From Alteromonas sp. CI.11.F.A3 (lineage in GTDB: Bacteria; Pseudomonadota; Gammaproteobacteria; Enterobacterales; Alteromonadaceae): a DNA stretch of 64,000 nt. The notes under the pieces were generated by a model. It had not been told where the DNA came from. It searched no databases and worked only from the letters and a program-made list of their open reading frames with translations. The position numbers and the translations under genes are program-made. Shown here in pieces: positions 1 to 64,000 of the stretch (position 1 is its first letter; each line of letters opens with the position of its first letter). The stretch covers positions 3,038,001 through 3,102,000 of the forward strand of contig NZ_CP136708.1 in NCBI RefSeq assembly GCF_032925565.1, in the 5' to 3' direction.

Positions 1-608
1 TCTACTTATTTACCGCAATTGAAACCGCGGGCGATTTAACCGCGAATAGCCTGTTTTGCAAAGAGCCTGTGTCTGGCCCGCTTTACTTATCTCGTATTAA
101 AGGCGGTATTTTGGGCGACGGACTTAATTCTATGATTGCTGGCGCCTTTAATACGTTTCCCAACACCACCTTTGGCCAAAACAACGGGGTTATTCAGCTT
201 ACCGGTATTGCGAGTAGAAAAGTGGGTTTCTTTGTGGCGGGCATGTTTGTTTTTGTTGGCCTATTCCCTGTGGTAGGTGGTGTGCTGCAAGCTATCCCTA
301 AGCCGGTGTTAGGAGGGGCAACCTTAGTGATGTTTGCCATGGTGGCTGTGGGTGGTTTAAAGCTACTTGCTAGCTACGCGTTAGATAGAAGAAGTAGCTT
401 AATTACCGCGTGTGCTTTGGGTATGAGTATTGGTGTAATGATGGTACCCAGTGCGCTATCTCAGCTTCCTACTTGGTTGGAAAACGTTTTACTCTCTCCT
501 GTCACGTCTGCGGGGCTAACCGCTATTATTTTAGATCTTACTTTGCCCAGTGCACCGCAAAAAGCAACACAGAATATACCGAAAGCAGCAACAAATATGC
601 ACGGCTAA
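1..608 (+). CDS. Purine (uracil/xanthine-type) NCS2 permease, C-terminal part
   Basis: The reading frame is open from the left window edge, so the N-terminus is missing; the GTG at 69 is internal and not a start. The visible part begins with an ETAGDLTAN-like stretch and contains QNNGVIQLTG, which fits the NCS2/NAT signature of nucleobase-ascorbate transporters. Several hydrophobic membrane segments follow, including one around FFVAGMFVFVGLFPVVGG. Family knowledge: NCS2 proteins import uracil, xanthine or urate by proton symport at the inner membrane. A purine substrate is inferred from the neighbouring purine catabolic genes. The exact substrate cannot be read from this fragment. Confidence 0.88.
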   Translation, partial: YLFTAIETAGDLTANSLFCKEPVSGPLYLSRIKGGILGDGLNSMIAGAFNTFPNTTFGQNNGVIQLTGIASRKVGFFVAGMFVFVGLFPVVGGVLQAIPKPVLGGATLVMFAMVAVGGLKLLASYALDRRSSLITACALGMSIGVMMVPSALSQLPTWLENVLLSPVTSAGLTAIILDLTLPSAPQKATQNIPKAATNMHG

Positions 609-766
609 GAGTAAAGGGCAAATTTGGTGCAACATTCACGTTAACCATCACAATGCTGGTGCAGAGATCCACCAGCATTGTTTCACTTCACATTTTAATA
701 ACATTGACGCGTTTCCCCATTTTGAAAAAGTTCAATTAAATCATAAATTTAAATTTATTTAATTTC

Positions 767-782
767 CTGACCAACTGGACAA
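767..782. promoter_or_regulatory. RutR-like operator upstream of the TonB receptor
   Basis: CTGACCAACTGGACAA matches the RutR consensus TTGACCAnnTGGTCAA at 12 of 14 fixed positions. It lies 90 bp before the receptor start. A possible sigma-70 promoter (TTGAAA at 722, TAAATT at 744) sits just upstream, so a bound repressor would block the early transcript. Related sites occur at 11781 and 15448. Confidence 0.55.
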
Positions 783-871
783 GAAGATGGCACTCATTGT
801 GCTATTACCCAGACAGAAAAATAAAAAAGTATAAAAGGCCTTTTTAAAGGCTATTAAAAATAGAGGAAACC

Positions 872-3301
872 ATGATTAACACTACATTCAAACTAAACCC
901 ATTCGCCCGTGCGCTGGCATTCGGTCTGACGTTGTCAGTGCCTTCAATTGCACTTGCACAAGACGCTGAATCTGCGCCGAAAGACGCTGACGTTGAAAAA
1001 ATTGAAGTAACAGGGTCGCTGGGCAGTTTGCCTGGTCAAGATGTTGAATCAGTTTTTGGTTTTGGAAAATCAATTCTTGAAACGCCGCGTTCTGCATCAA
1101 CGATTTCTCAAGAACAAATGGAGCGTTTCAACGTTTCAGATATTGATGAACTAGTGGCATTTGCACCTGGTACATTTACCCAATCATTCTTTGGTGTTGC
1201 AGGCTCACTTGATGTACGTGGTACACCTGGTGAAACCTATTTTCGTGGCGTTAAACGCCTAGATAACCCAGGTAACTACCCAACGCCAATTGGTGCTTCA
1301 AGCCGAATTGATATTGTTCGTGGCCCAGCGTCTCCTATTTATGGCCCGTCTAAGATTGGTGGTTACTTAAACTTTAACCCTAAATCTGCTCGTGCATCTT
1401 CTGGTCAGTATTTAGAGAAGCCTGAAGGTGCAATCTCTTATACTACGGGTTCGTGGGATAAGAGCGTGTTAACTGCAGAGGTTGGTGGTCCAGCACAGGT
1501 TGGCGACAAAACAGTAGGATATTACCTGTACGGTGAAGTAGAAAATTCAGATAGCTATTATGAAAATACGCAAACTGATCAAACCATTCTACAAGCCGCG
1601 TTCAACATCGATATTACTGATAACCTTCGTGTTGAATTTGGTGGTATGTACCACGATTACGACGGCAACCAAGTTGCTGGTTGGAACCGTTTAACACAAG
1701 ACCTAATTGACGACGGCACTTATATTACCGGTACTGCTCAATCGCTTGATACTGACGGCGACGGTTCAATTAGTCATGAAGAGTATGGTGCAGTAAACAT
1801 TGCGGGTAACAGCTTCTTCTACGTTCCTGGCGCTGCATTTACCGATGATGAAGCAACTGCCCTAATGGCACTTGAAAACGTTGGTACGACTACCCTAAAC
1901 GGTAGCCAAGTATTGGTTGCACCAGACGACCAACTGGGCAACGAAGCGATTACCTTTTACTTCGACACTATTTACTACGCAGACAACTGGGAAGTTCGTA
2001 ACCAGTTCTTCTACGATTCATACGATAATATCAACGAAAATGCGTATGGTTTCTCGCAGTTCCACGATAGCTGGGTAATTGAAGATAAAATTGTTTTCGC
2101 CACTGAATATGAAAACGATAGCTTGTTAGCGCAATTCCAGATTTCACCGTCAATTCGTTATACCGACTTTTTACACGGTGATGATTTTACCTACGAATAC
2201 TTTAACCGTCGTGATTTGACCATGGCTTCTTCAGCATTAGACAGACGTTTACTGTCTACTCGCTCAGGCATGAACTACGACAACTACGATGAAGGTAACT
2301 ACCTTGATTTAGGTATTGGTGCCATGACCGACCTTACCTGGGATTGGGGCTTGAACCTTGTTCTTGGTGTGCGTTATGACACTATTGATATCGAAACCAC
2401 ATCACGTCAGGACTTATTATTACCTGGTGCTCGTATTGAAGGCAATGAAGGTACGCCAGTTTCTGCTGAAGACACAGTAGGCGGTTGGTCGTGGAATACC
2501 AGTATTTCATATGAACTTCCGTTTGGTTTAATTCCTTACATCACTGCTGCTGAGCAAGCGACTATTGTTGCCGGTCAAGGTGCTGAAATTGGTGTTGGGC
2601 AATTAGAAGATGGTGCATTTGATACATCTGAATTGTTTGAATTTGGTATTAAAGGTTCATTACTAGACGACACCCTATACTTTGCACTTTCATCATTCGA
2701 GATGGAAAGAACTGACTTTAGCAGCCAAAACACCGTAACGAACAACACGACCAACAACAAAGGTACTGAGTTCGAGTTACGTTGGGTAGTGAACGAAAAT
2801 CTTGTAATGTCTGCTGGCTACACCAACATCAAGGTTATTAACCTTACTGCACTTGAAAATGGTAACCAGTTTGGTTTCCTAGGCGCTGAAGACCTAACAA
2901 GCCTTACCGATCCATCGCTTGTATTTGGTGGTAACGTCATTGGTTTGAACTTAATTGGTGAAGGCTTTGCTAACACTGATGCACGTAAAGCGGGTATTCC
3001 TGAAAACGTGTACACAGTAACTGCAACTTACGACTTCCAAAACGGTTATGCGGCTAACGTGAGTGTAGTTGACGTTGAAGAAGTGGCATCAGGTTTCTCT
3101 GCTTCGGTAATGCTTCCAGCATACACGCTAGTGAATGCTGGTGTGTCTTATCAAGCAGATGACTGGTCTGTTAACTTCACCGTTAAGAACTTAACGGATG
3201 AGCGTTATTTCCGTGCTAACTTCCCTGACTTATTCGGTAGCCAGGTTGTATTGCCTGAATTACCACGTCATTGGAGCGCGAAGTTCGCTTATAAGTTCTA
3301 A
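872..3301 (+). CDS. TonB-dependent outer membrane receptor
   Basis: An 809-residue protein with a signal peptide (cleavage near SIALA/QDAE), an N-terminal plug domain at about residues 45-170 (VRGTPGETYFRG, RIDIVRGPASPIYGP) and a C-terminal beta-barrel ending in a typical aromatic strand (WSAKFAYKF). It should import a ligand across the outer membrane using TonB energy. A RutR-like operator upstream and a secreted NUP-family protein downstream suggest purines or nucleosides as ligand; this is inference. The ATG has a good ribosome site (AGAGGA). Residues 293-304 form a canonical EF-hand calcium loop (DTDGDGSISHEE), unusual for a receptor. Confidence 0.93.
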   Translation: MINTTFKLNPFARALAFGLTLSVPSIALAQDAESAPKDADVEKIEVTGSLGSLPGQDVESVFGFGKSILETPRSASTISQEQMERFNVSDIDELVAFAPGTFTQSFFGVAGSLDVRGTPGETYFRGVKRLDNPGNYPTPIGASSRIDIVRGPASPIYGPSKIGGYLNFNPKSARASSGQYLEKPEGAISYTTGSWDKSVLTAEVGGPAQVGDKTVGYYLYGEVENSDSYYENTQTDQTILQAAFNIDITDNLRVEFGGMYHDYDGNQVAGWNRLTQDLIDDGTYITGTAQSLDTDGDGSISHEEYGAVNIAGNSFFYVPGAAFTDDEATALMALENVGTTTLNGSQVLVAPDDQLGNEAITFYFDTIYYADNWEVRNQFFYDSYDNINENAYGFSQFHDSWVIEDKIVFATEYENDSLLAQFQISPSIRYTDFLHGDDFTYEYFNRRDLTMASSALDRRLLSTRSGMNYDNYDEGNYLDLGIGAMTDLTWDWGLNLVLGVRYDTIDIETTSRQDLLLPGARIEGNEGTPVSAEDTVGGWSWNTSISYELPFGLIPYITAAEQATIVAGQGAEIGVGQLEDGAFDTSELFEFGIKGSLLDDTLYFALSSFEMERTDFSSQNTVTNNTTNNKGTEFELRWVVNENLVMSAGYTNIKVINLTALENGNQFGFLGAEDLTSLTDPSLVFGGNVIGLNLIGEGFANTDARKAGIPENVYTVTATYDFQNGYAANVSVVDVEEVASGFSASVMLPAYTLVNAGVSYQADDWSVNFTVKNLTDERYFRANFPDLFGSQVVLPELPRHWSAKFAYKF

Positions 3302-3340
3302 GCCACTGTAATATATGTGTTTGTAATACGTACAGTTGTA

Positions 3341-3376
3341 AAGGTAAATCTACCCTCGTAGATTTACCTTTTTTTA
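3341..3376 (+). terminator. Rho-independent terminator after the TonB receptor
   Basis: A perfect 13-bp stem (3341-3353 with 3358-3370), a 4-base loop and a run of T on the + strand. It lies between the receptor and the NUP gene, so the second gene is either expressed by read-through or from its own promoter. Confidence 0.85.
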
Positions 3377-3397
3377 TACCTAAGAGGACAATTATTA

Positions 3398-4471
3398 ATG
3401 CGCTATTTTGCTAATGCTATTCTCGCCCTTTCTTTTTTCGCTTCCGCTGGGCACTGCGCTGAAACCACTCCCCCTATCGAAATCAAAGCCGTTGTGGTTG
3501 CCATGTTTGAAATTGGTGAAGACGAAGGTGACAAACCCGGTGAATTCCAACTGTGGAAAAAAGGCCAAAAGCTTTCAACCCGCTATGCCCTTCCCCATGC
3601 TCACCATGATATTTTTGTTAACGAAGAAACCGGTGTACTAGGTATTGTAACGGGCATGGGTATCGCTCGTGCCTCTGCCGCTATAATGGCGCTTGGGTTA
3701 GACCCAAGATTCGACTTAACGCATGCTTACTGGCTTGTAGCAGGTATTGCAGGCATGGATCCTGCCGATGGCACTATTGGCTCTGCTGTATGGACAGACT
3801 ATGTGGTTGATGGCGACCTAGCCCATCAAATTGACGCACGTGAAATTCCAAGCGATTGGAAAACCGGCTACTTCCCGCTTTTCACTCATTCACCTTACGC
3901 TGATGCTGCGTCGGTAAACCCGGAACAAGCCCCTAACGGCGAAGTTTATATTTTAAATGCGAATTTAAGGGATTGGGCGTTTAATCTTACTAAAGATACG
4001 GCGTTACCTAATACTCCCGCTATGGATAAGTTACGTGCTACCTATACGGGGTATCCTAAAGCGCTTTCGGCACCCACCATTATGACTGGCTCTCATTTAT
4101 CTGCTTCTACATTTTGGCATGGTGCTTTGCTAAATGATTGGGCGAACGACTGGGTGGGCTACTGGACACAAAGTAAAGGTAACTTTGTCACTTCAGGTAT
4201 GGAAGATTCAGCAACCCTTCAAGCTCTCACCTATTTAGATAACGCTGAATTGGTTGATAAAGACCGCGTACTTATTCTACGTACTGCCAGTAACTTTACT
4301 ATGCAGCCCAAAGGACTGACTGCTGCTAAAAACCTTGAATTAGAAAGTTCTGGGGAAGGCTATGCAGCGCTACAATCTGCCGTAGAAGCAGCTTACGCTG
4401 TAGGTTCGGTGGTTATTGAGGAAATTACGACAAATTGGGATACAGTGAAAACTGACATACCGGTTAAGTAA
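3398..4471 (+). CDS. Exported NUP-family (purine nucleoside permease-like) protein
   Basis: A 357-residue protein with a cleavable signal peptide (about residues 1-21, ending GHCA) and no later membrane segment. It belongs to the NUP family, named after a yeast purine nucleoside permease. The mature part shows features of the nucleoside phosphorylase fold: a glycine-rich VTGMGIARASAAIMAL, then VAGIAGMDPADGTIG, and near the C-terminus GMEDSATLQAL, comparable to the ME motif of purine nucleoside phosphorylases. A soluble periplasmic nucleoside-binding or cleaving protein is therefore more likely than a permease. It follows the TonB receptor by 96 bp, with a terminator between them and its own ribosome site (AGAGGA). 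Confidence 0.8.
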   Translation: MRYFANAILALSFFASAGHCAETTPPIEIKAVVVAMFEIGEDEGDKPGEFQLWKKGQKLSTRYALPHAHHDIFVNEETGVLGIVTGMGIARASAAIMALGLDPRFDLTHAYWLVAGIAGMDPADGTIGSAVWTDYVVDGDLAHQIDAREIPSDWKTGYFPLFTHSPYADAASVNPEQAPNGEVYILNANLRDWAFNLTKDTALPNTPAMDKLRATYTGYPKALSAPTIMTGSHLSASTFWHGALLNDWANDWVGYWTQSKGNFVTSGMEDSATLQALTYLDNAELVDKDRVLILRTASNFTMQPKGLTAAKNLELESSGEGYAALQSAVEAAYAVGSVVIEEITTNWDTVKTDIPVK

Positions 4472-4518
4472 TAGTAAGACAGTAGCGTTTAAACATCAGT
4501 GGCAGCGGTCTTTTGCTG

Positions 4519-6531
4519 TCACTGGTGCATTTCAAAAGACTTACTGAGCAACACTTTCTTAAGTTCTAGCGAGACATTACGTTGATCGACAGGTTTACAC
4601 AAAAACGCTGACATGCCTGCTTCTCTACACGCTTTTCTGTCTTCTTCTGACGTATTGGCCGTAACTGCTACAATACTACCTTGGCTGTGCATCAACCCCT
4701 CTTCAAGAATGATTTTTGTGGCTGACACCCCATCGAGCACTGGCATGGCACAATCCATGAAAATAAGATCGTAGTCTTTCTGTCTAGCTTTTTGTATTGC
4801 CACTTCTCCATCTTCAGCTTCATCGGCAATGAAATTGTATTTTTCCAACATGGAGGCAAGCACGATGCGGTTAATATCGTTGTCATCCACCACCAGGATA
4901 GACAATGGTATAGTGAGTAAACTTGATGATAGGGCATCGTCGTGTTCAAGCAGGCCTTGTTTAACATCAGTTAGGGTCACCGGAAGAACAATATCAAAAC
5001 AAGTGCCTACATTCATTTCAGAACGAAGCTCTAGCTCGCCATCCATTTTCTCAACTAACTGCTTTACGATAGAAAGCCCTAAACCTGTTCCACTTCCTTT
5101 AATAGCCGATTGCTTTTGCCCTTGTACGAAAGGCGTGAATAACGAAGCTTTAGTTTCCTCATCCATTCCTTTACCAGTGTCTTCTATGGAAATAAGCAAG
5201 TTAGGCACTTTGAATGCTTCTCTTAGCGTCAACTGTATGGAGATGTGCCCCCGTGAAGTAAATTTAATGGCGTTATGGATTAATTTGGAGATGATTTGCC
5301 CTATCCTGTTGGCATCACCATTTATGTAACTATTTTCGGGGAATGACAGAGCCGCGTATAAACGAAGCCCTTTTTCTTTGCACAAGGGTTTAAATACATC
5401 AATCAACTCTTCTGCCATTGCCCGCACGCAGAAGTCATTTTTCTTCAGTACAAGCTCACCATTGGAAATTTCAGTATAGTCTAAAACATCGTCGATAAGC
5501 AGCAATAAGCGATCAGCACTCTTAAGCGCTAAATCAGTTTTTCGCTCACGAATATTTACGCGCTGCTCAAACTTTATTGCCTGTAGCATGCCTGTAATAC
5601 CATTAAGCGGTGTTCTCAATTCATGACTGATACGAGATAACAAGTGGCCTCTTTCTTTGAATGCCATTTCAGCATCTTTCTGCCTTGCTTCTACTTCCAA
5701 GCGAAGTTTTACCGACTTATCAACATTTTGAAATGTACCGAAAAGGCGAACACAATGGCCATCAAACATTTCAACCATGCCATGATTTTCTACCCAGACA
5801 GAGTTTCCTTTTGCGGTTACTAACTGCAAAGTAGCGCTCCATGGCTCACCCGTTTCTATCGCATGATTAACTAGGCGTATTATTTCATCACGGTGGGGCC
5901 CCTCTTTATAAAACTCTATGGCAGAGCTAAGCGCTGGCACATAGTTTTGAGGGACTTCGTGAATTACGCGGGTCTGAGATGACCAAAAAAGGGCGTTTTC
6001 AACAATATCAACTTCCCACACCCCTATGTTGGCCACTGACTGCAGTTTTTCGAACAACTCAGCATGCTTTATAGAATTATCGTCAGCACCACGTTCTTTT
6101 TGTAAAACGCTTTCTAACCAGTTATCAAGAAGAGACAACTTTCCTTTATCGTAAGAAGATTCTATATCTTCCACACTGTTTACCAGTATTAACACAACAT
6201 GATAGTTACCAACACGGTGAACTCGGCCAATAATAAAGTCTTTTGCCAATAAGTTTTGCTTCGCCCACAGCTTAACCTCAGCGCAGCTTTCTAACTGACT
6301 GGAAGGAAGAGAAGCTATATCAACAGGAAAAGGGGGCAATAGTAATTGATGGGGAGCTAGAGAGGCATCGGCTTTGGCAATAACATCGATATGTTCACAA
6401 GTAACATGCAAAAGTAAGCCTTGCTGCATGGATAATATGTCGCAACCAGACCTTAGTACTTTTTCAAAGTTAAGTACCGTTGAAGAAACGGAAATAGGGT
6501 ACTTTTCTTTACTATCGAATTGTTGAGACAT
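4519..6531 (-). CDS. Hybrid sensor histidine kinase with PAS and receiver domains
   Basis: A 670-residue cytoplasmic protein without obvious membrane segments. In order: an unassigned N-terminal region (1-150), a PAS-like domain (about 160-280), HisKA with phosphoacceptor H303 in SHELRTPLNG, a HATPase domain (N420, DTGKGM at 451, GTGLGLSI at 481) and a receiver domain (DD at 549, acceptor D593, K646). It has no Hpt domain; a free Hpt protein is encoded at 10185 on the other strand. Two response regulators with c-di-GMP domains lie directly upstream on the same strand, so a phosphorelay is likely. The input signal is unknown. Confidence 0.93.
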   Translation of the reverse strand: MSQQFDSKEKYPISVSSTVLNFEKVLRSGCDILSMQQGLLLHVTCEHIDVIAKADASLAPHQLLLPPFPVDIASLPSSQLESCAEVKLWAKQNLLAKDFIIGRVHRVGNYHVVLILVNSVEDIESSYDKGKLSLLDNWLESVLQKERGADDNSIKHAELFEKLQSVANIGVWEVDIVENALFWSSQTRVIHEVPQNYVPALSSAIEFYKEGPHRDEIIRLVNHAIETGEPWSATLQLVTAKGNSVWVENHGMVEMFDGHCVRLFGTFQNVDKSVKLRLEVEARQKDAEMAFKERGHLLSRISHELRTPLNGITGMLQAIKFEQRVNIRERKTDLALKSADRLLLLIDDVLDYTEISNGELVLKKNDFCVRAMAEELIDVFKPLCKEKGLRLYAALSFPENSYINGDANRIGQIISKLIHNAIKFTSRGHISIQLTLREAFKVPNLLISIEDTGKGMDEETKASLFTPFVQGQKQSAIKGSGTGLGLSIVKQLVEKMDGELELRSEMNVGTCFDIVLPVTLTDVKQGLLEHDDALSSSLLTIPLSILVVDDNDINRIVLASMLEKYNFIADEAEDGEVAIQKARQKDYDLIFMDCAMPVLDGVSATKIILEEGLMHSQGSIVAVTANTSEEDRKACREAGMSAFLCKPVDQRNVSLELKKVLLSKSFEMHQ

Positions 6532-6675
6532 AGCAAACCGCCATTAAAATCAAGAAGCCCTCTAAGGGAGAGAGGAGCTACTACAGTTATTACACTGCTC
6601 CATTACGGCAATAATAGTGGTTCTTGCAAATAAAAAAAATTAAACAATAGGCTATTATTCTAAGGGAGAAGCGGT

Positions 6676-7593
6676 TTACCCTATGGCGCGATTACGCCCT
6701 GACTCTTTGGCTTCAAAGAGAAAAATATCAGCAGACTCGATAAGTGAAGATACGCCGGTGTCCTGTAACTCAACGGCAGATCTGACAGCATAGCCCGCGC
6801 TAAGGCTTAGCATTCCACCTTTACCGGCATAATGCGTAATACATTCACTTCTTATTGCAGCCACAATGTCTTCTGCAATTTTCTTAACGCCATTCAAATC
6901 GGTATAAGGTAATACCAACATAAATTCTTCACCACCAAATCGAATGGCAGCATCTTTAGGGCGTCGAGCATGCTCAGCAATAAGCCCTGACACTTGTTGA
7001 AGGCAGATATCACCTTGAAGGTGGCCATAGTTATCGTTGTAGAGTTTAAAAAAGTCGATATCCATCATGATGACACCTACGGTGCCATGATCGCGCGCAA
7101 CTTGCTTTACTAATAATGGAATTTCATTGCTCAAGTACATTCGGTTGTATAAACCTGTTAACTGATCGTGAAAGGTCATTTTTTTAAGTAGTTCTGTGCG
7201 TAACTTACCTTGTAAGTGGTTTTTTATGCGATGCGCAAGTGTAGAGGCGGTAACTGGTTTTAAAACAAAATCTGAAGCCCCCACTTCCCAACACATATTT
7301 TCAGTTTCAACATCAATAGTAGAAGTAACAAAAACAACCGGTATGTGAGCGGTATCAGCACTGTCTTTTAAAGTTCGACAAACCGTAAGCCCATCAATAT
7401 CGGGCATGTTCATGTCTAACAGAATGAGATCGGGCTTATGCGCAACACATTGGCTAATTGCCTCTTCGCCGCTTGCAGCAGAAATACATGTAACGAAAGG
7501 CTCGAGTATTGAGGTTAAAAGCATCCTGCTAATAGGCTCATCATCGACTACGAGCACTTTGCATGCCGCGTATGGTTTAAGTTCTAACTGCAT
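6676..7593 (-). CDS. Response regulator diguanylate cyclase (REC-GGDEF)
   Basis: 305 residues. The receiver domain (1-120) has acidic residues DDE at 17-19, acceptor D60 and K112. The GGDEF domain has an intact active site GGEEF at 220-224 and an inhibitory-site motif RPKD at 211-214, exactly five residues upstream. It should make c-di-GMP when phosphorylated and be subject to product inhibition. It lies 144 bp downstream-to-upstream from the hybrid kinase on the same strand and 157 bp from the GGDEF/EAL regulator, consistent with one signalling cluster. Confidence 0.94.
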   Translation of the reverse strand: MQLELKPYAACKVLVVDDEPISRMLLTSILEPFVTCISAASGEEAISQCVAHKPDLILLDMNMPDIDGLTVCRTLKDSADTAHIPVVFVTSTIDVETENMCWEVGASDFVLKPVTASTLAHRIKNHLQGKLRTELLKKMTFHDQLTGLYNRMYLSNEIPLLVKQVARDHGTVGVIMMDIDFFKLYNDNYGHLQGDICLQQVSGLIAEHARRPKDAAIRFGGEEFMLVLPYTDLNGVKKIAEDIVAAIRSECITHYAGKGGMLSLSAGYAVRSAVELQDTGVSSLIESADIFLFEAKESGRNRAIG

Positions 7594-7702
7594 AAATTAA
7601 CAAAACTGTTTTAAGCTCGGGAGGAAAATTGCATTATTATGCATACTACAGCAACATTCGCTAAATATTAACTCAAAAAAATAAAACTTATATCTTTTCA
7701 GA

Positions 7703-7736
7703 AACTTAACAACTTAATTTTTTAAGTTGTTAAGTT
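7703..7736. other. 15-bp perfect AT-rich inverted repeat
   Basis: AACTTAACAACTTAA at 7703-7717 pairs perfectly with 7722-7736 around a 4-base loop. It lies just after the stop of the REC-PAS-GGDEF-EAL gene and upstream of the REC-GGDEF gene. There is no good T run, so it may be a weak terminator or a protein-binding site. Confidence 0.5.
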
Positions 7737-7750
7737 ATTATATCATATCA

Positions 7751-9859
7751 CTACGTCATTAATGACGTATGGCTCAAAAATCGTGCGGTGAATTCATCCT
7801 CTGATAAAGGTTTACACATGTAGTAACCTTGGCCATATTCACAGCCTAACTGTCTCAGCGAGTGAAACTGCAATTCGGTTTCAAGCCCCTCTGCCACCAA
7901 AATCATGTTTAGACAATTGGCAAGGCGAACAATAGCGGTAACGATATCGAGCGCCTGGGGTTCGTGATCCATATCTTTTACAAAAGAGCGGTCAATTTTA
8001 AGTACGTTTAAAGGAAACTGACGTAAGTAAGATAAACTTGAATAGCCAGTGCCAAAGTCATCTAGTGCTAGTGAAAGCCCCAATGAGGAAAGCGCGAGTA
8101 ACATTTTTCGCGTTTGGTCAAAATCGTCCATTAATGCAGATTCGGTTACCTCTAACTCTAACAGCCTTGGGTCGATGCCGGTCGAAACAATCACTTCCTC
8201 AACTTCTTTAGCAAAGCAAGGGTTCGCTATTTGCTGGGCAGATACATTAACTGCAATCACGAGCGGTTTATTTGCTTCAACACACTTAGCAATAAACTCA
8301 CAGCTTTTCACCAAAACTTGCTTACCTAGCCGATGAATTAACCCCGTTTCTTCAGACAATGGAATAAATTCATCAGGTGGGGTTATATTGCCATCTTCGT
8401 CAATGAGTCTCACAAGGCTTTCTGCGCCAACAACTTTGTTTAAATTCAAATCGTATTTAGGTTGGAAAAATACCGCCAAGTCGTTGCTATCAAGCGCGCT
8501 ACGAAGCTTTACTTCGGTCTCAACCCGCTTGCGCATGGCCAATTGGAGATCTTTTGAGAAGAAGCTGAATTTATCTTTACCTGTGGCTTTTGCGCGATAC
8601 ATAGCGGTGTCTGAGTGACGCATCATTTCTTCTGCACTAGAAGCATCTTGTGGATACAAGCTAATGCCAATACTCAAACTTAGTTGGTGATGCCGACCAT
8701 TAATATAAATGGGTTCTCTTGCACTTTGCAAGCAACTCATTGCCACCCCGTCGGCACTTAAACCACTACCTACATGGGTCAATAAACATGCAAACTCATC
8801 ACCGCCCACCCTTGCCAGTATTGCTGACGTACCACATGCTTGTTGAAGGCGTTTCGATATAGATAATATAATAGAGTCGCCGACTTTGTGTCCCAGCGCA
8901 TCGTTTAAATATTTAAAATTATCAATGTCTATAAGTAACAAAGCGACACTATACTGCGCTTTGTCGGTGCGATTAATAGACTGAACAATTCTGTCATGCA
9001 ATAGCACGCGATTAGGTAAGCCTGTAAGTTGATCGTGGTTAGTGACATGGGTCATTTGAACAGCCATTGCAACCGATTCAGACACGTCTTGGAACACTAC
9101 AACGGCCCCTCTAACATTGCCTTGCGCATCTAAAATTGGAGATGCCGTATCTTCTACCCTGCACTCTTTACCTTGCTTGCTCACTAACTTTACGTTAAAC
9201 GCCATTGCAACAGGTCGCTTAACCTTCATGGTGTATAACGCAGGGTTAATCATTGCCGTATTAGTCGTGGCGTCTCGCAACTCCATGATGTCATCAACCA
9301 TTCGCCCGCACGCTTCAAATTCGTTAAAGCCCGTTAAGCGCTGAGCAACCGGGTTTATAAACGTCACAATACCTTCTGCATCTGTGGCGATAACGCCATC
9401 AGCGATAGCATTAAGCGTAATGTTTAGCTGCTCTTTTTCCTCAAGAATTCTTTCGTTATAAATGGCTAGCTGTGACTTTTGACGTTGAATTAAAAGATGG
9501 TTTTTAACGCGCATTCGACAAATTTCTATATCGATAGGCTTCGCAATAAAATCGATAGCGCCCAATGCGAGTGCCTTTCGCTCATTTTCACTGTCGGTAA
9601 AAGATGTAACAAAAAGAATGGGGATTTCTCGTAAACCTAAATCCGCCTTCACCGCTCTGCAGATGTCGAAACCTGAGCGCTTGGGCATACTGATATCAAG
9701 AATAATTAAGTCGGGTTTGTGTATTTCGATAAGGTGAAGGGCTTCAACACTGTCATTGGTACTAATTACATTCGCTAAACTACTTATCGCTGATTCTAAA
9801 ATGATAATGTTGATGGGTTCGTCATCAACAATAAGTACCTTTTGCGCACGCATATCCAT
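7751..9859 (-). CDS. Response regulator with PAS, GGDEF and EAL domains
   Basis: 702 residues: receiver domain (1-125, acceptor D55), PAS domain (about 145-265), GGDEF domain (intact GGDEF at 352-356, no RxxD inhibitory site) and EAL domain. The EAL signature is ESLVR at 480 and the other catalytic elements are present (NVSAQQ, TESA, DDFGTGYSSL, KIDRSF, AEGLET, GQGYY). Both cyclase and phosphodiesterase activities therefore look possible. Receiver control implies it shares the phosphorelay with the neighbouring hybrid kinase and the divergent Hpt protein. ATG codons at 9859 and 9853 are both usable. Confidence 0.94.
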   Translation of the reverse strand: MDMRAQKVLIVDDEPINIIILESAISSLANVISTNDSVEALHLIEIHKPDLIILDISMPKRSGFDICRAVKADLGLREIPILFVTSFTDSENERKALALGAIDFIAKPIDIEICRMRVKNHLLIQRQKSQLAIYNERILEEKEQLNITLNAIADGVIATDAEGIVTFINPVAQRLTGFNEFEACGRMVDDIMELRDATTNTAMINPALYTMKVKRPVAMAFNVKLVSKQGKECRVEDTASPILDAQGNVRGAVVVFQDVSESVAMAVQMTHVTNHDQLTGLPNRVLLHDRIVQSINRTDKAQYSVALLLIDIDNFKYLNDALGHKVGDSIILSISKRLQQACGTSAILARVGGDEFACLLTHVGSGLSADGVAMSCLQSAREPIYINGRHHQLSLSIGISLYPQDASSAEEMMRHSDTAMYRAKATGKDKFSFFSKDLQLAMRKRVETEVKLRSALDSNDLAVFFQPKYDLNLNKVVGAESLVRLIDEDGNITPPDEFIPLSEETGLIHRLGKQVLVKSCEFIAKCVEANKPLVIAVNVSAQQIANPCFAKEVEEVIVSTGIDPRLLELEVTESALMDDFDQTRKMLLALSSLGLSLALDDFGTGYSSLSYLRQFPLNVLKIDRSFVKDMDHEPQALDIVTAIVRLANCLNMILVAEGLETELQFHSLRQLGCEYGQGYYMCKPLSEDEFTARFLSHTSLMT

Positions 9860-10184
9860 AGCAGTCCATTTTCCTATTTACATCTTTCTCTATTAAGTAT
9901 CGACCACACCATGCTTTTCGTTATTAGCCTTTAGTATATATTCGGCCACGCTTATGTAACTAAATTTGTATTGGAGTATTGAAGAGACGGGCTATCTACC
10001 AAACAAATGTTCAATACGTTCAATAGGTTCACCCTTTATATTAAAGGAAAACTTAATGCTGATTTCAATATAATATATTCAAACGTATTGCAAATATGTT
10101 CACAATTAAATTTTTTTAATATAAGGTTTCTTTAAGAAGTTAGTTACTGACATTTTTAATCGGCTCAACAGGCAATAGCATCTT
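9860..10184. other. Divergent intergenic region of the phosphorelay cluster
   Basis: 325 AT-rich bases between the divergent REC-PAS-GGDEF-EAL and Hpt genes; both promoters must lie here. The 9-mer CAATACGTT occurs at 10012-10020 and its inverse at 10082-10090, and an 8-bp tandem GTTCAATA lies at 10010-10026. These may be binding sites. No gene is seen. Confidence 0.5.
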
Positions 10185-10535
10185 ATGAACTTAGACACTA
10201 CATCGCTTTGGCAACATGAACAGGCGTTACAACGCTTAGCGGGAAATCACGCACTGTTGAAGCGCGTTGTTGAGATGTTTATTGAGCAAATAGACGAAAA
10301 ATATTTTACGCTTTCTACGGCGGCTTCAAATAAAGACCGAGAAGAAGTGCGCTTTAGTAGTCATGCTATTAAAGGTGTTTCAGGTGATGTGGGTGCTGAA
10401 ATGTTGCGCCAGAAAGCTTCACATATTGAAATATTATCGATGTCTGATGATTGGGAAAAGATTAACCTTGAGGTAAAGGCCTTAGGATCAGTCATTGATG
10501 CCACTAAATCTGAAATGGCAGCCGCCCACGCTTAA
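10185..10535 (+). CDS. Free-standing Hpt phosphotransfer protein
   Basis: A 116-residue helical protein with the Hpt signature SSHAIKGVSGDVG, in which H60 is the phosphorylation site. Hpt domains pass phosphate from the receiver domain of a hybrid kinase to a response regulator. It is encoded divergently from two c-di-GMP response regulators and a hybrid kinase that lacks its own Hpt, so it probably supplies the missing step. No strong ribosome site is visible before the ATG. Confidence 0.9.
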   Translation: MNLDTTSLWQHEQALQRLAGNHALLKRVVEMFIEQIDEKYFTLSTAASNKDREEVRFSSHAIKGVSGDVGAEMLRQKASHIEILSMSDDWEKINLEVKALGSVIDATKSEMAAAHA

Positions 10536-10561
10536 AGAAGAACGATGAGCGGCGTAACTGA

Positions 10562-11566
10562 TTAGCTCGTGAGTGAATGTATGTGAGCAATATAACGTTG
10601 CTTAATTTCATCCGGTAAAAAGCTAGCCTTGAAACTATTGATAGCAAGCTGCTTCACGTGATCTTCTGTTACAGGCAGTGCATCACACAGCGCAACATAA
10701 TTATCATTCAAAAACCCGCCAAAATACGTAGGGTCATCTGAATTCACCGTAACCATTAACCCCTCATCAAGAAGCGATAATATATTGTGCTTGGCTAAAT
10801 CATCTACCACACACAGCTTCAAATTACTTAATGGACACACGGTTAAAGGGATTTGATTGGCCTTAATGTAAGCCATCAATTTATCGTCTTCCTGGCACCG
10901 TACGCCATGGTCAATCCGGTCTACGTTCAGCAAGTCTAAGGCTTCCCAAATGTATTCTGGAGGTCCCTCTTCACCTGCATGAGCGACTATTTTAAACCCA
11001 AGCGCTCGCGCTTCTCGAAAAACCCGTTCAAATTTAGACGGAGGATGACCTAGTTCAGAACTGTCTAAACCAACCGCATCTATTACACTGTAATAAGGCT
11101 TGGCAGCTTCAAGTGTGGCAAAGGCGTCGCTTTCTGGTAAATGCCTTAAGAAAGACATGATTAAATAACTAGAAATACCATACTGCTTTTGTGCATCTTT
11201 CATAGCCCGCAAAAAACCGGGCATGAATACATCAAATCCTATACCTCTTGCGGTATGGGTTTGTGGGTCAAACATGATTTCGGTGTGAACCACATTGTCT
11301 TCATGACAGCGGGTGAAATACGCCCACATTAAGGCGTAAAAATCATCTTCGTCAATGAGCACGCCCGCACCCGCGTAATATATATCAAGGAAACTTTGAA
11401 GATTAGTAAATTGATAGGCGGCAGCTATCTCTTCAATGCTTTTATATGGCAACGTGATACTATGTTTACTTGCCAGGTGCCACATAAGCTCAGGTGTTAG
11501 GCTGCCTTCTATATGTAAGTGCAGTTCAGCCTTCGGGAGTTTTTGAATTATTGTTGATAGCGACAT
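10562..11566 (-). CDS. Adenine deaminase (adenosine deaminase family)
   Basis: 334 residues of the metal-dependent adenosine/AMP deaminase family. The metal-binding HLHIEGS (H16, H18), [23 protein letters not shown] and [11 protein letters not shown] are present. GHPPSKF and PLSNLKLCV closely resemble the adenine deaminases of Pseudomonas rather than true adenosine deaminases, so the likely reaction is adenine to hypoxanthine plus ammonia. This feeds the xanthine dehydrogenase operon at 15529. It is divergent from a purine permease at 11856 and converges on the Hpt gene. An adenosine deaminase activity is the main alternative. Confidence 0.9.
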
Positions 11567-11780
11567 GGCCCCTCACAGTTAGAAGTGCACCACATTGATG
11601 CAATCTGCATCTTAAATAGTGCACAATTTCTTTTCTAGCGTTGATTTAGTCAGGCGTTGTTATAACGCTTCCGAAGTGAAATACAGGGTTTTTAAAACCT
11701 TTATTAGTTAATTTCACTGGCGTACCACTGACTTTGCGTATTCTGGCTATGATTACCGTAGCACAAAACGCACCAACAAA

Positions 11781-11796
11781 CTGACTAAGTGGTCAA
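11781..11796. promoter_or_regulatory. RutR-like operator upstream of the purine permease
   Basis: CTGACTAAGTGGTCAA matches TTGACCAnnTGGTCAA at 12 of 14 fixed positions, with an intact right half TGGTCAA. It lies 60 bp before the permease start, in the region shared with the divergent adenine deaminase gene. Confidence 0.55.
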
Positions 11797-11855
11797 GTTT
11801 TTGCTTCATGCAATATCAAATAATGATAAATGACTCAACGCATAGAGAAATCTAC

Positions 11856-13187
11856 ATGTCTAATAACGTATTAGATCGCCTGTTTAAGCTTCAGGCGAAT
11901 GGAACCACAATAAAAACAGAAGTGGTAGCGGGGCTAACGACTTTCGCCGCCATGTCGTACATCTTAGTGGTAAATCCAGGGATCCTTGGATTAAGTGGAA
12001 TGCCTATCGAAGGGTTGATCACGGTTACCGCGCTAGCTGCCTGTTTAGGTACGTTATTGATGGCGTTTATGACTAACTACCCTATCGCGCTTGCGCCTGG
12101 TATGGGTTTAAACGCCTTCTTTGCGTTTACCATTTGCTTATCTAGAGAAATTCCGTGGGAAGCCGCGCTTGGGATAGTATTCTGGAACGGTATTCTCTTC
12201 TTAATTCTGTCCTTAACTGGGATAAGGACTAAAATTGCCGAGTCGATTCCCCCCGCCCTCAAAATTGGAGTGCAATGCGGTATAGGGTTATTCATTGCCT
12301 TTCTTGGACTTAAAAATGCAGGCTTGGTTGTTGATCACCCCGCTACCTTTGTGAGTCTTGGTGATTTATCTGACCCTGCTGTGATGCTGGCGCTACTAGG
12401 CATTATTTTTACTATTGTGATGGTAATGAAGAGGGTGACTGGCGGCATTCTAATTTCTATTGTACTGATTACTGTTATTGGTGCCTTTGTACCGACAGAA
12501 AATGGCATGCTAACATCTTCGCCAGAAGCGATTATCGGGTTGCCCGAGCCTATTTCAAGTACCTTTATGGCAATGGACTTCTGGTATCCCATTGACCATA
12601 TTGCCGAAACTTGGGACCTAATATTCGCCCTTATGTTCGTGAATATGTTTGACACCATCGGCACCTTAATTGGGGTTTCCCGCCGTGCGAACCTGCTAGA
12701 TGAAAATGGAAAGCTTCCTAAAATTGGCCCTGCTATGACTGCAGATGCTTCTGCCAGTGTAGTGGGTGCTTTCATTGGTACATCACCGGTCACCAGCTAT
12801 GTAGAGTCTGCTACTGGGGCATCTGCTGGGGGTAGAACAGGATTAACCGCGGTGGTCGTTGCTTTGTGCTTTGTACTAGCGTTGTTTCTAACACCCTTAA
12901 TGAAAGTTATCCCATTGATGGCAACGACCCCAGCCCTCATTATGGTGGGCATATTAATGATGGAAGCCATTCGCCAAATAGATTTCGACGATTTAGGTGC
13001 GCTTGCTACCGCAACAGTTGCGCTAATAGCCATGCCCCTCACCTTTAGTATTAGTGAAGGTATTGCACTTGGCTTTATTACCTATGTGGGTATTAAGATG
13101 GGTACAGGGAAATTCAGAGAAGTGAGCGGGTTAACCTACGCACTGGCGGGTGTGTTTATACTGCGCTATATATTTGACCTAAAATAG
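11856..13187 (+). CDS. AzgA/PbuG-type adenine/guanine/hypoxanthine permease
   Basis: About 443 residues with some 12 membrane segments. Family features include TEVVAGLTTFAAMSYILVVN near the N-terminus, APGMGLNAFFAF, FVNMFDTIGTLIGVS and GTSPVTSYVESATGASAGGR, typical of the AzgA-like purine permeases. It imports adenine, guanine or hypoxanthine with protons. The ATG at 11856 (MSNNVLDRLF) is preferred: it has AGAGAAA upstream and matches the family start, whereas the in-frame ATG at 11808 has no ribosome site. A RutR-like operator lies 60 bp upstream. Confidence 0.93.
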   Translation: MSNNVLDRLFKLQANGTTIKTEVVAGLTTFAAMSYILVVNPGILGLSGMPIEGLITVTALAACLGTLLMAFMTNYPIALAPGMGLNAFFAFTICLSREIPWEAALGIVFWNGILFLILSLTGIRTKIAESIPPALKIGVQCGIGLFIAFLGLKNAGLVVDHPATFVSLGDLSDPAVMLALLGIIFTIVMVMKRVTGGILISIVLITVIGAFVPTENGMLTSSPEAIIGLPEPISSTFMAMDFWYPIDHIAETWDLIFALMFVNMFDTIGTLIGVSRRANLLDENGKLPKIGPAMTADASASVVGAFIGTSPVTSYVESATGASAGGRTGLTAVVVALCFVLALFLTPLMKVIPLMATTPALIMVGILMMEAIRQIDFDDLGALATATVALIAMPLTFSISEGIALGFITYVGIKMGTGKFREVSGLTYALAGVFILRYIFDLK

Positions 13188-13214
13188 TAAACACAGCCCT
13201 ATGCTTAACATATA

Positions 13215-13249
13215 AAAAAACGGTGAAGATAATCTTCACCGTTTTTTTA
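13215..13249. terminator. Bidirectional rho-independent terminator
   Basis: An A-run, a 9-bp stem (CGGTGAAGA with TCTTCACCG) and a T-run, placed between the convergent permease and lipoprotein genes. Confidence 0.9.
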
Positions 13250-13272
13250 TGCTTAACCTAAACTCATTGACC

Positions 13273-13299
13273 TATCTAAATTATCTAAATTATCTAAAC
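13273..13299. repeat. 9-bp tandem repeat, three copies
   Basis: TATCTAAAT occurs at 13273 and 13282, with a third copy ending in C at 13291. Noncoding, just downstream of the terminator. Confidence 0.8.
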
Positions 13300-13333
13300 T
13301 GCTTAGGCTATACGTAGATTGAACTTGCTAATC

Positions 13334-13591
13334 CTACTCTAAACCATCGTAACTAAAGGTAACGGCTTTATCGCCCATAAAGACTATCTTTACGTGCTTC
13401 GCTTCTTCGTTACCCCAAACGCACGACACTGCGCCCATAGTTTTTGCGCAATTATCTGCAGCCCCTATCACTGATGACACTTCATCTTGTGACATACCCA
13501 TTTTTAGTTTGTCGTAGTTTTCTTTATTTAGCTTCGAACAGCCCGTTAACACGAGTGCTGTTAATAAACATAAGGCAATTTTTGCTTTCAT
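13334..13591 (-). CDS. Small lipoprotein, DUF3862/SmpA-like
   Basis: 85 residues with a lipoprotein signal peptide (lipobox LTGC, Cys18). The mature part (KLKMGMSQDEVSSVIG, two cysteines CAKTMGAVSCVW, then a beta-rich end) resembles the BamE/SmpA-like small lipoproteins of the DUF3862 type. Its role is unknown. It lies 51 bp after puuE on the same strand but has no evident link to purine use. Confidence 0.82.
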   Translation of the reverse strand: MKAKIALCLLTALVLTGCSKLNKENYDKLKMGMSQDEVSSVIGAADNCAKTMGAVSCVWGNEEAKHVKIVFMGDKAVTFSYDGLE

Positions 13592-13642
13592 TTTTATATC
13601 TCCAGTTTATATAGCGTAGCTTACTTCTTATAGCTTTACACT

Positions 13643-14569
13643 TTACTGAGATTTTTCAACCATTGGATGTTCGGCTAACCAATGTCGAGCAATGTCTTCA
13701 CGGGTAGCAAGCCACACTTTATCGTGAGATTTCACATATTCGATGAAACGTTTCAACGCCGCCATTCTTGCCGGACGCCCTAAAATACGGCAATGCATGC
13801 CTATTGATAACATTTTAGGTGCTTCGCTGCCCTCTTCGTACAACACATCAAAGGCGTCTTTTAAATACTGGAAGAACTGCTCGCCACTATTGAAACCTTG
13901 TGGTGCAGCAAAGCGCATATCATTGGTGTCTAGGGTGTAGGGCACCATTAATAGGGGTTTACTGTAATGGTTATCAAAATAGGGTAAATCATCGGCATAA
14001 GAATCGGCGCAGTAGAGAATGTCTTCGCGCTCAGCAATAAGTTTGAGCGTATTAGGACTGGTTCGCCCTGTATACCAGCCAACGGGTTTCTTGCCGGTGA
14101 GTTGCTCATGCAAATTAATAGCGTCGTCGATTTCTTTGCGTTCAGTGTCTTCATCCATGTCTTGATAATGAACCCACCGCATAGCATGACTTGCTATTTC
14201 CCATTTAGCATCTAACATAGCCTGCACCGCATCGGGGTGACGCTGCATGGCCATAGTGACGCCAAAAACCGTTACGGGAATATTGTAGCTGGTAAGCAAC
14301 CTATGAAGTCGCCAAAACCCGGCTCGACTGCCGTATTCGTAAATAGATTCCATACTAAGGTGTCTATCATTGAATGCTTGAGCACCGATGATTTCAGACA
14401 AAAACGTTTCTGAGTGCTCATCGCCATGAAGCACGCAGTTTTCGCCGCCTTCTTCATAATTTAATACAAACTGGAGGGCAATTTTAGCGCCGTTCGGCCA
14501 GTTTGCTTTAGGTACATCAGCCCCGTAACCGATAAGATCGCGAGGGTAAGCGTGGGAGTTATTCGACAT
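13643..14569 (-). CDS. puuE: Allantoinase PuuE
   Basis: 308 residues of the polysaccharide-deacetylase (NodB-fold) type of allantoinase, not the amidohydrolase type. The N-terminal YPRDLIGYGADVPKANWPNG, then FVLNYEEGGENC and LHGD, are characteristic of PuuE. It opens allantoin to allantoate, the last purine step encoded here; no allantoate hydrolase is in the window. The ATG at 14569 (MSNNSHAYPRD) is chosen because the family begins there and GAGAA precedes it. It overlaps the end of the regulator gene by 11 bp, so the two are translationally coupled. Confidence 0.94.
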   Translation of the reverse strand: MSNNSHAYPRDLIGYGADVPKANWPNGAKIALQFVLNYEEGGENCVLHGDEHSETFLSEIIGAQAFNDRHLSMESIYEYGSRAGFWRLHRLLTSYNIPVTVFGVTMAMQRHPDAVQAMLDAKWEIASHAMRWVHYQDMDEDTERKEIDDAINLHEQLTGKKPVGWYTGRTSPNTLKLIAEREDILYCADSYADDLPYFDNHYSKPLLMVPYTLDTNDMRFAAPQGFNSGEQFFQYLKDAFDVLYEEGSEAPKMLSIGMHCRILGRPARMAALKRFIEYVKSHDKVWLATREDIARHWLAEHPMVEKSQ

Positions 14570-15218
14570 CAATATTCTCAATATAACGACTTGGCACAGG
14601 CAGATTGCAGCCACCTAGCACTAATTGAATTAACTGGCGTGTGGCCGTTTCAAAATCGGCCTTAATCATTTTACGACCACGAAGACGGGTAATTTGAGCA
14701 GAGAAATCTGCATAATGCTGGGTGCTGGCCCAAATGGTATAAAGCAAATATTCGCCATCAAGCTGGGGGAGTTTACCGACTTCAATCCACTGATCGATAA
14801 GTGCTAAGCGCCCTTCCATCCATTTGGCATGTTCTTCATCAAAATAACCGGTTAAGTTCTGCGCACCGTTAATAATTTCCATCGCAAATATTTTAGAAGC
14901 TTGGGGATGGGTGCGAGATACTTCCATTTTTTCTGTGATGTACGCCGCTAACACTTCAGCGGGATCGTCTTCTACGGTAGCTCTATCGAAGTGGGAGTTC
15001 CATAAAGACAGTGTTTCTTCTAACACTGCCACATACAATTCTTGCTTCGTTTTAAAATAATAAAGCACATTGGTTTTTGGCAGGTTCGCTTCATCGGCAA
15101 TTTTTTGAACCGCCGTACCTTTGAAGCCGAACTGGGCGAAACATTTTTCAGCTGCTTGCAGTATGTTTCTTTTGTTTGTGGCGCCGACTCCTGCGTCCGT
15201 GTCTCTTAATTTGGTCAT
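14559..15218 (-). CDS. RutR-family TetR transcriptional regulator
   Basis: 219 residues: an N-terminal TetR helix-turn-helix (about 15-62, with TNVLYYF as in RutR) and a ligand domain. The stretches MEVSRTHPQASKIFAMEI and IWASTQHYADFSAQI closely match E. coli RutR, which binds uracil and TTGACCAnnTGGTCAA. Near matches to this operator lie upstream of xdhA, of the purine permease and of the TonB receptor. Here the regulon looks purine-related, so the effector may be a purine or ureide. It is divergent from xdhA and coupled to puuE by an 11-bp overlap. Confidence 0.92.
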   Translation of the reverse strand: MTKLRDTDAGVGATNKRNILQAAEKCFAQFGFKGTAVQKIADEANLPKTNVLYYFKTKQELYVAVLEETLSLWNSHFDRATVEDDPAEVLAAYITEKMEVSRTHPQASKIFAMEIINGAQNLTGYFDEEHAKWMEGRLALIDQWIEVGKLPQLDGEYLLYTIWASTQHYADFSAQITRLRGRKMIKADFETATRQLIQLVLGGCNLPVPSRYIENIDVE

Positions 15219-15528
15219 CGTTATTATTTTATCCTTTACTACACATCTGGCATCCGTTTGTATTACGTTATCACGGTTTTAGCGTAAAACAGAAAACGTA
15301 AACATTGTACCGTTACCTCAACTGAACATTGTGTTCTCTATATTCAACCTTGCATGATTCTTGCCTGTATTACATCAACAAGTATGCAGCTTTGCTTACC
15401 AGATTAGGGGCTATTCTCAAAGGAAGCCTTTTTTTTAAAGCAATTTTTTGACCAAATGGTCTACTTTTCTTTCAAGAATACCGCTATATTAATGGATATA
15501 TCAATGAAAATAGTTATGAGGTGCGGGT
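15219..15528. other. Divergent control region of regulator-puuE and xdh operon
   Basis: 310 bases holding both promoters. A RutR-like operator lies at 15448-15463, 66 bp before xdhA. A clear pair of sigma-70 hexamers was not found for either direction. No other gene is visible. Confidence 0.6.
15448..15463. promoter_or_regulatory. RutR-like operator upstream of xdhA
   Basis: TTGACCAAATGGTCTA matches the RutR consensus at 13 of 14 fixed positions, the best of the three sites in this window. It sits in the divergent region next to the RutR-family gene, so it may control both the xdh operon and the regulator itself. Confidence 0.75.
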
Positions 15529-16992
15529 ATGATTCGCTTTCTTATTAATCAACAACTCGTTGAGCTGGACGATACCCGGGCTGACCTAACGTTACTCCAA
15601 TTCTTACGCGAGCACAGAAAACTTACGGGCACAAAAGAAGGGTGCGCCGCTGGCGATTGCGGCGCATGTACCGTTGTAATTGCAGAGCCAACGCCACAGT
15701 TTGATGAGTTACATTACCGTACGGTAAACAGTTGTATTACCTTAATGTCTGCTGTGCACGGCAAGCAACTTATTGCGGTAGAACATTTAGCTCAAGACAA
15801 TACATTACACCCTGTACAACAAGCACTTATCGACTTTCATGGGTCACAGTGCGGCTTTTGCACGCCAGGGTTTATTATGTCTATGTTCGCTTTATATCAT
15901 CAAGAAGGTACGCCCAATCGCGATGATGTTTTGCATGCACTATCGGGCAACCTTTGCCGCTGTACCGGCTATCGTCCGATTATTGATGCTGCACTATCCG
16001 TGTGTGGAAACACACCTGATGACACATTTGCGCGTAATGAAGCCGATACCTTGAGCGCGTTGAAGCAACTCACCGGTACGCCTTTAATTGGTACTAATAA
16101 TTTGCTTGTGCCAGATTCCCGCACTGCATTAGCTGATGCCATCGCACAGCACCCAGATGCACTCTTAGTGGCAGGCAGCACCGATTTAAGCTTGATGTTT
16201 ACTCAACAACTTAAAGATGTGAGCACGTTAATCAGTTTAAGCGGCGTAAAATCTTTAAAAGGATGCACTGCAAACGAACATTCGATCACCTTTGGTGCAG
16301 CCACACCACTAAGTGATTTAACACAGCCGTTATTAGCGCACTTTCCTCAGTTGGCTGAGTTGATTACCCGCTTTGCTTCATTGCCTATTCGCAACCAAGC
16401 CACCCTAGGCGGCAATGTTGCTAACGCTTCACCAATAGGTGATATGCCGCCGGTATTGCTTGCCTTGAACGCGGTATTGCATATTGATAATGGAACAGAC
16501 ACTCGCGCTGTACCTGTGAATTCGTTTTTTACTGGCTATCGCCAAACGGCGCTACAAAAAGGCGAATGGCTATCTGCCATCGAAATTCCTTACCTAACGG
16601 CCAATGAATTAGTGGCTGCGTACAAAATTTCAAAACGCATGGAAGATGATATTTCTGCCGTGTGTGCCGTGTTCAAGGTAACCTTAAATGACGGCAAAGT
16701 GGAAAATGTTAGCACTGGGTTTGGCGGTGTTGCCGCAACCCCTGCTAGCTGCAATGCATTAAATAGCGCACTAAATGGCAAACAGTGGGCTAGTAGCGAA
16801 TGCTTAAGTATTGGTAAGCAGATTTTGAGCGAAGCTTTCTCCCCTATTGATGATGTGCGCGCGAGCGCGGAATATCGTAAAACGGTACTGGCTAATTTGT
16901 GGCATCGGTTTTGGCTAGAGCATCAAAACGCTAGCCAAACTGGCGGTCACACAAGTAACAAAATTGAAACTCGGGTGGTGCAACATGCGTAA
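15529..16992 (+). CDS. xdhA: Xanthine dehydrogenase small subunit XdhA (2Fe-2S and FAD)
   Basis: 487 residues. The N-terminal part carries eight cysteines for two [2Fe-2S] clusters (C39, C44, C47, C69, C108, C111, C143, C145). The C-terminal half is the FAD domain (AGSTDLSLM, NQATLGGNVANASPIGDMPP). With XdhB it oxidises hypoxanthine to xanthine and xanthine to urate, passing electrons from the molybdenum site to FAD. First gene of a tight operon running to 23626; the stop overlaps xdhB by 8 bp. Confidence 0.96.
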   Translation: MIRFLINQQLVELDDTRADLTLLQFLREHRKLTGTKEGCAAGDCGACTVVIAEPTPQFDELHYRTVNSCITLMSAVHGKQLIAVEHLAQDNTLHPVQQALIDFHGSQCGFCTPGFIMSMFALYHQEGTPNRDDVLHALSGNLCRCTGYRPIIDAALSVCGNTPDDTFARNEADTLSALKQLTGTPLIGTNNLLVPDSRTALADAIAQHPDALLVAGSTDLSLMFTQQLKDVSTLISLSGVKSLKGCTANEHSITFGAATPLSDLTQPLLAHFPQLAELITRFASLPIRNQATLGGNVANASPIGDMPPVLLALNAVLHIDNGTDTRAVPVNSFFTGYRQTALQKGEWLSAIEIPYLTANELVAAYKISKRMEDDISAVCAVFKVTLNDGKVENVSTGFGGVAATPASCNALNSALNGKQWASSECLSIGKQILSEAFSPIDDVRASAEYRKTVLANLWHRFWLEHQNASQTGGHTSNKIETRVVQHA

Positions 16993-19357
16993 ACTTATCG
17001 ATAGCGCAAAAGATTCAGCCTCAACACAGGTTGTTCATACCTCGGTAAAGCATGAGAGCGCGGCTAGGCAGGTTCAAGGAAATGCGAAATACATTGACGA
17101 TTTAGTAGAACCGCAAGGCACTCTGTATGCTGCTATTGGCACCAGCCAGTGCGCGGCCGGTATTATTGAGTCTATGGACTTGTCTGCCGTACGTGCAAGT
17201 GAAGGTGTGGTTGATGTTATTACCATCGATGACGTACCAGGTCATAAAGACATTGGGCCGGTTTTTGAAGGCGATCCTTTGCTGGCCAATGGTGAAATTA
17301 AATTCTACGGTCAGCCGTATTTTGCCGTACTTGCTACCTCAGTACATTTAGCCCGTAAAGCGGCATTAAAAGGTACTGTGCAGGTTATTCCTACAGCCCC
17401 TGTGTTTACCACCGATGAAGCACACAAGCACGAACGCTTTGTACGCCCTACTCATCGCTTTGGTCAGGGTGATGCTGATACCCAACTTGCAAGCGCGCCG
17501 TTAAGCTGCAAAGGCCACCTTTCGATTGGCGGTCAAGAGCATATGTATCTTGAAGGGCAAGTCTCACTGGCTATCCCTGATGAAGATGGCCGTATGAAGG
17601 TGTATACCTCTAGTCAGCATCCTAGTGAAGTACAAAAGCTTGTAGCTGAAGTGCTTGATATTAAATTGCATCATGTGATGGTAGATATGCGTCGCATGGG
17701 TGGCGGCTTTGGGGGAAAAGAAACCCAAGCAGCCCAATGGGCTTGTTTGGCGTCTTTATTAGCTTCTCGCAATCAGTGTGCAGTGAAATGCCGTTTACCC
17801 CGAAGTACAGATATGCACGTGACGGGCAAACGTCATCCTTTCGATAATAGCTTTGAAGTTGGCTTTAACCAGAACGGTAAAATTGTCGCCACAAAAGTAG
17901 ATATTAACGGAAACTGTGGGCATTCCCCTGACTTGTCAGATGCTATTGTCGATAGAGCCATGTTTCATGCTGACAACGGTTACTTTTTAGGTGCAAGCAA
18001 CATTGTAGGTCATCGCCTGCAAACTAACATAGTATCGCATACAGCTTACCGCGGTTTTGGTGGTCCTCAAGGGATGATTATGGCTGAGGCCATGATGGAT
18101 GCTATGGCTCGTAAATTACAGGTAGACCCGCTAACCGTACGTAAACAAAACTTATACGGGCCGGAAACTGGCACTACTACCCCATACGGAATGGAAGTAG
18201 AGCACAACTTACTGCCTGAAATGATAGCGAAACTTGAAAAAGACGCTAATTATTGGGCACGCAGAGACGAGATTACCGAATTCAACCGCAACAGCCCTGT
18301 GATTAAAAAAGGCCTAGCCCTTACCCCTGTAAAATTTGGCATTTCTTTTACCGCAAAGCATTTAAACCAAGCTGGCGCACTGGTACACATTTATACCGAC
18401 GGTAGCATTCAAGTAAACCATGGCGGCACAGAAATGGGCCAAGGTTTGCACACCAAAATTGCCCAAATTGCGGCAAATGAATTTGGTGTGTCGATGGACA
18501 TGATCGAGGTGACTTCCACCCGCACCGACAAAGTACCCAACACATCGCCAACGGCGGCTTCAAGCGGCACAGATTTGAATGGTAAAGCCGTACAGAACGC
18601 TTGCATCACGTTAAAGCAACGTTTAGCCCTGTGCTTTGCAACCGAACTCGGTATGCCAGAGCAAGCCGAAAAGGTACAGTTTACTGCAGGTAACCTAGTG
18701 TTAGGTGAGCACCAAAAAGCCTTTAGTGATTTAGTTCAAGTGGCCTATTTTGATCGGGTTTCTTTATCGGCCAACGGGTTCTATAAAACACCGAAGCTGC
18801 ATTACAATCGTGAAACTGGCGATGGCCGCCCGTTTTTCTATTTCTCTTATGGTGTGTCGGTAAGTGAAGTCTCTGTCGACACCTTAAGTGGTGAGTATTG
18901 CGTTGATAAAGTCGACGTACTTCACGATGTAGGTAACAGCTTAAACCCTGCTATCGATATTGGCCAAATAGAAGGTGCCTTTATTCAAGGCATGGGTTGG
19001 TTGACTACTGAAGAACTAGTGTGGAATAACGATGGTCGCTTAACCAGTGAAAACATGGCGACCTATAAAATTCCGGCCATTGGCGATACACCTAAACATT
19101 TTGATGTGAAGCTTTTTGGCAGAGAAAATGCGGAAGACAGTATTTACCATTCAAAAGCGGTAGGTGAACCTCCCTTCATGCTCGCAATTTCAGTGTGGTG
19201 TGCTTTGAAAGATGCTATTTCAAGTATTTCTGGTTACACCCAAGATCCACAATTAGATACCCCCGCCACGCCAGAGCGGGTGCTTAACGCCGTAATACAA
19301 ATGCAAAAAACAGCGCATTTTCAATCGGATCAGAACACAAAACAGGCACAGCAATGA
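16985..19357 (+). CDS. xdhB: Xanthine dehydrogenase molybdopterin subunit XdhB
   Basis: 790 residues. Molybdenum-cofactor motifs are intact: GGQEHMYLEGQ, MRRMGGGFGGKE, YRGFGGPQGM, GTEMGQGLHTK and the catalytic glutamate in GEPPFMLAISVW. It holds the hydroxylation site of the enzyme. The ATG at 16985 is preferred over the TTG at 16964 because GGGTGGTG lies just before it and the protein then starts MRKLIDSAKD. It overlaps xdhA by 8 bp and xdhC by 4 bp (ATGA). Confidence 0.96.
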   Translation: MRKLIDSAKDSASTQVVHTSVKHESAARQVQGNAKYIDDLVEPQGTLYAAIGTSQCAAGIIESMDLSAVRASEGVVDVITIDDVPGHKDIGPVFEGDPLLANGEIKFYGQPYFAVLATSVHLARKAALKGTVQVIPTAPVFTTDEAHKHERFVRPTHRFGQGDADTQLASAPLSCKGHLSIGGQEHMYLEGQVSLAIPDEDGRMKVYTSSQHPSEVQKLVAEVLDIKLHHVMVDMRRMGGGFGGKETQAAQWACLASLLASRNQCAVKCRLPRSTDMHVTGKRHPFDNSFEVGFNQNGKIVATKVDINGNCGHSPDLSDAIVDRAMFHADNGYFLGASNIVGHRLQTNIVSHTAYRGFGGPQGMIMAEAMMDAMARKLQVDPLTVRKQNLYGPETGTTTPYGMEVEHNLLPEMIAKLEKDANYWARRDEITEFNRNSPVIKKGLALTPVKFGISFTAKHLNQAGALVHIYTDGSIQVNHGGTEMGQGLHTKIAQIAANEFGVSMDMIEVTSTRTDKVPNTSPTAASSGTDLNGKAVQNACITLKQRLALCFATELGMPEQAEKVQFTAGNLVLGEHQKAFSDLVQVAYFDRVSLSANGFYKTPKLHYNRETGDGRPFFYFSYGVSVSEVSVDTLSGEYCVDKVDVLHDVGNSLNPAIDIGQIEGAFIQGMGWLTTEELVWNNDGRLTSENMATYKIPAIGDTPKHFDVKLFGRENAEDSIYHSKAVGEPPFMLAISVWCALKDAISSISGYTQDPQLDTPATPERVLNAVIQMQKTAHFQSDQNTKQAQQ

Positions 19358-20253
19358 AGGCGAGCACCTGGTATGAAGCGGTAGCCCAGTGTCAGCAAGA
19401 CGGTGCGCCCTATGTTATCGTGACGGTCATTAGCATTGCTGGCTCTACTCCCCGTGAAGCTGGCAGCAAAATGGTGGTTACCGATGCACAAAGCATTGAT
19501 ACCATTGGCGGCGGGCATCTTGAGTTCGACGCCATTAAAACAGCTCGGGGAATGCTAAGTTCTGGCGCTAATGCTGGTGCTAATACTGGTGCTAATGGTA
19601 GTCGCAGTGAAAACCATGCCTATAATAATGCCAACACCGAAATACGTTCTTACCCTCTTAGTAGTAAGCTAGGGCAGTGCTGTGGCGGTGCAGTCAAAGT
19701 GTTGTTTGAAGTATGCAATCGACATGCACAGCACATTGCTATTTTTGGCGCGGGACATGTGGCAAAAGCACTAGTGCCTATTCTAGCTCAACTTCCAGTA
19801 CGCATTTCGTGGATTGATAATCGAGAAGACTTGTTTAGTGACCCATTGCCAGCAAACGTCAAAAAAGTGGTAGAAGAAGCGCCTGAAACCGAAGTGCGAG
19901 GCCTTGAAGAAAACACCTGGTTGGTAATATTGACGCACGATCATCAACTCGATTACCGCATTACCGAGCAAGCCTTGAAATACCCTGCGTTGCCCTTTGT
20001 GGGGCTGATTGGTTCACAAACTAAAGCCAAGCGTTTTATTACGAAATTAGAACATCGTGGTTTTAATGAAAGTGATTTAGCGCGCTTAGCAACCCCTATT
20101 GGCGATACTTCAATACCCGGCAAGCGCCCTATTGAAGTAGCGGTGTCTATTGCCTCACAAATTATTCAGCGCTTACATGCTAGTGAGAACAATAATCAAA
20201 ATACTGCCATTACGAACGCCGCGACATTTGAAAATAAGGAACATAATGTATGA
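19354..20253 (+). CDS. xdhC: Xanthine dehydrogenase accessory protein XdhC
   Basis: 299 residues: an N-terminal XdhC/CoxI domain (SIAGSTPREAGSKMVV, TIGGGHLEFDAI, GQCCGGAVKVLFE) and a C-terminal Rossmann domain (IAIFGAGHVAKALVPIL). XdhC binds and sulfurates the molybdenum cofactor before insertion into XdhB. Overlaps with xdhB (4 bp) and uraD (4 bp) show translational coupling. A 12-bp tandem repeat at 19564 adds GANAGANTGANG between the two N-terminal motifs, an insertion not expected in the family. Confidence 0.94.
   Translation: MKASTWYEAVAQCQQDGAPYVIVTVISIAGSTPREAGSKMVVTDAQSIDTIGGGHLEFDAIKTARGMLSSGANAGANTGANGSRSENHAYNNANTEIRSYPLSSKLGQCCGGAVKVLFEVCNRHAQHIAIFGAGHVAKALVPILAQLPVRISWIDNREDLFSDPLPANVKKVVEEAPETEVRGLEENTWLVILTHDHQLDYRITEQALKYPALPFVGLIGSQTKAKRFITKLEHRGFNESDLARLATPIGDTSIPGKRPIEVAVSIASQIIQRLHASENNNQNTAITNAATFENKEHNV
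19564..19599. repeat. 12-bp coding tandem repeat in xdhC, three copies
   Basis: Units start at 19564, 19576 and 19588 (pattern GGYGCTAATNNT) and encode GANA, GANT, GANG. The frame is kept, so the length could vary without inactivating the gene. Confidence 0.8.
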
Positions 20254-20768
20254 CCTTAAACGAACTTAATACCCTATCGGCCAGCGCTGCTACCGATTGG
20301 TTTCAACAAACCTGCGCAGCACAGTCGTGGATTTACAGTATGGTAAACGGTCGCCCTTTTGGTACCGTTAACGAGGTGAAAGAATTTGCAAAAACTGCAT
20401 GGTCAAAATGCGGTAAAGACGATTTTTTAGAAGCCTTTACCGCTCATCCTATGATTGGCGATGTAGATTCGTTACGTAAAAAGTTTGCCAATACAAAAAC
20501 TATTGCTAGTGGCGAACAATCAGGCACGGCCAGTGCATCAGAAGCTACATTGCTTACGTTAAAAGAAGCAAACCAAGCTTATCTGGAAAAGCATGGTTTT
20601 ATTTTCATCATTTGTGCCACTGGGCTGTCGGCTGACGCCATGCTTAGTGCCTTGCAATCACGATTACCCAATAGCACCGATGAAGAGATTCGTAACGCCG
20701 CCCAAGAACAAATTAAAATTACCTTGTTGCGCATAGACAAAGCGTTAACTGCCAAGGATGAACATTAA
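20250..20768 (+). CDS. uraD: OHCU decarboxylase UraD
   Basis: 172 residues of the 2-oxo-4-hydroxy-4-carboxy-5-ureidoimidazoline decarboxylase family. The catalytic histidine lies in FTAHPMIGDVDSLR, and NGRPF and HGFIFIICATGLSADAML are family features. It converts OHCU to S-allantoin, after UraH. Starts in the xdhC stop (ATGA) and ends sharing one base with the uraH start. Confidence 0.95.
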   Translation: MTLNELNTLSASAATDWFQQTCAAQSWIYSMVNGRPFGTVNEVKEFAKTAWSKCGKDDFLEAFTAHPMIGDVDSLRKKFANTKTIASGEQSGTASASEATLLTLKEANQAYLEKHGFIFIICATGLSADAMLSALQSRLPNSTDEEIRNAAQEQIKITLLRIDKALTAKDEH

Positions 20769-21088
20769 TGAATACTTTATCTAGTCATGTATTAGACACT
20801 ACATCGGGCAAACCTGTTGAAGGCATTGCGCTTACCCTTACCTTGCCTAACGGTGAAGTGCTTACCGGTAAAACCGATAACGATGGACGCTTCAACCAAT
20901 GGGGCCAAAAATTTGAAGCCGGCGTGTATACCTTACGCTTTCATAGCCATGACTACTTAATTGCTACGCATGGAAAAAGCTTTTACCCCCATATTGATAT
21001 TGCGTTTGAACTTGAAAGCGACGGCGGCCATTACCATGTGCCTTTGCTTATCTCTCCTTTTGGCTTCAGCAGTTACAGAGGCAGCTAA
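20768..21088 (+). CDS. uraH: 5-hydroxyisourate hydrolase UraH (transthyretin-like)
   Basis: 106 residues, usual for the family. It begins LSSHVLDTTSGKP and ends with the YRGS tetrapeptide that distinguishes HIU hydrolases from transthyretin. Catalytic His and Arg elements (SHVLD, YTLRFH, HYHVPLLISPFGFSSYRGS) are present. It hydrolyses 5-hydroxyisourate made by PuuD to OHCU. No signal peptide. Start overlaps the uraD stop by one base (TAATG). Confidence 0.96.
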   Translation: MNTLSSHVLDTTSGKPVEGIALTLTLPNGEVLTGKTDNDGRFNQWGQKFEAGVYTLRFHSHDYLIATHGKSFYPHIDIAFELESDGGHYHVPLLISPFGFSSYRGS

Positions 21089-21093
21089 TTATA

Positions 21094-22410
21094 ATGCAGC
21101 TTTTTCGTGCGAATATTGCACACTTTCCAACGCCCAGCGCTGCGCCATCTTCCTTTGCACAAGACATTAGTGTTATTCACGATGGTGGTTTAGTAATCGA
21201 TGGCAAAAAAATTATCGCTACTGGCGGATTTACCGCAATGCGTGAACAGTACCCAAATGCAGTGCTACATGACCATAAAGATAGCTGGATATTGCCTGGG
21301 CTAATCGACAGCCATTTGCACTACCCACAAACTGAAAGTATCGCCAGCTATGGTGAACAACTTTTAACTTGGCTGGAAAACTATACTTTTCCTACTGAAA
21401 TGCAGTTTGCGAGCGAAGAGCATGCACAGAAAATTGCCAAGGTCTTTTTACAACAATTGTTAAAAAACGGCACTACCACTGGCTTTGTTTTTTCATCGGT
21501 GCATCAAGGCTGCTGTAACGCGTTATTTAGCGCAGCCAGCGAGATAGATATGGCCATTGTGGCAGGTAAAGTCTGCATGGACAGAAACTGCCCAGCCGAC
21601 TTACAAGACTGCCCAGACACCGCACAAAAAGACAGTGCCGTGTTAATCGAAAAATGGCACAACACAGGCAGAAATCGCTACGCCATTACGCCACGATTTG
21701 CGCCAACTAGCTCTGAAGCGCAATTAGCGGCTTTAGGTGAACTGGCCACCCAATACAAAGATGTATTTGTGCAAACCCACTTGTCTGAAAATAAAGATGA
21801 AATTGCTTGGGTAAAATCCTTATTTCCACATGCTACTGGTTATTTAGACGTTTATGACAAGTACAACTTGGTGCGTCCGCGTTCTGTATTTGGCCATGGT
21901 ATTCATCTTTCTAGCGACGAATGGCAGCGCTTAGGCGAAGCAGAGGCTACTTTGGCGTTTTGCCCCACATCGAACCTGTTTTTAGGCAGCGGATTGTTCG
22001 ATCTGCAAACCGCACGAGCCAATAATGTACATGTGGCATTAGCCACCGATGTAGGCGCGGGTACCAGCTTTAGTATGTTGAAAACCTATGGCGATGCGTA
22101 CAAGGTCAGCCAATTGCGCCATACGCCTATCTGCCCAATCGAAGGGTTTTACTTAATGACTCAGGGCGCTGCGGTTGCGCACAAACTTGATGATGAAATT
22201 GGCAATCTTAACGCGGGTTCAGTGGCCGACTTTATTATTGTAGCGCCGCGGTATGACGAACTCATGGAATTACGAATTAAGCCCAATGCAGAATTTGACG
22301 ATGTCTTTTTTGCACTTAGTATTTTGGGTGATGATCGCGCTATTGCAGAAACCTGGATAAGCGGTCAATGCTGTTATAATAAGAAGGAAACACACTATGC
22401 CATGGCTTGA
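21094..22410 (+). CDS. guaD: Guanine deaminase GuaD
   Basis: 438 residues of the amidohydrolase family. Zinc ligands are in DSHLHYPQTESIASYG, and WLENYTFPTE, QTHLSENKDEI, GHGIHLS and ATDVGAGTSFSML are typical of guanine deaminases. It converts guanine to xanthine, feeding XdhAB. It starts five bases after uraH without a clear ribosome site and overlaps puuD by 14 bp. Confidence 0.95.
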   Translation: MQLFRANIAHFPTPSAAPSSFAQDISVIHDGGLVIDGKKIIATGGFTAMREQYPNAVLHDHKDSWILPGLIDSHLHYPQTESIASYGEQLLTWLENYTFPTEMQFASEEHAQKIAKVFLQQLLKNGTTTGFVFSSVHQGCCNALFSAASEIDMAIVAGKVCMDRNCPADLQDCPDTAQKDSAVLIEKWHNTGRNRYAITPRFAPTSSEAQLAALGELATQYKDVFVQTHLSENKDEIAWVKSLFPHATGYLDVYDKYNLVRPRSVFGHGIHLSSDEWQRLGEAEATLAFCPTSNLFLGSGLFDLQTARANNVHVALATDVGAGTSFSMLKTYGDAYKVSQLRHTPICPIEGFYLMTQGAAVAHKLDDEIGNLNAGSVADFIIVAPRYDELMELRIKPNAEFDDVFFALSILGDDRAIAETWISGQCCYNKKETHYAMA

Positions 22411-23626
22411 TTGGATAAGCTTGTTTGTACGCTGGTTTCACGTCATTGCCGGCGTGGCCTGGATTGGCGCATCGTTTTATTTTGTCTGGTTAGATAATAA
22501 TTTACGTACCCCACCTCAGTGGAAAGAAGATAAAGGTATTAAAGGCGACTTGTGGGCTATACATGGCGGCGGCTTTTATGAAGTAGCCAAATATGCCTAT
22601 GGCCCAGAAAAAATGCCTGAAACTTTGCACTGGTTTAAATGGGAAGCCTATACCACGTGGCTTTCGGGCTTTGCACTTCTGATTATTGTGTATTACTTTG
22701 GCGCTTCAGCGTACTTGATTGACCCACAAGTTAACGATATGTCGCCTACTATGGCGATATCCTTAGGTCTTGGGCTTATATTTGGTGGCATTGCCATTTA
22801 CGAATTTGCCTGCAGAAGCCCGCTGGCTAAATACCCTGTCGTATTTGCGTTATGTTTAGTGACACTTATTTGCGTAGTGACCTACCTGTCAACACAATGG
22901 TTTAGTGGTCGCGGTGCTTACATTCATGTGGGTGCGTTAATTGGTACCATTATGGTGGGTAACGTGTTTTTCAACATCATGCCTAATCAAAGAAAAATGG
23001 TCGCCGCAGTGCAAGCGAAAGAAAGTATCGACCCACAATGGGGTGCGGGCGCTAAATTACGTTCGATGCACAATAACTACTTCACCTTGCCGTTATTGTT
23101 TATCATGATTTCAAATCATTACCCTATGACCTATCAGCACGAGCAAAACTGGTTGGTACTTATTGCATTGATGGCAGCTGCCGCATGGATACGCCACTTC
23201 TTTAACTTGCGTCATGTAGGCAAGACTAAACCTTCAATTTTAGTCACAGGTGCTATTGCTATGCTCGCCATTGCCCTTTGGGTTTCATGGCCGCAAACGC
23301 CAGCCCATATTGAGGTAACTGGCTCTGGGAATGGATCTGTCAATGAAAGTGCGGCTGTGGTTACTGATGAACGTGTGGCAGAGCTTGTGAATACCCATTG
23401 TGTAGGGTGTCATTCACGCACCCCTACTGATGAAATTTTTAAAGTGGCACCGTTAGGTGTGGTGCTAGATAGCTGGGAAGATATCACTCGGTATGCACCT
23501 CAATTAGTAAGACGCACTACCGTGACCAAAGACATGCCATTTTTGAATAAAACCGGCATGACAGAGGAAGAGCGGGCTGAAATAGCAGCGTGGTTTACCA
23601 CTACGCATGCTAATAAAGACAACTAA
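22397..23626 (+). CDS. puuD: Urate hydroxylase PuuD (membrane protein with cytochrome c domain)
   Basis: 409 residues. The first 300 form about eight membrane helices (WFHVIAGVAWIGASFYFVWL at the start), and the C-terminal part is a cytochrome c domain with one heme motif CVGCH at 335-339. This is the PuuD type of urate oxidase, which oxidises urate to 5-hydroxyisourate and passes electrons to the respiratory chain rather than to oxygen with peroxide release. No uricase gene is seen here, so this supplies the step between XdhAB and UraH. Last gene of the operon. Confidence 0.94.
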   Translation: MPWLDWISLFVRWFHVIAGVAWIGASFYFVWLDNNLRTPPQWKEDKGIKGDLWAIHGGGFYEVAKYAYGPEKMPETLHWFKWEAYTTWLSGFALLIIVYYFGASAYLIDPQVNDMSPTMAISLGLGLIFGGIAIYEFACRSPLAKYPVVFALCLVTLICVVTYLSTQWFSGRGAYIHVGALIGTIMVGNVFFNIMPNQRKMVAAVQAKESIDPQWGAGAKLRSMHNNYFTLPLLFIMISNHYPMTYQHEQNWLVLIALMAAAAWIRHFFNLRHVGKTKPSILVTGAIAMLAIALWVSWPQTPAHIEVTGSGNGSVNESAAVVTDERVAELVNTHCVGCHSRTPTDEIFKVAPLGVVLDSWEDITRYAPQLVRRTTVTKDMPFLNKTGMTEEERAEIAAWFTTTHANKDN

Positions 23627-23681
23627 AATCGTTAAGGGCAATGTCATATTGCCCGGCCATACCGATAAATTAGGATCTGTT

Positions 23682-25049
23682 TTACACTACCTTTTGAGCG
23701 CCAGTATGTGTTTTATACTGGCGTTTTTGTTTATACATTGCTTCATCAGCTGCATCTACCCAGTTTTGCGCAGTCACTATGCTTGAATCCCATGTGTGCC
23801 ACCCCAAACTAAATGACAAAGATGTTTTAGTCATCGTCTCACTAGCACCCTTTTTTGCGCCCTGTTGTTGCTCGCCGTTGTTTTCTAATTCATTGTCAAA
23901 TTCTATATCAAATTCAGTTTGCATTAAGCGCTCGTAAAACACCTCTGCATCGGCGTCATCAGAACCGAATAAAAGCACAACGAATTCGTCCCCCCCTAAA
24001 CGCGCAAAACGATCAGTTTCACGTAGGGTGTTTTTCATAATTTCTGAGAAGCTTACTAATGCCTTATCTCCGGCCTTATGACCAAAGGTGTCATTAATAC
24101 CTTTAAAGTCGTTAAGGTCTATGAATACAAGCGTTGAGGGTTTCTGGCCGCGGTTCATTCGTTGTATTTCTTTATCTAACTGAATGAACATCTCTCGTCT
24201 GTTTGATATACCGGTGAGTGGATCGGTCTTTGATAGATACTCAAGTTTAGAAATCGCTTCTAATAATGCTTGCTGTTGCTCTTTTTCATGAGAAACATCA
24301 TCAGCGGTGCCTACCACTAATATCTGTTGATCGTTTTCATCAAACAGTGGCACCCCCCTATCATGAATGTACTTTACCTCTGCGTTACTGGTTTTAATAC
24401 GATATTGTAAATCCCAGCTTTCCAGCGGCTTCGCTTTGTATGCCTTTTCCACTAACAAGCGGTCATCTTCATGCACATAGGACAAAAACGCATCGGGCTT
24501 GGCGTGCAGCTCATATTCGTCACGCCCATAAATATTGCGATAACCTTCGTTGATGTAATGAATACGGGTTAATTCGGGGTTTGCTACCCATACAAAAGTA
24601 TGTGCAGAAAAGGCGGCTACTATCTTGCTGAACAGCGCCTCTGCTTTATAAAGTTCAGATTCAATGCGCTTTTTATCATCAATGTCTTCAACTACAGAAA
24701 TAAAATAATCAGGCTCGCCTTGTTCATCACGTACAAGGGTAACCGTTAACCTAGCCCAAACGGAATGACCTTTAGCATGAATGTATTTTTTTTCTATTGT
24801 GTAAGTATCTATTTCTCCACGAAGTACTTGATGCAGTAGGTATAAATCCTCTTGAATATGTGCGGATTCCGTAATGCTTTGAAAAGACATTGTGACAAGT
24901 GTGGCACTTTCATAACCTAAAAATTCACTTAGCTTACTATTCACGCGAATAAGATCGCCATGTGGACTAACATGCGCCAATCCCACGCCACACTGCTCAA
25001 ATGTTTTTTCGAAAATTTCCTTTTCTCTCATTAGCCCCGCGCTATCCAT
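23682..25049 (-). CDS. Diguanylate cyclase with two PAS domains
   Basis: 455 residues, cytoplasmic: PAS (about 8-130, ending FISVVEDIDDKKR), second PAS (about 140-265, ending VVGTADDVSHEKE) and GGDEF with intact GGDEF at 352-356. An inhibitory-site RETD lies five residues before it. It should make c-di-GMP in response to a signal sensed by the PAS domains. AGGTAG precedes the ATG. An acidic, glutamine-rich insertion (NELENNGEQQQGAKKG) lies late in the GGDEF domain. Convergent with the purine operon, whose terminator overlaps its end. Confidence 0.93.
   Translation of the reverse strand: MDSAGLMREKEIFEKTFEQCGVGLAHVSPHGDLIRVNSKLSEFLGYESATLVTMSFQSITESAHIQEDLYLLHQVLRGEIDTYTIEKKYIHAKGHSVWARLTVTLVRDEQGEPDYFISVVEDIDDKKRIESELYKAEALFSKIVAAFSAHTFVWVANPELTRIHYINEGYRNIYGRDEYELHAKPDAFLSYVHEDDRLLVEKAYKAKPLESWDLQYRIKTSNAEVKYIHDRGVPLFDENDQQILVVGTADDVSHEKEQQQALLEAISKLEYLSKTDPLTGISNRREMFIQLDKEIQRMNRGQKPSTLVFIDLNDFKGINDTFGHKAGDKALVSFSEIMKNTLRETDRFARLGGDEFVVLLFGSDDADAEVFYERLMQTEFDIEFDNELENNGEQQQGAKKGASETMTKTSLSFSLGWHTWDSSIVTAQNWVDAADEAMYKQKRQYKTHTGAQKVV
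23699..23728 (+). terminator. Terminator of the xdh-puuD operon, inside the convergent gene
   Basis: A 9-bp stem (CGCCAGTAT with ATACTGGCG), 7-base loop and TTTTT on the + strand. It lies 73 bp after the puuD stop, within the last codons of the convergent diguanylate cyclase gene. A weaker 7-bp hairpin lies at 23636-23654. Confidence 0.8.
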
Positions 25050-25452
25050 TCACTACCTACTTGCCCTATTTTTTCAACCCAAACCTCAAGTGTAGTCAAT
25101 ATTTCTCTGCTGCGACGGAATATAAAGATATTTTCGCCAATTACTCATGTTATAAGCAGCAAGAAACCAGTTTAAATAGTGCGTATCTTTTTAACGTTAG
25201 GGATTCTGCAAGTGTTTAGCACCAGTGCCTTGCCTACTCATGCCTTACAGGTAGATGTATCAGGTGGGAAATTTCAAAATAGTGAAATAACACATACGAC
25301 CGAGTTATCACCGATTGTGACATTCACAATAGAAAAAGCTCACCAACATATTGTGATGAGCTTGTATTTAACGAAATGCCTTACGCATTGTTAAATTGGA
25401 AAGGAAAAATACGGTTAGGCGCTTGTTCTTTATAACGCTGAGTGCCAGAACA
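25050..25452. other. Intergenic region, 403 bp, with a doubtful short reading frame
   Basis: Upstream of the PAS-GGDEF gene and downstream of the cytochrome-like gene. A GTG frame at 25179-25394 would encode 71 residues with a signal-peptide-like start, but it has no ribosome site. A stem with AAGCTCA/TGAGCTT arms lies near 25337-25364. Nothing else was recognised. Confidence 0.4.
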
Positions 25453-27123
25453 TTACTGCCCTGCCACTTCATGTGTCTCTTTTTCATTCCAATTTAAACG
25501 CATATCCCATTTAAAGCGATGCTCTGGCTTCAGCGGAGGTTGTGCAGCATCAATATGACTCAATACATTGGTGGCTTCTGTTAGCGTAGCATCACGGCCA
25601 AACAAGTAGCTTTGCTCTTGCACAATGGTTAAGTACGCTTTATTTAGCGCTAATGCGCGTTCGGGGCTTGGCGTGATGAGTTCATAAACAGACGCTGCCT
25701 TACTTACTTTTTCCGCATTTACCATGCCATTATCATTAAACCACTTCGCTAGCATCTCGCCGTTTTGGCGAAATTCATCGCCCCCACCTACCCGTTGCAT
25801 GTAAGTAAGAAATTCACCTTGCTCTTCGTTAATATTGGGCACATCTTCCATCGCGTGCAGGTTGATATAACCCCAGCCGATGCTTCCTGGTACTTTGCGG
25901 GCAAAGGAAAAGGTTTGATCGAATGTAGAGCCTACGGTTTTGTGACATCCATTACAAAACGCGAGCTCTTGATCATGCTGAGCCCGCAACTCACCTTGCT
26001 CATCTTCAATAAAGCCATTAATGGTCCAGCCAAATCCGTTTTCAATGCCCTGCTCACCTAAGTAGCGCGTTTGCGGTAGGTTTTCGAAATGCTTGTCTTT
26101 TGCCTCTGCGTAATAAGCTGACGCTAAACTCTCACGGCTTCTAAAGCGGTGCTTTTGCATATACCGCACTTCTTTCATGCGTTCAGCGTTGTATATATCG
26201 CCGTTCTCATCCACACCAATGTAGCGCACGGTGTGCAAAAATTCGGTGCCTTCCGGGAACAACATATGCGCAAGTTCAACATGGTCAGCATCGCCAATGT
26301 AATGGGGCTGACGCACCATGGTGGTTACGTGTTCACTTATTGCATTGTCACCGTTTATATCAAGCCCCAGTGTCTTTTCATTAAGTCCGGCTACCGGCAA
26401 CGTATCAACTTCTTTTAGCGCCATTTCAACGAGGGTTAAGTTCGCTAAGTATACATCACGACTGTATTGCCCTTTATGTTGCTGGAAGGCGTGTGGCAGT
26501 CGAATCATAGCATCGCCTGTTGAGCCATTGGTCGGCCAAAAAGTACTGGGGAAAGGCTTGTAGTTGTACGATACCCACCCGCTATTGTCTTTCGCGAACC
26601 CGTCTTCATCAAATGCAGCAGCACCGGTACTTAAATTTTCGATATGCATATAGCTTGGAATAGTGCTATCGCCTTCAATGGCTGCGGTATAATTATCTTG
26701 GGCTATGTACTCTAAAATGGCATCGTCTTTTATGCCCGCTATTAATTCTCGTCTATCAATAAATAGGTTTTTCCAGCTATTAGTTAGTCCCACTTCTGAG
26801 AATTCATAATTACCTTGAAGTGTGCCATCACCCATTTGATTCGGGCGTTTTTCGGTGCGGTCGTAGCTTTGATGGCACGCATAGCACGGGTTATTTTCAC
26901 CTTGGGTTTTAGTGTAACACTGAGGTGGAATAACCGACTCAGGGTTATAGACTTCGTTATGCTCTATGTAGGCCAGTGCGGGAATGGTATCCCCTTCTTG
27001 GTAAGGGTATGTATTCGTTTGTTCTGCTAACACAGCTTCAACCTGCTGGGCAGGTGAACACGCAAACAATAAAGGCAGCATAGAAGCAGTGAATAAAGGT
27101 AGTAACTTAGTTTGTATTTTCAT
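25453..27123 (-). CDS. Lipoprotein with two cytochrome c heme motifs
   Basis: 556 residues. A lipoprotein signal peptide ends at LLFAC (Cys22), so the protein is probably membrane-anchored facing the periplasm. Two CxxCH motifs are present: CYACH at 80-84 and CNGCH at 390-394. The wide spacing suggests two heme domains. I do not recognise a named enzyme family. It follows the PhoX-like gene by 59 bp on the same strand, with a strong hairpin between, so partial co-transcription under phosphate control is possible. No ribosome site is obvious. Confidence 0.82.
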   Translation of the reverse strand: MKIQTKLLPLFTASMLPLLFACSPAQQVEAVLAEQTNTYPYQEGDTIPALAYIEHNEVYNPESVIPPQCYTKTQGENNPCYACHQSYDRTEKRPNQMGDGTLQGNYEFSEVGLTNSWKNLFIDRRELIAGIKDDAILEYIAQDNYTAAIEGDSTIPSYMHIENLSTGAAAFDEDGFAKDNSGWVSYNYKPFPSTFWPTNGSTGDAMIRLPHAFQQHKGQYSRDVYLANLTLVEMALKEVDTLPVAGLNEKTLGLDINGDNAISEHVTTMVRQPHYIGDADHVELAHMLFPEGTEFLHTVRYIGVDENGDIYNAERMKEVRYMQKHRFRSRESLASAYYAEAKDKHFENLPQTRYLGEQGIENGFGWTINGFIEDEQGELRAQHDQELAFCNGCHKTVGSTFDQTFSFARKVPGSIGWGYINLHAMEDVPNINEEQGEFLTYMQRVGGGDEFRQNGEMLAKWFNDNGMVNAEKVSKAASVYELITPSPERALALNKAYLTIVQEQSYLFGRDATLTEATNVLSHIDAAQPPLKPEHRFKWDMRLNWNEKETHEVAGQ

Positions 27124-27141
27124 AATAGTAACAACGACAAA

Positions 27142-27164
27142 ATCCGGGCACGATGTGCCCGGAT
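27142..27164 (-). terminator. Strong hairpin between the PhoX-like and cytochrome-like genes
   Basis: A perfect 10-bp GC-rich stem (ATCCGGGCAC with GTGCCCGGAT), 3-base loop, followed on the minus strand by only three to four T. It could be a partial terminator or an RNA processing stem. Confidence 0.6.
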
Positions 27165-27182
27165 GAATTAAAAGGAAAAAAC

Positions 27183-29048
27183 TTACTTATCTGCTGGCTC
27201 GTACATCCACAGCGTATTATTTTCCTGGAAACCGTCTTCACCGATAAGAATACGGCCGTCGTTCATCACCACTACGTTATCAGGTTGAGATAGCTGTTCT
27301 ACATCACAACGCTCTGCACCAGTTAGGCTTGAGCGGTAAGTACCGCCCATAACAACAGGCTCAATGCGAGTAATATCATAGCCAGCTTCCAGACGTGCAC
27401 GATACACACCGCCACAATCTTTAACGCGAGCAGAAAGCTGAATATCCCCTTCGTCATCAACCATGGTGTTATCTAGGTCAGCTATGCCAATATAAAGGTA
27501 AGCATTTTCAACCACTTCACCCTCAATAGTATCGGTGCCTTCCACGGCTTCTTCAGCGCGTTTAAGGTTAATTGAAATACCTTCAAGTTTACGCCATTCA
27601 GCAGTGGCTCCTTTAGCTCGCGCCGCCGCACGTGATTCTAAGAACGCCACGCGATCGTCCATCGGCTCACCTGCAGTTTGGCTACTACCACCCTCTTCAA
27701 CAGTAGGGTATGTAGCATCGCCATTTGCCCACGCTTCTACATCGGCCATGGTAATGTAAGAGCTTTGGCCCTCTACATAATCATCTGTGCCAATCCCGTT
27801 GTACTCGTCAACCCATGCACGAATCGTCATGTTATCGCCGCTAGCCAGTTCGACCCACTCAACGGCAAAGCCTGTTGTAGCAGGGTCATTTTGACCAACA
27901 TCTTGCGTTAGCTTGGCGCCGAAAAGGGTACCCGAAGAAAGGTCTTCAGGAGTATCAGCAACAAATTTGAATAACACGCCACCGGTATCATCTTGAGAAA
28001 GATAAACGGTTTTTCCATCAGGCATAACCGTTGAGTTTTCATGCTCGTAGCGACCCATTGCTAGGTGCTTAACAATCACTGGCTCATCAGCAAGTGGCTC
28101 GGTCACTTCGGCAATGTAACCATAGTTATAAGGATTTGACGCATCAGGCGCAGTCATTTGCCACATACGACCAAGACGCGCTTCTGTTGCTACCGCTTCT
28201 GGGTTATTCCAGTTAGGTGATGTGGTTGAATCTACTTCTGAATCTACTACCCATTCTTCAGAGGTTAACGGCGTATTCCACGGTGACATTGAACCGAAAC
28301 AGTTTGCCGCTGTGCCCCATACTGGCGAGAAATCAAGCATCATGGCTTCGGTAACTTGCCACATGCCAAAGTCGTCTTTTTCAACTTTCATACGGCTCAT
28401 GCCGCCTGGAAGCTCTTCCCAGTTTGAGAACAAGTAGCCTTCGCCAGCATCAGTAGAAATGAAACCATTAAAGTCTGGCATATCGTTTTCTAAAACAAGC
28501 TCTTCACCATCTAGCGTATAGATGTGACCTAGGCCTTCTGGTAGTTCAGTACCAAAGGTGTCGCCCGTTTGACCAAGTACTTGATATTGACCAATGGCTG
28601 AAACCACCACTTCTTTTTCTTCATCAGAAGCAGGTACAGGTGAATTAGGAAGCGTAACCGGTAAGTTATTGAAGTTAGCACCAGCTAATACACCTACCGT
28701 GCCAGTATTAATAGGCATAGCGTTAACGTCATTAGTCACTGAGTTAGTGCCCGAAGGATGTTGAACGTTGAAGAAAAGGTCACCTTCGTCGGTTAAGAAA
28801 ATACCCGTTACCTCAGCACCTAGAGGAACAGTAGCAATACGGGTTAATGTTCCCGCTGTATCGCCTTCTTCACCTTTATCGCCTTGCTCTCCCTGCTCGC
28901 CTTGTTCGCCAACAGGGCCTTGCTCCCCTATTGCTCCAGCAACACCGTCTTCTCCGTCATCGCCTTCTAATGAACAAGCAGAAATGCCAAATGCAACCGC
29001 TAAAGCTAGCGCCGAATATTTTAAATCGCGTAAACGTTCAATTTTCAT
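27183..29048 (-). CDS. PhoX-like (DUF839) phosphatase lipoprotein with collagen-like segment
   Basis: 621 residues. A lipoprotein signal (lipobox ISAC) is followed by a collagen-like Gly-X-Y stretch (about residues 30-65, GEQG/GDKG units), then a PhoX-like domain. Family features are NCFGSMSPWNTPLTSEEW, RYEHENSTVMPDGKTVYL with SQDDTGG, and NDGRILIGEDG near the end. PhoX enzymes are Fe/Ca phosphatases releasing phosphate from organic esters. A tandem Pho box at 29141-29190 fits phosphate-starvation control. ATG 29048, preceded by AGGA, is preferred over the TTG at 29051. Confidence 0.88.
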   Translation of the reverse strand: MKIERLRDLKYSALALAVAFGISACSLEGDDGEDGVAGAIGEQGPVGEQGEQGEQGDKGEEGDTAGTLTRIATVPLGAEVTGIFLTDEGDLFFNVQHPSGTNSVTNDVNAMPINTGTVGVLAGANFNNLPVTLPNSPVPASDEEKEVVVSAIGQYQVLGQTGDTFGTELPEGLGHIYTLDGEELVLENDMPDFNGFISTDAGEGYLFSNWEELPGGMSRMKVEKDDFGMWQVTEAMMLDFSPVWGTAANCFGSMSPWNTPLTSEEWVVDSEVDSTTSPNWNNPEAVATEARLGRMWQMTAPDASNPYNYGYIAEVTEPLADEPVIVKHLAMGRYEHENSTVMPDGKTVYLSQDDTGGVLFKFVADTPEDLSSGTLFGAKLTQDVGQNDPATTGFAVEWVELASGDNMTIRAWVDEYNGIGTDDYVEGQSSYITMADVEAWANGDATYPTVEEGGSSQTAGEPMDDRVAFLESRAAARAKGATAEWRKLEGISINLKRAEEAVEGTDTIEGEVVENAYLYIGIADLDNTMVDDEGDIQLSARVKDCGGVYRARLEAGYDITRIEPVVMGGTYRSSLTGAERCDVEQLSQPDNVVVMNDGRILIGEDGFQENNTLWMYEPADK

Positions 29049-29051
29049 CAA

Positions 29052-29421
29052 CTATCCTTTTTATAATCATTAGGTTGAGACGGAACAAATTCATTCATCT
29101 CTGAAATGGTCTTAGCGGCAAATATAGTGAGGGAGTTATGTGACTGATAGGTGACACATTATTGACATAAAATTGAAGCTTTCTTGACAGAGTCCTATTG
29201 CGCCGTTTTATGTTGTATTTGCAAACAACGATAAATAATTGCGATGTATTAAAGGCACTGTTGTTTTTATAACGTATGGGAAATAACAACGTTTAAGCTA
29301 TCATTATCTCTTTGCATCGCTAAATTTGTGTAAAGATGCTGTTGTAAAACATTAAGTTATGACTTTATGAGATGCTATAATTGGAATGCGACGAACGTAA
29401 CTTGGTCAACGAGTGACATCA
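29052..29421. other. Divergent control region of the PhoX-like and TPR-GGDEF genes
   Basis: About 370 bases. The minus-strand side holds a tandem Pho box and a -10-like TATATT (29121-29126 read on the minus strand). On the + side a TTGACA at 29184 overlaps the Pho box. No extra gene seen. Confidence 0.55.
29141..29190 (-). promoter_or_regulatory. Tandem Pho box (five half-sites, 11-bp period)
   Basis: Read on the minus strand, TGTCA, CTTCA, TGTCA, TGTCA and AGTCA begin exactly every 11 bases (from + positions 29189, 29178, 29167, 29156, 29145). PhoB binds 7-bp repeats with this spacing. A TATATT lies 14 bases after the last one, and the PhoX-like ATG follows about 90 bp downstream. Confidence 0.75.
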
Positions 29422-31341
29422 ATGGATAGAACTATAAATACAATACGCTATAGCAATCGTGCTTGGCTAATAGCGTTAACTTTCACCCTATGGGTTTGCA
29501 CAGGGAAATTTGGCCTTGCTCAAGATGGAAATACAAATCCTTTCATTGGTGCGCCAGATTACCAAAATACACAAACGTTGCTCAGTGACTTTAGGCAAAG
29601 CAGGCTTGATTACTTAGAAAATGAAGACGCCCTCATAAACGCTTTTACGTTAACTAAAGCGCAAAACTGGGAAGCGCTTCATAAAGAAGCTGCGGCGTTG
29701 TATTCCGAATTACTTTTTAGACAAGAAAAATACGCAGTCCTTGAGAGCCATTTATCACATTATCTAAGTGAAACGAACCAACAAGAGCAAACTGATATAC
29801 ATTTGCTTTTTTTAGAATCGAAATTAAAAACGTTATCTAAGGCTGGAGACCCAGAGCCAGGTAGAGCCCTTGCTAAACAATTAGAGGCACAAATTCCACA
29901 GCATACAACAGAAGAAAAAATCATTATTTTTCGGGCATTGGCCTACTACTACACCGACACTGATGTGTTGAGAAAAACCCTTAATGCCGCGTTGGAAGGC
30001 CTTGAGTTGGCAATAAAAAACGGGGATATCGCATCGCAAGGCTATTTTTACCGAAAAATAGCGGATGCGTATAACTATTTAAGCGAAAAAACCAAAGCCA
30101 TATACTATGCAAAAAAGGCGGTAGACACCTATGAAAATACCAATGACGGGCTATTTACGGCCAAAGCGCATTGGAGCTTAGGCAATATCCTTCTTGAAGA
30201 AGAAGACACAGAAGCCGCCTTAGTATATTTAAATAAGGCGTTAGATTATTTCAAAAAAGTAGATATGAGAAAGGGCCTAGCGTTCGCTCAATACTCAATA
30301 GCAAGTATTCAATACCTCCAGGCTAACTACGATACCGCACTCACACTAGCAAAAGAAAATATCGAACTTGCTCGCGCGGCGGGAATTGATGATATGCAAC
30401 TTGCGTCTATGATTTTACTCTCCAACATCTATCTAAAACAGGGCTTTATAGAAGAAGCCGAACAGGTAAATGACGACGTCTATTCACTCATAGATAAATT
30501 TAGTCGCAGCATTTATAAAGCAGAATTTTTGAGCGAACGTTATAAATTAAAGCGAGAGCTCAATCATATTGATGATGCGTTTGATGCCATCGAAAAGAAG
30601 CTTTTTTATACCAAAAAGCATTATGAGGCTACGAGTGAAAGCAACATTAAAGCCTTGCAAATAAAGTTTGAAGTAAAAGAAAAAGAAGACAAAATTCGTA
30701 AGTTAGAATATCAAAAAGATATTAGTAACCTTCAAGCTAAAGAAGAATATCAGCAAAAAATAATATGGCGTCTTAGTGCTACCATTGCGTCTATTTTAGT
30801 GCTGGTGGTTTTGCTACTGTTTTATCGACAAGCCTTACAACGTAAAAAATATCATCGTATCGCATCTACTGATTATCTGACGAAGAGTTTTAACCGCAGA
30901 GGTATATTGAAAACAGCTGAGGCTAAACTTGCTCAACAAGATATGGCAATTGCCATTGTTGATTTAGATTACTTTAAAAAAATCAACGACGAGTATGGCC
31001 ACGATGTGGGCGATTTAGTGCTTATAGCATTCGCTAATGCTGCGAAAGACACATTGTCTAACGATGATGAGTTTGGCCGCTATGGTGGTGAAGAATGGTT
31101 ATTTGTTTTGCATTCTACTGACGAAAAAGTCATTAAAAATACGTTTGAAAAGCTTGCTGAAAACTATCAAAAATACTGCAATAACTTAGATGCGTTTACG
31201 AACAATATAAACATGACATTTAGTGTTGGCGTATCTGTTGGTGATAAATCGAATAGAACATTAGATACGCTTATCAAGCGTGCAGACAGTATGCTTTATG
31301 AAGCAAAAGAAAACGGTAGAAATCAGGTAATTGTAAATTAA
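29422..31341 (+). CDS. Periplasmic TPR sensor diguanylate cyclase
   Basis: 639 residues: signal peptide or N-terminal anchor (LIALTFTLWVCTGKFGLAQ), a long helical TPR region (about 60-420, in the periplasm), a coiled segment, one membrane helix (SATIASILVLVVLLLFY) and a cytoplasmic GGDEF domain with GGEEW at 555-559. The final aromatic is Trp instead of Phe, and there is no RxxD inhibitory site. Architecture known from other gammaproteobacterial membrane cyclases; it would couple a periplasmic signal to c-di-GMP. ATG 29422 is preferred to GTG 29413. Confidence 0.92.
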   Translation: MDRTINTIRYSNRAWLIALTFTLWVCTGKFGLAQDGNTNPFIGAPDYQNTQTLLSDFRQSRLDYLENEDALINAFTLTKAQNWEALHKEAAALYSELLFRQEKYAVLESHLSHYLSETNQQEQTDIHLLFLESKLKTLSKAGDPEPGRALAKQLEAQIPQHTTEEKIIIFRALAYYYTDTDVLRKTLNAALEGLELAIKNGDIASQGYFYRKIADAYNYLSEKTKAIYYAKKAVDTYENTNDGLFTAKAHWSLGNILLEEEDTEAALVYLNKALDYFKKVDMRKGLAFAQYSIASIQYLQANYDTALTLAKENIELARAAGIDDMQLASMILLSNIYLKQGFIEEAEQVNDDVYSLIDKFSRSIYKAEFLSERYKLKRELNHIDDAFDAIEKKLFYTKKHYEATSESNIKALQIKFEVKEKEDKIRKLEYQKDISNLQAKEEYQQKIIWRLSATIASILVLVVLLLFYRQALQRKKYHRIASTDYLTKSFNRRGILKTAEAKLAQQDMAIAIVDLDYFKKINDEYGHDVGDLVLIAFANAAKDTLSNDDEFGRYGGEEWLFVLHSTDEKVIKNTFEKLAENYQKYCNNLDAFTNNINMTFSVGVSVGDKSNRTLDTLIKRADSMLYEAKENGRNQVIVN

Positions 31342-31352
31342 ATCAAAAGAAG

Positions 31353-31429
<77 letters not shown>

Positions 31430-31572
31430 AAATGTACTTCGGCAGGACTGCCTTAAGGACGGCGAGCATAATAGCGATGCGCAGTGCGTCCTGCAAGTAT
31501 ATTTTGTGTTTAAGGTGTGCGATTGATTGATTTGCCACCATTTGTTCAAAAAAATAGGTATTTCACACCTAT

Positions 31573-32655
31573 TTAAACGTTCTCGCGCTGCACAAATGGC
31601 AACGGCTTGATGTTATCAACAATACTGCCATTACTCGCTATTTTCATGAAGTACTCCCCTAACCTATCGGTTTCTTGCAATACCGTTTGCCAATACTTAA
31701 TACGGGTAGTGGCATCGAGTTGCTCGAAGTCTTTTCGATCTGGAATTTTACCGTATGGCAGGCTTGCCACGAACTCGGCAGATGGCACCAGCATGACCAC
31801 ATTGTCGTAACTACTTTTATGTGCAACGCGCCGTTTTAATCCTTTATCGAACCAACCAGGTATTGGCTTAGGGTAAAAATGTGGATACAGCACTAAGCCC
31901 TTTTCAGGGCCGAACTCTAGGTCAAAATGATAATCAACAATACCACCATCGCGATACATAGCTTGAGGGGCACCTGCAATATCTCGAATTCCTTCAAGTA
32001 CAACAGGAATAGCACCGGAAGCTAGCAGTGCATTGTGGATATTTTCGTTGTTTAATTCGTAGTGTTCAGTGGGAAGTTGATAAGGGTCTTTCACTGAAAA
32101 CTCGGTATTAGGCGAAGAAAAAATACAGCGTGTATAGTATCTACCTAAGTTTTTTCGCGTAACCGCGTTAGCCGCGGCGCTCATGGCAAGACCGGATAAC
32201 TGCGAAAACTTATGCTCGCGGCGGGTAGCCCCTAAACATTTAGCGACAAAGATGTGTGCTTTAAATCGCTGGTTTGCCAATACTTCCTTTTTACCTTCGC
32301 TATCCACCATTTCTTTCACTAGTGCTTCGGCCTTGCGGGTTATTTCCGCAGGCGTAGGTTTATCGCTGTAGGTAGTCGTGGAATAAGAGGTAGCTAGCCG
32401 ATTAATGGCAGCAAGTGGGTCGTCTTGTACTGCACAGATAGCCCTGAAAGCACCGGCCGATGAACCTATAACATGTATTTGATGGTCGACATTTTTAAAC
32501 CACTCTGGAAAGAGTACTCTGTCTAATCCTGCCAATGAAAACCATTTTGGACCGCCTGAAGCGCCGAGAAAATAACTGAATAATTCGGGGTGAAAGCCTT
32601 GTTGCTTAATGGTATTCATTGCCCCATTGCCGGCATAAATTTCTAGCGGTGCCAC
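31573..32655 (-). CDS. Patatin-like phospholipase family protein
   Basis: 360 residues. The nucleophile motif GSSAG (S66) and the DGG motif with D236 (YRDGGIVDYHFD) form the Ser-Asp dyad of patatin-like lipases, with an early GASGGPKW anion-hole-like segment. No signal peptide, so probably cytoplasmic. The frame starts with GTG at 32655; an ATG at 32619 is possible but would remove residues before the conserved part. No functional link to the neighbours is seen. Confidence 0.86.
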   Translation of the reverse strand: MAPLEIYAGNGAMNTIKQQGFHPELFSYFLGASGGPKWFSLAGLDRVLFPEWFKNVDHQIHVIGSSAGAFRAICAVQDDPLAAINRLATSYSTTTYSDKPTPAEITRKAEALVKEMVDSEGKKEVLANQRFKAHIFVAKCLGATRREHKFSQLSGLAMSAAANAVTRKNLGRYYTRCIFSSPNTEFSVKDPYQLPTEHYELNNENIHNALLASGAIPVVLEGIRDIAGAPQAMYRDGGIVDYHFDLEFGPEKGLVLYPHFYPKPIPGWFDKGLKRRVAHKSSYDNVVMLVPSAEFVASLPYGKIPDRKDFEQLDATTRIKYWQTVLQETDRLGEYFMKIASNGSIVDNIKPLPFVQRENV

Positions 32656-32909
32656 GTGTTGTCTCTATTATCATGTTTGCGCCTAATTTATCAGTAAAAG
32701 CCGTAAAATCAATGGGCCGTCCATCACCTTTATGAAACCACTACTATAAGTGAACACTTATGTAGGAAGTTGCCGCCTGTGTAAACAAATCATCACACAT
32801 CACCATTTCACTGAAATCCTATCGGCACCACGCAATTGATTTACTTATTATTAATATTTACGCTACATAAATAGTCGCGTTAAGCATCAGTAGTATTTGA
32901 AAGGTGGGT

Positions 32910-34214
32910 ATGGTGAATCAACTAACTTATTTGTCGGGTTTTAATAATGAGCATGAAACTGAAGCCTTACCTAATGCGTTGCCAAATGGGCAGTTTAGTC
33001 CGCAGAAAGTCAATTATAAACTCTATGCCGAGCAGTTCAGTTCCAGTGCTTTTACCGCGCCTAGAGCCGAAAACAGACGTACTTGGACTTATCGCATACG
33101 GCCTTCTGTTGCCATGGGTGATTTTTCACCTTATAAGAACACGCAGCTTAAAACTGGGCCTGAAAGCAATTCGCCATGCCCTCCCAATGTGATGCGTTGG
33201 AACCCCTTACCCTTGCCCGATGAAAGTAGCAGCATAGATTTTATTGAAGGTTTAGTCACCATAGCCACAAATGGCGATGCTAATCAGCAAACCGGAATGG
33301 GCATTCACTGTTACAGCGCGAATACGGATATGGGTAATAAGGTATTTTACTCTTCAGACGGTGAGATGTTATTCGTGCCACAGCATGGAAACATGGAAGT
33401 AAAAACTGAGTTTGGCAAGTTACACCTATCCGCGGGTGAAATTATGGTGATCCCTCGAGGGGTGCGTTTCAGCATTACTCCTATCGATGGCGCAATTCGA
33501 GGGTATATTTGTGAAAACTACGGCCAGTCATTTGTTTTACCAGAACGAGGCCCGGTAGGTGCGAATGGATTTGCTAATCAAAGAGACTTTTTATACCCCA
33601 CTGCGTGGTTCGAGGATGTCGACACGCCCCATGTTATTATCAACAAGTTTTGTGGGCACCTATACGAAGCGCCACTTTCACATTCCCCCTTTGATGTGGT
33701 TGCTTGGGTAGGTAATTCAGCGCCTTACAAGTATGATCTTAAGCGCTTCAATGTGATCAACACCGTCAGCTATGACCACCCTGACCCTTCCATATTTACG
33801 GTACTCACTTCGCCATCTGAATTGGCAGGGACTGCTAACGTTGATTTTGTCATTTTTCCGCCTCGTTGGATGGTGGCTGATAACACTTTCCGCCCGCCTT
33901 ACTTCCATAGAAACGTGATGAGTGAGTTTATGGGCTTAATAGAAGGCAGTTACGATGCTAAGGAAAAAGGGTTCATGCCTGGCGGCATGAGTTTGCATAA
34001 TTGCTTTACCCCACATGGTCCCGAAGCCTCTGTGTTCGAAGCGGCATCAAATGCCGAGTTAGCTCCCCATAAATACGAAAATACACTGGCGTTTATGTTT
34101 GAATCTCGCTTTCCCATCGCCCCCACTGAGTTTGCACTGAGTACCCCGCTTCGCCAAACCGACTATATCGATTGTTGGAAGGGGATAACCAAGCATTTCG
34201 ACGGTAAAATATAG
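32910..34214 (+). CDS. hmgA: Homogentisate 1,2-dioxygenase
   Basis: 434 residues, usual length. LSGFNNEHETEALPNALP at the start, RRTWTYRIRPS, and the iron site region PPRWMVADNTFRPPYFHRN with MGLIEG and later GGMSLHNCFTPHGPE are diagnostic. It opens the homogentisate ring in tyrosine and phenylalanine breakdown. ATG at 32910 is chosen over GTG at 32904, with AAAGGTGG before it. hpd, the preceding pathway step, lies downstream; no maleylacetoacetate or fumarylacetoacetate gene is in the window. Confidence 0.96.
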   Translation: MVNQLTYLSGFNNEHETEALPNALPNGQFSPQKVNYKLYAEQFSSSAFTAPRAENRRTWTYRIRPSVAMGDFSPYKNTQLKTGPESNSPCPPNVMRWNPLPLPDESSSIDFIEGLVTIATNGDANQQTGMGIHCYSANTDMGNKVFYSSDGEMLFVPQHGNMEVKTEFGKLHLSAGEIMVIPRGVRFSITPIDGAIRGYICENYGQSFVLPERGPVGANGFANQRDFLYPTAWFEDVDTPHVIINKFCGHLYEAPLSHSPFDVVAWVGNSAPYKYDLKRFNVINTVSYDHPDPSIFTVLTSPSELAGTANVDFVIFPPRWMVADNTFRPPYFHRNVMSEFMGLIEGSYDAKEKGFMPGGMSLHNCFTPHGPEASVFEAASNAELAPHKYENTLAFMFESRFPIAPTEFALSTPLRQTDYIDCWKGITKHFDGKI

Positions 34215-34534
34215 GCGCAGAGCTGTTGGGTGTTTTCATTAAATGTACCTAAAAATGAACATCAGCCCAACAGCATCAAATAAAAACAAACCAATTAAAT
34301 ACAGCAACTTAATTATTTAACGAGGGATTCAAATTGCCTTTTATCGCAACTGAAAACTAATCGTTACACTGAATATACAACAGCACCTCGCGTCATGTTT
34401 TAACAGTCTATTGCCCTTATATTTACCTCGCCATTACAATCAAATCTTCTATTTATATCCGCCTTTGCATGGGTTCAATAACAAAAACGACTTAACTAAC
34501 GCAAAGGCTCTGACTTCAGTAAGCGAGAAAGAAA
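34215..34534. other. Intergenic region between hmgA and hpd
   Basis: 320 bases. A long inverted repeat (GCTGTTGGG 34222-34230, CCCAACAGC 34266-34274) with partly pairing interior could form an extended hairpin; there is no T run. The rest is AT-rich and probably holds the hpd promoter, but no clear hexamers were assigned. Confidence 0.5.
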
Positions 34535-35608
34535 ATGGCAGACGTATTTGAAAATCCAATTGGGTTAGATGGTTTTGAGTTTTTAGAATTTACCGCGCCG
34601 AAAAAAGGTTTATTGGAGCCTATGTTTGAAGCTATGGGGTTTACTCGTGTAGCAAGGCACAAATCAAAAGATGTAGAGCTGTGGCGCCAAGGCGATATTA
34701 ACCTTTTAAGTAATTATGAAAAAAACTGTCACGCTTCTTACTATGCCGAAGAGCACGGCCCTTCAGCGTGTGGCATGGCCTTTCGTGTTAAAGACTCTCA
34801 GCACGCGTACTCTGAAGTACTAAAGCGTGGCGCACAGCCAATGGACACCCACACAGGTCCTATGGAACTGAAATTGCCAGCAATTAGAGGCATTGGTGGT
34901 GCGATGCTTTATTTAATTGATCGCTATCAAGGCGAAAACACCATTTACGACATCGATTTTACCTGGATTGAAGGTGTAGACAGACATCCTATAGGTTGTG
35001 GTTTCCATACGCTAGATCACCTTACCCACAATGTGTATCGCGGGCGAATGAACCATTGGGCAAAATTCTACGAATCGTTATTTAACTTTCGCGAAATTCG
35101 CTACTTTGACATTAAGGGTGAGTACACTGGGCTACTGTCAAAAGCCATGACTGCGCCTGATGGAAAAATTCGTATTCCACTCAATGAAGAAGCGGTTGGC
35201 GGTGGCGGTCAAATTGAAGAATTCTTAATGCAATATAATGGTGAAGGTATTCAGCATATTGCCTTTGCTTGTGACGACCTTATAAGCTGCTTAGATAAAC
35301 TTAAGGCCAAGGGCATGAAGTTTATGACGCCGCCACCTGATACCTACTACGACATGTTAGAGGAACGGTTACCCGGTCACGGTGAGCCTGTTGGCGAATT
35401 CAAACAGCGAGGTATTCTGCTAGACGGTACCACTGAGGGCGAGTCTCCTCGTTTGTTACTGCAAATTTTCTCAGAAACGGTTTTTGGCCCAGTATTTTTC
35501 GAGTTTATTCAGCGCAAAGAAGATGATGGATTTGGCGAAGGCAACTTTAAAGCGTTATTTGAATCGATTGAACGGGATCAGGTAAATCGCGGTGTGTTAA
35601 GTAAGTAG
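34535..35608 (+). CDS. hpd: 4-hydroxyphenylpyruvate dioxygenase
   Basis: 357 residues. Two VOC half-domains; iron ligands fit [11 protein letters not shown] (His), [11 protein letters not shown] (His) and [20 protein letters not shown] (Glu). It converts 4-hydroxyphenylpyruvate to homogentisate, the substrate of the upstream hmgA. Start codon preceded by GAGAAAGAAA. Separated from hmgA by 320 bp, so probably has its own promoter. Confidence 0.96.
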
Positions 35609-35650
35609 TAGCCCAACGCTTCCTTACCGATTTACATATAATGGCGTTAG

Positions 35651-35684
35651 TGGTGTCAGCCCCCTTAGCTACAGGCTGACACCA
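35651..35684. terminator. Hairpin after hpd
   Basis: An 11-bp perfect stem (TGGTGTCAGCC with GGCTGACACCA) with a 12-base loop between convergent hpd and VOC genes. There is no strong T run, so termination is only likely. Confidence 0.5.
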
Positions 35685-35743
35685 TCCTGTATATTCTTAC
35701 AATATCTTTATTTTATTCCTGCGCGATCCTTGCCATACGTTTA

Positions 35744-36109
35744 TCAATCTGCGCCTTGTTCATAAAGCGCACAATACGCCCCTGATGGGTCTTTGATAAT
35801 GCAAAAACGTGAAGTGCCATGGTGACGAATGTCTCCAATTTGTTCCCCACCAGCGCTTTTAGATGCGGCTAATGCTGCGTCTAATTCGGCTACCGTGAAA
35901 TACGGCACCCAACCACCAGGAATATTGCTATTGCAGCCTCGCTTATGACATATGCCACCAGCAGGGATACCATCTTCTTTCATCATGACATAATCGTTGT
36001 AGCCACCCATGTCGAAGGCTTCTTTTTTCCACCCCATTACATTGACGTAAAAATCAGCTAATTGGTCAGCGTCATCGGTGGTGATATCCATCCATAAACT
36101 ATCGCTCAT
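35744..36109 (-). CDS. VOC-family (glyoxalase-fold) protein
   Basis: 121 residues, a single VOC module: WMDITTDDADQLADFYVNVMGW at the start, GGICHKRG, YFTVAELDAALAASKSAGG and FCIIKDPSGAYCALYE. Substrate unknown; such proteins include glyoxalase-like enzymes and resistance proteins. AAGGGGA precedes the ATG. Confidence 0.85.
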   Translation of the reverse strand: MSDSLWMDITTDDADQLADFYVNVMGWKKEAFDMGGYNDYVMMKEDGIPAGGICHKRGCNSNIPGGWVPYFTVAELDAALAASKSAGGEQIGDIRHHGTSRFCIIKDPSGAYCALYEQGAD

Positions 36110-36512
36110 TTCATTCCCCTTTTGAGGTTTTGTGCTCTAAGACTAGCGAGCCAGTATTTTTACTTATTATTCATTGATAGTTGCACACTCATTGATAATA
36201 AACCACGTAGTGATCGCGTTTATTACGTTGGATAAAAGATAGCAGTGTCAAGACAAGAAATTGCAAAATAAGCAGAACAATTTTTAAATATGTATAGACA
36301 GAGGCTGTGGAAAATGCTTGTGAATAGGTAAATGTTATCCACTGGCTATTGTTTGTACAGTTTATTTTATTGTTTAAATTCATGCGGTTAAACAAAAGCC
36401 CCAAACTACTCAACAAACTTATCCACAGATTAAGTGGATAACACGTAGCACTTAACCACAGATAGTGTTTTAATGTGGATACTTTGATTGAAACCTTTTT
36501 TTCCGGTTATTC
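36110..36512. other. 403-bp AT-rich intergenic region with DnaA-box cluster
   Basis: Upstream of the ACT-domain gene. It contains seven DnaA-box-like 9-mers (see next entry), A/T-rich runs at about 36281-36294 and 36361-36379, and only one GATC. A possible minus-strand frame at 36189-36416 lacks any recognisable feature and is not called. Confidence 0.6.
36306..36482. promoter_or_regulatory. Cluster of seven DnaA-box-like sites
   Basis: Against TTWTNCACA: perfect at 36306-36314 (minus) and 36419-36427 (plus, TTATCCACA). One mismatch at 36319-36327 (minus), 36335-36343 (plus), 36433-36441 (minus), 36452-36460 (plus) and 36474-36482 (minus). The spacing is irregular. The neighbours are not those of a chromosome origin, so this could be a DnaA-titrating or DnaA-regulated locus. 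Confidence 0.6.
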
Positions 36513-36902
36513 ATGCCAAAACAAACACTCGCTGTACGCCCCCAACAATTTACGATCCACAGCCTAGATGGTGACAGTGCCATTCCTGCAAATGTACTTC
36601 AAAGCCCACTATTTTTCTTGGGCAAAACAGAAGATGAACTGTCTATTGTTATCCCTTCAAACCTAGATGTAGATTCACTCGATTCTGATGAAGGCTGGCG
36701 AGCACTTGAACTGCTCGGCCCGTTGCATTTATCTATGGTAGGTATTATGGCACAGATAGGCGCGGTGCTTGCCGCAGTAAAAGTCTCTATCTTTGTTGTA
36801 TCAACCTTCGAAACCGACTTTTTCCTTGTGAAAGATAATAAACTTGCTGATGCAACAAAGGCATTAAAAAATGCAGGCTATACGGTTCTTGAGGGCAAGT
36901 AG
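36513..36902 (+). CDS. ACT-domain protein
   Basis: 129 residues resembling tandem-ACT proteins of the CASTOR-like type: an N-terminal part (FTIHSLDGDSAIP) and a C-terminal ACT-like fold (GPLHLSMVGIMAQIGAVLAAVKVSIFVVSTFETDFFLVKD). Such proteins usually sense amino acids. Its stop shares one base with the GTG of the EIIA-like gene, so the two are coupled. Its promoter region is full of DnaA-box-like sites. No good ribosome site is seen. Confidence 0.82.
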   Translation: MPKQTLAVRPQQFTIHSLDGDSAIPANVLQSPLFFLGKTEDELSIVIPSNLDVDSLDSDEGWRALELLGPLHLSMVGIMAQIGAVLAAVKVSIFVVSTFETDFFLVKDNKLADATKALKNAGYTVLEGK

Positions 36903-37405
36903 TGTTGATAGAAAAGCAACTCACCGCGCCTCCTGAGCAATTTAAAAAAGCCATTCCTATTGCATCACCGGTTTCAGGGCAATGTGTTTTACTGCAACAC
37001 GTTAATGATGACTTAATAAATGTTGGTGCATGGGGGCCGGGTTTAGCGCTTGTTACAGCTTCAAGTAAAGTGGTATCCCCCTTTAATGCAACTGTAATGA
37101 AAATAGATCCCCTCGACTATTCATTTGAAATTAAATCTTCTTTTGGGCTTAAATGTCGAATCAAATATGGCTTACACACCCAAATGCTGTGCGGGGCGCA
37201 GTTTTTAACTCCGTTAAAACAAGGCCAGCAGATTAAAGCCGGTGCGATGTTATTTAGTGTAAATTCTGCGTGGCTAAAACAACAAGGCGTGGAAAATATT
37301 TGTATAATGACCCTATTAAATGCCAAAGCCTTGTTAGGTGTTCTACCTACGCATCAAAAATTTGTTGATGCGGGTAGCGACACACTGTTAACCCTGTATA
37401 TTTAG
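36902..37405 (+). CDS. EIIA-Glc-like protein lacking the active-site histidines
   Basis: 167 residues. The fold of PTS glucose-type EIIA is recognisable (IASPVSGQCVLLQHVNDD, VVSPFNATV, and CRIKYGLHTQMLCGAQF in place of the usual LFVHFGIDTVELKGEGF). At the phosphorylated His90 of E. coli the protein has Lys88, and the second conserved His75 aligns with DYSF. It therefore should not carry a phosphoryl group and may be a regulator. It starts with GTG, preceded by GAGGG and overlapping the ACT gene stop. Confidence 0.8.
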   Translation: MLIEKQLTAPPEQFKKAIPIASPVSGQCVLLQHVNDDLINVGAWGPGLALVTASSKVVSPFNATVMKIDPLDYSFEIKSSFGLKCRIKYGLHTQMLCGAQFLTPLKQGQQIKAGAMLFSVNSAWLKQQGVENICIMTLLNAKALLGVLPTHQKFVDAGSDTLLTLYI

Positions 37406-37489
37406 GCAAATTCGAACCCTTTTTGAAAATGTATAATAACGCGCTTATTATGCACCTATTCTAACTTCACGCTGTAACGGAGTATCCTT

Positions 37490-37837
37490 TTGAGTACAAC
37501 AATGTATGGCATCGCAAATTGCGACACGATTAAAAAAGCTAAGAAATGGTTAGCTGAGAACAACATCGAATTTACTTTTCACGACTATAGAAAAGACGGC
37601 ATAGACGCTGAATTTCTTGCCGACGCTGAAGCCAACCTTGGCTATGAAGTGATGTTGAACAAACGTGGGACTACCTTTCGCCAACTTGATGACAGTGATA
37701 AAACAGATATCACCCGCGAAAAAGCCCTTGCTTTGTTACTGGAACACCCTGCGATGGTGAAGCGCCCTGTTTTGAATCATAACGGCACGTATCACATTGG
37801 CTTTAAACCTGCGCAGTATGAGGAAATATTTTGTTAA
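37490..37837 (+). CDS. ArsC/Spx-family reductase-like protein (YffB type)
   Basis: 115 residues: [19 protein letters not shown] with the single N-terminal Cys and [17 protein letters not shown], and KRPVL near the end, as in YffB. A glutathione-dependent thiol reductase role is proposed for the family. The TTG at 37490 is the likely start: GGAG lies seven bases upstream, too far from the ATG at 37502. It overlaps dapE by 7 bp, the same pairing as in E. coli. Confidence 0.88.
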
Positions 37838-38964
37838 ACGATAACGTAATAGACATTGCTAAAAACTTAATGAACAGGCGTTCGGTTACCCCTGAAGATG
37901 AGGGCTGCCAAGAAGCCATGAAAGACTTCTTAGGTACCTTAGGGTTTAACAATGAAACCATGGTGTTTGACGATACCACCAACCTTTGGTCTCGTCGTGG
38001 TACCGAAGGCCCAGTTTTTTGCTTTGCTGGTCACACCGACGTGGTGCCTAGTGGCCCAGAGAGCGCATGGAAAACTCCGCCTTTTACGGCTACTGAAGTA
38101 GATGGCTATTTACATGGCCGTGGTGCTGCCGATATGAAGGGTAGCTTAGCGGCAATGTTAGTGGCAACCCGCCAATTCGTGGCCGATTATCCCGATCATA
38201 AAGGAAGTATTGCCTACCTTATTACTAGTGACGAAGAAGGGCCGTTTATTAACGGTACTACACGTGTCATTGATACCCTTGAAGCGCGCAATGAGAAAAT
38301 TACTTGGTGCTTAGTGGGCGAACCATCTTCTACGGATGAAGTGGGCGATATTGTCAAAAATGGCCGTCGTGGATCATTAACTGGCGATCTCACTGTTAAA
38401 GGTATTCAAGGTCATGTTGCTTACCCACATTTAGCTAAAAACCCCGTTCATTGTGCTACTCCGGCATTAACTGAATTAGCGCAATCTCATTGGGATAATG
38501 GCAACGAGTTTTTCCCCCCCACCAGCTTTCAAATTTCAAACATTAATGGCGGTACAGGTGCAGGTAATGTTATTCCTGGCGAACTTCATGTGTGCTTCAA
38601 CTTCCGGTTTTCAACCGAAGTAACAGATCAAGAACTGATTAAGCGTGTTACGACTATCTTGGATAAACACGAACTTGATTACGACATAAAGTGGACGTTT
38701 AACGGCCAGCCTTTTTTAACCGACTCGGGCCCACTATTAACTGCCACCGAAAAAGCGATTGCTGATGTACGTGGTAAACCCACTATTTTGTCTACCGCAG
38801 GCGGCACATCTGATGGCCGTTTTATTGCGCCTACGGGGGCACAAGTTATTGAGTTAGGGCCAGTGAATGCCACCATTCATAAAATAGATGAATGCGTGAA
38901 AATGAGCGACTTAGAGTCTTTAAGCGACATGTACTACGGTATTTTGGTTAATCTACTCGCATGA
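37831..38964 (+). CDS. dapE: Succinyl-diaminopimelate desuccinylase
   Basis: 377 residues. M20 metallopeptidase-family zinc residues lie in [27 protein letters not shown] and [11 protein letters not shown]. It produces LL-diaminopimelate for lysine and peptidoglycan. A TTG start is chosen because AGGA lies six bases upstream and the N-terminus then matches the family ([20 protein letters not shown]). Overlaps yffB-like gene by 7 bp and the peptidase gene by 4 bp. Confidence 0.95.
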
Positions 38965-39644
38965 ACCCCGCTATCTGGTTAGGGCAAGACAATCCTCACC
39001 TTGTTGATGCAGGAAATGGACATTCCTTGCATGCTAACGTGCTACCTGCCTTTGTTAATATGCAACAAGCTGCCCGTGATGATGGTATAGATTTATGCTT
39101 AGTGAGCAGCTTTCGTCAGTTTGATAAACAGTGCGCTATTTGGAATAGAAAATGGCGCGGCGAAGCGGCGCTATTGGATAGCAAGGGTACCGCATTAAAC
39201 CCGAATACGTTATCGGACGTAGAAAAACTACATGCAATACTGAAGTGGTCAGCGTTGCCTGGCGGTAGTCGTCATCACTGGGGTAGTGATTTTGATGTTT
39301 ATGACAAGCACGCGGTTGAACAATGGGACGGTAAATTTTCATTGGTTGACAGTGAATACCGTGAAGGTGGGCCTTGCTTTGCATTGGCTAAGTGGCTTGA
39401 AGCGAACATGCGCACTTTTGGCTTCTTCCGCCCGTTTAGTGAAAACAAAGGAGGCGTGGCGTGTGAGCTTTGGCATCTGAGTCATCAGGGCGTTGCCACT
39501 GAATTTGAACAAGCGCTTTCCCTAGCAGCACTGACTAGTGTGATTGAGCGCAGTGGTATTGAAGGTAAAGCCGTTGTGCTTGAGCATATTGAAGAGATTT
39601 ACTGTCGCTATGTGTTAAATCGTGGCACAGCGTGGGAGGAATAA
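38961..39644 (+). CDS. M15-family D-Ala-D-Ala carboxypeptidase-like protein
   Basis: 227 residues. The zinc site pattern [13 protein letters not shown] and ELWHLSH is that of VanY/M15B peptidases; [16 protein letters not shown] is the conserved substrate-side segment. There is no signal peptide, which is odd for an enzyme acting on peptidoglycan peptides. It overlaps dapE by 4 bp (ATGA), so it is in the same operon, which is thematically tied to diaminopimelate. Confidence 0.88.
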
Positions 39645-39726
39645 GCTCATACATAGCTGCAAACACATCACAGTGTGTAGAAGCGCGTACAAGAAGTTTA
39701 AGCAAGAATAACTAATGGAGACAGGG

Positions 39727-39894
39727 ATGAATACGCTTTGGGTCGTCATTATTATCGTTATTGTATTGGGCGTGGTCGTTGGCAATATTACGCTGTTAAA
39801 ATACAGTGCTAAATTTAAATTCCCAACGCCGCTTAAAAAGAACGACGATAAACAACAGAAGAATGGGTTTGAAGATGAAGAGGACGACTGGTAA
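39727..39894 (+). CDS. Small single-span membrane protein, DUF2897
   Basis: 55 residues: MNTLWVVIIIVIVLGVVVGN forms one membrane helix, followed by LLKYSAKFKFP and a very acidic tail ending EDEEDDW. This is the pattern of DUF2897 proteins. A good ribosome site (GGAGACAGG) precedes the ATG. Function unknown. Confidence 0.85.
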   Translation: MNTLWVVIIIVIVLGVVVGNITLLKYSAKFKFPTPLKKNDDKQQKNGFEDEEDDW

Positions 39895-39978
39895 AACAGT
39901 CGCCCTGCTGAAAAGTGCCCCATATTCAATTTTCGTACACCGGACTTGAACTAGAGTTTGGGCTTGAACTCGGGTCTG

Positions 39979-40014
39979 GGCTAAAACGAATCAGAACGTA
40001 GAATCGTTTTAGCC
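39979..40014. terminator. Hairpin between convergent genes
   Basis: GGCTAAAACGA at 39979-39989 pairs perfectly with 40004-40014 across a 14-base loop. A second short stem, AGCC/GGCT with T5, follows on the + strand at about 40011-40026. Confidence 0.6.
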
Positions 40015-40024
40015 TAACGGCTTT

Positions 40025-40351
40025 TTAAAGCGGCGATGTTTTTACTGCAGTACCACTAATACTCACCATCAACATACTGCCCTTATCCCCGATAACTTGG
40101 TAATCAAGATCTATTCCCACAACCGCATTTGCTCCCATGCTTCTAGCTTCGTGTTCAAGTTCAGTAAACGCCAGTTTTCTCGCTCGGGTTAACTCTTCTT
40201 CATAAGAACCAGAACGACCACCTACAATATCGCGAATTGAGGCAAATAAATCTTTTACTATGTTAGCGCCCATTACGGCCTCGCCAACCACAATGCCATA
40301 GTAGGCTTCAATCTTTTGGCCTTCTAAAGTAGGCGTAGTTGAAATTATCAT
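40025..40351 (-). CDS. YbjQ/UPF0145 family protein
   Basis: 108 residues, full length for the family. Diagnostic stretches are [40 protein letters not shown] and [11 protein letters not shown]. The family forms a pentameric ring of unknown role, sometimes called heavy-metal binding. AAGGAG precedes the ATG. Confidence 0.92.
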
Positions 40352-40476
40352 GGGTTGCTCCTTGCTAAGTTATTATGAAAATTGCGTTTATATTTTGGTC
40401 TTTTAGTAGACCATGAATTATTCACAGAAGTGCTAGCCACCTAGCACACAATTGACCTGTACACGTTTACCCTAGC

Positions 40477-40881
40477 CTATTTAGATAATGCCTGTTTCAG
40501 CGCATCAACCAATTCAGTCGCTTTATCGTCAGGGTAAGCCACAACAGCTTGCGCGCCCCAAATTGGCTTTGGCCATGCGATATCACTTTTATACCGTGCA
40601 ACATGGTGAATGTGCAACTGACTCACCACATTACCAAGCGCCGCTATATTTAATTTATCAGGTGAAAACTGAGTTTGTAATGAACGACTTACCTGTGCTG
40701 ATTCTTTTAAAAATTGCTGCTGTTGCTCGTCTGATAATTCAATGATTTCAGTTACCCCATCTACACGAGGCACTAATATTAACCATGGAAACTGGCTATC
40801 ATTCATGAGCAATACCCGACAAAGGGGCAAATCGTGAATGAAAATCGTATCAGCCTCTAGCCTTGTATCTAACTTAAACAC
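40477..40881 (-). CDS. HIT-domain protein
   Basis: 134 residues of the histidine triad superfamily with the QLHIHHVARYKSD motif and WPKPIWG. In this bacterial subgroup the third His of the classical HxHxH is commonly absent. Substrate unknown, probably a nucleotide. GTG start at 40881, with GGAG seven bases upstream. It overlaps the end of astE by 8 bp. Confidence 0.9.
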   Translation of the reverse strand: MFKLDTRLEADTIFIHDLPLCRVLLMNDSQFPWLILVPRVDGVTEIIELSDEQQQQFLKESAQVSRSLQTQFSPDKLNIAALGNVVSQLHIHHVARYKSDIAWPKPIWGAQAVVAYPDDKATELVDALKQALSK

Positions 40882-41911
40882 TGAGTTTCTCCAACTTTGT
40901 GGGTACCACTGTTAATAAAGCGCGTTGCCCTATTGCCACATTCGCATTAGGAAACACTATCGCTTCTCCGTCTTGCTGTGCCGTGTAGGTAGCACCAGTT
41001 TCAGTAGCCAATACCGTGTCTTTCGCATAATCCGTAAAATTAGGCGTATCGTCATCGAAATGCAACGTAAAATCGTCTTGATGGCGATTGATAACTTGAT
41101 TCACCCGATAAATATCTAGCGAGTCTATATCAACCTCGGGTCTAAAGTCATCGTTACAAATAAGTGCAGTAATGGATTGTTTTGCTGCTTCAAAACGGCT
41201 CATGTCGTTTTGACCAAATGGCTGCACTTTACCTAATTCAACGGTAAAGGCATGCGCGTGATGCTGCACAGAAGAAGAGTAACTAAACGTTGTGGTCGCT
41301 GACTCAGATAACAAGATAGTTTGAATACCGCACGCGGCTAAAAATCCAAGCTGGCTTTTACTGTGCGCTTTGCCATGTAAATACGGATACACCGCAAACT
41401 TTTCATTTTTAGACTCTCGAATAGCCGTATGTAAGTCGTAGTGATATTTCTCGTCGCCAGGACGTGCCACAGCAAAGAAATCGGTTATCGCATCTTCTAG
41501 CGCTTTAGCCCGTATGCGCTCGCTATTGTTACAACCTTCACCTTTAGAGTGTGCACCATTAAACAATCGGTTCATGTTTTCTTCTACGAACCTTTCAGCA
41601 ATATCCATGGCGGGTAAATTACCGAAAAGAAAAAGTACACGATGACTAAGCGTTATTTTACCGGTAAAAATATGCTGTACCAGCTCGTCGCATATTTCGA
41701 TAGGGGCGGTTTCATTTCCATGAACACCACTTGATAACACAACGTGTTTATTTACCGACGTTTTTGCTCGTGGCGTAAAGGCGATAATACCCGGCGCGGT
41801 AATAGCAACGTCAGTACCATTGTCTAATGAAAATTGAATTGGAGAGGTAAATAACTCAGGTTGAGTTCTAGACAAAGAAAGAAAATTCTCTTGTTCGATA
41901 AGTTGCTGCAT
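40874..41911 (-). CDS. astE: Succinylglutamate desuccinylase
   Basis: 345 residues. Zinc-site motif SSGVHGNETAP and YHYDLHTAI fit the AstE/aspartoacylase family. It releases glutamate and succinate in the last step of the AST arginine pathway; astABCD are not in the window. Overlaps the HIT gene by 8 bp. Confidence 0.94.
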   Translation of the reverse strand: MQQLIEQENFLSLSRTQPELFTSPIQFSLDNGTDVAITAPGIIAFTPRAKTSVNKHVVLSSGVHGNETAPIEICDELVQHIFTGKITLSHRVLFLFGNLPAMDIAERFVEENMNRLFNGAHSKGEGCNNSERIRAKALEDAITDFFAVARPGDEKYHYDLHTAIRESKNEKFAVYPYLHGKAHSKSQLGFLAACGIQTILLSESATTTFSYSSSVQHHAHAFTVELGKVQPFGQNDMSRFEAAKQSITALICNDDFRPEVDIDSLDIYRVNQVINRHQDDFTLHFDDDTPNFTDYAKDTVLATETGATYTAQQDGEAIVFPNANVAIGQRALLTVVPTKLEKLSV

Positions 41912-42001
41912 ACATAAACCAATAATAGCTTGAATAGCACTAGTTTAGCGATTTGGTCAGGCTAATGCACGTATTGCCACAGTTAGCAGAAGGTATTTTA
42001 T

Positions 42002-43303
42002 TTACGCACGTAAAGGAGAGTTACCGACAATAATTTCTTGCTGCGCCAACTCAATAAAATCATTCAATGGAATGGCTTTTGAAAACAAATAACCTTGCCC
42101 TATGGATACACCTACCTCTCGAAGAATGTGTAGTTGAGCAATAGTTTCCACGCCCTCGGCGATTACATCGCAGTTCTTGGCTTTTCCGATGACTTTGGCA
42201 GCTTCGATAATGGCTCGATTTACAGGATGTTTAGCTAATTCTATGACAAACGTTTTGTCTATTTTAAGGGCACTTAAATCAAGATCGCGTATATAAGCTA
42301 AGTTTGAATATCCCTTACCAAAATCATCTACTGAAATAGCGACCCCTAACGCTCGTAACTCATCGAGCTGCTTTTTCACCATAAGTGAATTAGACAAGGC
42401 CACGTCTTCCGTTAATTCTAACTCTATGCGTGTAAGCGGCATGGCGTACGATTTACTGAGCATCTTTAACGAGGGGATCAGATGATTATCATACAATTGA
42501 GTAGGCGAAATATTAACGGATAAGGTTAGCGATAAACGGTGAAAATCAAAATCAACTAAGCTTCTAAACGCATGCTCTAACGTCCAATAGCCCAGCTCAT
42601 TCATCATGTTATACGACTCTGCCGCTTCAATAAGTGGGCCTGGAAATAACACACCGTCTAACGGATGATTCCAGCGAAGTAGGCACTCTGCGCCAATGAC
42701 TTCAAGGGTTTGCAAATTTACTTTAGGCTGATAGTAGAGCTCTAATTCATTTTGCGACAAAGCGCGTTTCAAATCGGCTTTTAATGCAAGGCTTCGACCT
42801 GTGTCTGTTGTATCTTGCATACTGTACAGACAGAAATTTTCGTACTTATTTTCTTTAGCTTGCTTTAATGCAGCCTCTCCGCGAGATACAAATGCTGTAA
42901 TTTCGAAGGCTTGGCTATCTGATGTCACTACACCTACATTAAAATCGGCAATGAATGCATGGCCGTCGTGATGCATGGGGGTTTTGAAATGTTCTACCAA
43001 CCGTTCGAACATGTCGCGCATTTGGCTGGGACTGCGCATACCAGGAAACGCAATACCGAACACATCACCGCTTATTCTTCCTAGGCCAATATCTGCACCA
43101 AATAGGGAATGAATACGATTAGCAATTTCTAGCAGAAATCTATCGCCAATATTAATCCCCAAACTGGTCGTGACATCTGAAAAACGGACCACATCTACCA
43201 GCATTAGTGATAACGACGGATGTAATACACCACACTTCGAAATGGTATCGATAAACGCAAATCGATTGGGAAGTGTAGCCAGCGACTTATGATGTTGGCT
43301 CAT
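42002..43303 (-). CDS. c-di-GMP phosphodiesterase with degenerate GGDEF and EAL domains
   Basis: 433 residues. The GGDEF domain has SGDVF at 78-82 and should not make c-di-GMP. The EAL domain begins ECLLR at 206 and keeps NISPTQ, TEDV, DDFGKGYSNL, KIDKTF, AEGVET and GQGYLF, so phosphodiesterase activity is likely. No sensor or membrane domain is seen. A lone gene. Confidence 0.92.
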   Translation of the reverse strand: MSQHHKSLATLPNRFAFIDTISKCGVLHPSLSLMLVDVVRFSDVTTSLGINIGDRFLLEIANRIHSLFGADIGLGRISGDVFGIAFPGMRSPSQMRDMFERLVEHFKTPMHHDGHAFIADFNVGVVTSDSQAFEITAFVSRGEAALKQAKENKYENFCLYSMQDTTDTGRSLALKADLKRALSQNELELYYQPKVNLQTLEVIGAECLLRWNHPLDGVLFPGPLIEAAESYNMMNELGYWTLEHAFRSLVDFDFHRLSLTLSVNISPTQLYDNHLIPSLKMLSKSYAMPLTRIELELTEDVALSNSLMVKKQLDELRALGVAISVDDFGKGYSNLAYIRDLDLSALKIDKTFVIELAKHPVNRAIIEAAKVIGKAKNCDVIAEGVETIAQLHILREVGVSIGQGYLFSKAIPLNDFIELAQQEIIVGNSPLRA

Positions 43304-43503
43304 GACAGATTCCTTGCACTAAACGGCGGCTAGGTACTAAAAATTGGCAAATGGTAGTTCAACATGACTTATCACTAAGCGCAACGGCCGCTAAGTATAT
43401 AAGTCCATACTTAATTATAAATCGTAGGCCTTTTTTCTTATGATCTGACTACGTATTGATTTTAATTTATTTTTTGCTTTGACCTGATTAACATACCACG
43501 ACA

Positions 43504-43540
43504 AAAAGCCCAGAAAGCATAGCATTTCTGGGCTTTTTTC
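43504..43540 (-). terminator. Terminator of glgP
   Basis: A 14-bp stem (AAAAAGCCCAGAAA with TTTCTGGGCTTTTT) around an 8-base loop, with T tail on both strands. Confidence 0.9.
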
Positions 43541-43555
43541 AGAGACTAGTTGAGA

Positions 43556-46033
43556 CTAGTTTTCTATCTTGCACGGTGAAAGTTTCCAAATACGTTCTAC
43601 ATAATCTTTGATTGAACGGTCTGAGGTAAACTTACCCATTTTAGCGGTATTAATAATCGCCATTTTAGCCCACCGCGCTTTATCGCGATACGCTTCATCA
43701 ATAGCGATTTGTGCATCACAGTAGCTGCGGAAGTCAGCTAGCACCATGTATTGGTCACCATGATCTAACAAGCTTTGCTTAATCGATACTAACGCACCTG
43801 GCTTGCCTGGCGTGAAGTAATCCGTTTCAAGCCAATCTAATACCGCTTTAATTTCAGGGTCGCGATAATAGTAATCGTAAGGCTTGTAGCCTTTCTCTTG
43901 CTGTTCGTGCACCTCTTCAACGGTTAGGCCGAAGATAAAGATGTTGTCATCGCCGACTTCTTCAGCAATCTCAACGTTAGCACCATCTAGCGTACCTACG
44001 GTAATAGCGCCGTTAAGTGCTAACTTCATGTTACCGGTTCCTGACGCTTCTTTACCCGCGGTACTGATTTGCTCAGATACATCAGATGCCGGAATCATTT
44101 TCTCAGCAAGAGACACGCGATAGTTCGGCAAGAACACGACTTTAATCTTGTTATTTACACGCGGGTCATTATTGATTTTATCAGCCACTTTATTGATGGC
44201 GTAAATAATATCTTTCGCTAATTTGTATCCCGGAGCCGCTTTCGCACCAAATATGAATACGCGAGGTACCATATCGTAATCAGGGTTTTCTAATAGACGG
44301 CGATACAAAGCCATAATGTGAAGCAAGTTCAGGTGCTGTCGCTTGTACTCGTGCAAGCGCTTAATTTGCACATCGAAAATAGCGTTTACGTCTACTTCGA
44401 TGTCTAACGACTCGCGAATTTCATCAGCAAGTAACTGCTTGTTATTCAGCTTCACTTGCATGAATTGCTTTTGGAACGTCTTGTTGTCGGCGTACTTTTC
44501 TAGCGCCTCAAGTTTGTATAAGTCTTTTGGCCAGTCGGTGCCAATTTTCTTATCAATTAATTTAGAAAGCTCTGGGTTACACGCTTTCAACCAACGGCGT
44601 GGTGTAATACCGTTCGTTACGTTAGTTAATTTACCCGGCCATAGCGCATCGAACTCTGGGAACAAATCAGACTTAACTAGGCGAGAATGCATTTCAGCTA
44701 CGCCGTTAACCGCAAATGAACCGATAACCGATAAATGGCCCATACGTACCATTTTCTCGTTGCCTTCTTCAATAATAGAAAGCTTCGCTTTAATGCGGTT
44801 ATCGCTTGGCCATTTCTTATCTACCTCAGCCATAAATCTATGGTTAATTTCATAGATGATTTCCAAATGGCGCGGTAGGATTTTTTCAATCATACGAGCA
44901 GGCCACTTTTCTAGCGCCTCAGGCAACAAGGTATGGTTGGTGTAAGCAAACACTTTCGTGCTTATGCCCCATGCTTGATCCCAATCTAATTCCGCGCGGT
45001 CAACTAAGATACGCATAAGCTCAGGGATTGCGATGGCTGGGTGAGTATCATTTAATTGAATGACTACCTGATCAGCAAAACGGCTCCAGTCATCACCATG
45101 TGCACGTTTATAACGGCGAATAATATCTTTCAACGAACATGAACAGAAGAAATACTGTTGAATCAAGCGAAGCTCTTTACCCGCTTCGGTTTCATCGTTT
45201 GGATAAAGCACTTTTGAAATGGTTTCCGCTTGCACGTTTTCTCGCTGTGCATCTACGTAACCACCGGCGTTAAATACATCCCAGTTGAAGTAATCAGAAG
45301 AGTCTGACTGCCATAAACGCAACACGTTTACGGTTTTGCCTTCATATCCAACAACAGGAATATCCCAAGGGATACCTTTTACAATCGAGCCAGGATGCCA
45401 CTCTTTTTGAATACGGCCGCTTTCGCCATACTTGGTTTCTACATAACCAAATAGAGGCACTTCTTGAATTGATTCTGGGCGGCAGATTTCCCACGGATTA
45501 CCGTAATCGCGCCAGCTATCAGGGCGTTCTATCTGAGCGCCACTCTTAATTTCTTGACGAAAAAGTCCATGCTCATAGTGAATACCATAACCAATTGCAG
45601 GCAGTTCCATCGTTGCAAGTGAGTCGATAAAGCACGCCGCTAAGCGCCCTAACCCACCATTACCTAGCGCCATGTCTGGCTCTTCTTCCATGATGTCGGT
45701 AATCTCAACACCCAACTCTTTCAACGCGCCACTAGCAATGTCAAATAAACCCAAGTTTTGAAGGTTGTTTGACAACAATCTGCCCATTAAGAATTCGGCA
45801 GAAAAATAGTGTACTGCGCGAGTATCATTGAAGTAGTGACTTTTTTGGGTTTTGCGAAGGCCTTCTAATACCTGAGCCTGAATGGCAGCACAGGTGGCTT
45901 TCCACCATGCGTGGTTATTAGCCTTATTTTCATCCGTACCTAGCGTACAGTGAAGGTGCTTAACAATAGCGGCTTTAAATTCAGCCTTATCTAGCGGTAA
46001 AGAGGTTTGCGTTTTGGCAGCTTTTGCATTCAT
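43556..46033 (-). CDS. glgP: Glycogen phosphorylase
   Basis: 825 residues. Family hallmarks are [50 protein letters not shown] and the pyridoxal-phosphate lysine region with [23 protein letters not shown]. It releases glucose 1-phosphate, which Pgm, encoded next door, converts to glucose 6-phosphate. ATG at 46033 (MNAKAAKTQ) is preferred over the TTG at 46075; GAGTGAGA lies before it. Same strand as pgm but separated by its terminator. Confidence 0.96.
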
Positions 46034-46168
46034 TTTGCGTCTCACTCTGGTTGACGTGTACAAAGGCACACTCAATGTGTAATTTAATTACAGAAAAAAC
46101 CAACGATATGAGAGCAATATAGCAGTGCTTAAACGATTATGTTGTGATAATTTTGTTAAAATAACAAA

Positions 46169-46205
46169 AAACCGGATGAAAACGTATGCATTCATCCGGC
46201 TTTTA
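46169..46205 (-). terminator. Terminator of pgm
   Basis: On the minus strand a 10-bp stem GCCGGATGAA / TTCATCCGGT with TTTTTGTTATTTT behind it. Confidence 0.88.
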
Positions 46206-46250
46206 ACTTATATGTAACAAATAAAGGCTTTAGGCGGTTAGTTTTTAGCC

Positions 46251-47903
46251 TTATTTGATGATTTTACCTACTAACGCTTCTGCTTCTTGAATCAATTCCT
46301 GTAAGTGAGTTTCACCTTTGAAGCTTTCAGCATAAATTTTGTAGATTTGTTCAGTACCAGATGGACGTGCTGCAAACCAACCATTTTCAGTAGATACCTT
46401 TACACCACCAATAGCGGCATTGTTACCCGGTGCATGGGTTTGCACTGCCGTAATAGGTTCACCTGCTAGGGAATCACTAGTAACTACCGAAGCATCCATT
46501 GCAGAGAGCTTCTGCTTTTGCTCTAAGGTAGCAGCGACATCTACGCGATTATAAACTGGCGCCGAAAACTGTTCGGTCAGTGTTTGATAATGTTCACCAG
46601 GATCTTTTTTGGTCACCGCCAAAATCTCAGCGGCCAGTAAGCAAAGAATAAAGCCATCTTTATCGGTAGCCCAAGTCTCGCCATCACGTTGCAAGAAAAT
46701 ACCACCGGCACTTTCTTCACCTGCAAAACCAATATTGCTGTTCGATAGGCCATCAACAAACCATTTAAAACCAACGGGCATTTCGGCAAGCGGCTTATCT
46801 AAGCTATTTGCCACGCGGTCAATCATGCTGCTCGAAACCAGTGTTTTACCGATTTTCAGTGAAGCTGGCCATTGTGGTCTGTTTGTATATAAGTACTGAA
46901 TAGCCACCGCTAGATAATGATTAGGGTTCATCAGACCGGCACTTTTACATACAATGCCGTGGCGATCGAAATCTGGATCATTACCCCAAGCTAGGTCAAA
47001 ATCGTCTTTTAATTCGATTAAGCCTGCCATAGCATAAGCGCTTGAACAGTCCATGCGTAATTTACCGTCTTTGTCACGACGCATAAATCCAAACTGAGGG
47101 TCGACAGCAGGGTTCACAACCGTGATGTCTAATCCGTATTTCTCGGCAATACGTGACCAGTACCCAATACCAGCACCACCCAATGGATCGGTACCTAGTT
47201 TCAAGCCGGCCTTAGCAATGGCCTGCATATCAATAACCTGAGCAAGGTCATCAATATAAGGTTCCATGAAATCTTCTTCGCGAACTAAACTTCTGGCTCT
47301 AACCGAACGGATATCAATGCGTTTAACGTCTTTATTGCCCTCGGCAATAAGCGCATTAGCGCGGTTTTGAATTTTCGTCGTCACGTCGCTATCTGCAGGG
47401 CCACCATGAGGAGGGTTATATTTAAAACCTCCGTCTTCAGGTGGATTATGTGATGGGGTTATGACTACCCCATCAGATTTAACAGCCCCGTTTTCACGAT
47501 TGTAACGAATGATAGTACGGGAAATGACCGGCGTTGGTGTATAGCCTAAGCTTTCGTTGTCGCTCCGCTGGATAACAACATCTACCCCGTTGGCACTGAG
47601 TACTTCAATAGCGGTGATCATGGCAGGCTCAGACAAAGCATGGGTATCTTTACCTATAAATAGCGGGCCTGTAATACCTTCTGATTCACGATATTCAACT
47701 AATGCTTGGCATATTGCACTAATATGGGTATCGGTAAAAGTATAGTTCGACGCCGATCCTCTGTGCCCTGAAGTACCAAAACTTACTGCTTCAGTAGGGG
47801 CAGCGGCGTCTGGTTTGTAGCTGTAATATTGGCTAACAAGTTGCGCCACATTAATCAGTTGCTCAGGTGCAGCTGGTTTACCAGCCTGCGGATGTAAAGC
47901 CAT
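46251..47903 (-). CDS. pgm: Phosphoglucomutase (glucose-specific)
   Basis: 550 residues. The phosphoserine site lies in [20 protein letters not shown], with metal site DPDFDRHG and substrate motif [14 protein letters not shown]. It interconverts glucose 1- and 6-phosphate. Downstream of seqA by 27 bp, the conserved seqA-pgm pairing of gammaproteobacteria, and upstream of glgP. Confidence 0.96.
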
Positions 47904-47930
47904 GAAAAGTCCTTATTTTAAGTTAAGCGT

Positions 47931-48668
47931 TTATTTGCCCTCTGGGGCGAATCGACTTACTACCGTTTCGACGACATCGGGCTGATACCCTAATGTACGC
48001 AAAACTTGTTCCAGCATGTTTACTTTTTTCGCGGTATTGTTGTTGGTGACTACCCAAAATGGGCTATCAGGAATGGCTTTGGGGTTAGTACTACTGCCAT
48101 TTTCTAACAATGCCTCTTTGTTTGTAGCAAAATAGGTACGATTTTTACCGATAATCGATTTAACATTTTCAAAGGTATCGCTATTTAGCTTATGCGCAGC
48201 ACTTAAAATAAATAAGAACTGGTCGACACGTTTGGTAAACGTCGATAACGCATCTTTAGATACCATACCCACAATATCATCTTTATTGTGATTTTCTATT
48301 TCAGTTACTACTGGCGCGGTCACGTCTTTTTTAACAGGCGCTTTGGCGGGGGTTGTTGATTTTGCAACAGGTGACTTTGTTGCTGCGGCTTTGGCAACCG
48401 TTGTTTTGGGCGCCGCTTTCGTCACGGTTTTAGTGGCGGGCTTCACTTGTGCTTTTTGCGCCGAAGCGGTAGCAGTAGGGGCAGCTGCAACCGGTGCTGG
48501 CGTAGCTTGTACTGACTCATCAGGTAGGGAGGCGTTGCTTGCACCCTTTATTTCACCATCTTCAGGCAATAAAAGCCTACGTAAAATTTCTGATGCGCTC
48601 TCGCCTATATGTTTTGTTTGGCTGGCGATAAAGGCATACAAATCATCATCTATTTCAATGCTTTTCAT
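47931..48668 (-). CDS. seqA: Replication initiation regulator SeqA with extended linker
   Basis: 245 residues. The N-terminal oligomerisation domain (MKSIEIDDDLYAFIASQTKHIGES-like, 1-36) and C-terminal hemimethylated-GATC binding domain (about 130-245, KSIIGKNRTYFA, SPFWVVTNNNTAKK) are intact. Between them lies a linker rich in Ala, Pro, Thr and Lys (about 42-120), much longer than in the 181-residue E. coli protein. SeqA sequesters newly replicated origins. ATG at 48668 is preferred to the longer frame from 48725, which matches no family sequence. Confidence 0.94.
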   Translation of the reverse strand: MKSIEIDDDLYAFIASQTKHIGESASEILRRLLLPEDGEIKGASNASLPDESVQATPAPVAAAPTATASAQKAQVKPATKTVTKAAPKTTVAKAAATKSPVAKSTTPAKAPVKKDVTAPVVTEIENHNKDDIVGMVSKDALSTFTKRVDQFLFILSAAHKLNSDTFENVKSIIGKNRTYFATNKEALLENGSSTNPKAIPDSPFWVVTNNNTAKKVNMLEQVLRTLGYQPDVVETVVSRFAPEGK

Positions 48669-48886
48669 AACTACTTCCTTAACAAGATGCCCCATTATAG
48701 ACAACCGATACGCACAGCGCAGCACTATTTCTAACCTAGCCCTAAATTCGTTAAAACCAACATTAAAATGATGCTTTTAAGGTGTTAAATAACCAAGCTT
48801 ATACCTTTGTATGGGAGCCAACTGCTATTTCAGCACTTTAGTTGCTACTATCAGTATATAAGGGGTTTAAAAGGTAACGTTTTATC

Positions 48887-49798
48887 ATGCGAAAAGAGAT
48901 TCAATTAGTGCATGACGCGCTAAGTCAGAAAATTATCGGCAAATCTGAACAGCTAAAACTCGCGGTGACGTGTTTACTAGCACATGGTCATCTCCTTATT
49001 GAAGATTTACCTGGCATGGGTAAAACCACACTTTCCCACGCACTTTCCCACGTATTCGGTCTTCAGTATTCGCGTATCCAATTTACGTCAGACTTGCTCC
49101 CATCAGACATGCTTGGCGTGAATGTTTATCAAAGTCACAATGGTGAATTTCAATTTAGACACGGCCCCATATTTAGCCAAGTTGTTCTTGCCGATGAGCT
49201 GAACCGAGCCAGCCCTAAAACGCAAAGTGCCTTGTTAGAGGCGATGGAAGAACGCCAAGTGAGTATTGATGGCACCACCCACGCGCTACCTTCGCCTTTT
49301 TTTGTTATTGGCACTCAAAACCCTGGTTATCAATCTGGCACCTATCCGCTGCCTGAATCACAACTAGACCGCTTTTTTATGCGTATATCGCTGGGCTTTC
49401 CTAATTGGGAAGCCGAAAAAGCTATGCTACAACAATCAACCGATGTCCAGCAGCAGATAGTGTCGTGTTTATCGCAGACTGATTTGATCACGATGCAAGA
49501 TGCGGTTACCCAAGTGCATGCTAGCGATGATGTGATTAATTATATATTGCGATTAGTGACAGAGAGCCGAGCACAAGGGCGCTACCCTACCCCATTATCG
49601 CCACGGGCTAGCCGGGCCTTGTTGCAGGCAGCTAAAGCTTGGGCTTATATACACGATAGAACCTTTGTTACGCCAGATGATGTGCAAGCTATTTTCATTG
49701 CCGTTACTGAGCATAGGCTTAATGCAAGTACCCCTGAACATACGGGCTCGTCACTAAGTCAGCATTTACTGGATAGTATCGATCCGCTGGCGGCGTAA
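48887..49798 (+). CDS. MoxR-family AAA+ ATPase
   Basis: 303 residues. Walker A lies in EDLPGMGKTTLSHAL, Walker B in VVLADELNRASPKTQSALLEAMEE, and the sensor segment in VIGTQNP. MoxR ATPases act as chaperones for assembly of protein complexes, usually with DUF58 and VWA proteins. First of a three-gene operon with DUF58 and transglutaminase genes, a combination common in marine gammaproteobacteria. Confidence 0.94.
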   Translation: MRKEIQLVHDALSQKIIGKSEQLKLAVTCLLAHGHLLIEDLPGMGKTTLSHALSHVFGLQYSRIQFTSDLLPSDMLGVNVYQSHNGEFQFRHGPIFSQVVLADELNRASPKTQSALLEAMEERQVSIDGTTHALPSPFFVIGTQNPGYQSGTYPLPESQLDRFFMRISLGFPNWEAEKAMLQQSTDVQQQIVSCLSQTDLITMQDAVTQVHASDDVINYILRLVTESRAQGRYPTPLSPRASRALLQAAKAWAYIHDRTFVTPDDVQAIFIAVTEHRLNASTPEHTGSSLSQHLLDSIDPLAA

Positions 49799-49801
49799 TC
49801 C

Positions 49802-50890
49802 ATGTTTAAAAAGGTATTTCACAAGCCTTGGCTTGCTTGGCTAGATAAACGCATTCCGCCGAATCCTTCACATGCACTGAATATGCGTTCGGTATTTATT
49901 TTACCGAGCCGTTTTGGCTGGGGATTTATCGTGATGTGTATGTGCTTATTTCTTTTAGGCACTAACTATCAAAATAACCTCATGTTGCTATTAAGCTATT
50001 TGTTACTTAGCGTAATGTTACTCACGTTGTTTTACAGCTATCAAAATTTTGCGGCTATTGCCCTTAGCGTGTCGCCGCCAAAAACCGTTTTTGCTAACAC
50101 GACAGCCCACCTTACTCTCAATCGGGTTAAGCACTCCAACTACAAAACCAAACCTGAAGGTTTATTGCAGGTTCAGTGGCTTCAGATACATAAGCTCAAG
50201 CTGCCGAAGCTCAAAGATACGACCTCAATAACCTTTGATATTGGTAATCAAGAACAACGACTTTCTATTCCGGTGTTACTTTATACTAGAGGTGAACACA
50301 AACTTCCCCGCTTAACGTTAAAAAGCGCCTACCCCTTCGGGTTATTTAATTGCTGGACCCACCTAGATTTTGACGTAGAGGTTATGGCATATCCAGAGCC
50401 AAAAGCTGGGAAACTTGGTGAAGTGGTTCACTACACGCAAGACGCTGCTGGAAGTAAAGAAGATGAGCGACAAGGTAATGAGGACTTTTTTGCCCTTACC
50501 GATTTCATTGAAGGCGAACCATTAAACCGAGTTGCATGGAAACAGGTCGCTAAAACAGGAAACTGGGTGGTAAAGCAGTTTAGTGAACAAAAAAGTGATG
50601 ACGTATATTTAAGCTTACCGCCAAACACACCACTCGAAGAAGGGTTAAGTGCGTTAACCCAAAAAATAGTGTCGATGCAATCACAAGGTGTGCACTATGG
50701 TTTAAAGCTAGGTAGTACAACCTTTACGCCCAATAACTCTATTGCACATATGCATCAATGCCTAAGGGCACTGGCGACTTACCCCAACACAACTTTTGCG
50801 GTCAGCAGTGCTTCCACCACTCCAGTTGCCGCAGCCTCATTAGCAGCCCAAACCACAGGTGACAGCGCTTCGAAAGGGCTTAGCAAATGA
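49802..50890 (+). CDS. DUF58 protein
   Basis: 362 residues. Two N-terminal membrane helices (WGFIVMCMCLFLLGTNYQNN and LSYLLLSVMLLTLFY) and a cytoplasmic/periplasmic body with the DUF58 signature DFIEGEPLNRVAWKQVAKTG. Usually a partner of MoxR. Starts 3 bp after moxR and overlaps the next gene by 4 bp. Confidence 0.92.
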   Translation: MFKKVFHKPWLAWLDKRIPPNPSHALNMRSVFILPSRFGWGFIVMCMCLFLLGTNYQNNLMLLLSYLLLSVMLLTLFYSYQNFAAIALSVSPPKTVFANTTAHLTLNRVKHSNYKTKPEGLLQVQWLQIHKLKLPKLKDTTSITFDIGNQEQRLSIPVLLYTRGEHKLPRLTLKSAYPFGLFNCWTHLDFDVEVMAYPEPKAGKLGEVVHYTQDAAGSKEDERQGNEDFFALTDFIEGEPLNRVAWKQVAKTGNWVVKQFSEQKSDDVYLSLPPNTPLEEGLSALTQKIVSMQSQGVHYGLKLGSTTFTPNNSIAHMHQCLRALATYPNTTFAVSSASTTPVAAASLAAQTTGDSASKGLSK

Positions 50891-52914
50891 ACCATAAAGC
50901 AAATATGCTGCTAGCCACCTGCTTTATGGTATTAACGCTTAGCCTGCTTACCCCACTGCTAACTTGGGTGGTATTGCTCGCCATATGCGCGGTTATTATG
51001 CAAAGCGCATTATATTTTAGGTGGCAAGAATATAACCCAAGTAGCCGCACCGTAAATTTATTAGCGGTTCTGTCCTTAATAGCGTTAGGTTGGTTTGGTC
51101 TTTCTATTGGTTTGCTCAATAGCATGATTAACCTCTTAGTCATCGCCTGCTCATTGAAGCTTATGCTGCTTTCAAGAACAAAAGATTTTTTACAGCTTTT
51201 CTGCTCCTGCATATTTCTTGTGGGCTGCGGTTTTATTTTTGCGCTAGGGTTAGAAGCGTGGATAGGCTACGTCGCGGTAATTGTGCTTTTGTTTACTGCT
51301 TTATCATTGGTATACGCCCCCGCCAGAAGTTTTAGGGTGTCTATGCGTAAATCGGCGATAATACTGCTGCAAGCATTTCCTTTGGCTGCATTGTTATTTG
51401 TAGTGATGCCGCAGCTTCCGCCTTTATGGCAAATGCCGACGTCTAAATCGAATGAAACAGGTTTATCGGACTCGGTCACGCCAGGGGATATTGCTTCACT
51501 GGCGAGATCGTCCGATTTAGCTTTCACTGCAACCTTTGAGCAAAGCCCACCTTTGGCCGAACAGCGATATTGGCGCGCCATGACGATGGAAGCCTTTGAC
51601 GGTAAAACGTGGACCATTAGCCCAAGACGAAAACAAGCTGAAGCACAGCTTAAAACCATGGGCCGAAGTCTTGCAGCGCCCTCAACTAAGGCATCATTAA
51701 CACCCTCAGAAAACTACCAGTTGATTGTAGAGCCCAGCAATCAGCGCTGGCTATACTCTCTTGATGTGTCTGCTGAAAACACAGATTTAGACAATCCTGA
51801 GATGTGGCGTCAGTTTAATTATGCATTAAGAGCAGCACGTCCAATTGTGGGTAAACGAGCGTTTTATTTAACTTATTTTCCAGATACGCCACTTGTTAGT
51901 GAGATATATGATTTTGATTATCAGCTTAATATTCAATACCCAATAGACAGTAACCTACGTACCCAAGCGTGGGTAAAGCAGCTAACGGCAAATGTACAAA
52001 GTGAGCGAAGTATTGCCGAAGATATTTTACGTCACTTTAAAACCGGTGGATTTAGCTACACCCTACAACCTAACGCTATGCCGAACTCGCCTATAGACAC
52101 CTTTATGTTCGAAGCAAAGGCAGGATTTTGTGCCCACTATGCCAGCGCCATGGTGTTTGCCCTTCGGGTTGCGGGTATTCCTGCTCGTATGGTGACAGGT
52201 TATCAAGGTGGTGAATTATTAAGTGATAACGTAATACAAGTTCGCCAATATGATGCCCACGCTTGGGTGGAAGCGTTAATAGACGGCGTTTGGGTGCCAT
52301 TCGACCCTACCAGTATGGTTGCTCCCTCTCGCATTTCCTTTGGGTTAGAGCAAGCACTAGCCGATTTTAACGAAACCCGCAGTGAAGGCATGTTTAAAGA
52401 TTTAGGTTCTGCTGAGCTGTTTTTATCGATAAGAGGATGGTTTCGCCAGCTAGATTATCAGTGGAGTAGATTAGTACTGGGTTTTGATAATCAAACACAA
52501 ACGGATTTATTGAAAAAACTCCTTGGCGATTTAACCTCTCAAAAAATGACGTTTTTCTTTCTAAGCGTAATTGGAATAGTGAGTATTTTTTTGCTGGTGT
52601 TGTTCTTCCCTATTAGAAGAAAGTCGACCTTGCCTAAACATCAACGCATTTATTTAAACGCCGTTGAGTTGGTGTCGAATTTTACTCAGATAGCGAGAGA
52701 AAATAAGGGAAGTACTGCCTACTTCAAACAAGTGAAACCTTTTTTACCAGCAAATGCAGCATCGCTATTTAACACGCTTACTCAAGACTTTGAACATGCA
52801 CAATATCAAGGTGCCACAGACGGTGGTCGCGATAGCCAAAAGCAAAAAGAACGTACCATGACAGATGCACTTGCTGCGTTACAAAAAGACTTAAAGCGAA
52901 CAAAACCAAATTAA
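50887..52914 (+). CDS. TgpA-like transmembrane transglutaminase
   Basis: 675 residues. About six N-terminal membrane helices (DUF3488), then a periplasmic transglutaminase-like domain with triad Cys415 (AGFCAHYASAM), His458 (YDAHAWVEAL) and Asp473 (WVPFDPTS), and a further helix (FFFLSVIGIVSIFLLVLFF) before a C-terminal DUF4129-like tail. TgpA is essential in Pseudomonas aeruginosa, but its substrate is unknown. Coupled to the DUF58 gene by ATGA. Confidence 0.93.
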   Translation: MNHKANMLLATCFMVLTLSLLTPLLTWVVLLAICAVIMQSALYFRWQEYNPSSRTVNLLAVLSLIALGWFGLSIGLLNSMINLLVIACSLKLMLLSRTKDFLQLFCSCIFLVGCGFIFALGLEAWIGYVAVIVLLFTALSLVYAPARSFRVSMRKSAIILLQAFPLAALLFVVMPQLPPLWQMPTSKSNETGLSDSVTPGDIASLARSSDLAFTATFEQSPPLAEQRYWRAMTMEAFDGKTWTISPRRKQAEAQLKTMGRSLAAPSTKASLTPSENYQLIVEPSNQRWLYSLDVSAENTDLDNPEMWRQFNYALRAARPIVGKRAFYLTYFPDTPLVSEIYDFDYQLNIQYPIDSNLRTQAWVKQLTANVQSERSIAEDILRHFKTGGFSYTLQPNAMPNSPIDTFMFEAKAGFCAHYASAMVFALRVAGIPARMVTGYQGGELLSDNVIQVRQYDAHAWVEALIDGVWVPFDPTSMVAPSRISFGLEQALADFNETRSEGMFKDLGSAELFLSIRGWFRQLDYQWSRLVLGFDNQTQTDLLKKLLGDLTSQKMTFFFLSVIGIVSIFLLVLFFPIRRKSTLPKHQRIYLNAVELVSNFTQIARENKGSTAYFKQVKPFLPANAASLFNTLTQDFEHAQYQGATDGGRDSQKQKERTMTDALAALQKDLKRTKPN

Positions 52915-52930
52915 CGCTGTGTATTGTTGA

Positions 52931-52966
52931 TCCGCTTTAGTGTCCGCTTTAGTGTTCACTATAGTG
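52931..52966. repeat. 12-bp tandem repeat
   Basis: TCCGCTTTAGTG twice in perfect tandem (52931, 52943) and a third degenerate unit TTCACTATAGTG. Confidence 0.75.
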
Positions 52967-53015
52967 ATCAGCGAAAAATGCGTAAGTACATTTGGTATAA
53001 TATCCACCAATTCAG

Positions 53016-53051
53016 TGCACCTTAGCACTTCATTTGCACCATTGTGGTTTG
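53016..53051. promoter_or_regulatory. Two NtrC-like enhancer sites
   Basis: Against TGCACCA-N3-TGGTGCA: 53035-53051 is TGCACCA-TTG-TGGTTTG (11 of 14), and 53016-53032 has the left half TGCACCT. They lie about 110-150 bp before the predicted transcription start, as usual for sigma-54 enhancers. Confidence 0.55.
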
Positions 53052-53135
53052 ATTCTGATCATTCCAGCAATACATTAGCTTAAGTGAATAACAATAAAGC
53101 ACTGATTTAAAACAATTTAAAATAAAATCGCTTTT

Positions 53136-53152
53136 TTGGCACTATTCTCGCT
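53136..53152 (+). promoter_or_regulatory. Sigma-54 (RpoN) promoter
   Basis: TTGGCACTATTCTCGCT has the invariant GG (53138-53139) and GC (53150-53151) separated by exactly ten bases, and matches YTGGCACGRNNNTTGCW except at two or three positions. The transcript should start near 53163. Confidence 0.75.
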
Positions 53153-53215
53153 AACCATTAATCAGTACGAGTCGGTTTGTAAGCTGACTAACACAATCTA
53201 TCGAATTGGATAAAG

Positions 53216-53266
53216 ACGTCCACAACCTTCTTTGGAAACAGGGAATGGTGTGGACGTTTTTTTTTG
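53216..53266 (+). terminator. Leader terminator before the FNT transporter gene
   Basis: ACGTCCACA (53216-53224) pairs with TGTGGACGT (53249-53257), can extend by ACC/GGT with a bulge, and is followed by a run of nine T. It would end the sigma-54 transcript after about 100 nt, giving either an attenuated leader or a small RNA. Confidence 0.85.
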
Positions 53267-53341
53267 TTCGTTTGTTCTATCGATGAAAGCAGTGATGTGG
53301 CTCGTTAATTTAAAATAATTTACAAATCAGGGTGATTAATT

Positions 53342-54190
53342 ATGGCTTATTTACTTCCCGCCGAGTTTGCCACGAAAATGGTAGATGCCGGTGAATCTAA
53401 AATCTACATGTCTACTCGCGACACACTTATACGCGCCTACATGGCAGGTGCAATATTAGCGCTAGCTGCCGTATTCGCTATTACTATTGCAGTGCAAACA
53501 GGCATCTTCCTACTGGGAGCGGTATTGTTCCCCGTCGGTTTTTGTATGTTGTACTTAATGGGGTTTGATTTGCTAACCGGTGTATTTGTACTCACGCCTC
53601 TTGCGTACTTAGCGAAACGACCCGGTGTTACTCCTAAACAAATTTTACGTAACTGGGGTTTAGTCTTTTTAGGCAACTTTGGCGGGGCATTGACGGTTGC
53701 CTTTATGATGTCTTTTATTTTTACCATGGGCTACAACGTCGATGGTGGCGCTATCGCTGCTAAAGTAGCCAGCATTGGTGAAGCAAGAACATTAGGCTAT
53801 GCAGAGCATGGCACCGCAGGTTGGTTTACTATCTTTATTCGCGGCATGCTTTGTAACTGGATGGTATCACTAGGTGTAGTTGGCGCTATGATATCTACAC
53901 ATGTAAGCGGAAAAGTGCTGGCCATGTGGATGCCTATCATGCTGTTCTTCTTCATGGGCTTCGAGCATTCTGTGGTAAACATGTTCTTATTTCCATTCGG
54001 TCTTATCATGGGCGGTGAATTTTCCATCATGGATTATTTCGTTTGGAACGAAATTCCAACAGCCCTTGGTAACCTTGTTGGCGGTTTAGCGTTTACTGGT
54101 TTAACGATTTACAGCACCCACGTTAAAACTGCACCTAAGCGTAAAATTCCTGTTGCTGAAAAAGCACCAGCGAAAGTCGCTGCCGTATAA
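53342..54190 (+). CDS. Formate/nitrite transporter family protein
   Basis: 282 residues with six membrane helices of the FocA/NirC family: LIRAYMAGAILALAAVFAI, NWGLVFLGNFGGAL, RGMLCNWMVSLGVVGA and GFEHSVVNMFLFPFGL. It forms a pentameric anion channel. Its place with cyanase and under a sigma-54/NtrC-like promoter suggests transport of nitrite or cyanate rather than formate; this is inference. AGGG lies eight bases before the ATG. Confidence 0.93.
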   Translation: MAYLLPAEFATKMVDAGESKIYMSTRDTLIRAYMAGAILALAAVFAITIAVQTGIFLLGAVLFPVGFCMLYLMGFDLLTGVFVLTPLAYLAKRPGVTPKQILRNWGLVFLGNFGGALTVAFMMSFIFTMGYNVDGGAIAAKVASIGEARTLGYAEHGTAGWFTIFIRGMLCNWMVSLGVVGAMISTHVSGKVLAMWMPIMLFFFMGFEHSVVNMFLFPFGLIMGGEFSIMDYFVWNEIPTALGNLVGGLAFTGLTIYSTHVKTAPKRKIPVAEKAPAKVAAV

Positions 54191-54196
54191 TTTATC

Positions 54197-54232
54197 AAGC
54201 CCGATACGCTTCCACTGTATCGGGCTTTTTTC
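54197..54232 (+). terminator. Terminator touching the start of the kinase/phosphatase gene
   Basis: An 11-bp stem (AAGCCCGATAC with GTATCGGGCTT), 9-base loop and a T run ending two bases before the ATG at 54235. Confidence 0.9.
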
Positions 54233-54234
54233 TT

Positions 54235-56043
54235 ATGCAGATACAATCTTTATCACTTCACTATAGCGAATGCAGCAGCGCTGGCGTTAAGCCTATAAAC
54301 CAAGACGCGTGCGATGCTTTTATCCCCGCTAATACTAGCCCAGCTTTGACATTAAAAGGGGCTGCCTTTGCGCTTGCCGATGGCATAAGCAGCAGTACGG
54401 TTAGCCAAATTGCCAGTGATTTGGCAATTAAAGACTTTATTAAACAATACTTTTGTACCCCTGAAACGTGGGGGGTAGCGCAAAGTGCTAAAACCGTTAT
54501 ACAAAGTATCAATGCCACTTTATATACCAAAACCCAGCAAAGCCCTTTTTGCTATACCCCTGATAAGGGTTACGTATGCACTTTTTCTGCGGTTATTGTT
54601 AAAGGCGATACGGCGCATATCTTCCATGTGGGTGATGCCAGAGTGTGTTTGTATTCCGATGGAAAGCTACAAGTACTTACCCAATCTCATCGGGTAAACC
54701 ACTCAAAACATGAATCTTACCTCGCTAACGCACTGGGCGTGCATGCTAATGTGGACATCGATTACCTTACGGTACCGTTAAAAGCAGGCGATACCCTTAC
54801 TCTAATGACAGATGGCGTGTATGAGTATGTCTCTTCCCTCACACTTGCTTCACTGATATCGACGGTGCACGCACCTGAGAATGACGCTTCTGTTCGTAAC
54901 AGCTCTTTTCAAAACAGTTCTAGTGTAAAAAAGAGTGACACACCTCTCGCGCAACGCCTGGTAGATTTGGCGCTAGAAAACGACAGCAATGATAATGTTT
55001 CCTGCCAGTGTATAACGGTAGCGAGCGTGGGCGATGGCAAATTTGTAACACCGGAATATGCGGTTGATGAAACGTCACTTCCTATTATTAAGCAGTTAAA
55101 TGTAGGAGAGACAGTAGATGGCTATCGTATTGAACGACAACTATACCAATCGGCTAGAAGCCATGTTTTCTTGGCGTGGGATGAAAATACCAAAACCCAT
55201 GTCGTTATTAAAATACCCTCTACTGAACTGGCACAAAACGGCGAATACCTAGAACACTTTGCGTTAGAAGAATGGCTAGCACGGCGGATTAAATCTAACC
55301 ATGTGATTAATGTACCTGCCCGTACTCAGCCGCCTTCATGCATGTATACCATTAGCGAATATATTGAAGGGCAAAACTTAACCCAGTGGCTAACAGACAA
55401 CCCTAAGCCAGATGTAGAAAAAGTGAGAAGTATTATTGAGCAGGTAGCTCAAGGCTTAATGGCTATGCATCGGGAGGGGCTGCTTCATCAAGATATTCGC
55501 CCTGAAAATATCATGATTGAAGCATCTGGTAACTGTAAAATAATAGATTTAGGCTCGGCTCGTGTTGCGGGCATTAGTGACGCACTGTTTGAACATGAGA
55601 GTGATATTATGGGCACTGCAGCTTATGTTGCTCCAGAATATTTTTTGGGTGACAGTGGCTGTGATCAATCCGACCTTTATTCCCTTGCGGTACTTACCTA
55701 TTACTTACTCAGCAACCGTTTTCCTTATGGAACACAGGTAGCCAAAACCCGCACCGTGGCGGCGCAGCATAAACTTAAATACCAATCGGTACTTGATGAT
55801 AGACGACCTATTCCAGCTTGGATAGATGACACGTTAAAACGGGCGTTACAGCCTAACCCTGAAAAGCGTTTTACCAGCTTATCTGAATTTACCTATCATC
55901 TTCGCCACCCTAGTCCAGCTTTTCTCAATCGCGTAACTGCGCCATTAATACAACGTCATCCACTGAAATTTTGGCAGGGACTTTCTCTGCTATTAGTGAT
56001 TAGTAATGTAGTGACATTCTTACTGCTTTATGGCAATCATTAA
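54235..56043 (+). CDS. Fused PP2C phosphatase and Ser/Thr kinase with C-terminal anchor
   Basis: 602 residues. Residues 1-265 form a PP2C domain (metal motifs ALADGISSS, HVGDARVCLY, LMTDGVYEYV, NDNVSCQ). Residues about 290-565 form a protein kinase: VVIKIP (ATP lysine), LLHQDIRPEN (catalytic Asp420), IDLGSAR (Asp438, DLG for DFG) and YVAPEYF. One membrane helix at the end (GLSLLLVISNVVTFLLLYG). It may add and remove phosphate on a neighbour product. The ATG follows a terminator T run directly, with no ribosome site. Confidence 0.93.
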   Translation: MQIQSLSLHYSECSSAGVKPINQDACDAFIPANTSPALTLKGAAFALADGISSSTVSQIASDLAIKDFIKQYFCTPETWGVAQSAKTVIQSINATLYTKTQQSPFCYTPDKGYVCTFSAVIVKGDTAHIFHVGDARVCLYSDGKLQVLTQSHRVNHSKHESYLANALGVHANVDIDYLTVPLKAGDTLTLMTDGVYEYVSSLTLASLISTVHAPENDASVRNSSFQNSSSVKKSDTPLAQRLVDLALENDSNDNVSCQCITVASVGDGKFVTPEYAVDETSLPIIKQLNVGETVDGYRIERQLYQSARSHVFLAWDENTKTHVVIKIPSTELAQNGEYLEHFALEEWLARRIKSNHVINVPARTQPPSCMYTISEYIEGQNLTQWLTDNPKPDVEKVRSIIEQVAQGLMAMHREGLLHQDIRPENIMIEASGNCKIIDLGSARVAGISDALFEHESDIMGTAAYVAPEYFLGDSGCDQSDLYSLAVLTYYLLSNRFPYGTQVAKTRTVAAQHKLKYQSVLDDRRPIPAWIDDTLKRALQPNPEKRFTSLSEFTYHLRHPSPAFLNRVTAPLIQRHPLKFWQGLSLLLVISNVVTFLLLYGNH

Positions 56044-56083
56044 CTCATATCAATAACCCGTATCACTCGAAAAAGGAAATGCA

Positions 56084-56533
56084 ATGATTACCAATCGAAC
56101 TCAAGTTACCGACATGATCCAGTCTTCAAAAATTTCTAAAGGAATTAAATGGAGTGAAATTGCCCAAGCTGTCGGACAATCTAAAGAATGGAGTACCGCA
56201 GCTTGCTTAGGCCAAATGGCTATGACTAAAGCTCAGGCAACGGCCGTAGGTGAAATGCTTGAACTGAGTGATGAAGCTATTGCGTGGTTGCAGATTGCGC
56301 CCTATAAAGGCTCGTTGCCAACCGAAGTACCTACCGATCCGCTTATCTATCGCTGGTACGAATTAGTTAGTGTTTATGGCACTACCTTAAAAGAACTTAT
56401 TCATGAGGAATTTGGTGACGGAATTATGAGTGCTATCGATTTCTCGATGGATTTACAACGTGAGAACGATCCAAAGGGTGACCGTGTAAGCGTGGTGATG
56501 TCTGGAAAGTTCCTACCTTACAAGATGTATTAA
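56084..56533 (+). CDS. cynS: Cyanate hydratase (cyanase)
   Basis: 149 residues. The C-terminal active-site region is well conserved (IYRWYELVSVYGTTLKELIH, then GDGIMSAIDF) with catalytic Arg90, Glu93 and Ser116. It converts cyanate and bicarbonate to ammonia and CO2. The N-terminal half is more divergent but keeps the helical fold pattern. AAAAGGAAATGCA lies before the ATG. With the upstream transporter and sigma-54 promoter it suggests nitrogen scavenging. Confidence 0.94.
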   Translation: MITNRTQVTDMIQSSKISKGIKWSEIAQAVGQSKEWSTAACLGQMAMTKAQATAVGEMLELSDEAIAWLQIAPYKGSLPTEVPTDPLIYRWYELVSVYGTTLKELIHEEFGDGIMSAIDFSMDLQRENDPKGDRVSVVMSGKFLPYKMY

Positions 56534-56681
56534 TTAGCCAAGGTGCTATTGGTAATAGGTTATGGCTGAAGCGGTCTTTACTCACTTCTTATAAGAGTGT
56601 CCTGAAGTACCCCACTTAGTCGCTTTGTGTAGAAGCTCCGCGTGGCGAAGCAGGCATAATGTGCGTAGCGTTAAGCAACAA

Positions 56682-56713
56682 AAAAGCCCGTCTGGTATGC
56701 CAGACGGGCTTTT
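56682..56713. terminator. Bidirectional terminator between cynS and fusA
   Basis: A 14-bp stem (AAAAGCCCGTCTGG with CCAGACGGGCTTTT) and a 4-base loop between convergent genes. Confidence 0.93.
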
Positions 56714-56763
56714 ATATGCTTCACACTAAGGTAAGCATGAATGCCTACCTAGTTAGTCGCTAA

Positions 56764-58848
56764 TTACTTAGCTTCTTTACGTGCTTTAGCTTCTTCCATT
56801 ACTTTGTCAGCTACGTTTTGTGGACAAGCTGCGTAGTGTGAGAACTCCATAGAGAACTGACCACGACCAGATGTCATTGTACGTAGTGAACCGATGTAAC
56901 CGAACATTTCTGATAACGGAACGTCTGCTTTAATGCGAACGCCAGTTAAACCAGCTTCTTGGTCGCTAAGCATACCACGACGACGGTTAAGGTCACCGAT
57001 TACATCACCAACGTGATCTTCTGGCGTGAATACGTCAACTTTCATGATTGGCTCAAGAAGTTGTGCACCCGCTTTAGGGATCGATTGGCGGAAAGCGCCT
57101 TTAGCTGCGATTTCGAACGCGATTGCTGATGAATCCACTGCGTGGAAGCCACCGTCAAAAAGTTCAACTTCAACGTCTAGTACTGGGAAGCCAGCTAGAA
57201 CACCTTCGCCCATCATTGACTTGAAGCCTTTCTCTACTGCAGGCCAGAATTCTTTTGGTACGTTACCACCAACAACTGATGAAGTGAACGTGAAACCAGA
57301 GTTCGCTTCGCCAGGCTTGATGCGGTAGTCGATTTTACCGAACTGACCAGAACCACCAGATTGCTTCTTGTGCGTGTAGCTATCTTCAATTTCTTTAGTG
57401 ATAGTTTCACGGTAAGCAACTTGAGGTTGACCAACAATAAGGTCTACACCGTAAGTACGCTTAAGAATGTCTACTTTGATGTCTAAGTGAAGCTCACCCA
57501 TACCTTTAAGGATGGTTTCGCCTGAATCTTCATCAGTTTCAACTTGGAAAGAAGGATCTTCTGCAATCATTTTACCGATAGCGATACCCATTTTCTCGTT
57601 TCCGCCTTTATCTTTAGGCTGAACAGCAATCGAGATTACTGGAGTTGGGAATACCATTGGCTCAAGTGTTACTGGATCTTTCGGATCACAAAGTGTGTGA
57701 CCAGTTTGTACGTTCTTCATGCCTACGATTGCAATGATGTCACCCGCTTGTGCGCTAGATAACTCAATACGTTCGTCAGCTTGCATCTCAACCATACGGC
57801 CAACACGCTCAGTTTTACCTGTAAACGAGTTAAGGATGGTGTCACCCTTGTTCAACTTACCAGAGTAAATACGTACGAAGGTTAGTGCACCAAAACGGTC
57901 ATCCATGATCTTAAATGCTAACGCTTTAAACGTTTCATCAGCAGATACGATTGCATGTTCACCGTTTTCAACACCTTCTTCGTCCATAAGAGGCTGAGGA
58001 TCAACTTCTGTAGGAGATGGTAAGTAGTCAACAACAGCGTCAAGTACTAGTTGAACACCTTTGTTTTTGAATGCGGAACCACAGAATGTAGGGAAGAAAG
58101 CAAGGTCACGTGTACCTTTACGGATACAACGCTTGATGTCTTCAACCGAAGGTGTTTCACCTTCCATGTACGCTTCCATTAGGTCATCGTCTTGCTCTAC
58201 AGCAGTTTCGATAAGCATTTCATGGTATTCATCAACTTTGTCTACCATGTCTGCAGGAACGTCTTTAATTTCGTAGTTTTCAGGAAGACCAGTGTCATCC
58301 CAAACGTATGCTTGTTTAGTCAATACGTCTACTACACCTACGAAGTCATCTTCGATACCAATTGGTAGCGTCATAACTAGTGGTACAGCACCAAGTACTT
58401 TACGTACTTGCTCAGTTACACGGTAAAAATCAGCACCCATACGGTCTAATTTGTTTACGAAGATAATACGTGCAACTTCTGATTCGTTAGCATAACGCCA
58501 GTTAGTTTCTGATTGCGGTTCAACACCACCAGAACCACAGAATACACCGATACCGCCGTCTAATACTTTTAATGAACGGTAAACTTCAACTGTGAAGTCA
58601 ACGTGTCCAGGAGTATCGATAACGTTGAAGCGGTGATCTTTCCAGAAACAGCTTACTGCTGCCGACTGGATAGTAATACCACGCTCAGCTTCTTGTTCCA
58701 TGAAGTCAGTAGTTGACTCACCGTCGTGTACTTCACCGGTTTTATGGATTTGACCAGTAAGCTTCAAAATACGTTCTGTAGTGGTAGTTTTACCCGCGTC
58801 TACGTGGGCGAAAATACCAATGTTTCTGTAATGGGATAAGTCTGACAT
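56764..58848 (-). CDS. fusA: Elongation factor G (stand-alone paralogue)
   Basis: 694 residues with all EF-G GTPase motifs: [29 protein letters not shown] and NKLDRMGA, followed by domains II-V. It drives ribosome translocation or recycling. It is not beside rpsL, rpsG and tuf, so it is likely the second EF-G copy common in this group, not the str-operon gene. The start of the next gene, rlmM, lies upstream on the same strand with a terminator between. Confidence 0.95.
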
Positions 58849-59021
58849 TAGTTCACTTTCATTGATTCAGCGTAAAAAAACGGCCGGATTATAAAGGATT
58901 TCTGTACAAGAGATATACCTTTATTTAGCACAAACTCTGAAAATGTTTGTGGAAAACCGAGCCACCATTAATTTTTTATTTAAATATCAATAGCATAAGC
59001 AATATGAATATTTTATTAAAA

Positions 59022-59052
59022 ATAACAAAAACACACCTCGTTTTACGAAGTG
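59022..59052 (-). terminator. Terminator overlapping the rlmM stop
   Basis: On the minus strand CACTTCG / CGAGGTG (59034-59040 with 59046-59052, one G-T pair) is followed by TGTTTTTGTTATTTTT. Confidence 0.7.
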
Positions 59053-60137
59053 CGTACAATCGTTACTGTAACTTCATCTCTGTCATGATAGAGATGTCTT
59101 ACCTTGACAGTGAATGCATCGTCTAACGCATCCAATCTGGTCATTAACGTCGACATGGCCTCGATTACGGTTTCATATCGTCGTTTCATGGGTAGCTTTA
59201 AATTAAACACTGCGTGAGTGGCCCAATGTTTTACCAACCAGTCACCCATCAGCTTTGCTACCCGATCGGGTTGCTCTATCATATCACACACAAGTAAATC
59301 TACACGACCAAATTGTGGTCTGTATGTAAACCCGTCTGCAGCATGATGTTCAACAAGCCCTGTGCTCATTAAACTCTCGGCAATGGCACCATTATCAATC
59401 GCTTCTACGTACATTTCACGTTTCACCAATTGATAAGTCCACCCGCCTGGGCAGGCCCCTAAATCTACAGCTCTGCCACCGGCTCTTAACACCAATCGTT
59501 GTTCTTCGGCACTTAGCATGTTCACCAACGCGTCTTCCAATTTAAGGGTCGAACGACTTGGCGAGTCAGAAGGGAACTTTAATCGGCAAATGCCCAAATG
59601 GTCATTAGAGCGGTAGCCAGCAAGACTATAACCTATATAGCAGGTTTCAAAAGATTCAAAGAAAACATGCAGTTTAGGTTTAGTATCGTTTTCCTTAGGC
59701 GATAACCAGCCCTTCTTTCTTAATGCCTGACGAAGAGGAACGGTAAACTTCCTACAAAATTTCGCAAGGGTTTTGCCATCTTCCGTATCTGGGTATTCAA
59801 CGTCGATAGCGCCGAATACGCCATGTGCGCCAGTGAGTTCTTCTAGCGATACATCTTCTAGCGCCTCGAGCACTTGCCCTACTCTATCGTCTTTTTCTAT
59901 GTTATTCAGGGTAGCGAACACCCCAATCAATTGGCGGGGGAATATAGACTCACTCACTGCAAATAACGAAAGGGCGTTGCCCAAGCTTGTTTTATCGTAC
60001 AAATGGTAATGTACAAAGCCCGTGTTCGATTTTGATACAGGATAACCAAAGAATTCTTTTTCGCCATAACGGGTAGCCAGTTCATTAGCGGTGTCGTTTT
60101 CATAGCCGGGGCGACAATAAGCCAAAATGCTAGTCAT
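59043..60137 (-). CDS. rlmM: 23S rRNA C2498 2'-O-methyltransferase RlmM
   Basis: 364 residues. N-terminal THUMP-like part (ILAYCRPGYENDTANELATRYG) and C-terminal Rossmann methyltransferase (VDLGACPGGWTYQLVKREMYVEAID, CDMIEQPDRV). ATG at 60137 is preferred, with AAGGA before it and the family start MTSILAYCRPG. It overlaps the DUF423 gene by 8 bp. Order gcvA, DUF423 (ygdD), rlmM is the same as in E. coli. Confidence 0.95.
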   Translation of the reverse strand: MTSILAYCRPGYENDTANELATRYGEKEFFGYPVSKSNTGFVHYHLYDKTSLGNALSLFAVSESIFPRQLIGVFATLNNIEKDDRVGQVLEALEDVSLEELTGAHGVFGAIDVEYPDTEDGKTLAKFCRKFTVPLRQALRKKGWLSPKENDTKPKLHVFFESFETCYIGYSLAGYRSNDHLGICRLKFPSDSPSRSTLKLEDALVNMLSAEEQRLVLRAGGRAVDLGACPGGWTYQLVKREMYVEAIDNGAIAESLMSTGLVEHHAADGFTYRPQFGRVDLLVCDMIEQPDRVAKLMGDWLVKHWATHAVFNLKLPMKRRYETVIEAMSTLMTRLDALDDAFTVKVRHLYHDRDEVTVTIVRTS

Positions 60138-60603
60138 TAGATTTTTCCTTACTGATCTTTCCATTCAGAACGGCGATGGCCAATGCTATCCACCCGATAA
60201 TAAAACATAGGCCGCCCAAAGGCGTAATGGGGCCAAATAACCCGTTACCGGTTATCGCTAATAAATACAAACTACCACTGAACAGCGCACAGCCAATCAC
60301 ATAAAGTGCCGCTACCGCGTTAAGCCATTTAGACGAAACGTATGCTGATAATGCGGGAAGCGCGACTATGGCTAAACCATGATACATCTGGTAGCGAACC
60401 CCAATTTCAAATGTAGATAATGCGGTTGGTGCTAATATTGCCTTTAGCCCATGTGCACCAAAAGCCCCTAGCATTACCGCGGTAGCCGCCAAAAGAATGC
60501 CAGCGCAAAGCCAGATTTTATTTAGGCTTTGGCTATCGTTTAGCCCCTTGTTAACAGCTCCTGCGTTATCTATTGGCTTATTCAAAGCTGCTACCCATGA
60601 CAT
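60130..60603 (-). CDS. DUF423 membrane protein (YgdD-like)
   Basis: 157 residues, four membrane helices. Conserved LGAFGAHGLKAIL, RYQMYHGLAIVAL, GCALFSGSLYLLAITG and ITPLGGLCFIIGWIAL. Function unknown. Its N-terminus is about 30 residues longer than E. coli YgdD. Overlaps rlmM by 8 bp. Confidence 0.92.
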   Translation of the reverse strand: MSWVAALNKPIDNAGAVNKGLNDSQSLNKIWLCAGILLAATAVMLGAFGAHGLKAILAPTALSTFEIGVRYQMYHGLAIVALPALSAYVSSKWLNAVAALYVIGCALFSGSLYLLAITGNGLFGPITPLGGLCFIIGWIALAIAVLNGKISKEKSND

Positions 60604-60639
60604 TGAGTGAGAGTAAAACCGAAGGTAATTGGTAATTCA

Positions 60640-61368
60640 TTATGTATTTACGCGTGCCTTTATAAAATCAGCGGTCGATTTAGCCGCGCATTCTATATGG
60701 GTCTCTAACGTAAAGCCACTTTGCTTTCTAGGTTTAAAACTGTGATCGCCGTCAGCTAAATAGGAAACCGCAATAGCACTAGATAAAGAATAGGCACTCA
60801 CCTCATCTTTCGTTCCAAAGGTATCACGCTCGCCTTGCAGTATAAGCAGCGGCTTACTAAGCGTTTCTAAATGAGCGGTTCTGAGTTTTTCTGGCTTCCC
60901 TGGTGGATGAAATGGATAACCGAATGCTATAGCGCCTATTATTGATTCAGCATCATCAAGCAACATGGTTGCCATTCTACCGCCCATAGATTTTCCACCA
61001 ATAAAGGTAGGTACACTAGCTTGGGTGTTAGCCACTTCGTTAATGAGCGCATTAAAATGTGCAAGTAACTTTTCTGCTTTATCAGGCGGTCTACGCTTCC
61101 CCGTTTCCATCATGGTTTGCATATAGGGAAAGTTAAATAGTACCACTTCAATATTTTGACTAGTTAACTGCGAAGCCATTGCTTGCATAAAATCATGGTG
61201 CTTACCCGCACCCGCGCCGTGCGCAAGAATAAGGCGGGCTATTGGCGTTGCAGTTTTGTCGCTTGTACTTACAGCTCTCACGCCAGCGCCTTCTGTACTA
61301 CTATCTTTCGCATTTACGTCTGCTGAATTCACAGAGTGAATTTCAAAATCAAACATCACCGCACTCAT
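60640..61368 (-). CDS. Alpha/beta hydrolase of the KANL3/Tex30-like type
   Basis: 242 residues. RLILAHGAGAGKHHDFMQ, nucleophile elbow GGKSMGGRMA, AFGYPFHPPGKPEKLR, LLILQGERDTFG (Asp) and LADGDHSFKPRKQSG (His) give a complete catalytic triad. Substrate unknown. It interrupts the usual gcvA-ygdD order, so it may be a later insertion. Confidence 0.9.
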   Translation of the reverse strand: MSAVMFDFEIHSVNSADVNAKDSSTEGAGVRAVSTSDKTATPIARLILAHGAGAGKHHDFMQAMASQLTSQNIEVVLFNFPYMQTMMETGKRRPPDKAEKLLAHFNALINEVANTQASVPTFIGGKSMGGRMATMLLDDAESIIGAIAFGYPFHPPGKPEKLRTAHLETLSKPLLILQGERDTFGTKDEVSAYSLSSAIAVSYLADGDHSFKPRKQSGFTLETHIECAAKSTADFIKARVNT

Positions 61369-61398
61369 TATCTGAATTATTTCTATTTTTGAAATTCA

Positions 61399-62292
61399 TT
61401 ACTCTTGCTCTTCTTCTACCAAGCCTAAGATCCACTCTCTGAACGCGGCAATCTTACCTAACTCAGCTTGGGATTCTTCGCACACCAAGTAAAAAGCATC
61501 ACGGCTTTCTACTTTCTCTTCAAATGGCATAATTAATCGACCAGCATCTAACTCTGGACGCGCAAGCACCGTGTTACCTAATGCAATGCCCTGCCCCAAT
61601 GCCGCGGCTTGCAATACCAACATGGAATGACTGAAAACCGGACCTTGGTTTACATTCACACCCGATACACCCACATATTTAAGCCAGTTTTTCCATGCTG
61701 CGCGACTTAAGTCATGAAGCAGCACATGATGACGCAAATCTGCCAAGCTTGTTAACGGCTTAGGCCCATTAAAAAGCATAGGAGAACACAAGGGGGTGAG
61801 AAATTCGCGGTGCAGTTTGTCGGCCTGTAACCCACTCCAGCGGCCTTTTCCGTAGTAAATCGCAACATCGACATCGTCGTCCAGAAAGCCTTCATCAAAA
61901 TCTACCGCTTTAATTCTGACGTCTATGTCAGGTTGCGCCACGCTAAATTGACTGATTCGAGGCACCAACCACTGACTGGCAAAACTCGGCGGCATAGCAA
62001 CAGTGATGGCGCCTTTGCTGCCTCTTGCCAGTAACCTTTCCGTGGCTTCTTGTAAGTTTTTAAAGATGTCCTTCAACTCAAGAAAATAGGCTTGGCCTTC
62101 CTCGGTTAACAGCAGGGTTCTGTTACGACGAATGAATAACTTCATCGATAAGAATTCTTCAAGCGCTTTAATTTGATGACTTACCGCTGCTTGCGTAACA
62201 AAAAGCTCATCCGCCGCTTTAGTGAAACTTAAATGTCGGGCGGCCGCTTCAAAGGCTTTTAAAGCATTTAGAGGGGGAAGACGTCGATGCAT
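61399..62292 (-). CDS. gcvA: LysR-type regulator GcvA
   Basis: 297 residues with very close similarity to GcvA: RRLPPLNALKAFEAAARHLS, TQAAVSHQIKALE helix-turn-helix, and ESQAELGKIAAFREWIL at the end. GcvA controls the glycine cleavage system, which is not in this window. A perfect LysR-type palindrome lies at 62344-62360. Confidence 0.93.
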   Translation of the reverse strand: MHRRLPPLNALKAFEAAARHLSFTKAADELFVTQAAVSHQIKALEEFLSMKLFIRRNRTLLLTEEGQAYFLELKDIFKNLQEATERLLARGSKGAITVAMPPSFASQWLVPRISQFSVAQPDIDVRIKAVDFDEGFLDDDVDVAIYYGKGRWSGLQADKLHREFLTPLCSPMLFNGPKPLTSLADLRHHVLLHDLSRAAWKNWLKYVGVSGVNVNQGPVFSHSMLVLQAAALGQGIALGNTVLARPELDAGRLIMPFEEKVESRDAFYLVCEESQAELGKIAAFREWILGLVEEEQE

Positions 62293-62343
62293 GTTTAGAA
62301 ATAAACCCTGTGTGACCTACTCATACTATAGTAGCAGTGTTTG

Positions 62344-62360
62344 CATTAGTTTTACTAATG
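62344..62360. promoter_or_regulatory. LysR-type operator between gcvA and a small exported-protein gene
   Basis: CATTAGT-TTT-ACTAATG is a perfect 7+3+7 palindrome containing the ATTAG/CTAAT cores seen in GcvA sites. A further CTAAT lies at 62394. Confidence 0.6.
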
Positions 62361-62520
62361 ACAACCCATACTTTTACTCGTTTTATTTTTGCACTAATTT
62401 TGGCTACTATTTGCGCGAACTTTGAAAAGAGGTACGAATATCAACTCTTTACAAAGCCTACTTGTTAAGCAATTTAACAAATGGAAACATATTTTTAAAT
62501 TATTTTTATTAGGTGTGAAA

Positions 62521-62808
62521 ATGAAAAAATTATTACTAGCTAGTGTATCTGTAATGGCTTTTGCAAGCGCTGCTGCGAATGCTAACGTTCAACCAGAAAA
62601 GATTAATCTTCAATCATTAATTACTACTGCAATGACCAGCGTAAACATGGCAGACGTATTGCCTGAAAACGACGCTCACATTAGTGTTAAGAAACAGTCA
62701 ACTGCATTACTGGCAGAAGAAACGCAAATCGCGTTACATAAAAATTTGCTTGCCATGGCGAAAGAAAATAACAAAGAGACTACTGTAATAGTCGCTGAAA
62801 GCGAATAG
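62521..62808 (+). CDS. Small exported protein, unknown
   Basis: 95 residues. A clear signal peptide (MKKLLLASVSVMAFASAAANA) is followed by a short polar protein. ATG at 62521 is chosen over the longer frame from 62422, since AGGTG precedes it and the signal peptide then starts properly. No domain recognised. Divergent from gcvA across a LysR-type site, so GcvA may control it. A hairpin GCCGGTG/CACCGGC at 62833 follows. Confidence 0.75.
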   Translation: MKKLLLASVSVMAFASAAANANVQPEKINLQSLITTAMTSVNMADVLPENDAHISVKKQSTALLAEETQIALHKNLLAMAKENNKETTVIVAESE

Positions 62809-62870
62809 TAAGTGTCCACACCTGATACGCGTGCCGGTGCATCACACCGGCATTCGCCATCAGACTTGGC

Positions 62871-63749
<879 letters not shown>

Positions 63750-64000
63750 CTAGAATAAGGGTTGTTTGGTTACTGCCACCATCGCAGTTGTCATTAGTAC
63801 AATCAGCGCGGCAATAAAGAACGTCCAACGTCCTAAAGGTGTTTTTGCCTTTTTAAGCGCAAATAAACCGAGTACGATGTAAGCAATTACGCCCGCTAAT
63901 TTAAATGTAAGCCATGCATTTACAATGGGATATTGAGACAAAATAACGCATAGCCAAATTGCACTCGCTAATAAAACAGTATCAACAATATGAGGCACAA
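63750..64000 (-). CDS. SirB2-family membrane protein, N-terminus cut by the window end
   Basis: About 82 residues are visible, with three membrane helices. PHIVDTVLLASAIWLCVILS and FKLAGVIAYIVLGLFALKK are characteristic of the SirB2 family. The GTG at 63998 is not a start; the frame continues beyond the edge. The family has no established function. Confidence 0.85.
   Translation of the reverse strand, partial: VPHIVDTVLLASAIWLCVILSQYPIVNAWLTFKLAGVIAYIVLGLFALKKAKTPLGRWTFFIAALIVLMTTAMVAVTKQPLF

Follow-up and report, generated by a model that had tools for sequence, protein, structure and literature searches.

Architecture of the FNT, PP2C/kinase and cyanase locus

Three consecutive forward-strand genes of Alteromonas sp. 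CI.11.F.A3 are located in the 64,000 nucleotide stretch of DNA that was analysed, hereafter the window. The first (53342-54190) codes for a 282 amino acid channel of the formate/nitrite transporter (FNT) family, which aligns with model positions 1-239 of 240 of Pfam PF01226 (e-value: 1.5e-63), scores under the NCBIfam cut-offs of the fnt, FocA, FocB and NirC models and has LCIA as its nearest solved structure by sequence. It is followed by a gene for a fused PP2C phosphatase - Ser/Thr kinase (54235-56043; PF13672/PF00069), whose product has a C-terminal tail that appears hydrophobic by eye, and by cynS (56084-56533; PF21291/PF02560), encoding a 149 amino acid cyanase that scores above the cut-off for TIGR00673/PRK02866. 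The FNT/kinase gap contains a terminator-like hairpin with a T-run (54197-54233, forward strand; hairpin 54197-54227), one of nine sites found by a simple terminator scan (unbroken stem, loop of 3-8) against 10.1 expected. In many relatives, folding of the FNT-kinase gap likewise gives hairpins, as judged by eye.

Upstream of these genes lies a putative sigma-54-type promoter (TTGGCACTATTCTCGCTA; 53136-53153, forward strand, with the site itself at 53137-53152), which is also found ahead of the leader in relatives, and from the spacing to its -12 GC (53150-53151) transcription is predicted to start at ~53163. No sigma-70-like sites were listed by the promoter scan on the forward strand from 53152 to 53341. 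The consensus of NtrC sites is TGCACY-N5-RGTGCA, to which three overlapping or adjacent forward-strand sites, packed into 49 nt (53003-53051), show one (53003-53019), two (53016-53032) and three (53035-53051) mismatches, the first being one of two single-mismatch sites in the window. Sigma-54-type matches with at most one mismatch number six in the 64 kb as compared to 6.6 expected, such that TTGGCACTATTCTCGCTA alone is not significant, and NtrC-like matches with up to three mismatches number 79 window-wide as compared to 75.9 expected. Both kinds of site are nevertheless credible because of the comparison with related leaders. When scored against general consensus sequences, with weights set by the analyst, the best sigma-54-like score reached a shuffle p <= 0.05 in 21/25 FNT, 14/27 nirB and 3/3 stand-alone cynS leaders, and the best NtrC-like score did so in 20/25, 20/27 and 0/3, respectively. 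RpoN and NtrC are both encoded in the genome.

A terminated leader with an ANTAR-type hexaloop

The predicted transcript extends ~103 nt from its start to the end of a T-run at 53265, and contains three structural elements on the forward strand. A first hairpin (53170-53189; AGTCGGTT-TGTA-AGCTGACT), in the place of the P1 hairpin, has a loop that is not of the ANTAR A1/G4 type. The second, P2 (53208-53221; GGAT[AAAGAC]GTCC), carries an ANTAR-type hexaloop with A1 and G4. The third is an intrinsic terminator (53213-53265), the 5' arm of which overlaps P2, so that the two folds are mutually exclusive. Folding of the 115 nt that begin at 53155 gives -40 kcal/mol, with a z-score of -5.35 relative to 200 shuffled sequences. 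The leader terminator is absent from the simple scan, presumably because its stem has bulges. The initial annotation had described this gene order, a sigma-54 promoter with NtrC-like sites and a leader of about 100 nt ending in a strong terminator; these features are found, the promoter as a sigma-54-type site, and comparison of sequences suggests that the anatomy is largely conserved in relatives.

A P2 hexaloop overlapping the terminator 5' arm, searched for with A1 and G4 fixed in advance, was found in 25 of the 27 upstream regions of FNT homologues. The two exceptions (L040 and L042) belong to other genera, in genomes without a NasR-length ANTAR protein, and a 28th region, that of the more distant FNT of the same-genus G005, also contains P2. 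Across the leaders 92.4% of the cells at terminator pairs are paired, and 14 cells show double changes as compared to 4.2 in shuffles; counted by pair, double changes occur in three as compared to 2.3 in shuffles, and pair types are likewise not clearly above the shuffled values. Column 20 of the alignment shows partial three-way covariation. The GGAY strand and loop columns 10-13 are invariant or nearly so in the 25 leaders, A1 and G4 being fixed by the search pattern, and the A residues of the loop columns could pair at most with the U-tract. Of the features by which ANTAR-target leaders are defined (Ramesh 2012), the A1/G4 hexaloop and the P2/terminator overlap were both found, and a second hexaloop of this type upstream of P2 was not. 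A search for riboswitches and other known RNA families in Rfam gave no match to the leader at the gathering threshold, and permissive matches scored far under their cut-offs (best: Ysr197; 23.5 bits against 167).

NasR and the extent of the putative regulon

The genome encodes a single protein matching the ANTAR domain, a NIT+ANTAR protein related to the NasR of Klebsiella oxytoca (4akk). Its gene is situated ~1.0 Mb from the FNT operon and is divergent from the adjoining SulP-nirB-nirD genes, while in eleven relatives nasR adjoins the FNT-kinase genes, also divergently. Among 35 same-genus relatives, 24 have both FNT and NasR, nine have neither and two have one alone: G008 encodes NasR without FNT, and G005 has FNT and the leader, yet no ANTAR match in its 590-contig draft. 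Published accounts describe the nasF leader of K. oxytoca as a terminated leader under the nitrate/nitrite-responsive NIT-ANTAR antiterminator NasR (PMC3369931; PMC7496416).

Leaders of the same kind precede nirB in all 26 NasR genomes. Each of the stand-alone cynS genes of the genus (3/3) is preceded by a sigma-54-like site and a hexaloop leader of its own, and the leader of G016 was recovered (E = 0.013) by a model trained on FNT leaders only. The 25 strong matches to this model (E < 2e-6), one per genome in 25 genomes and all at FNT, are its training sequences. Outside the genus, few FNT genes have the leader: among the first 44 named loci, the scan listed it at 1/14 FNT, 13/24 nirB, 11/23 narK and 0/1 cynS genes. 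It was not found at the kinase-less FNT of G057 (L107), nor at cynS of the NasR-free control G059, the one usable genome since the upstream region in G051 was masked. The second FNT of G043 and the FNT of G054 directly follow nirD and lay outside the leader scan. Because all three stand-alone cynS genes carry the sigma-54-like site and hexaloop leader, cyanase appears to belong to the NasR/nas regulon, apparently a new link.

We suggest, with a probability of roughly 0.85, that the three genes represent a detached arm of the nas regulon, controlled by NtrC and sigma-54 and then by NasR antitermination, and comprising channel, kinase and cyanase. The leader anatomy, its association with NasR and the presence of the same leader at stand-alone cynS genes are borne out by the comparison among relatives, and we infer the NtrC dependence, the response to ligand, the binding by NasR, the substrates and channel phosphorylation. 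Under nitrogen limitation, phosphorylated NtrC would activate the sigma-54 promoter, and the ~103-nt leader transcript would by default stop at the terminator. In the presence of nitrate or nitrite, NasR would bind the P2 hexaloop hairpin and hold the terminator 5' arm unpaired, permitting read-through into the FNT, PP2C/kinase and cynS genes. The FNT channel would then admit nitrite, and perhaps cyanate or bicarbonate as well, the kinase-phosphatase would tune the transporter, and cyanase would convert cyanate into ammonium and CO2. Activation by nitrogen starvation with a second decision at the terminator, as initially proposed, is well supported by these comparisons, with NasR (NIT-ANTAR) antitermination by nitrate or nitrite as the most likely second input. 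The initial annotation had included neither NasR, nor a detached arm of the nas regulon, nor the FNT/kinase hairpin.

Genomic pairing of the PP2C/kinase with oxyanion transporter genes

Among 79 loci encoding the kinase, its gene is immediately preceded, in the same orientation, by an FNT gene in 39 and by a NarK-type carrier gene in 29 (68/79), with 26 of the 39 FNT cases coming from relatives of the same genus or order. In the kinase tree, the 40 FNT-linked rows fall into a single group (SH-aLRT 100), and transporter type requires one label change as compared to 23.1 in shuffles. G023, G043 and a Cellvibrio MAG, which have both kinds of transporter, have one kinase in each tree group. Residues which we take to be the catalytic motifs of the PP2C and kinase domains are invariant in an alignment of eleven proteins. 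Both the pairing of this kinase with oxyanion transporter genes and the division of its tree by transporter type are apparently new, and no characterization of a kinase-phosphatase beside nitrate/nitrite transporter genes was found in the literature covered.

These observations raise the possibility, which we rate at slightly under even odds, that transporter and kinase form a functional module in which the probably membrane-anchored PP2C/kinase phosphorylates and dephosphorylates the oxyanion transporter, or a protein gating it, to adjust uptake irrespective of the family to which the transporter belongs. This would refine, and is compatible with, the NasR/nas regulon explanation. The upstream FNT and NarK-type genes, the grouping of FNT-linked kinases in the tree, the distribution of kinases in the genomes with both transporters and the invariant catalytic residues argue for such a module. 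However, inheritance as a unit would yield the same kinase tree, and the predominance of FNT cases from one genus or order tempers the count. Furthermore, FNT proteins of same-genus loci share 85-98% identity with that of the window, whereas the kinases, outside the two closest relatives, share about 35-54%, where a tightly co-evolving interface would predict otherwise. The FNT tails were also considered as phosphorylation sites, but an alignment of kinase-linked and kinase-less proteins showed no telling Ser/Thr difference. A possible phosphorylation control of anion uptake, raised in the initial annotation, gains indirect support from the pairing and the tree split.

The single hexaloop and the R340 position of NasR

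No canonical P1 hexaloop was detected in the window leader, either with stems of at least 4 or by eye. In the set of leaders as a whole it occurs in 5/55, as compared to 0.98 expected by shuffling, and the same detector finds it in 19/20 Pseudomonas-type leaders. Upstream of P2, folding is on average only somewhat more stable than in shuffled sequences (mean z: -0.6 for FNT, -1.5 for nirB and -2.0 for cynS leaders), with no shared loop apparent across leaders. The NasR protein of the window's genome has H at the position of K. oxytoca R340, an ANTAR arginine that is near-universal and, in K. oxytoca, essential, and H (6) or Q (20) occupies this position in all 26 same-genus NasR loci, as assigned from the alignment with 4akk and the R340/K345/K347 spacing. 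With P1 missing and R340 replaced by H, NasR binding must differ in detail from that in K. oxytoca.

A strict coupling of R340 loss to P1 loss was considered and not upheld. In Bordetella hinzii (L251) a NasR with Q occurs with a single hexaloop, and R occurs with the dual motif at L332, L333 and L307. G112 (L339) retains R, yet two of its leaders carry a single hexaloop each. A canonical P1 occurs in four FNT leaders of the genus (L047, L048, L071 and L072) although the NasR of their genomes has Q. L335, L336 and L337 keep R; around their nas genes, no leader of the kind could be clearly recognised.

The non-canonical P1, the distance of 1 Mb to the nasR gene and the absence of the R340 arginine from its product could be taken to mean that the terminator answers another signal, whether cyanate, some metabolite or a different RNA-binding protein, and that NasR does not act here. 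We regard this as improbable, given that the A1/G4 P2 tracks the presence of NasR, that the same element precedes nirB in every NasR genome and that the leader matches no Rfam family at threshold. That the terminator serves only to keep basal transcription low or to release a small RNA, without regulated read-through, for which its strength alone would suffice (z = -5.35), is likewise improbable, as conservation of the hexaloop and of the 5' strand of its stem goes beyond the needs of the terminator core. Retaining NasR antitermination as the preferred reading, the leader would represent a one-hairpin form of the NasR RNA switch, which looks new. It is tentatively proposed, with rather less confidence than an even chance, that the NasR of this genus, with an ANTAR domain devoid of R340, reads one hexaloop overlapping the terminator in a true single-hexaloop antitermination, and that nitrate or nitrite thereby co-induces cyanase with the channel and kinase, placing cyanate within the nitrite import programme.

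Comparison with known systems

The Klebsiella nasF operon (nasFEDCBA) is under Ntr control and encodes an ABC transporter. The combined Ntr and NasR control of nitrate assimilation genes is shared with this system and is therefore not new in kind. The Alteromonas operon differs in having an FNT channel in place of the ABC transporter, additional PP2C/kinase and cyanase genes, a division of the operon over the genome, one canonical hexaloop rather than two, and H or Q in place of R340. The nasT - narK - PP2C/kinase - nirB - nasA clusters of Pseudomonas similarly place the same kind of PP2C/kinase after a transporter gene and have ANTAR leaders (loop AAAGRC) ahead of the transporter gene and of nirB, but contain NasT instead of NasR, NarK instead of FNT and dual hexaloops in 19/20 leaders, and no cyanase was found in the examined loci.

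In Enterococcus an A1/G4 hexaloop overlaps the terminator arm of eutP, as in the window leader, but antitermination by EutV requires both hexaloops, and the system responds to ethanolamine through two-component activation (PMC3369931; PMC8934654). The cynFABDS genes of Pseudomonas pseudoalcaligenes likewise combine cyanase with an RpoN site, under ammonium control; they differ in having the cyanate-responsive activator CynF and an ABC transporter, and the available part of this account mentions no ANTAR leader (PMC6627978). Its authors further report that nitrate/nitrite transporters may take up cyanate and that CynF affects nitrate reductase (PMC6627978).

In the literature covered, chiefly that outside subscription journals and preprints and including PMC12388587, PMC8749424 and PMC6627978, no earlier link was found between ANTAR proteins and cyanate (among the 8 of 119 matches listed), between Alteromonas and NasR, between such a kinase and nitrate transport or between cyanase and nitrate assimilation. 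Whether one hexaloop suffices was not settled by structural studies of EutV (PMC8934654), and the window leader provides a natural test of one-hexaloop ANTAR antitermination, as does the NasR of this genus for ANTAR domain function without the conserved arginine. Attention is also drawn to a kinase-phosphatase whose gene accompanies those of nitrate/nitrite transporters from two families that are unrelated to each other. The Alteromonas case would tie cyanate use to nitrate sensing in heterotrophs competing with phytoplankton for nitrate (PMC8749424).

Conserved leader of the FNT gene

The genome consists of one contig of 4.66 Mb, on which the window occupies positions 3,038,001-3,102,000. The initial annotation's description of a terminated leader followed by genes for a formate/nitrite transporter (FNT) family channel (53342-54190, +), a fused PP2C/kinase (54235-56043, +) and a cyanase (cynS; 56084-56533, +) is borne out by the ORFs, Pfam domains and leader folding. 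By counts across the 64 kb, the sigma-54-type and NtrC-like matches are each, taken alone, no better than chance, and the leader fold stands far above chance expectation (z = -5.35). The leader hairpin is absent from the output of a simple terminator scan of the window.

The 400 nt upstream of the FNT gene in the window were compared with those at 26 relatives' loci, which a kinase search had located. The ANTAR-type hexaloop hairpin pattern GAY-AAWGRC-GUC (P2; 53208-53221 in the window) precedes and overlaps the terminator (53213-53265) in 25 of the 27 regions, 24 of which fit GGAY[AAWGRC]GUCC, and is missing from the loci L040 and L042 of other genera. As the search pattern fixes both letters, the invariance of A and G at loop positions 1 and 4 (A1 and G4) in these 25 is a selection effect; the match of 25/27 regions to a 12-position pattern is not. 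The remaining invariant alignment columns belong to the stem of P2 and to the core of the terminator. In the terminator, 92.4% of cells are paired, versus 31-53% in slid structures, and 14 cells carry double changes, versus 4.2 in shuffles, while pairs with a double change (3 versus 2.3) and pair types (7 versus 7.3) show no excess over shuffles. The double-change excess of P2 is smaller (6 cells versus 2.3). Column 20 is the telling site: its partner is column 5 when P2 forms and column 50 when the terminator does. Among 22 distinct rows it is G in seven, with pairing kept in both folds; A in eight, of which four pair in both, two in the terminator only, one in P2 only and one in neither; and C in seven, with pairing in neither fold. 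These changes are not independent events, because the rows are kin. A 28th region, upstream of the FNT gene (71% identical) of G005, one of the same-genus genomes (G001-G035), carries the hexaloop AAAGGC on another stem, ahead of a T-run.

A covariance model of P2 and the terminator, searched with Infernal's stricter filters, gave strong matches (E < 2e-6) in 25 genomes including that of the window, one apiece and every one at FNT. Since these 25 are the training sequences, the information lies in the absence of further strong matches.

NasR linkage and the putative regulon

A single ANTAR-domain match is found in the window's genome. The protein combines NIT and ANTAR domains, aligns with Klebsiella oxytoca NasR (4akk) across both, and is encoded divergently from SulP-nirB-nirD, ~1.0 Mb away from the window. 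In eleven relatives nasR adjoins FNT-kinase, likewise divergently, and three of these loci (L037, L038 and L041) show the full order nasR | FNT - kinase - cynS - SulP - nirB - nirD; the window trio is therefore a piece of the nas cluster standing apart. FNT and NasR are jointly present in 24 and jointly absent in nine of the 35 same-genus relatives, the exceptions being G005 (FNT only) and G008 (NasR only). G299, a genome of the same class and another family, also has FNT - kinase - cynS, with nasR downstream in convergent orientation (L334, 5451-9922), and the trio thus extends beyond the same-genus set. In the G013 trio the FNT and kinase genes are each a single frame, but the cyanase gene (L043, 5823-6534) reads in two parts. 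In nas clusters a gene for a SulP-family permease with a STAS domain (L032, 4798-6363 (-); also L037, L038 and L041) separates nirB from cynS or nasR; nitrate or bicarbonate is its possible substrate.

Among 33 nirB upstream regions passing the filter (identity > 40%), GGC[AAHGRM]GCC occurs ahead of a T-run in 27, comprising all 26 NasR genomes and G040, which encodes a short ANTAR protein. The motif is absent from regions of G036, G054, G055, G043 (two) and G045, the last of which nonetheless encodes a short ANTAR protein. In three same-genus genomes (G002, G016 and G023) FNT-kinase is followed by nirB, and cynS stands alone at another site. Each of the three stand-alone cynS genes has its own sigma-54-like site and hexaloop hairpin, with a T-run situated 45-54 nt ahead of the start codon; the loops are AAAGAC or AAAGGC, on stems unlike those of the FNT leaders. 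NtrC-like sites reach p <= 0.05 against shuffles in none of the three. No leader of this type precedes cynS of G059, the one usable control, whose genome lacks an ANTAR match. These stand-alone leaders are the best evidence that cyanase would be a member of the NasR regulon and not an accident of operon structure. Taken as a whole, the system belongs to a familiar type, the control of nitrate assimilation by Ntr plus NasR; the PP2C/kinase and cyanase are apparently new members of it, and the RNA switch is probably a new variant.

Hexaloop number and NasR residue 340

An ANTAR target is described as a pair of hexaloop hairpins, each with A1 and G4 (PMC3369931), and K. oxytoca NasR is reported to bind P2 alone at ~12 uM versus ~1 uM for P1P2, P1 being the upstream hairpin (PMC7496416). 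On the basis of the EutV structure, the minimal motif for binding was reportedly revised to a single hexaloop, although antitermination there required both (PMC8934654). With one detector for all sets (stem of at least 4 with at least 2 G-C, within 80 nt upstream of P2), P1 was found in 5/55 leaders (25 FNT, 27 nirB and 3 cynS) versus 0.98 expected, four of the five being close relatives. It was found in 19/20 narK and nirB leaders, versus 0.8 expected, of 11 mostly Pseudomonas loci, which were picked for an ANTAR-type leader already detected and include near copies. Elsewhere, L332, L333, L307 and, by eye, L338 are dual, L339 (two leaders) and L251 (Bordetella hinzii) are single, and the P2-like loops of L334 and L234 start, by eye, with G. 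In one group of relatives (L047, L048, L071 and L072) the FNT leader is long and includes a canonical hexaloop that precedes P2 by ~60 nt; the corresponding loop of their relative L044 no longer has its G4.

R340 of K. oxytoca NasR is reported to be almost universal and indispensable for binding (PMC7496416). Its place, assigned through the 4akk alignment and the R340/K345/K347 spacing, holds H in six and Q in 20 of the same-genus proteins (26/26 not R). In NasR from elsewhere it is R in nine of ten read and Q in B. hinzii, two further proteins being unreadable there. In the same-genus proteins the K345 place is R, and this substitution is reported to behave like wild type. The distribution is suggestive of a tie, not a strict one, between R340 loss and single hexaloops.

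Transporter and kinase

Among solved structures, the FNT protein is closest by sequence to LCIA (9v2a, 1.3e-26), followed by formate channels (7e-19) and NirC (2.5e-9), and falls below every FNT-type NCBIfam cut-off. Its place in nas clusters argues for nitrite as substrate; bicarbonate, a co-substrate of cyanase, is a further option. In Pseudomonas, nitrate/nitrite transporters have been proposed to take up cyanate (PMC6627978), which would account for the cyanase.

The 44-nt gap between FNT and kinase contains a terminator-like hairpin and T-run (54197-54233, +), which could serve as a device giving more channel than kinase and cyanase. Hairpins are seen by eye in the folds of many such gaps of relatives, and the two genes overlap in seven same-genus loci.

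The catalytic-motif residues of the PP2C and kinase domains do not vary across an alignment of 11 sequences. Kinase patterns matched at least 80 named loci; from the first 44 of these, the 40 whose matches were long were pooled with 39 loci from relatives. Directly upstream of the kinase lies an FNT (39; 26 relatives and 13 named) or NarK-type (29) gene in 68/79 loci, while seven have no ORF of at least 150 aa there and four a different gene. A tree of 78 kinases was built, which includes the window's and omits L245 and L249 for their shortness; L244 was assigned manually to NarK, and eight rows carry no label. The 40 FNT-linked rows, including the window's, form one group (SH-aLRT 100, by a quick tree method and with long branches elsewhere), and the NarK-type kinases of the same-genus G005 and G023 cluster with Alteromonas confluentis. 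Of the evidence at hand, this grouping by transporter hints most strongly that the kinase may serve the transporter; against it counts the much greater conservation of FNT than of its kinase in same-genus loci. In the Acidobacteriota/Holophagaceae contigs L245 and L249, a PP2C/kinase-like gene lies behind an amino-acid-permease-like gene, judged by first residues alone, a hint that transporter-kinase pairing may be wider.
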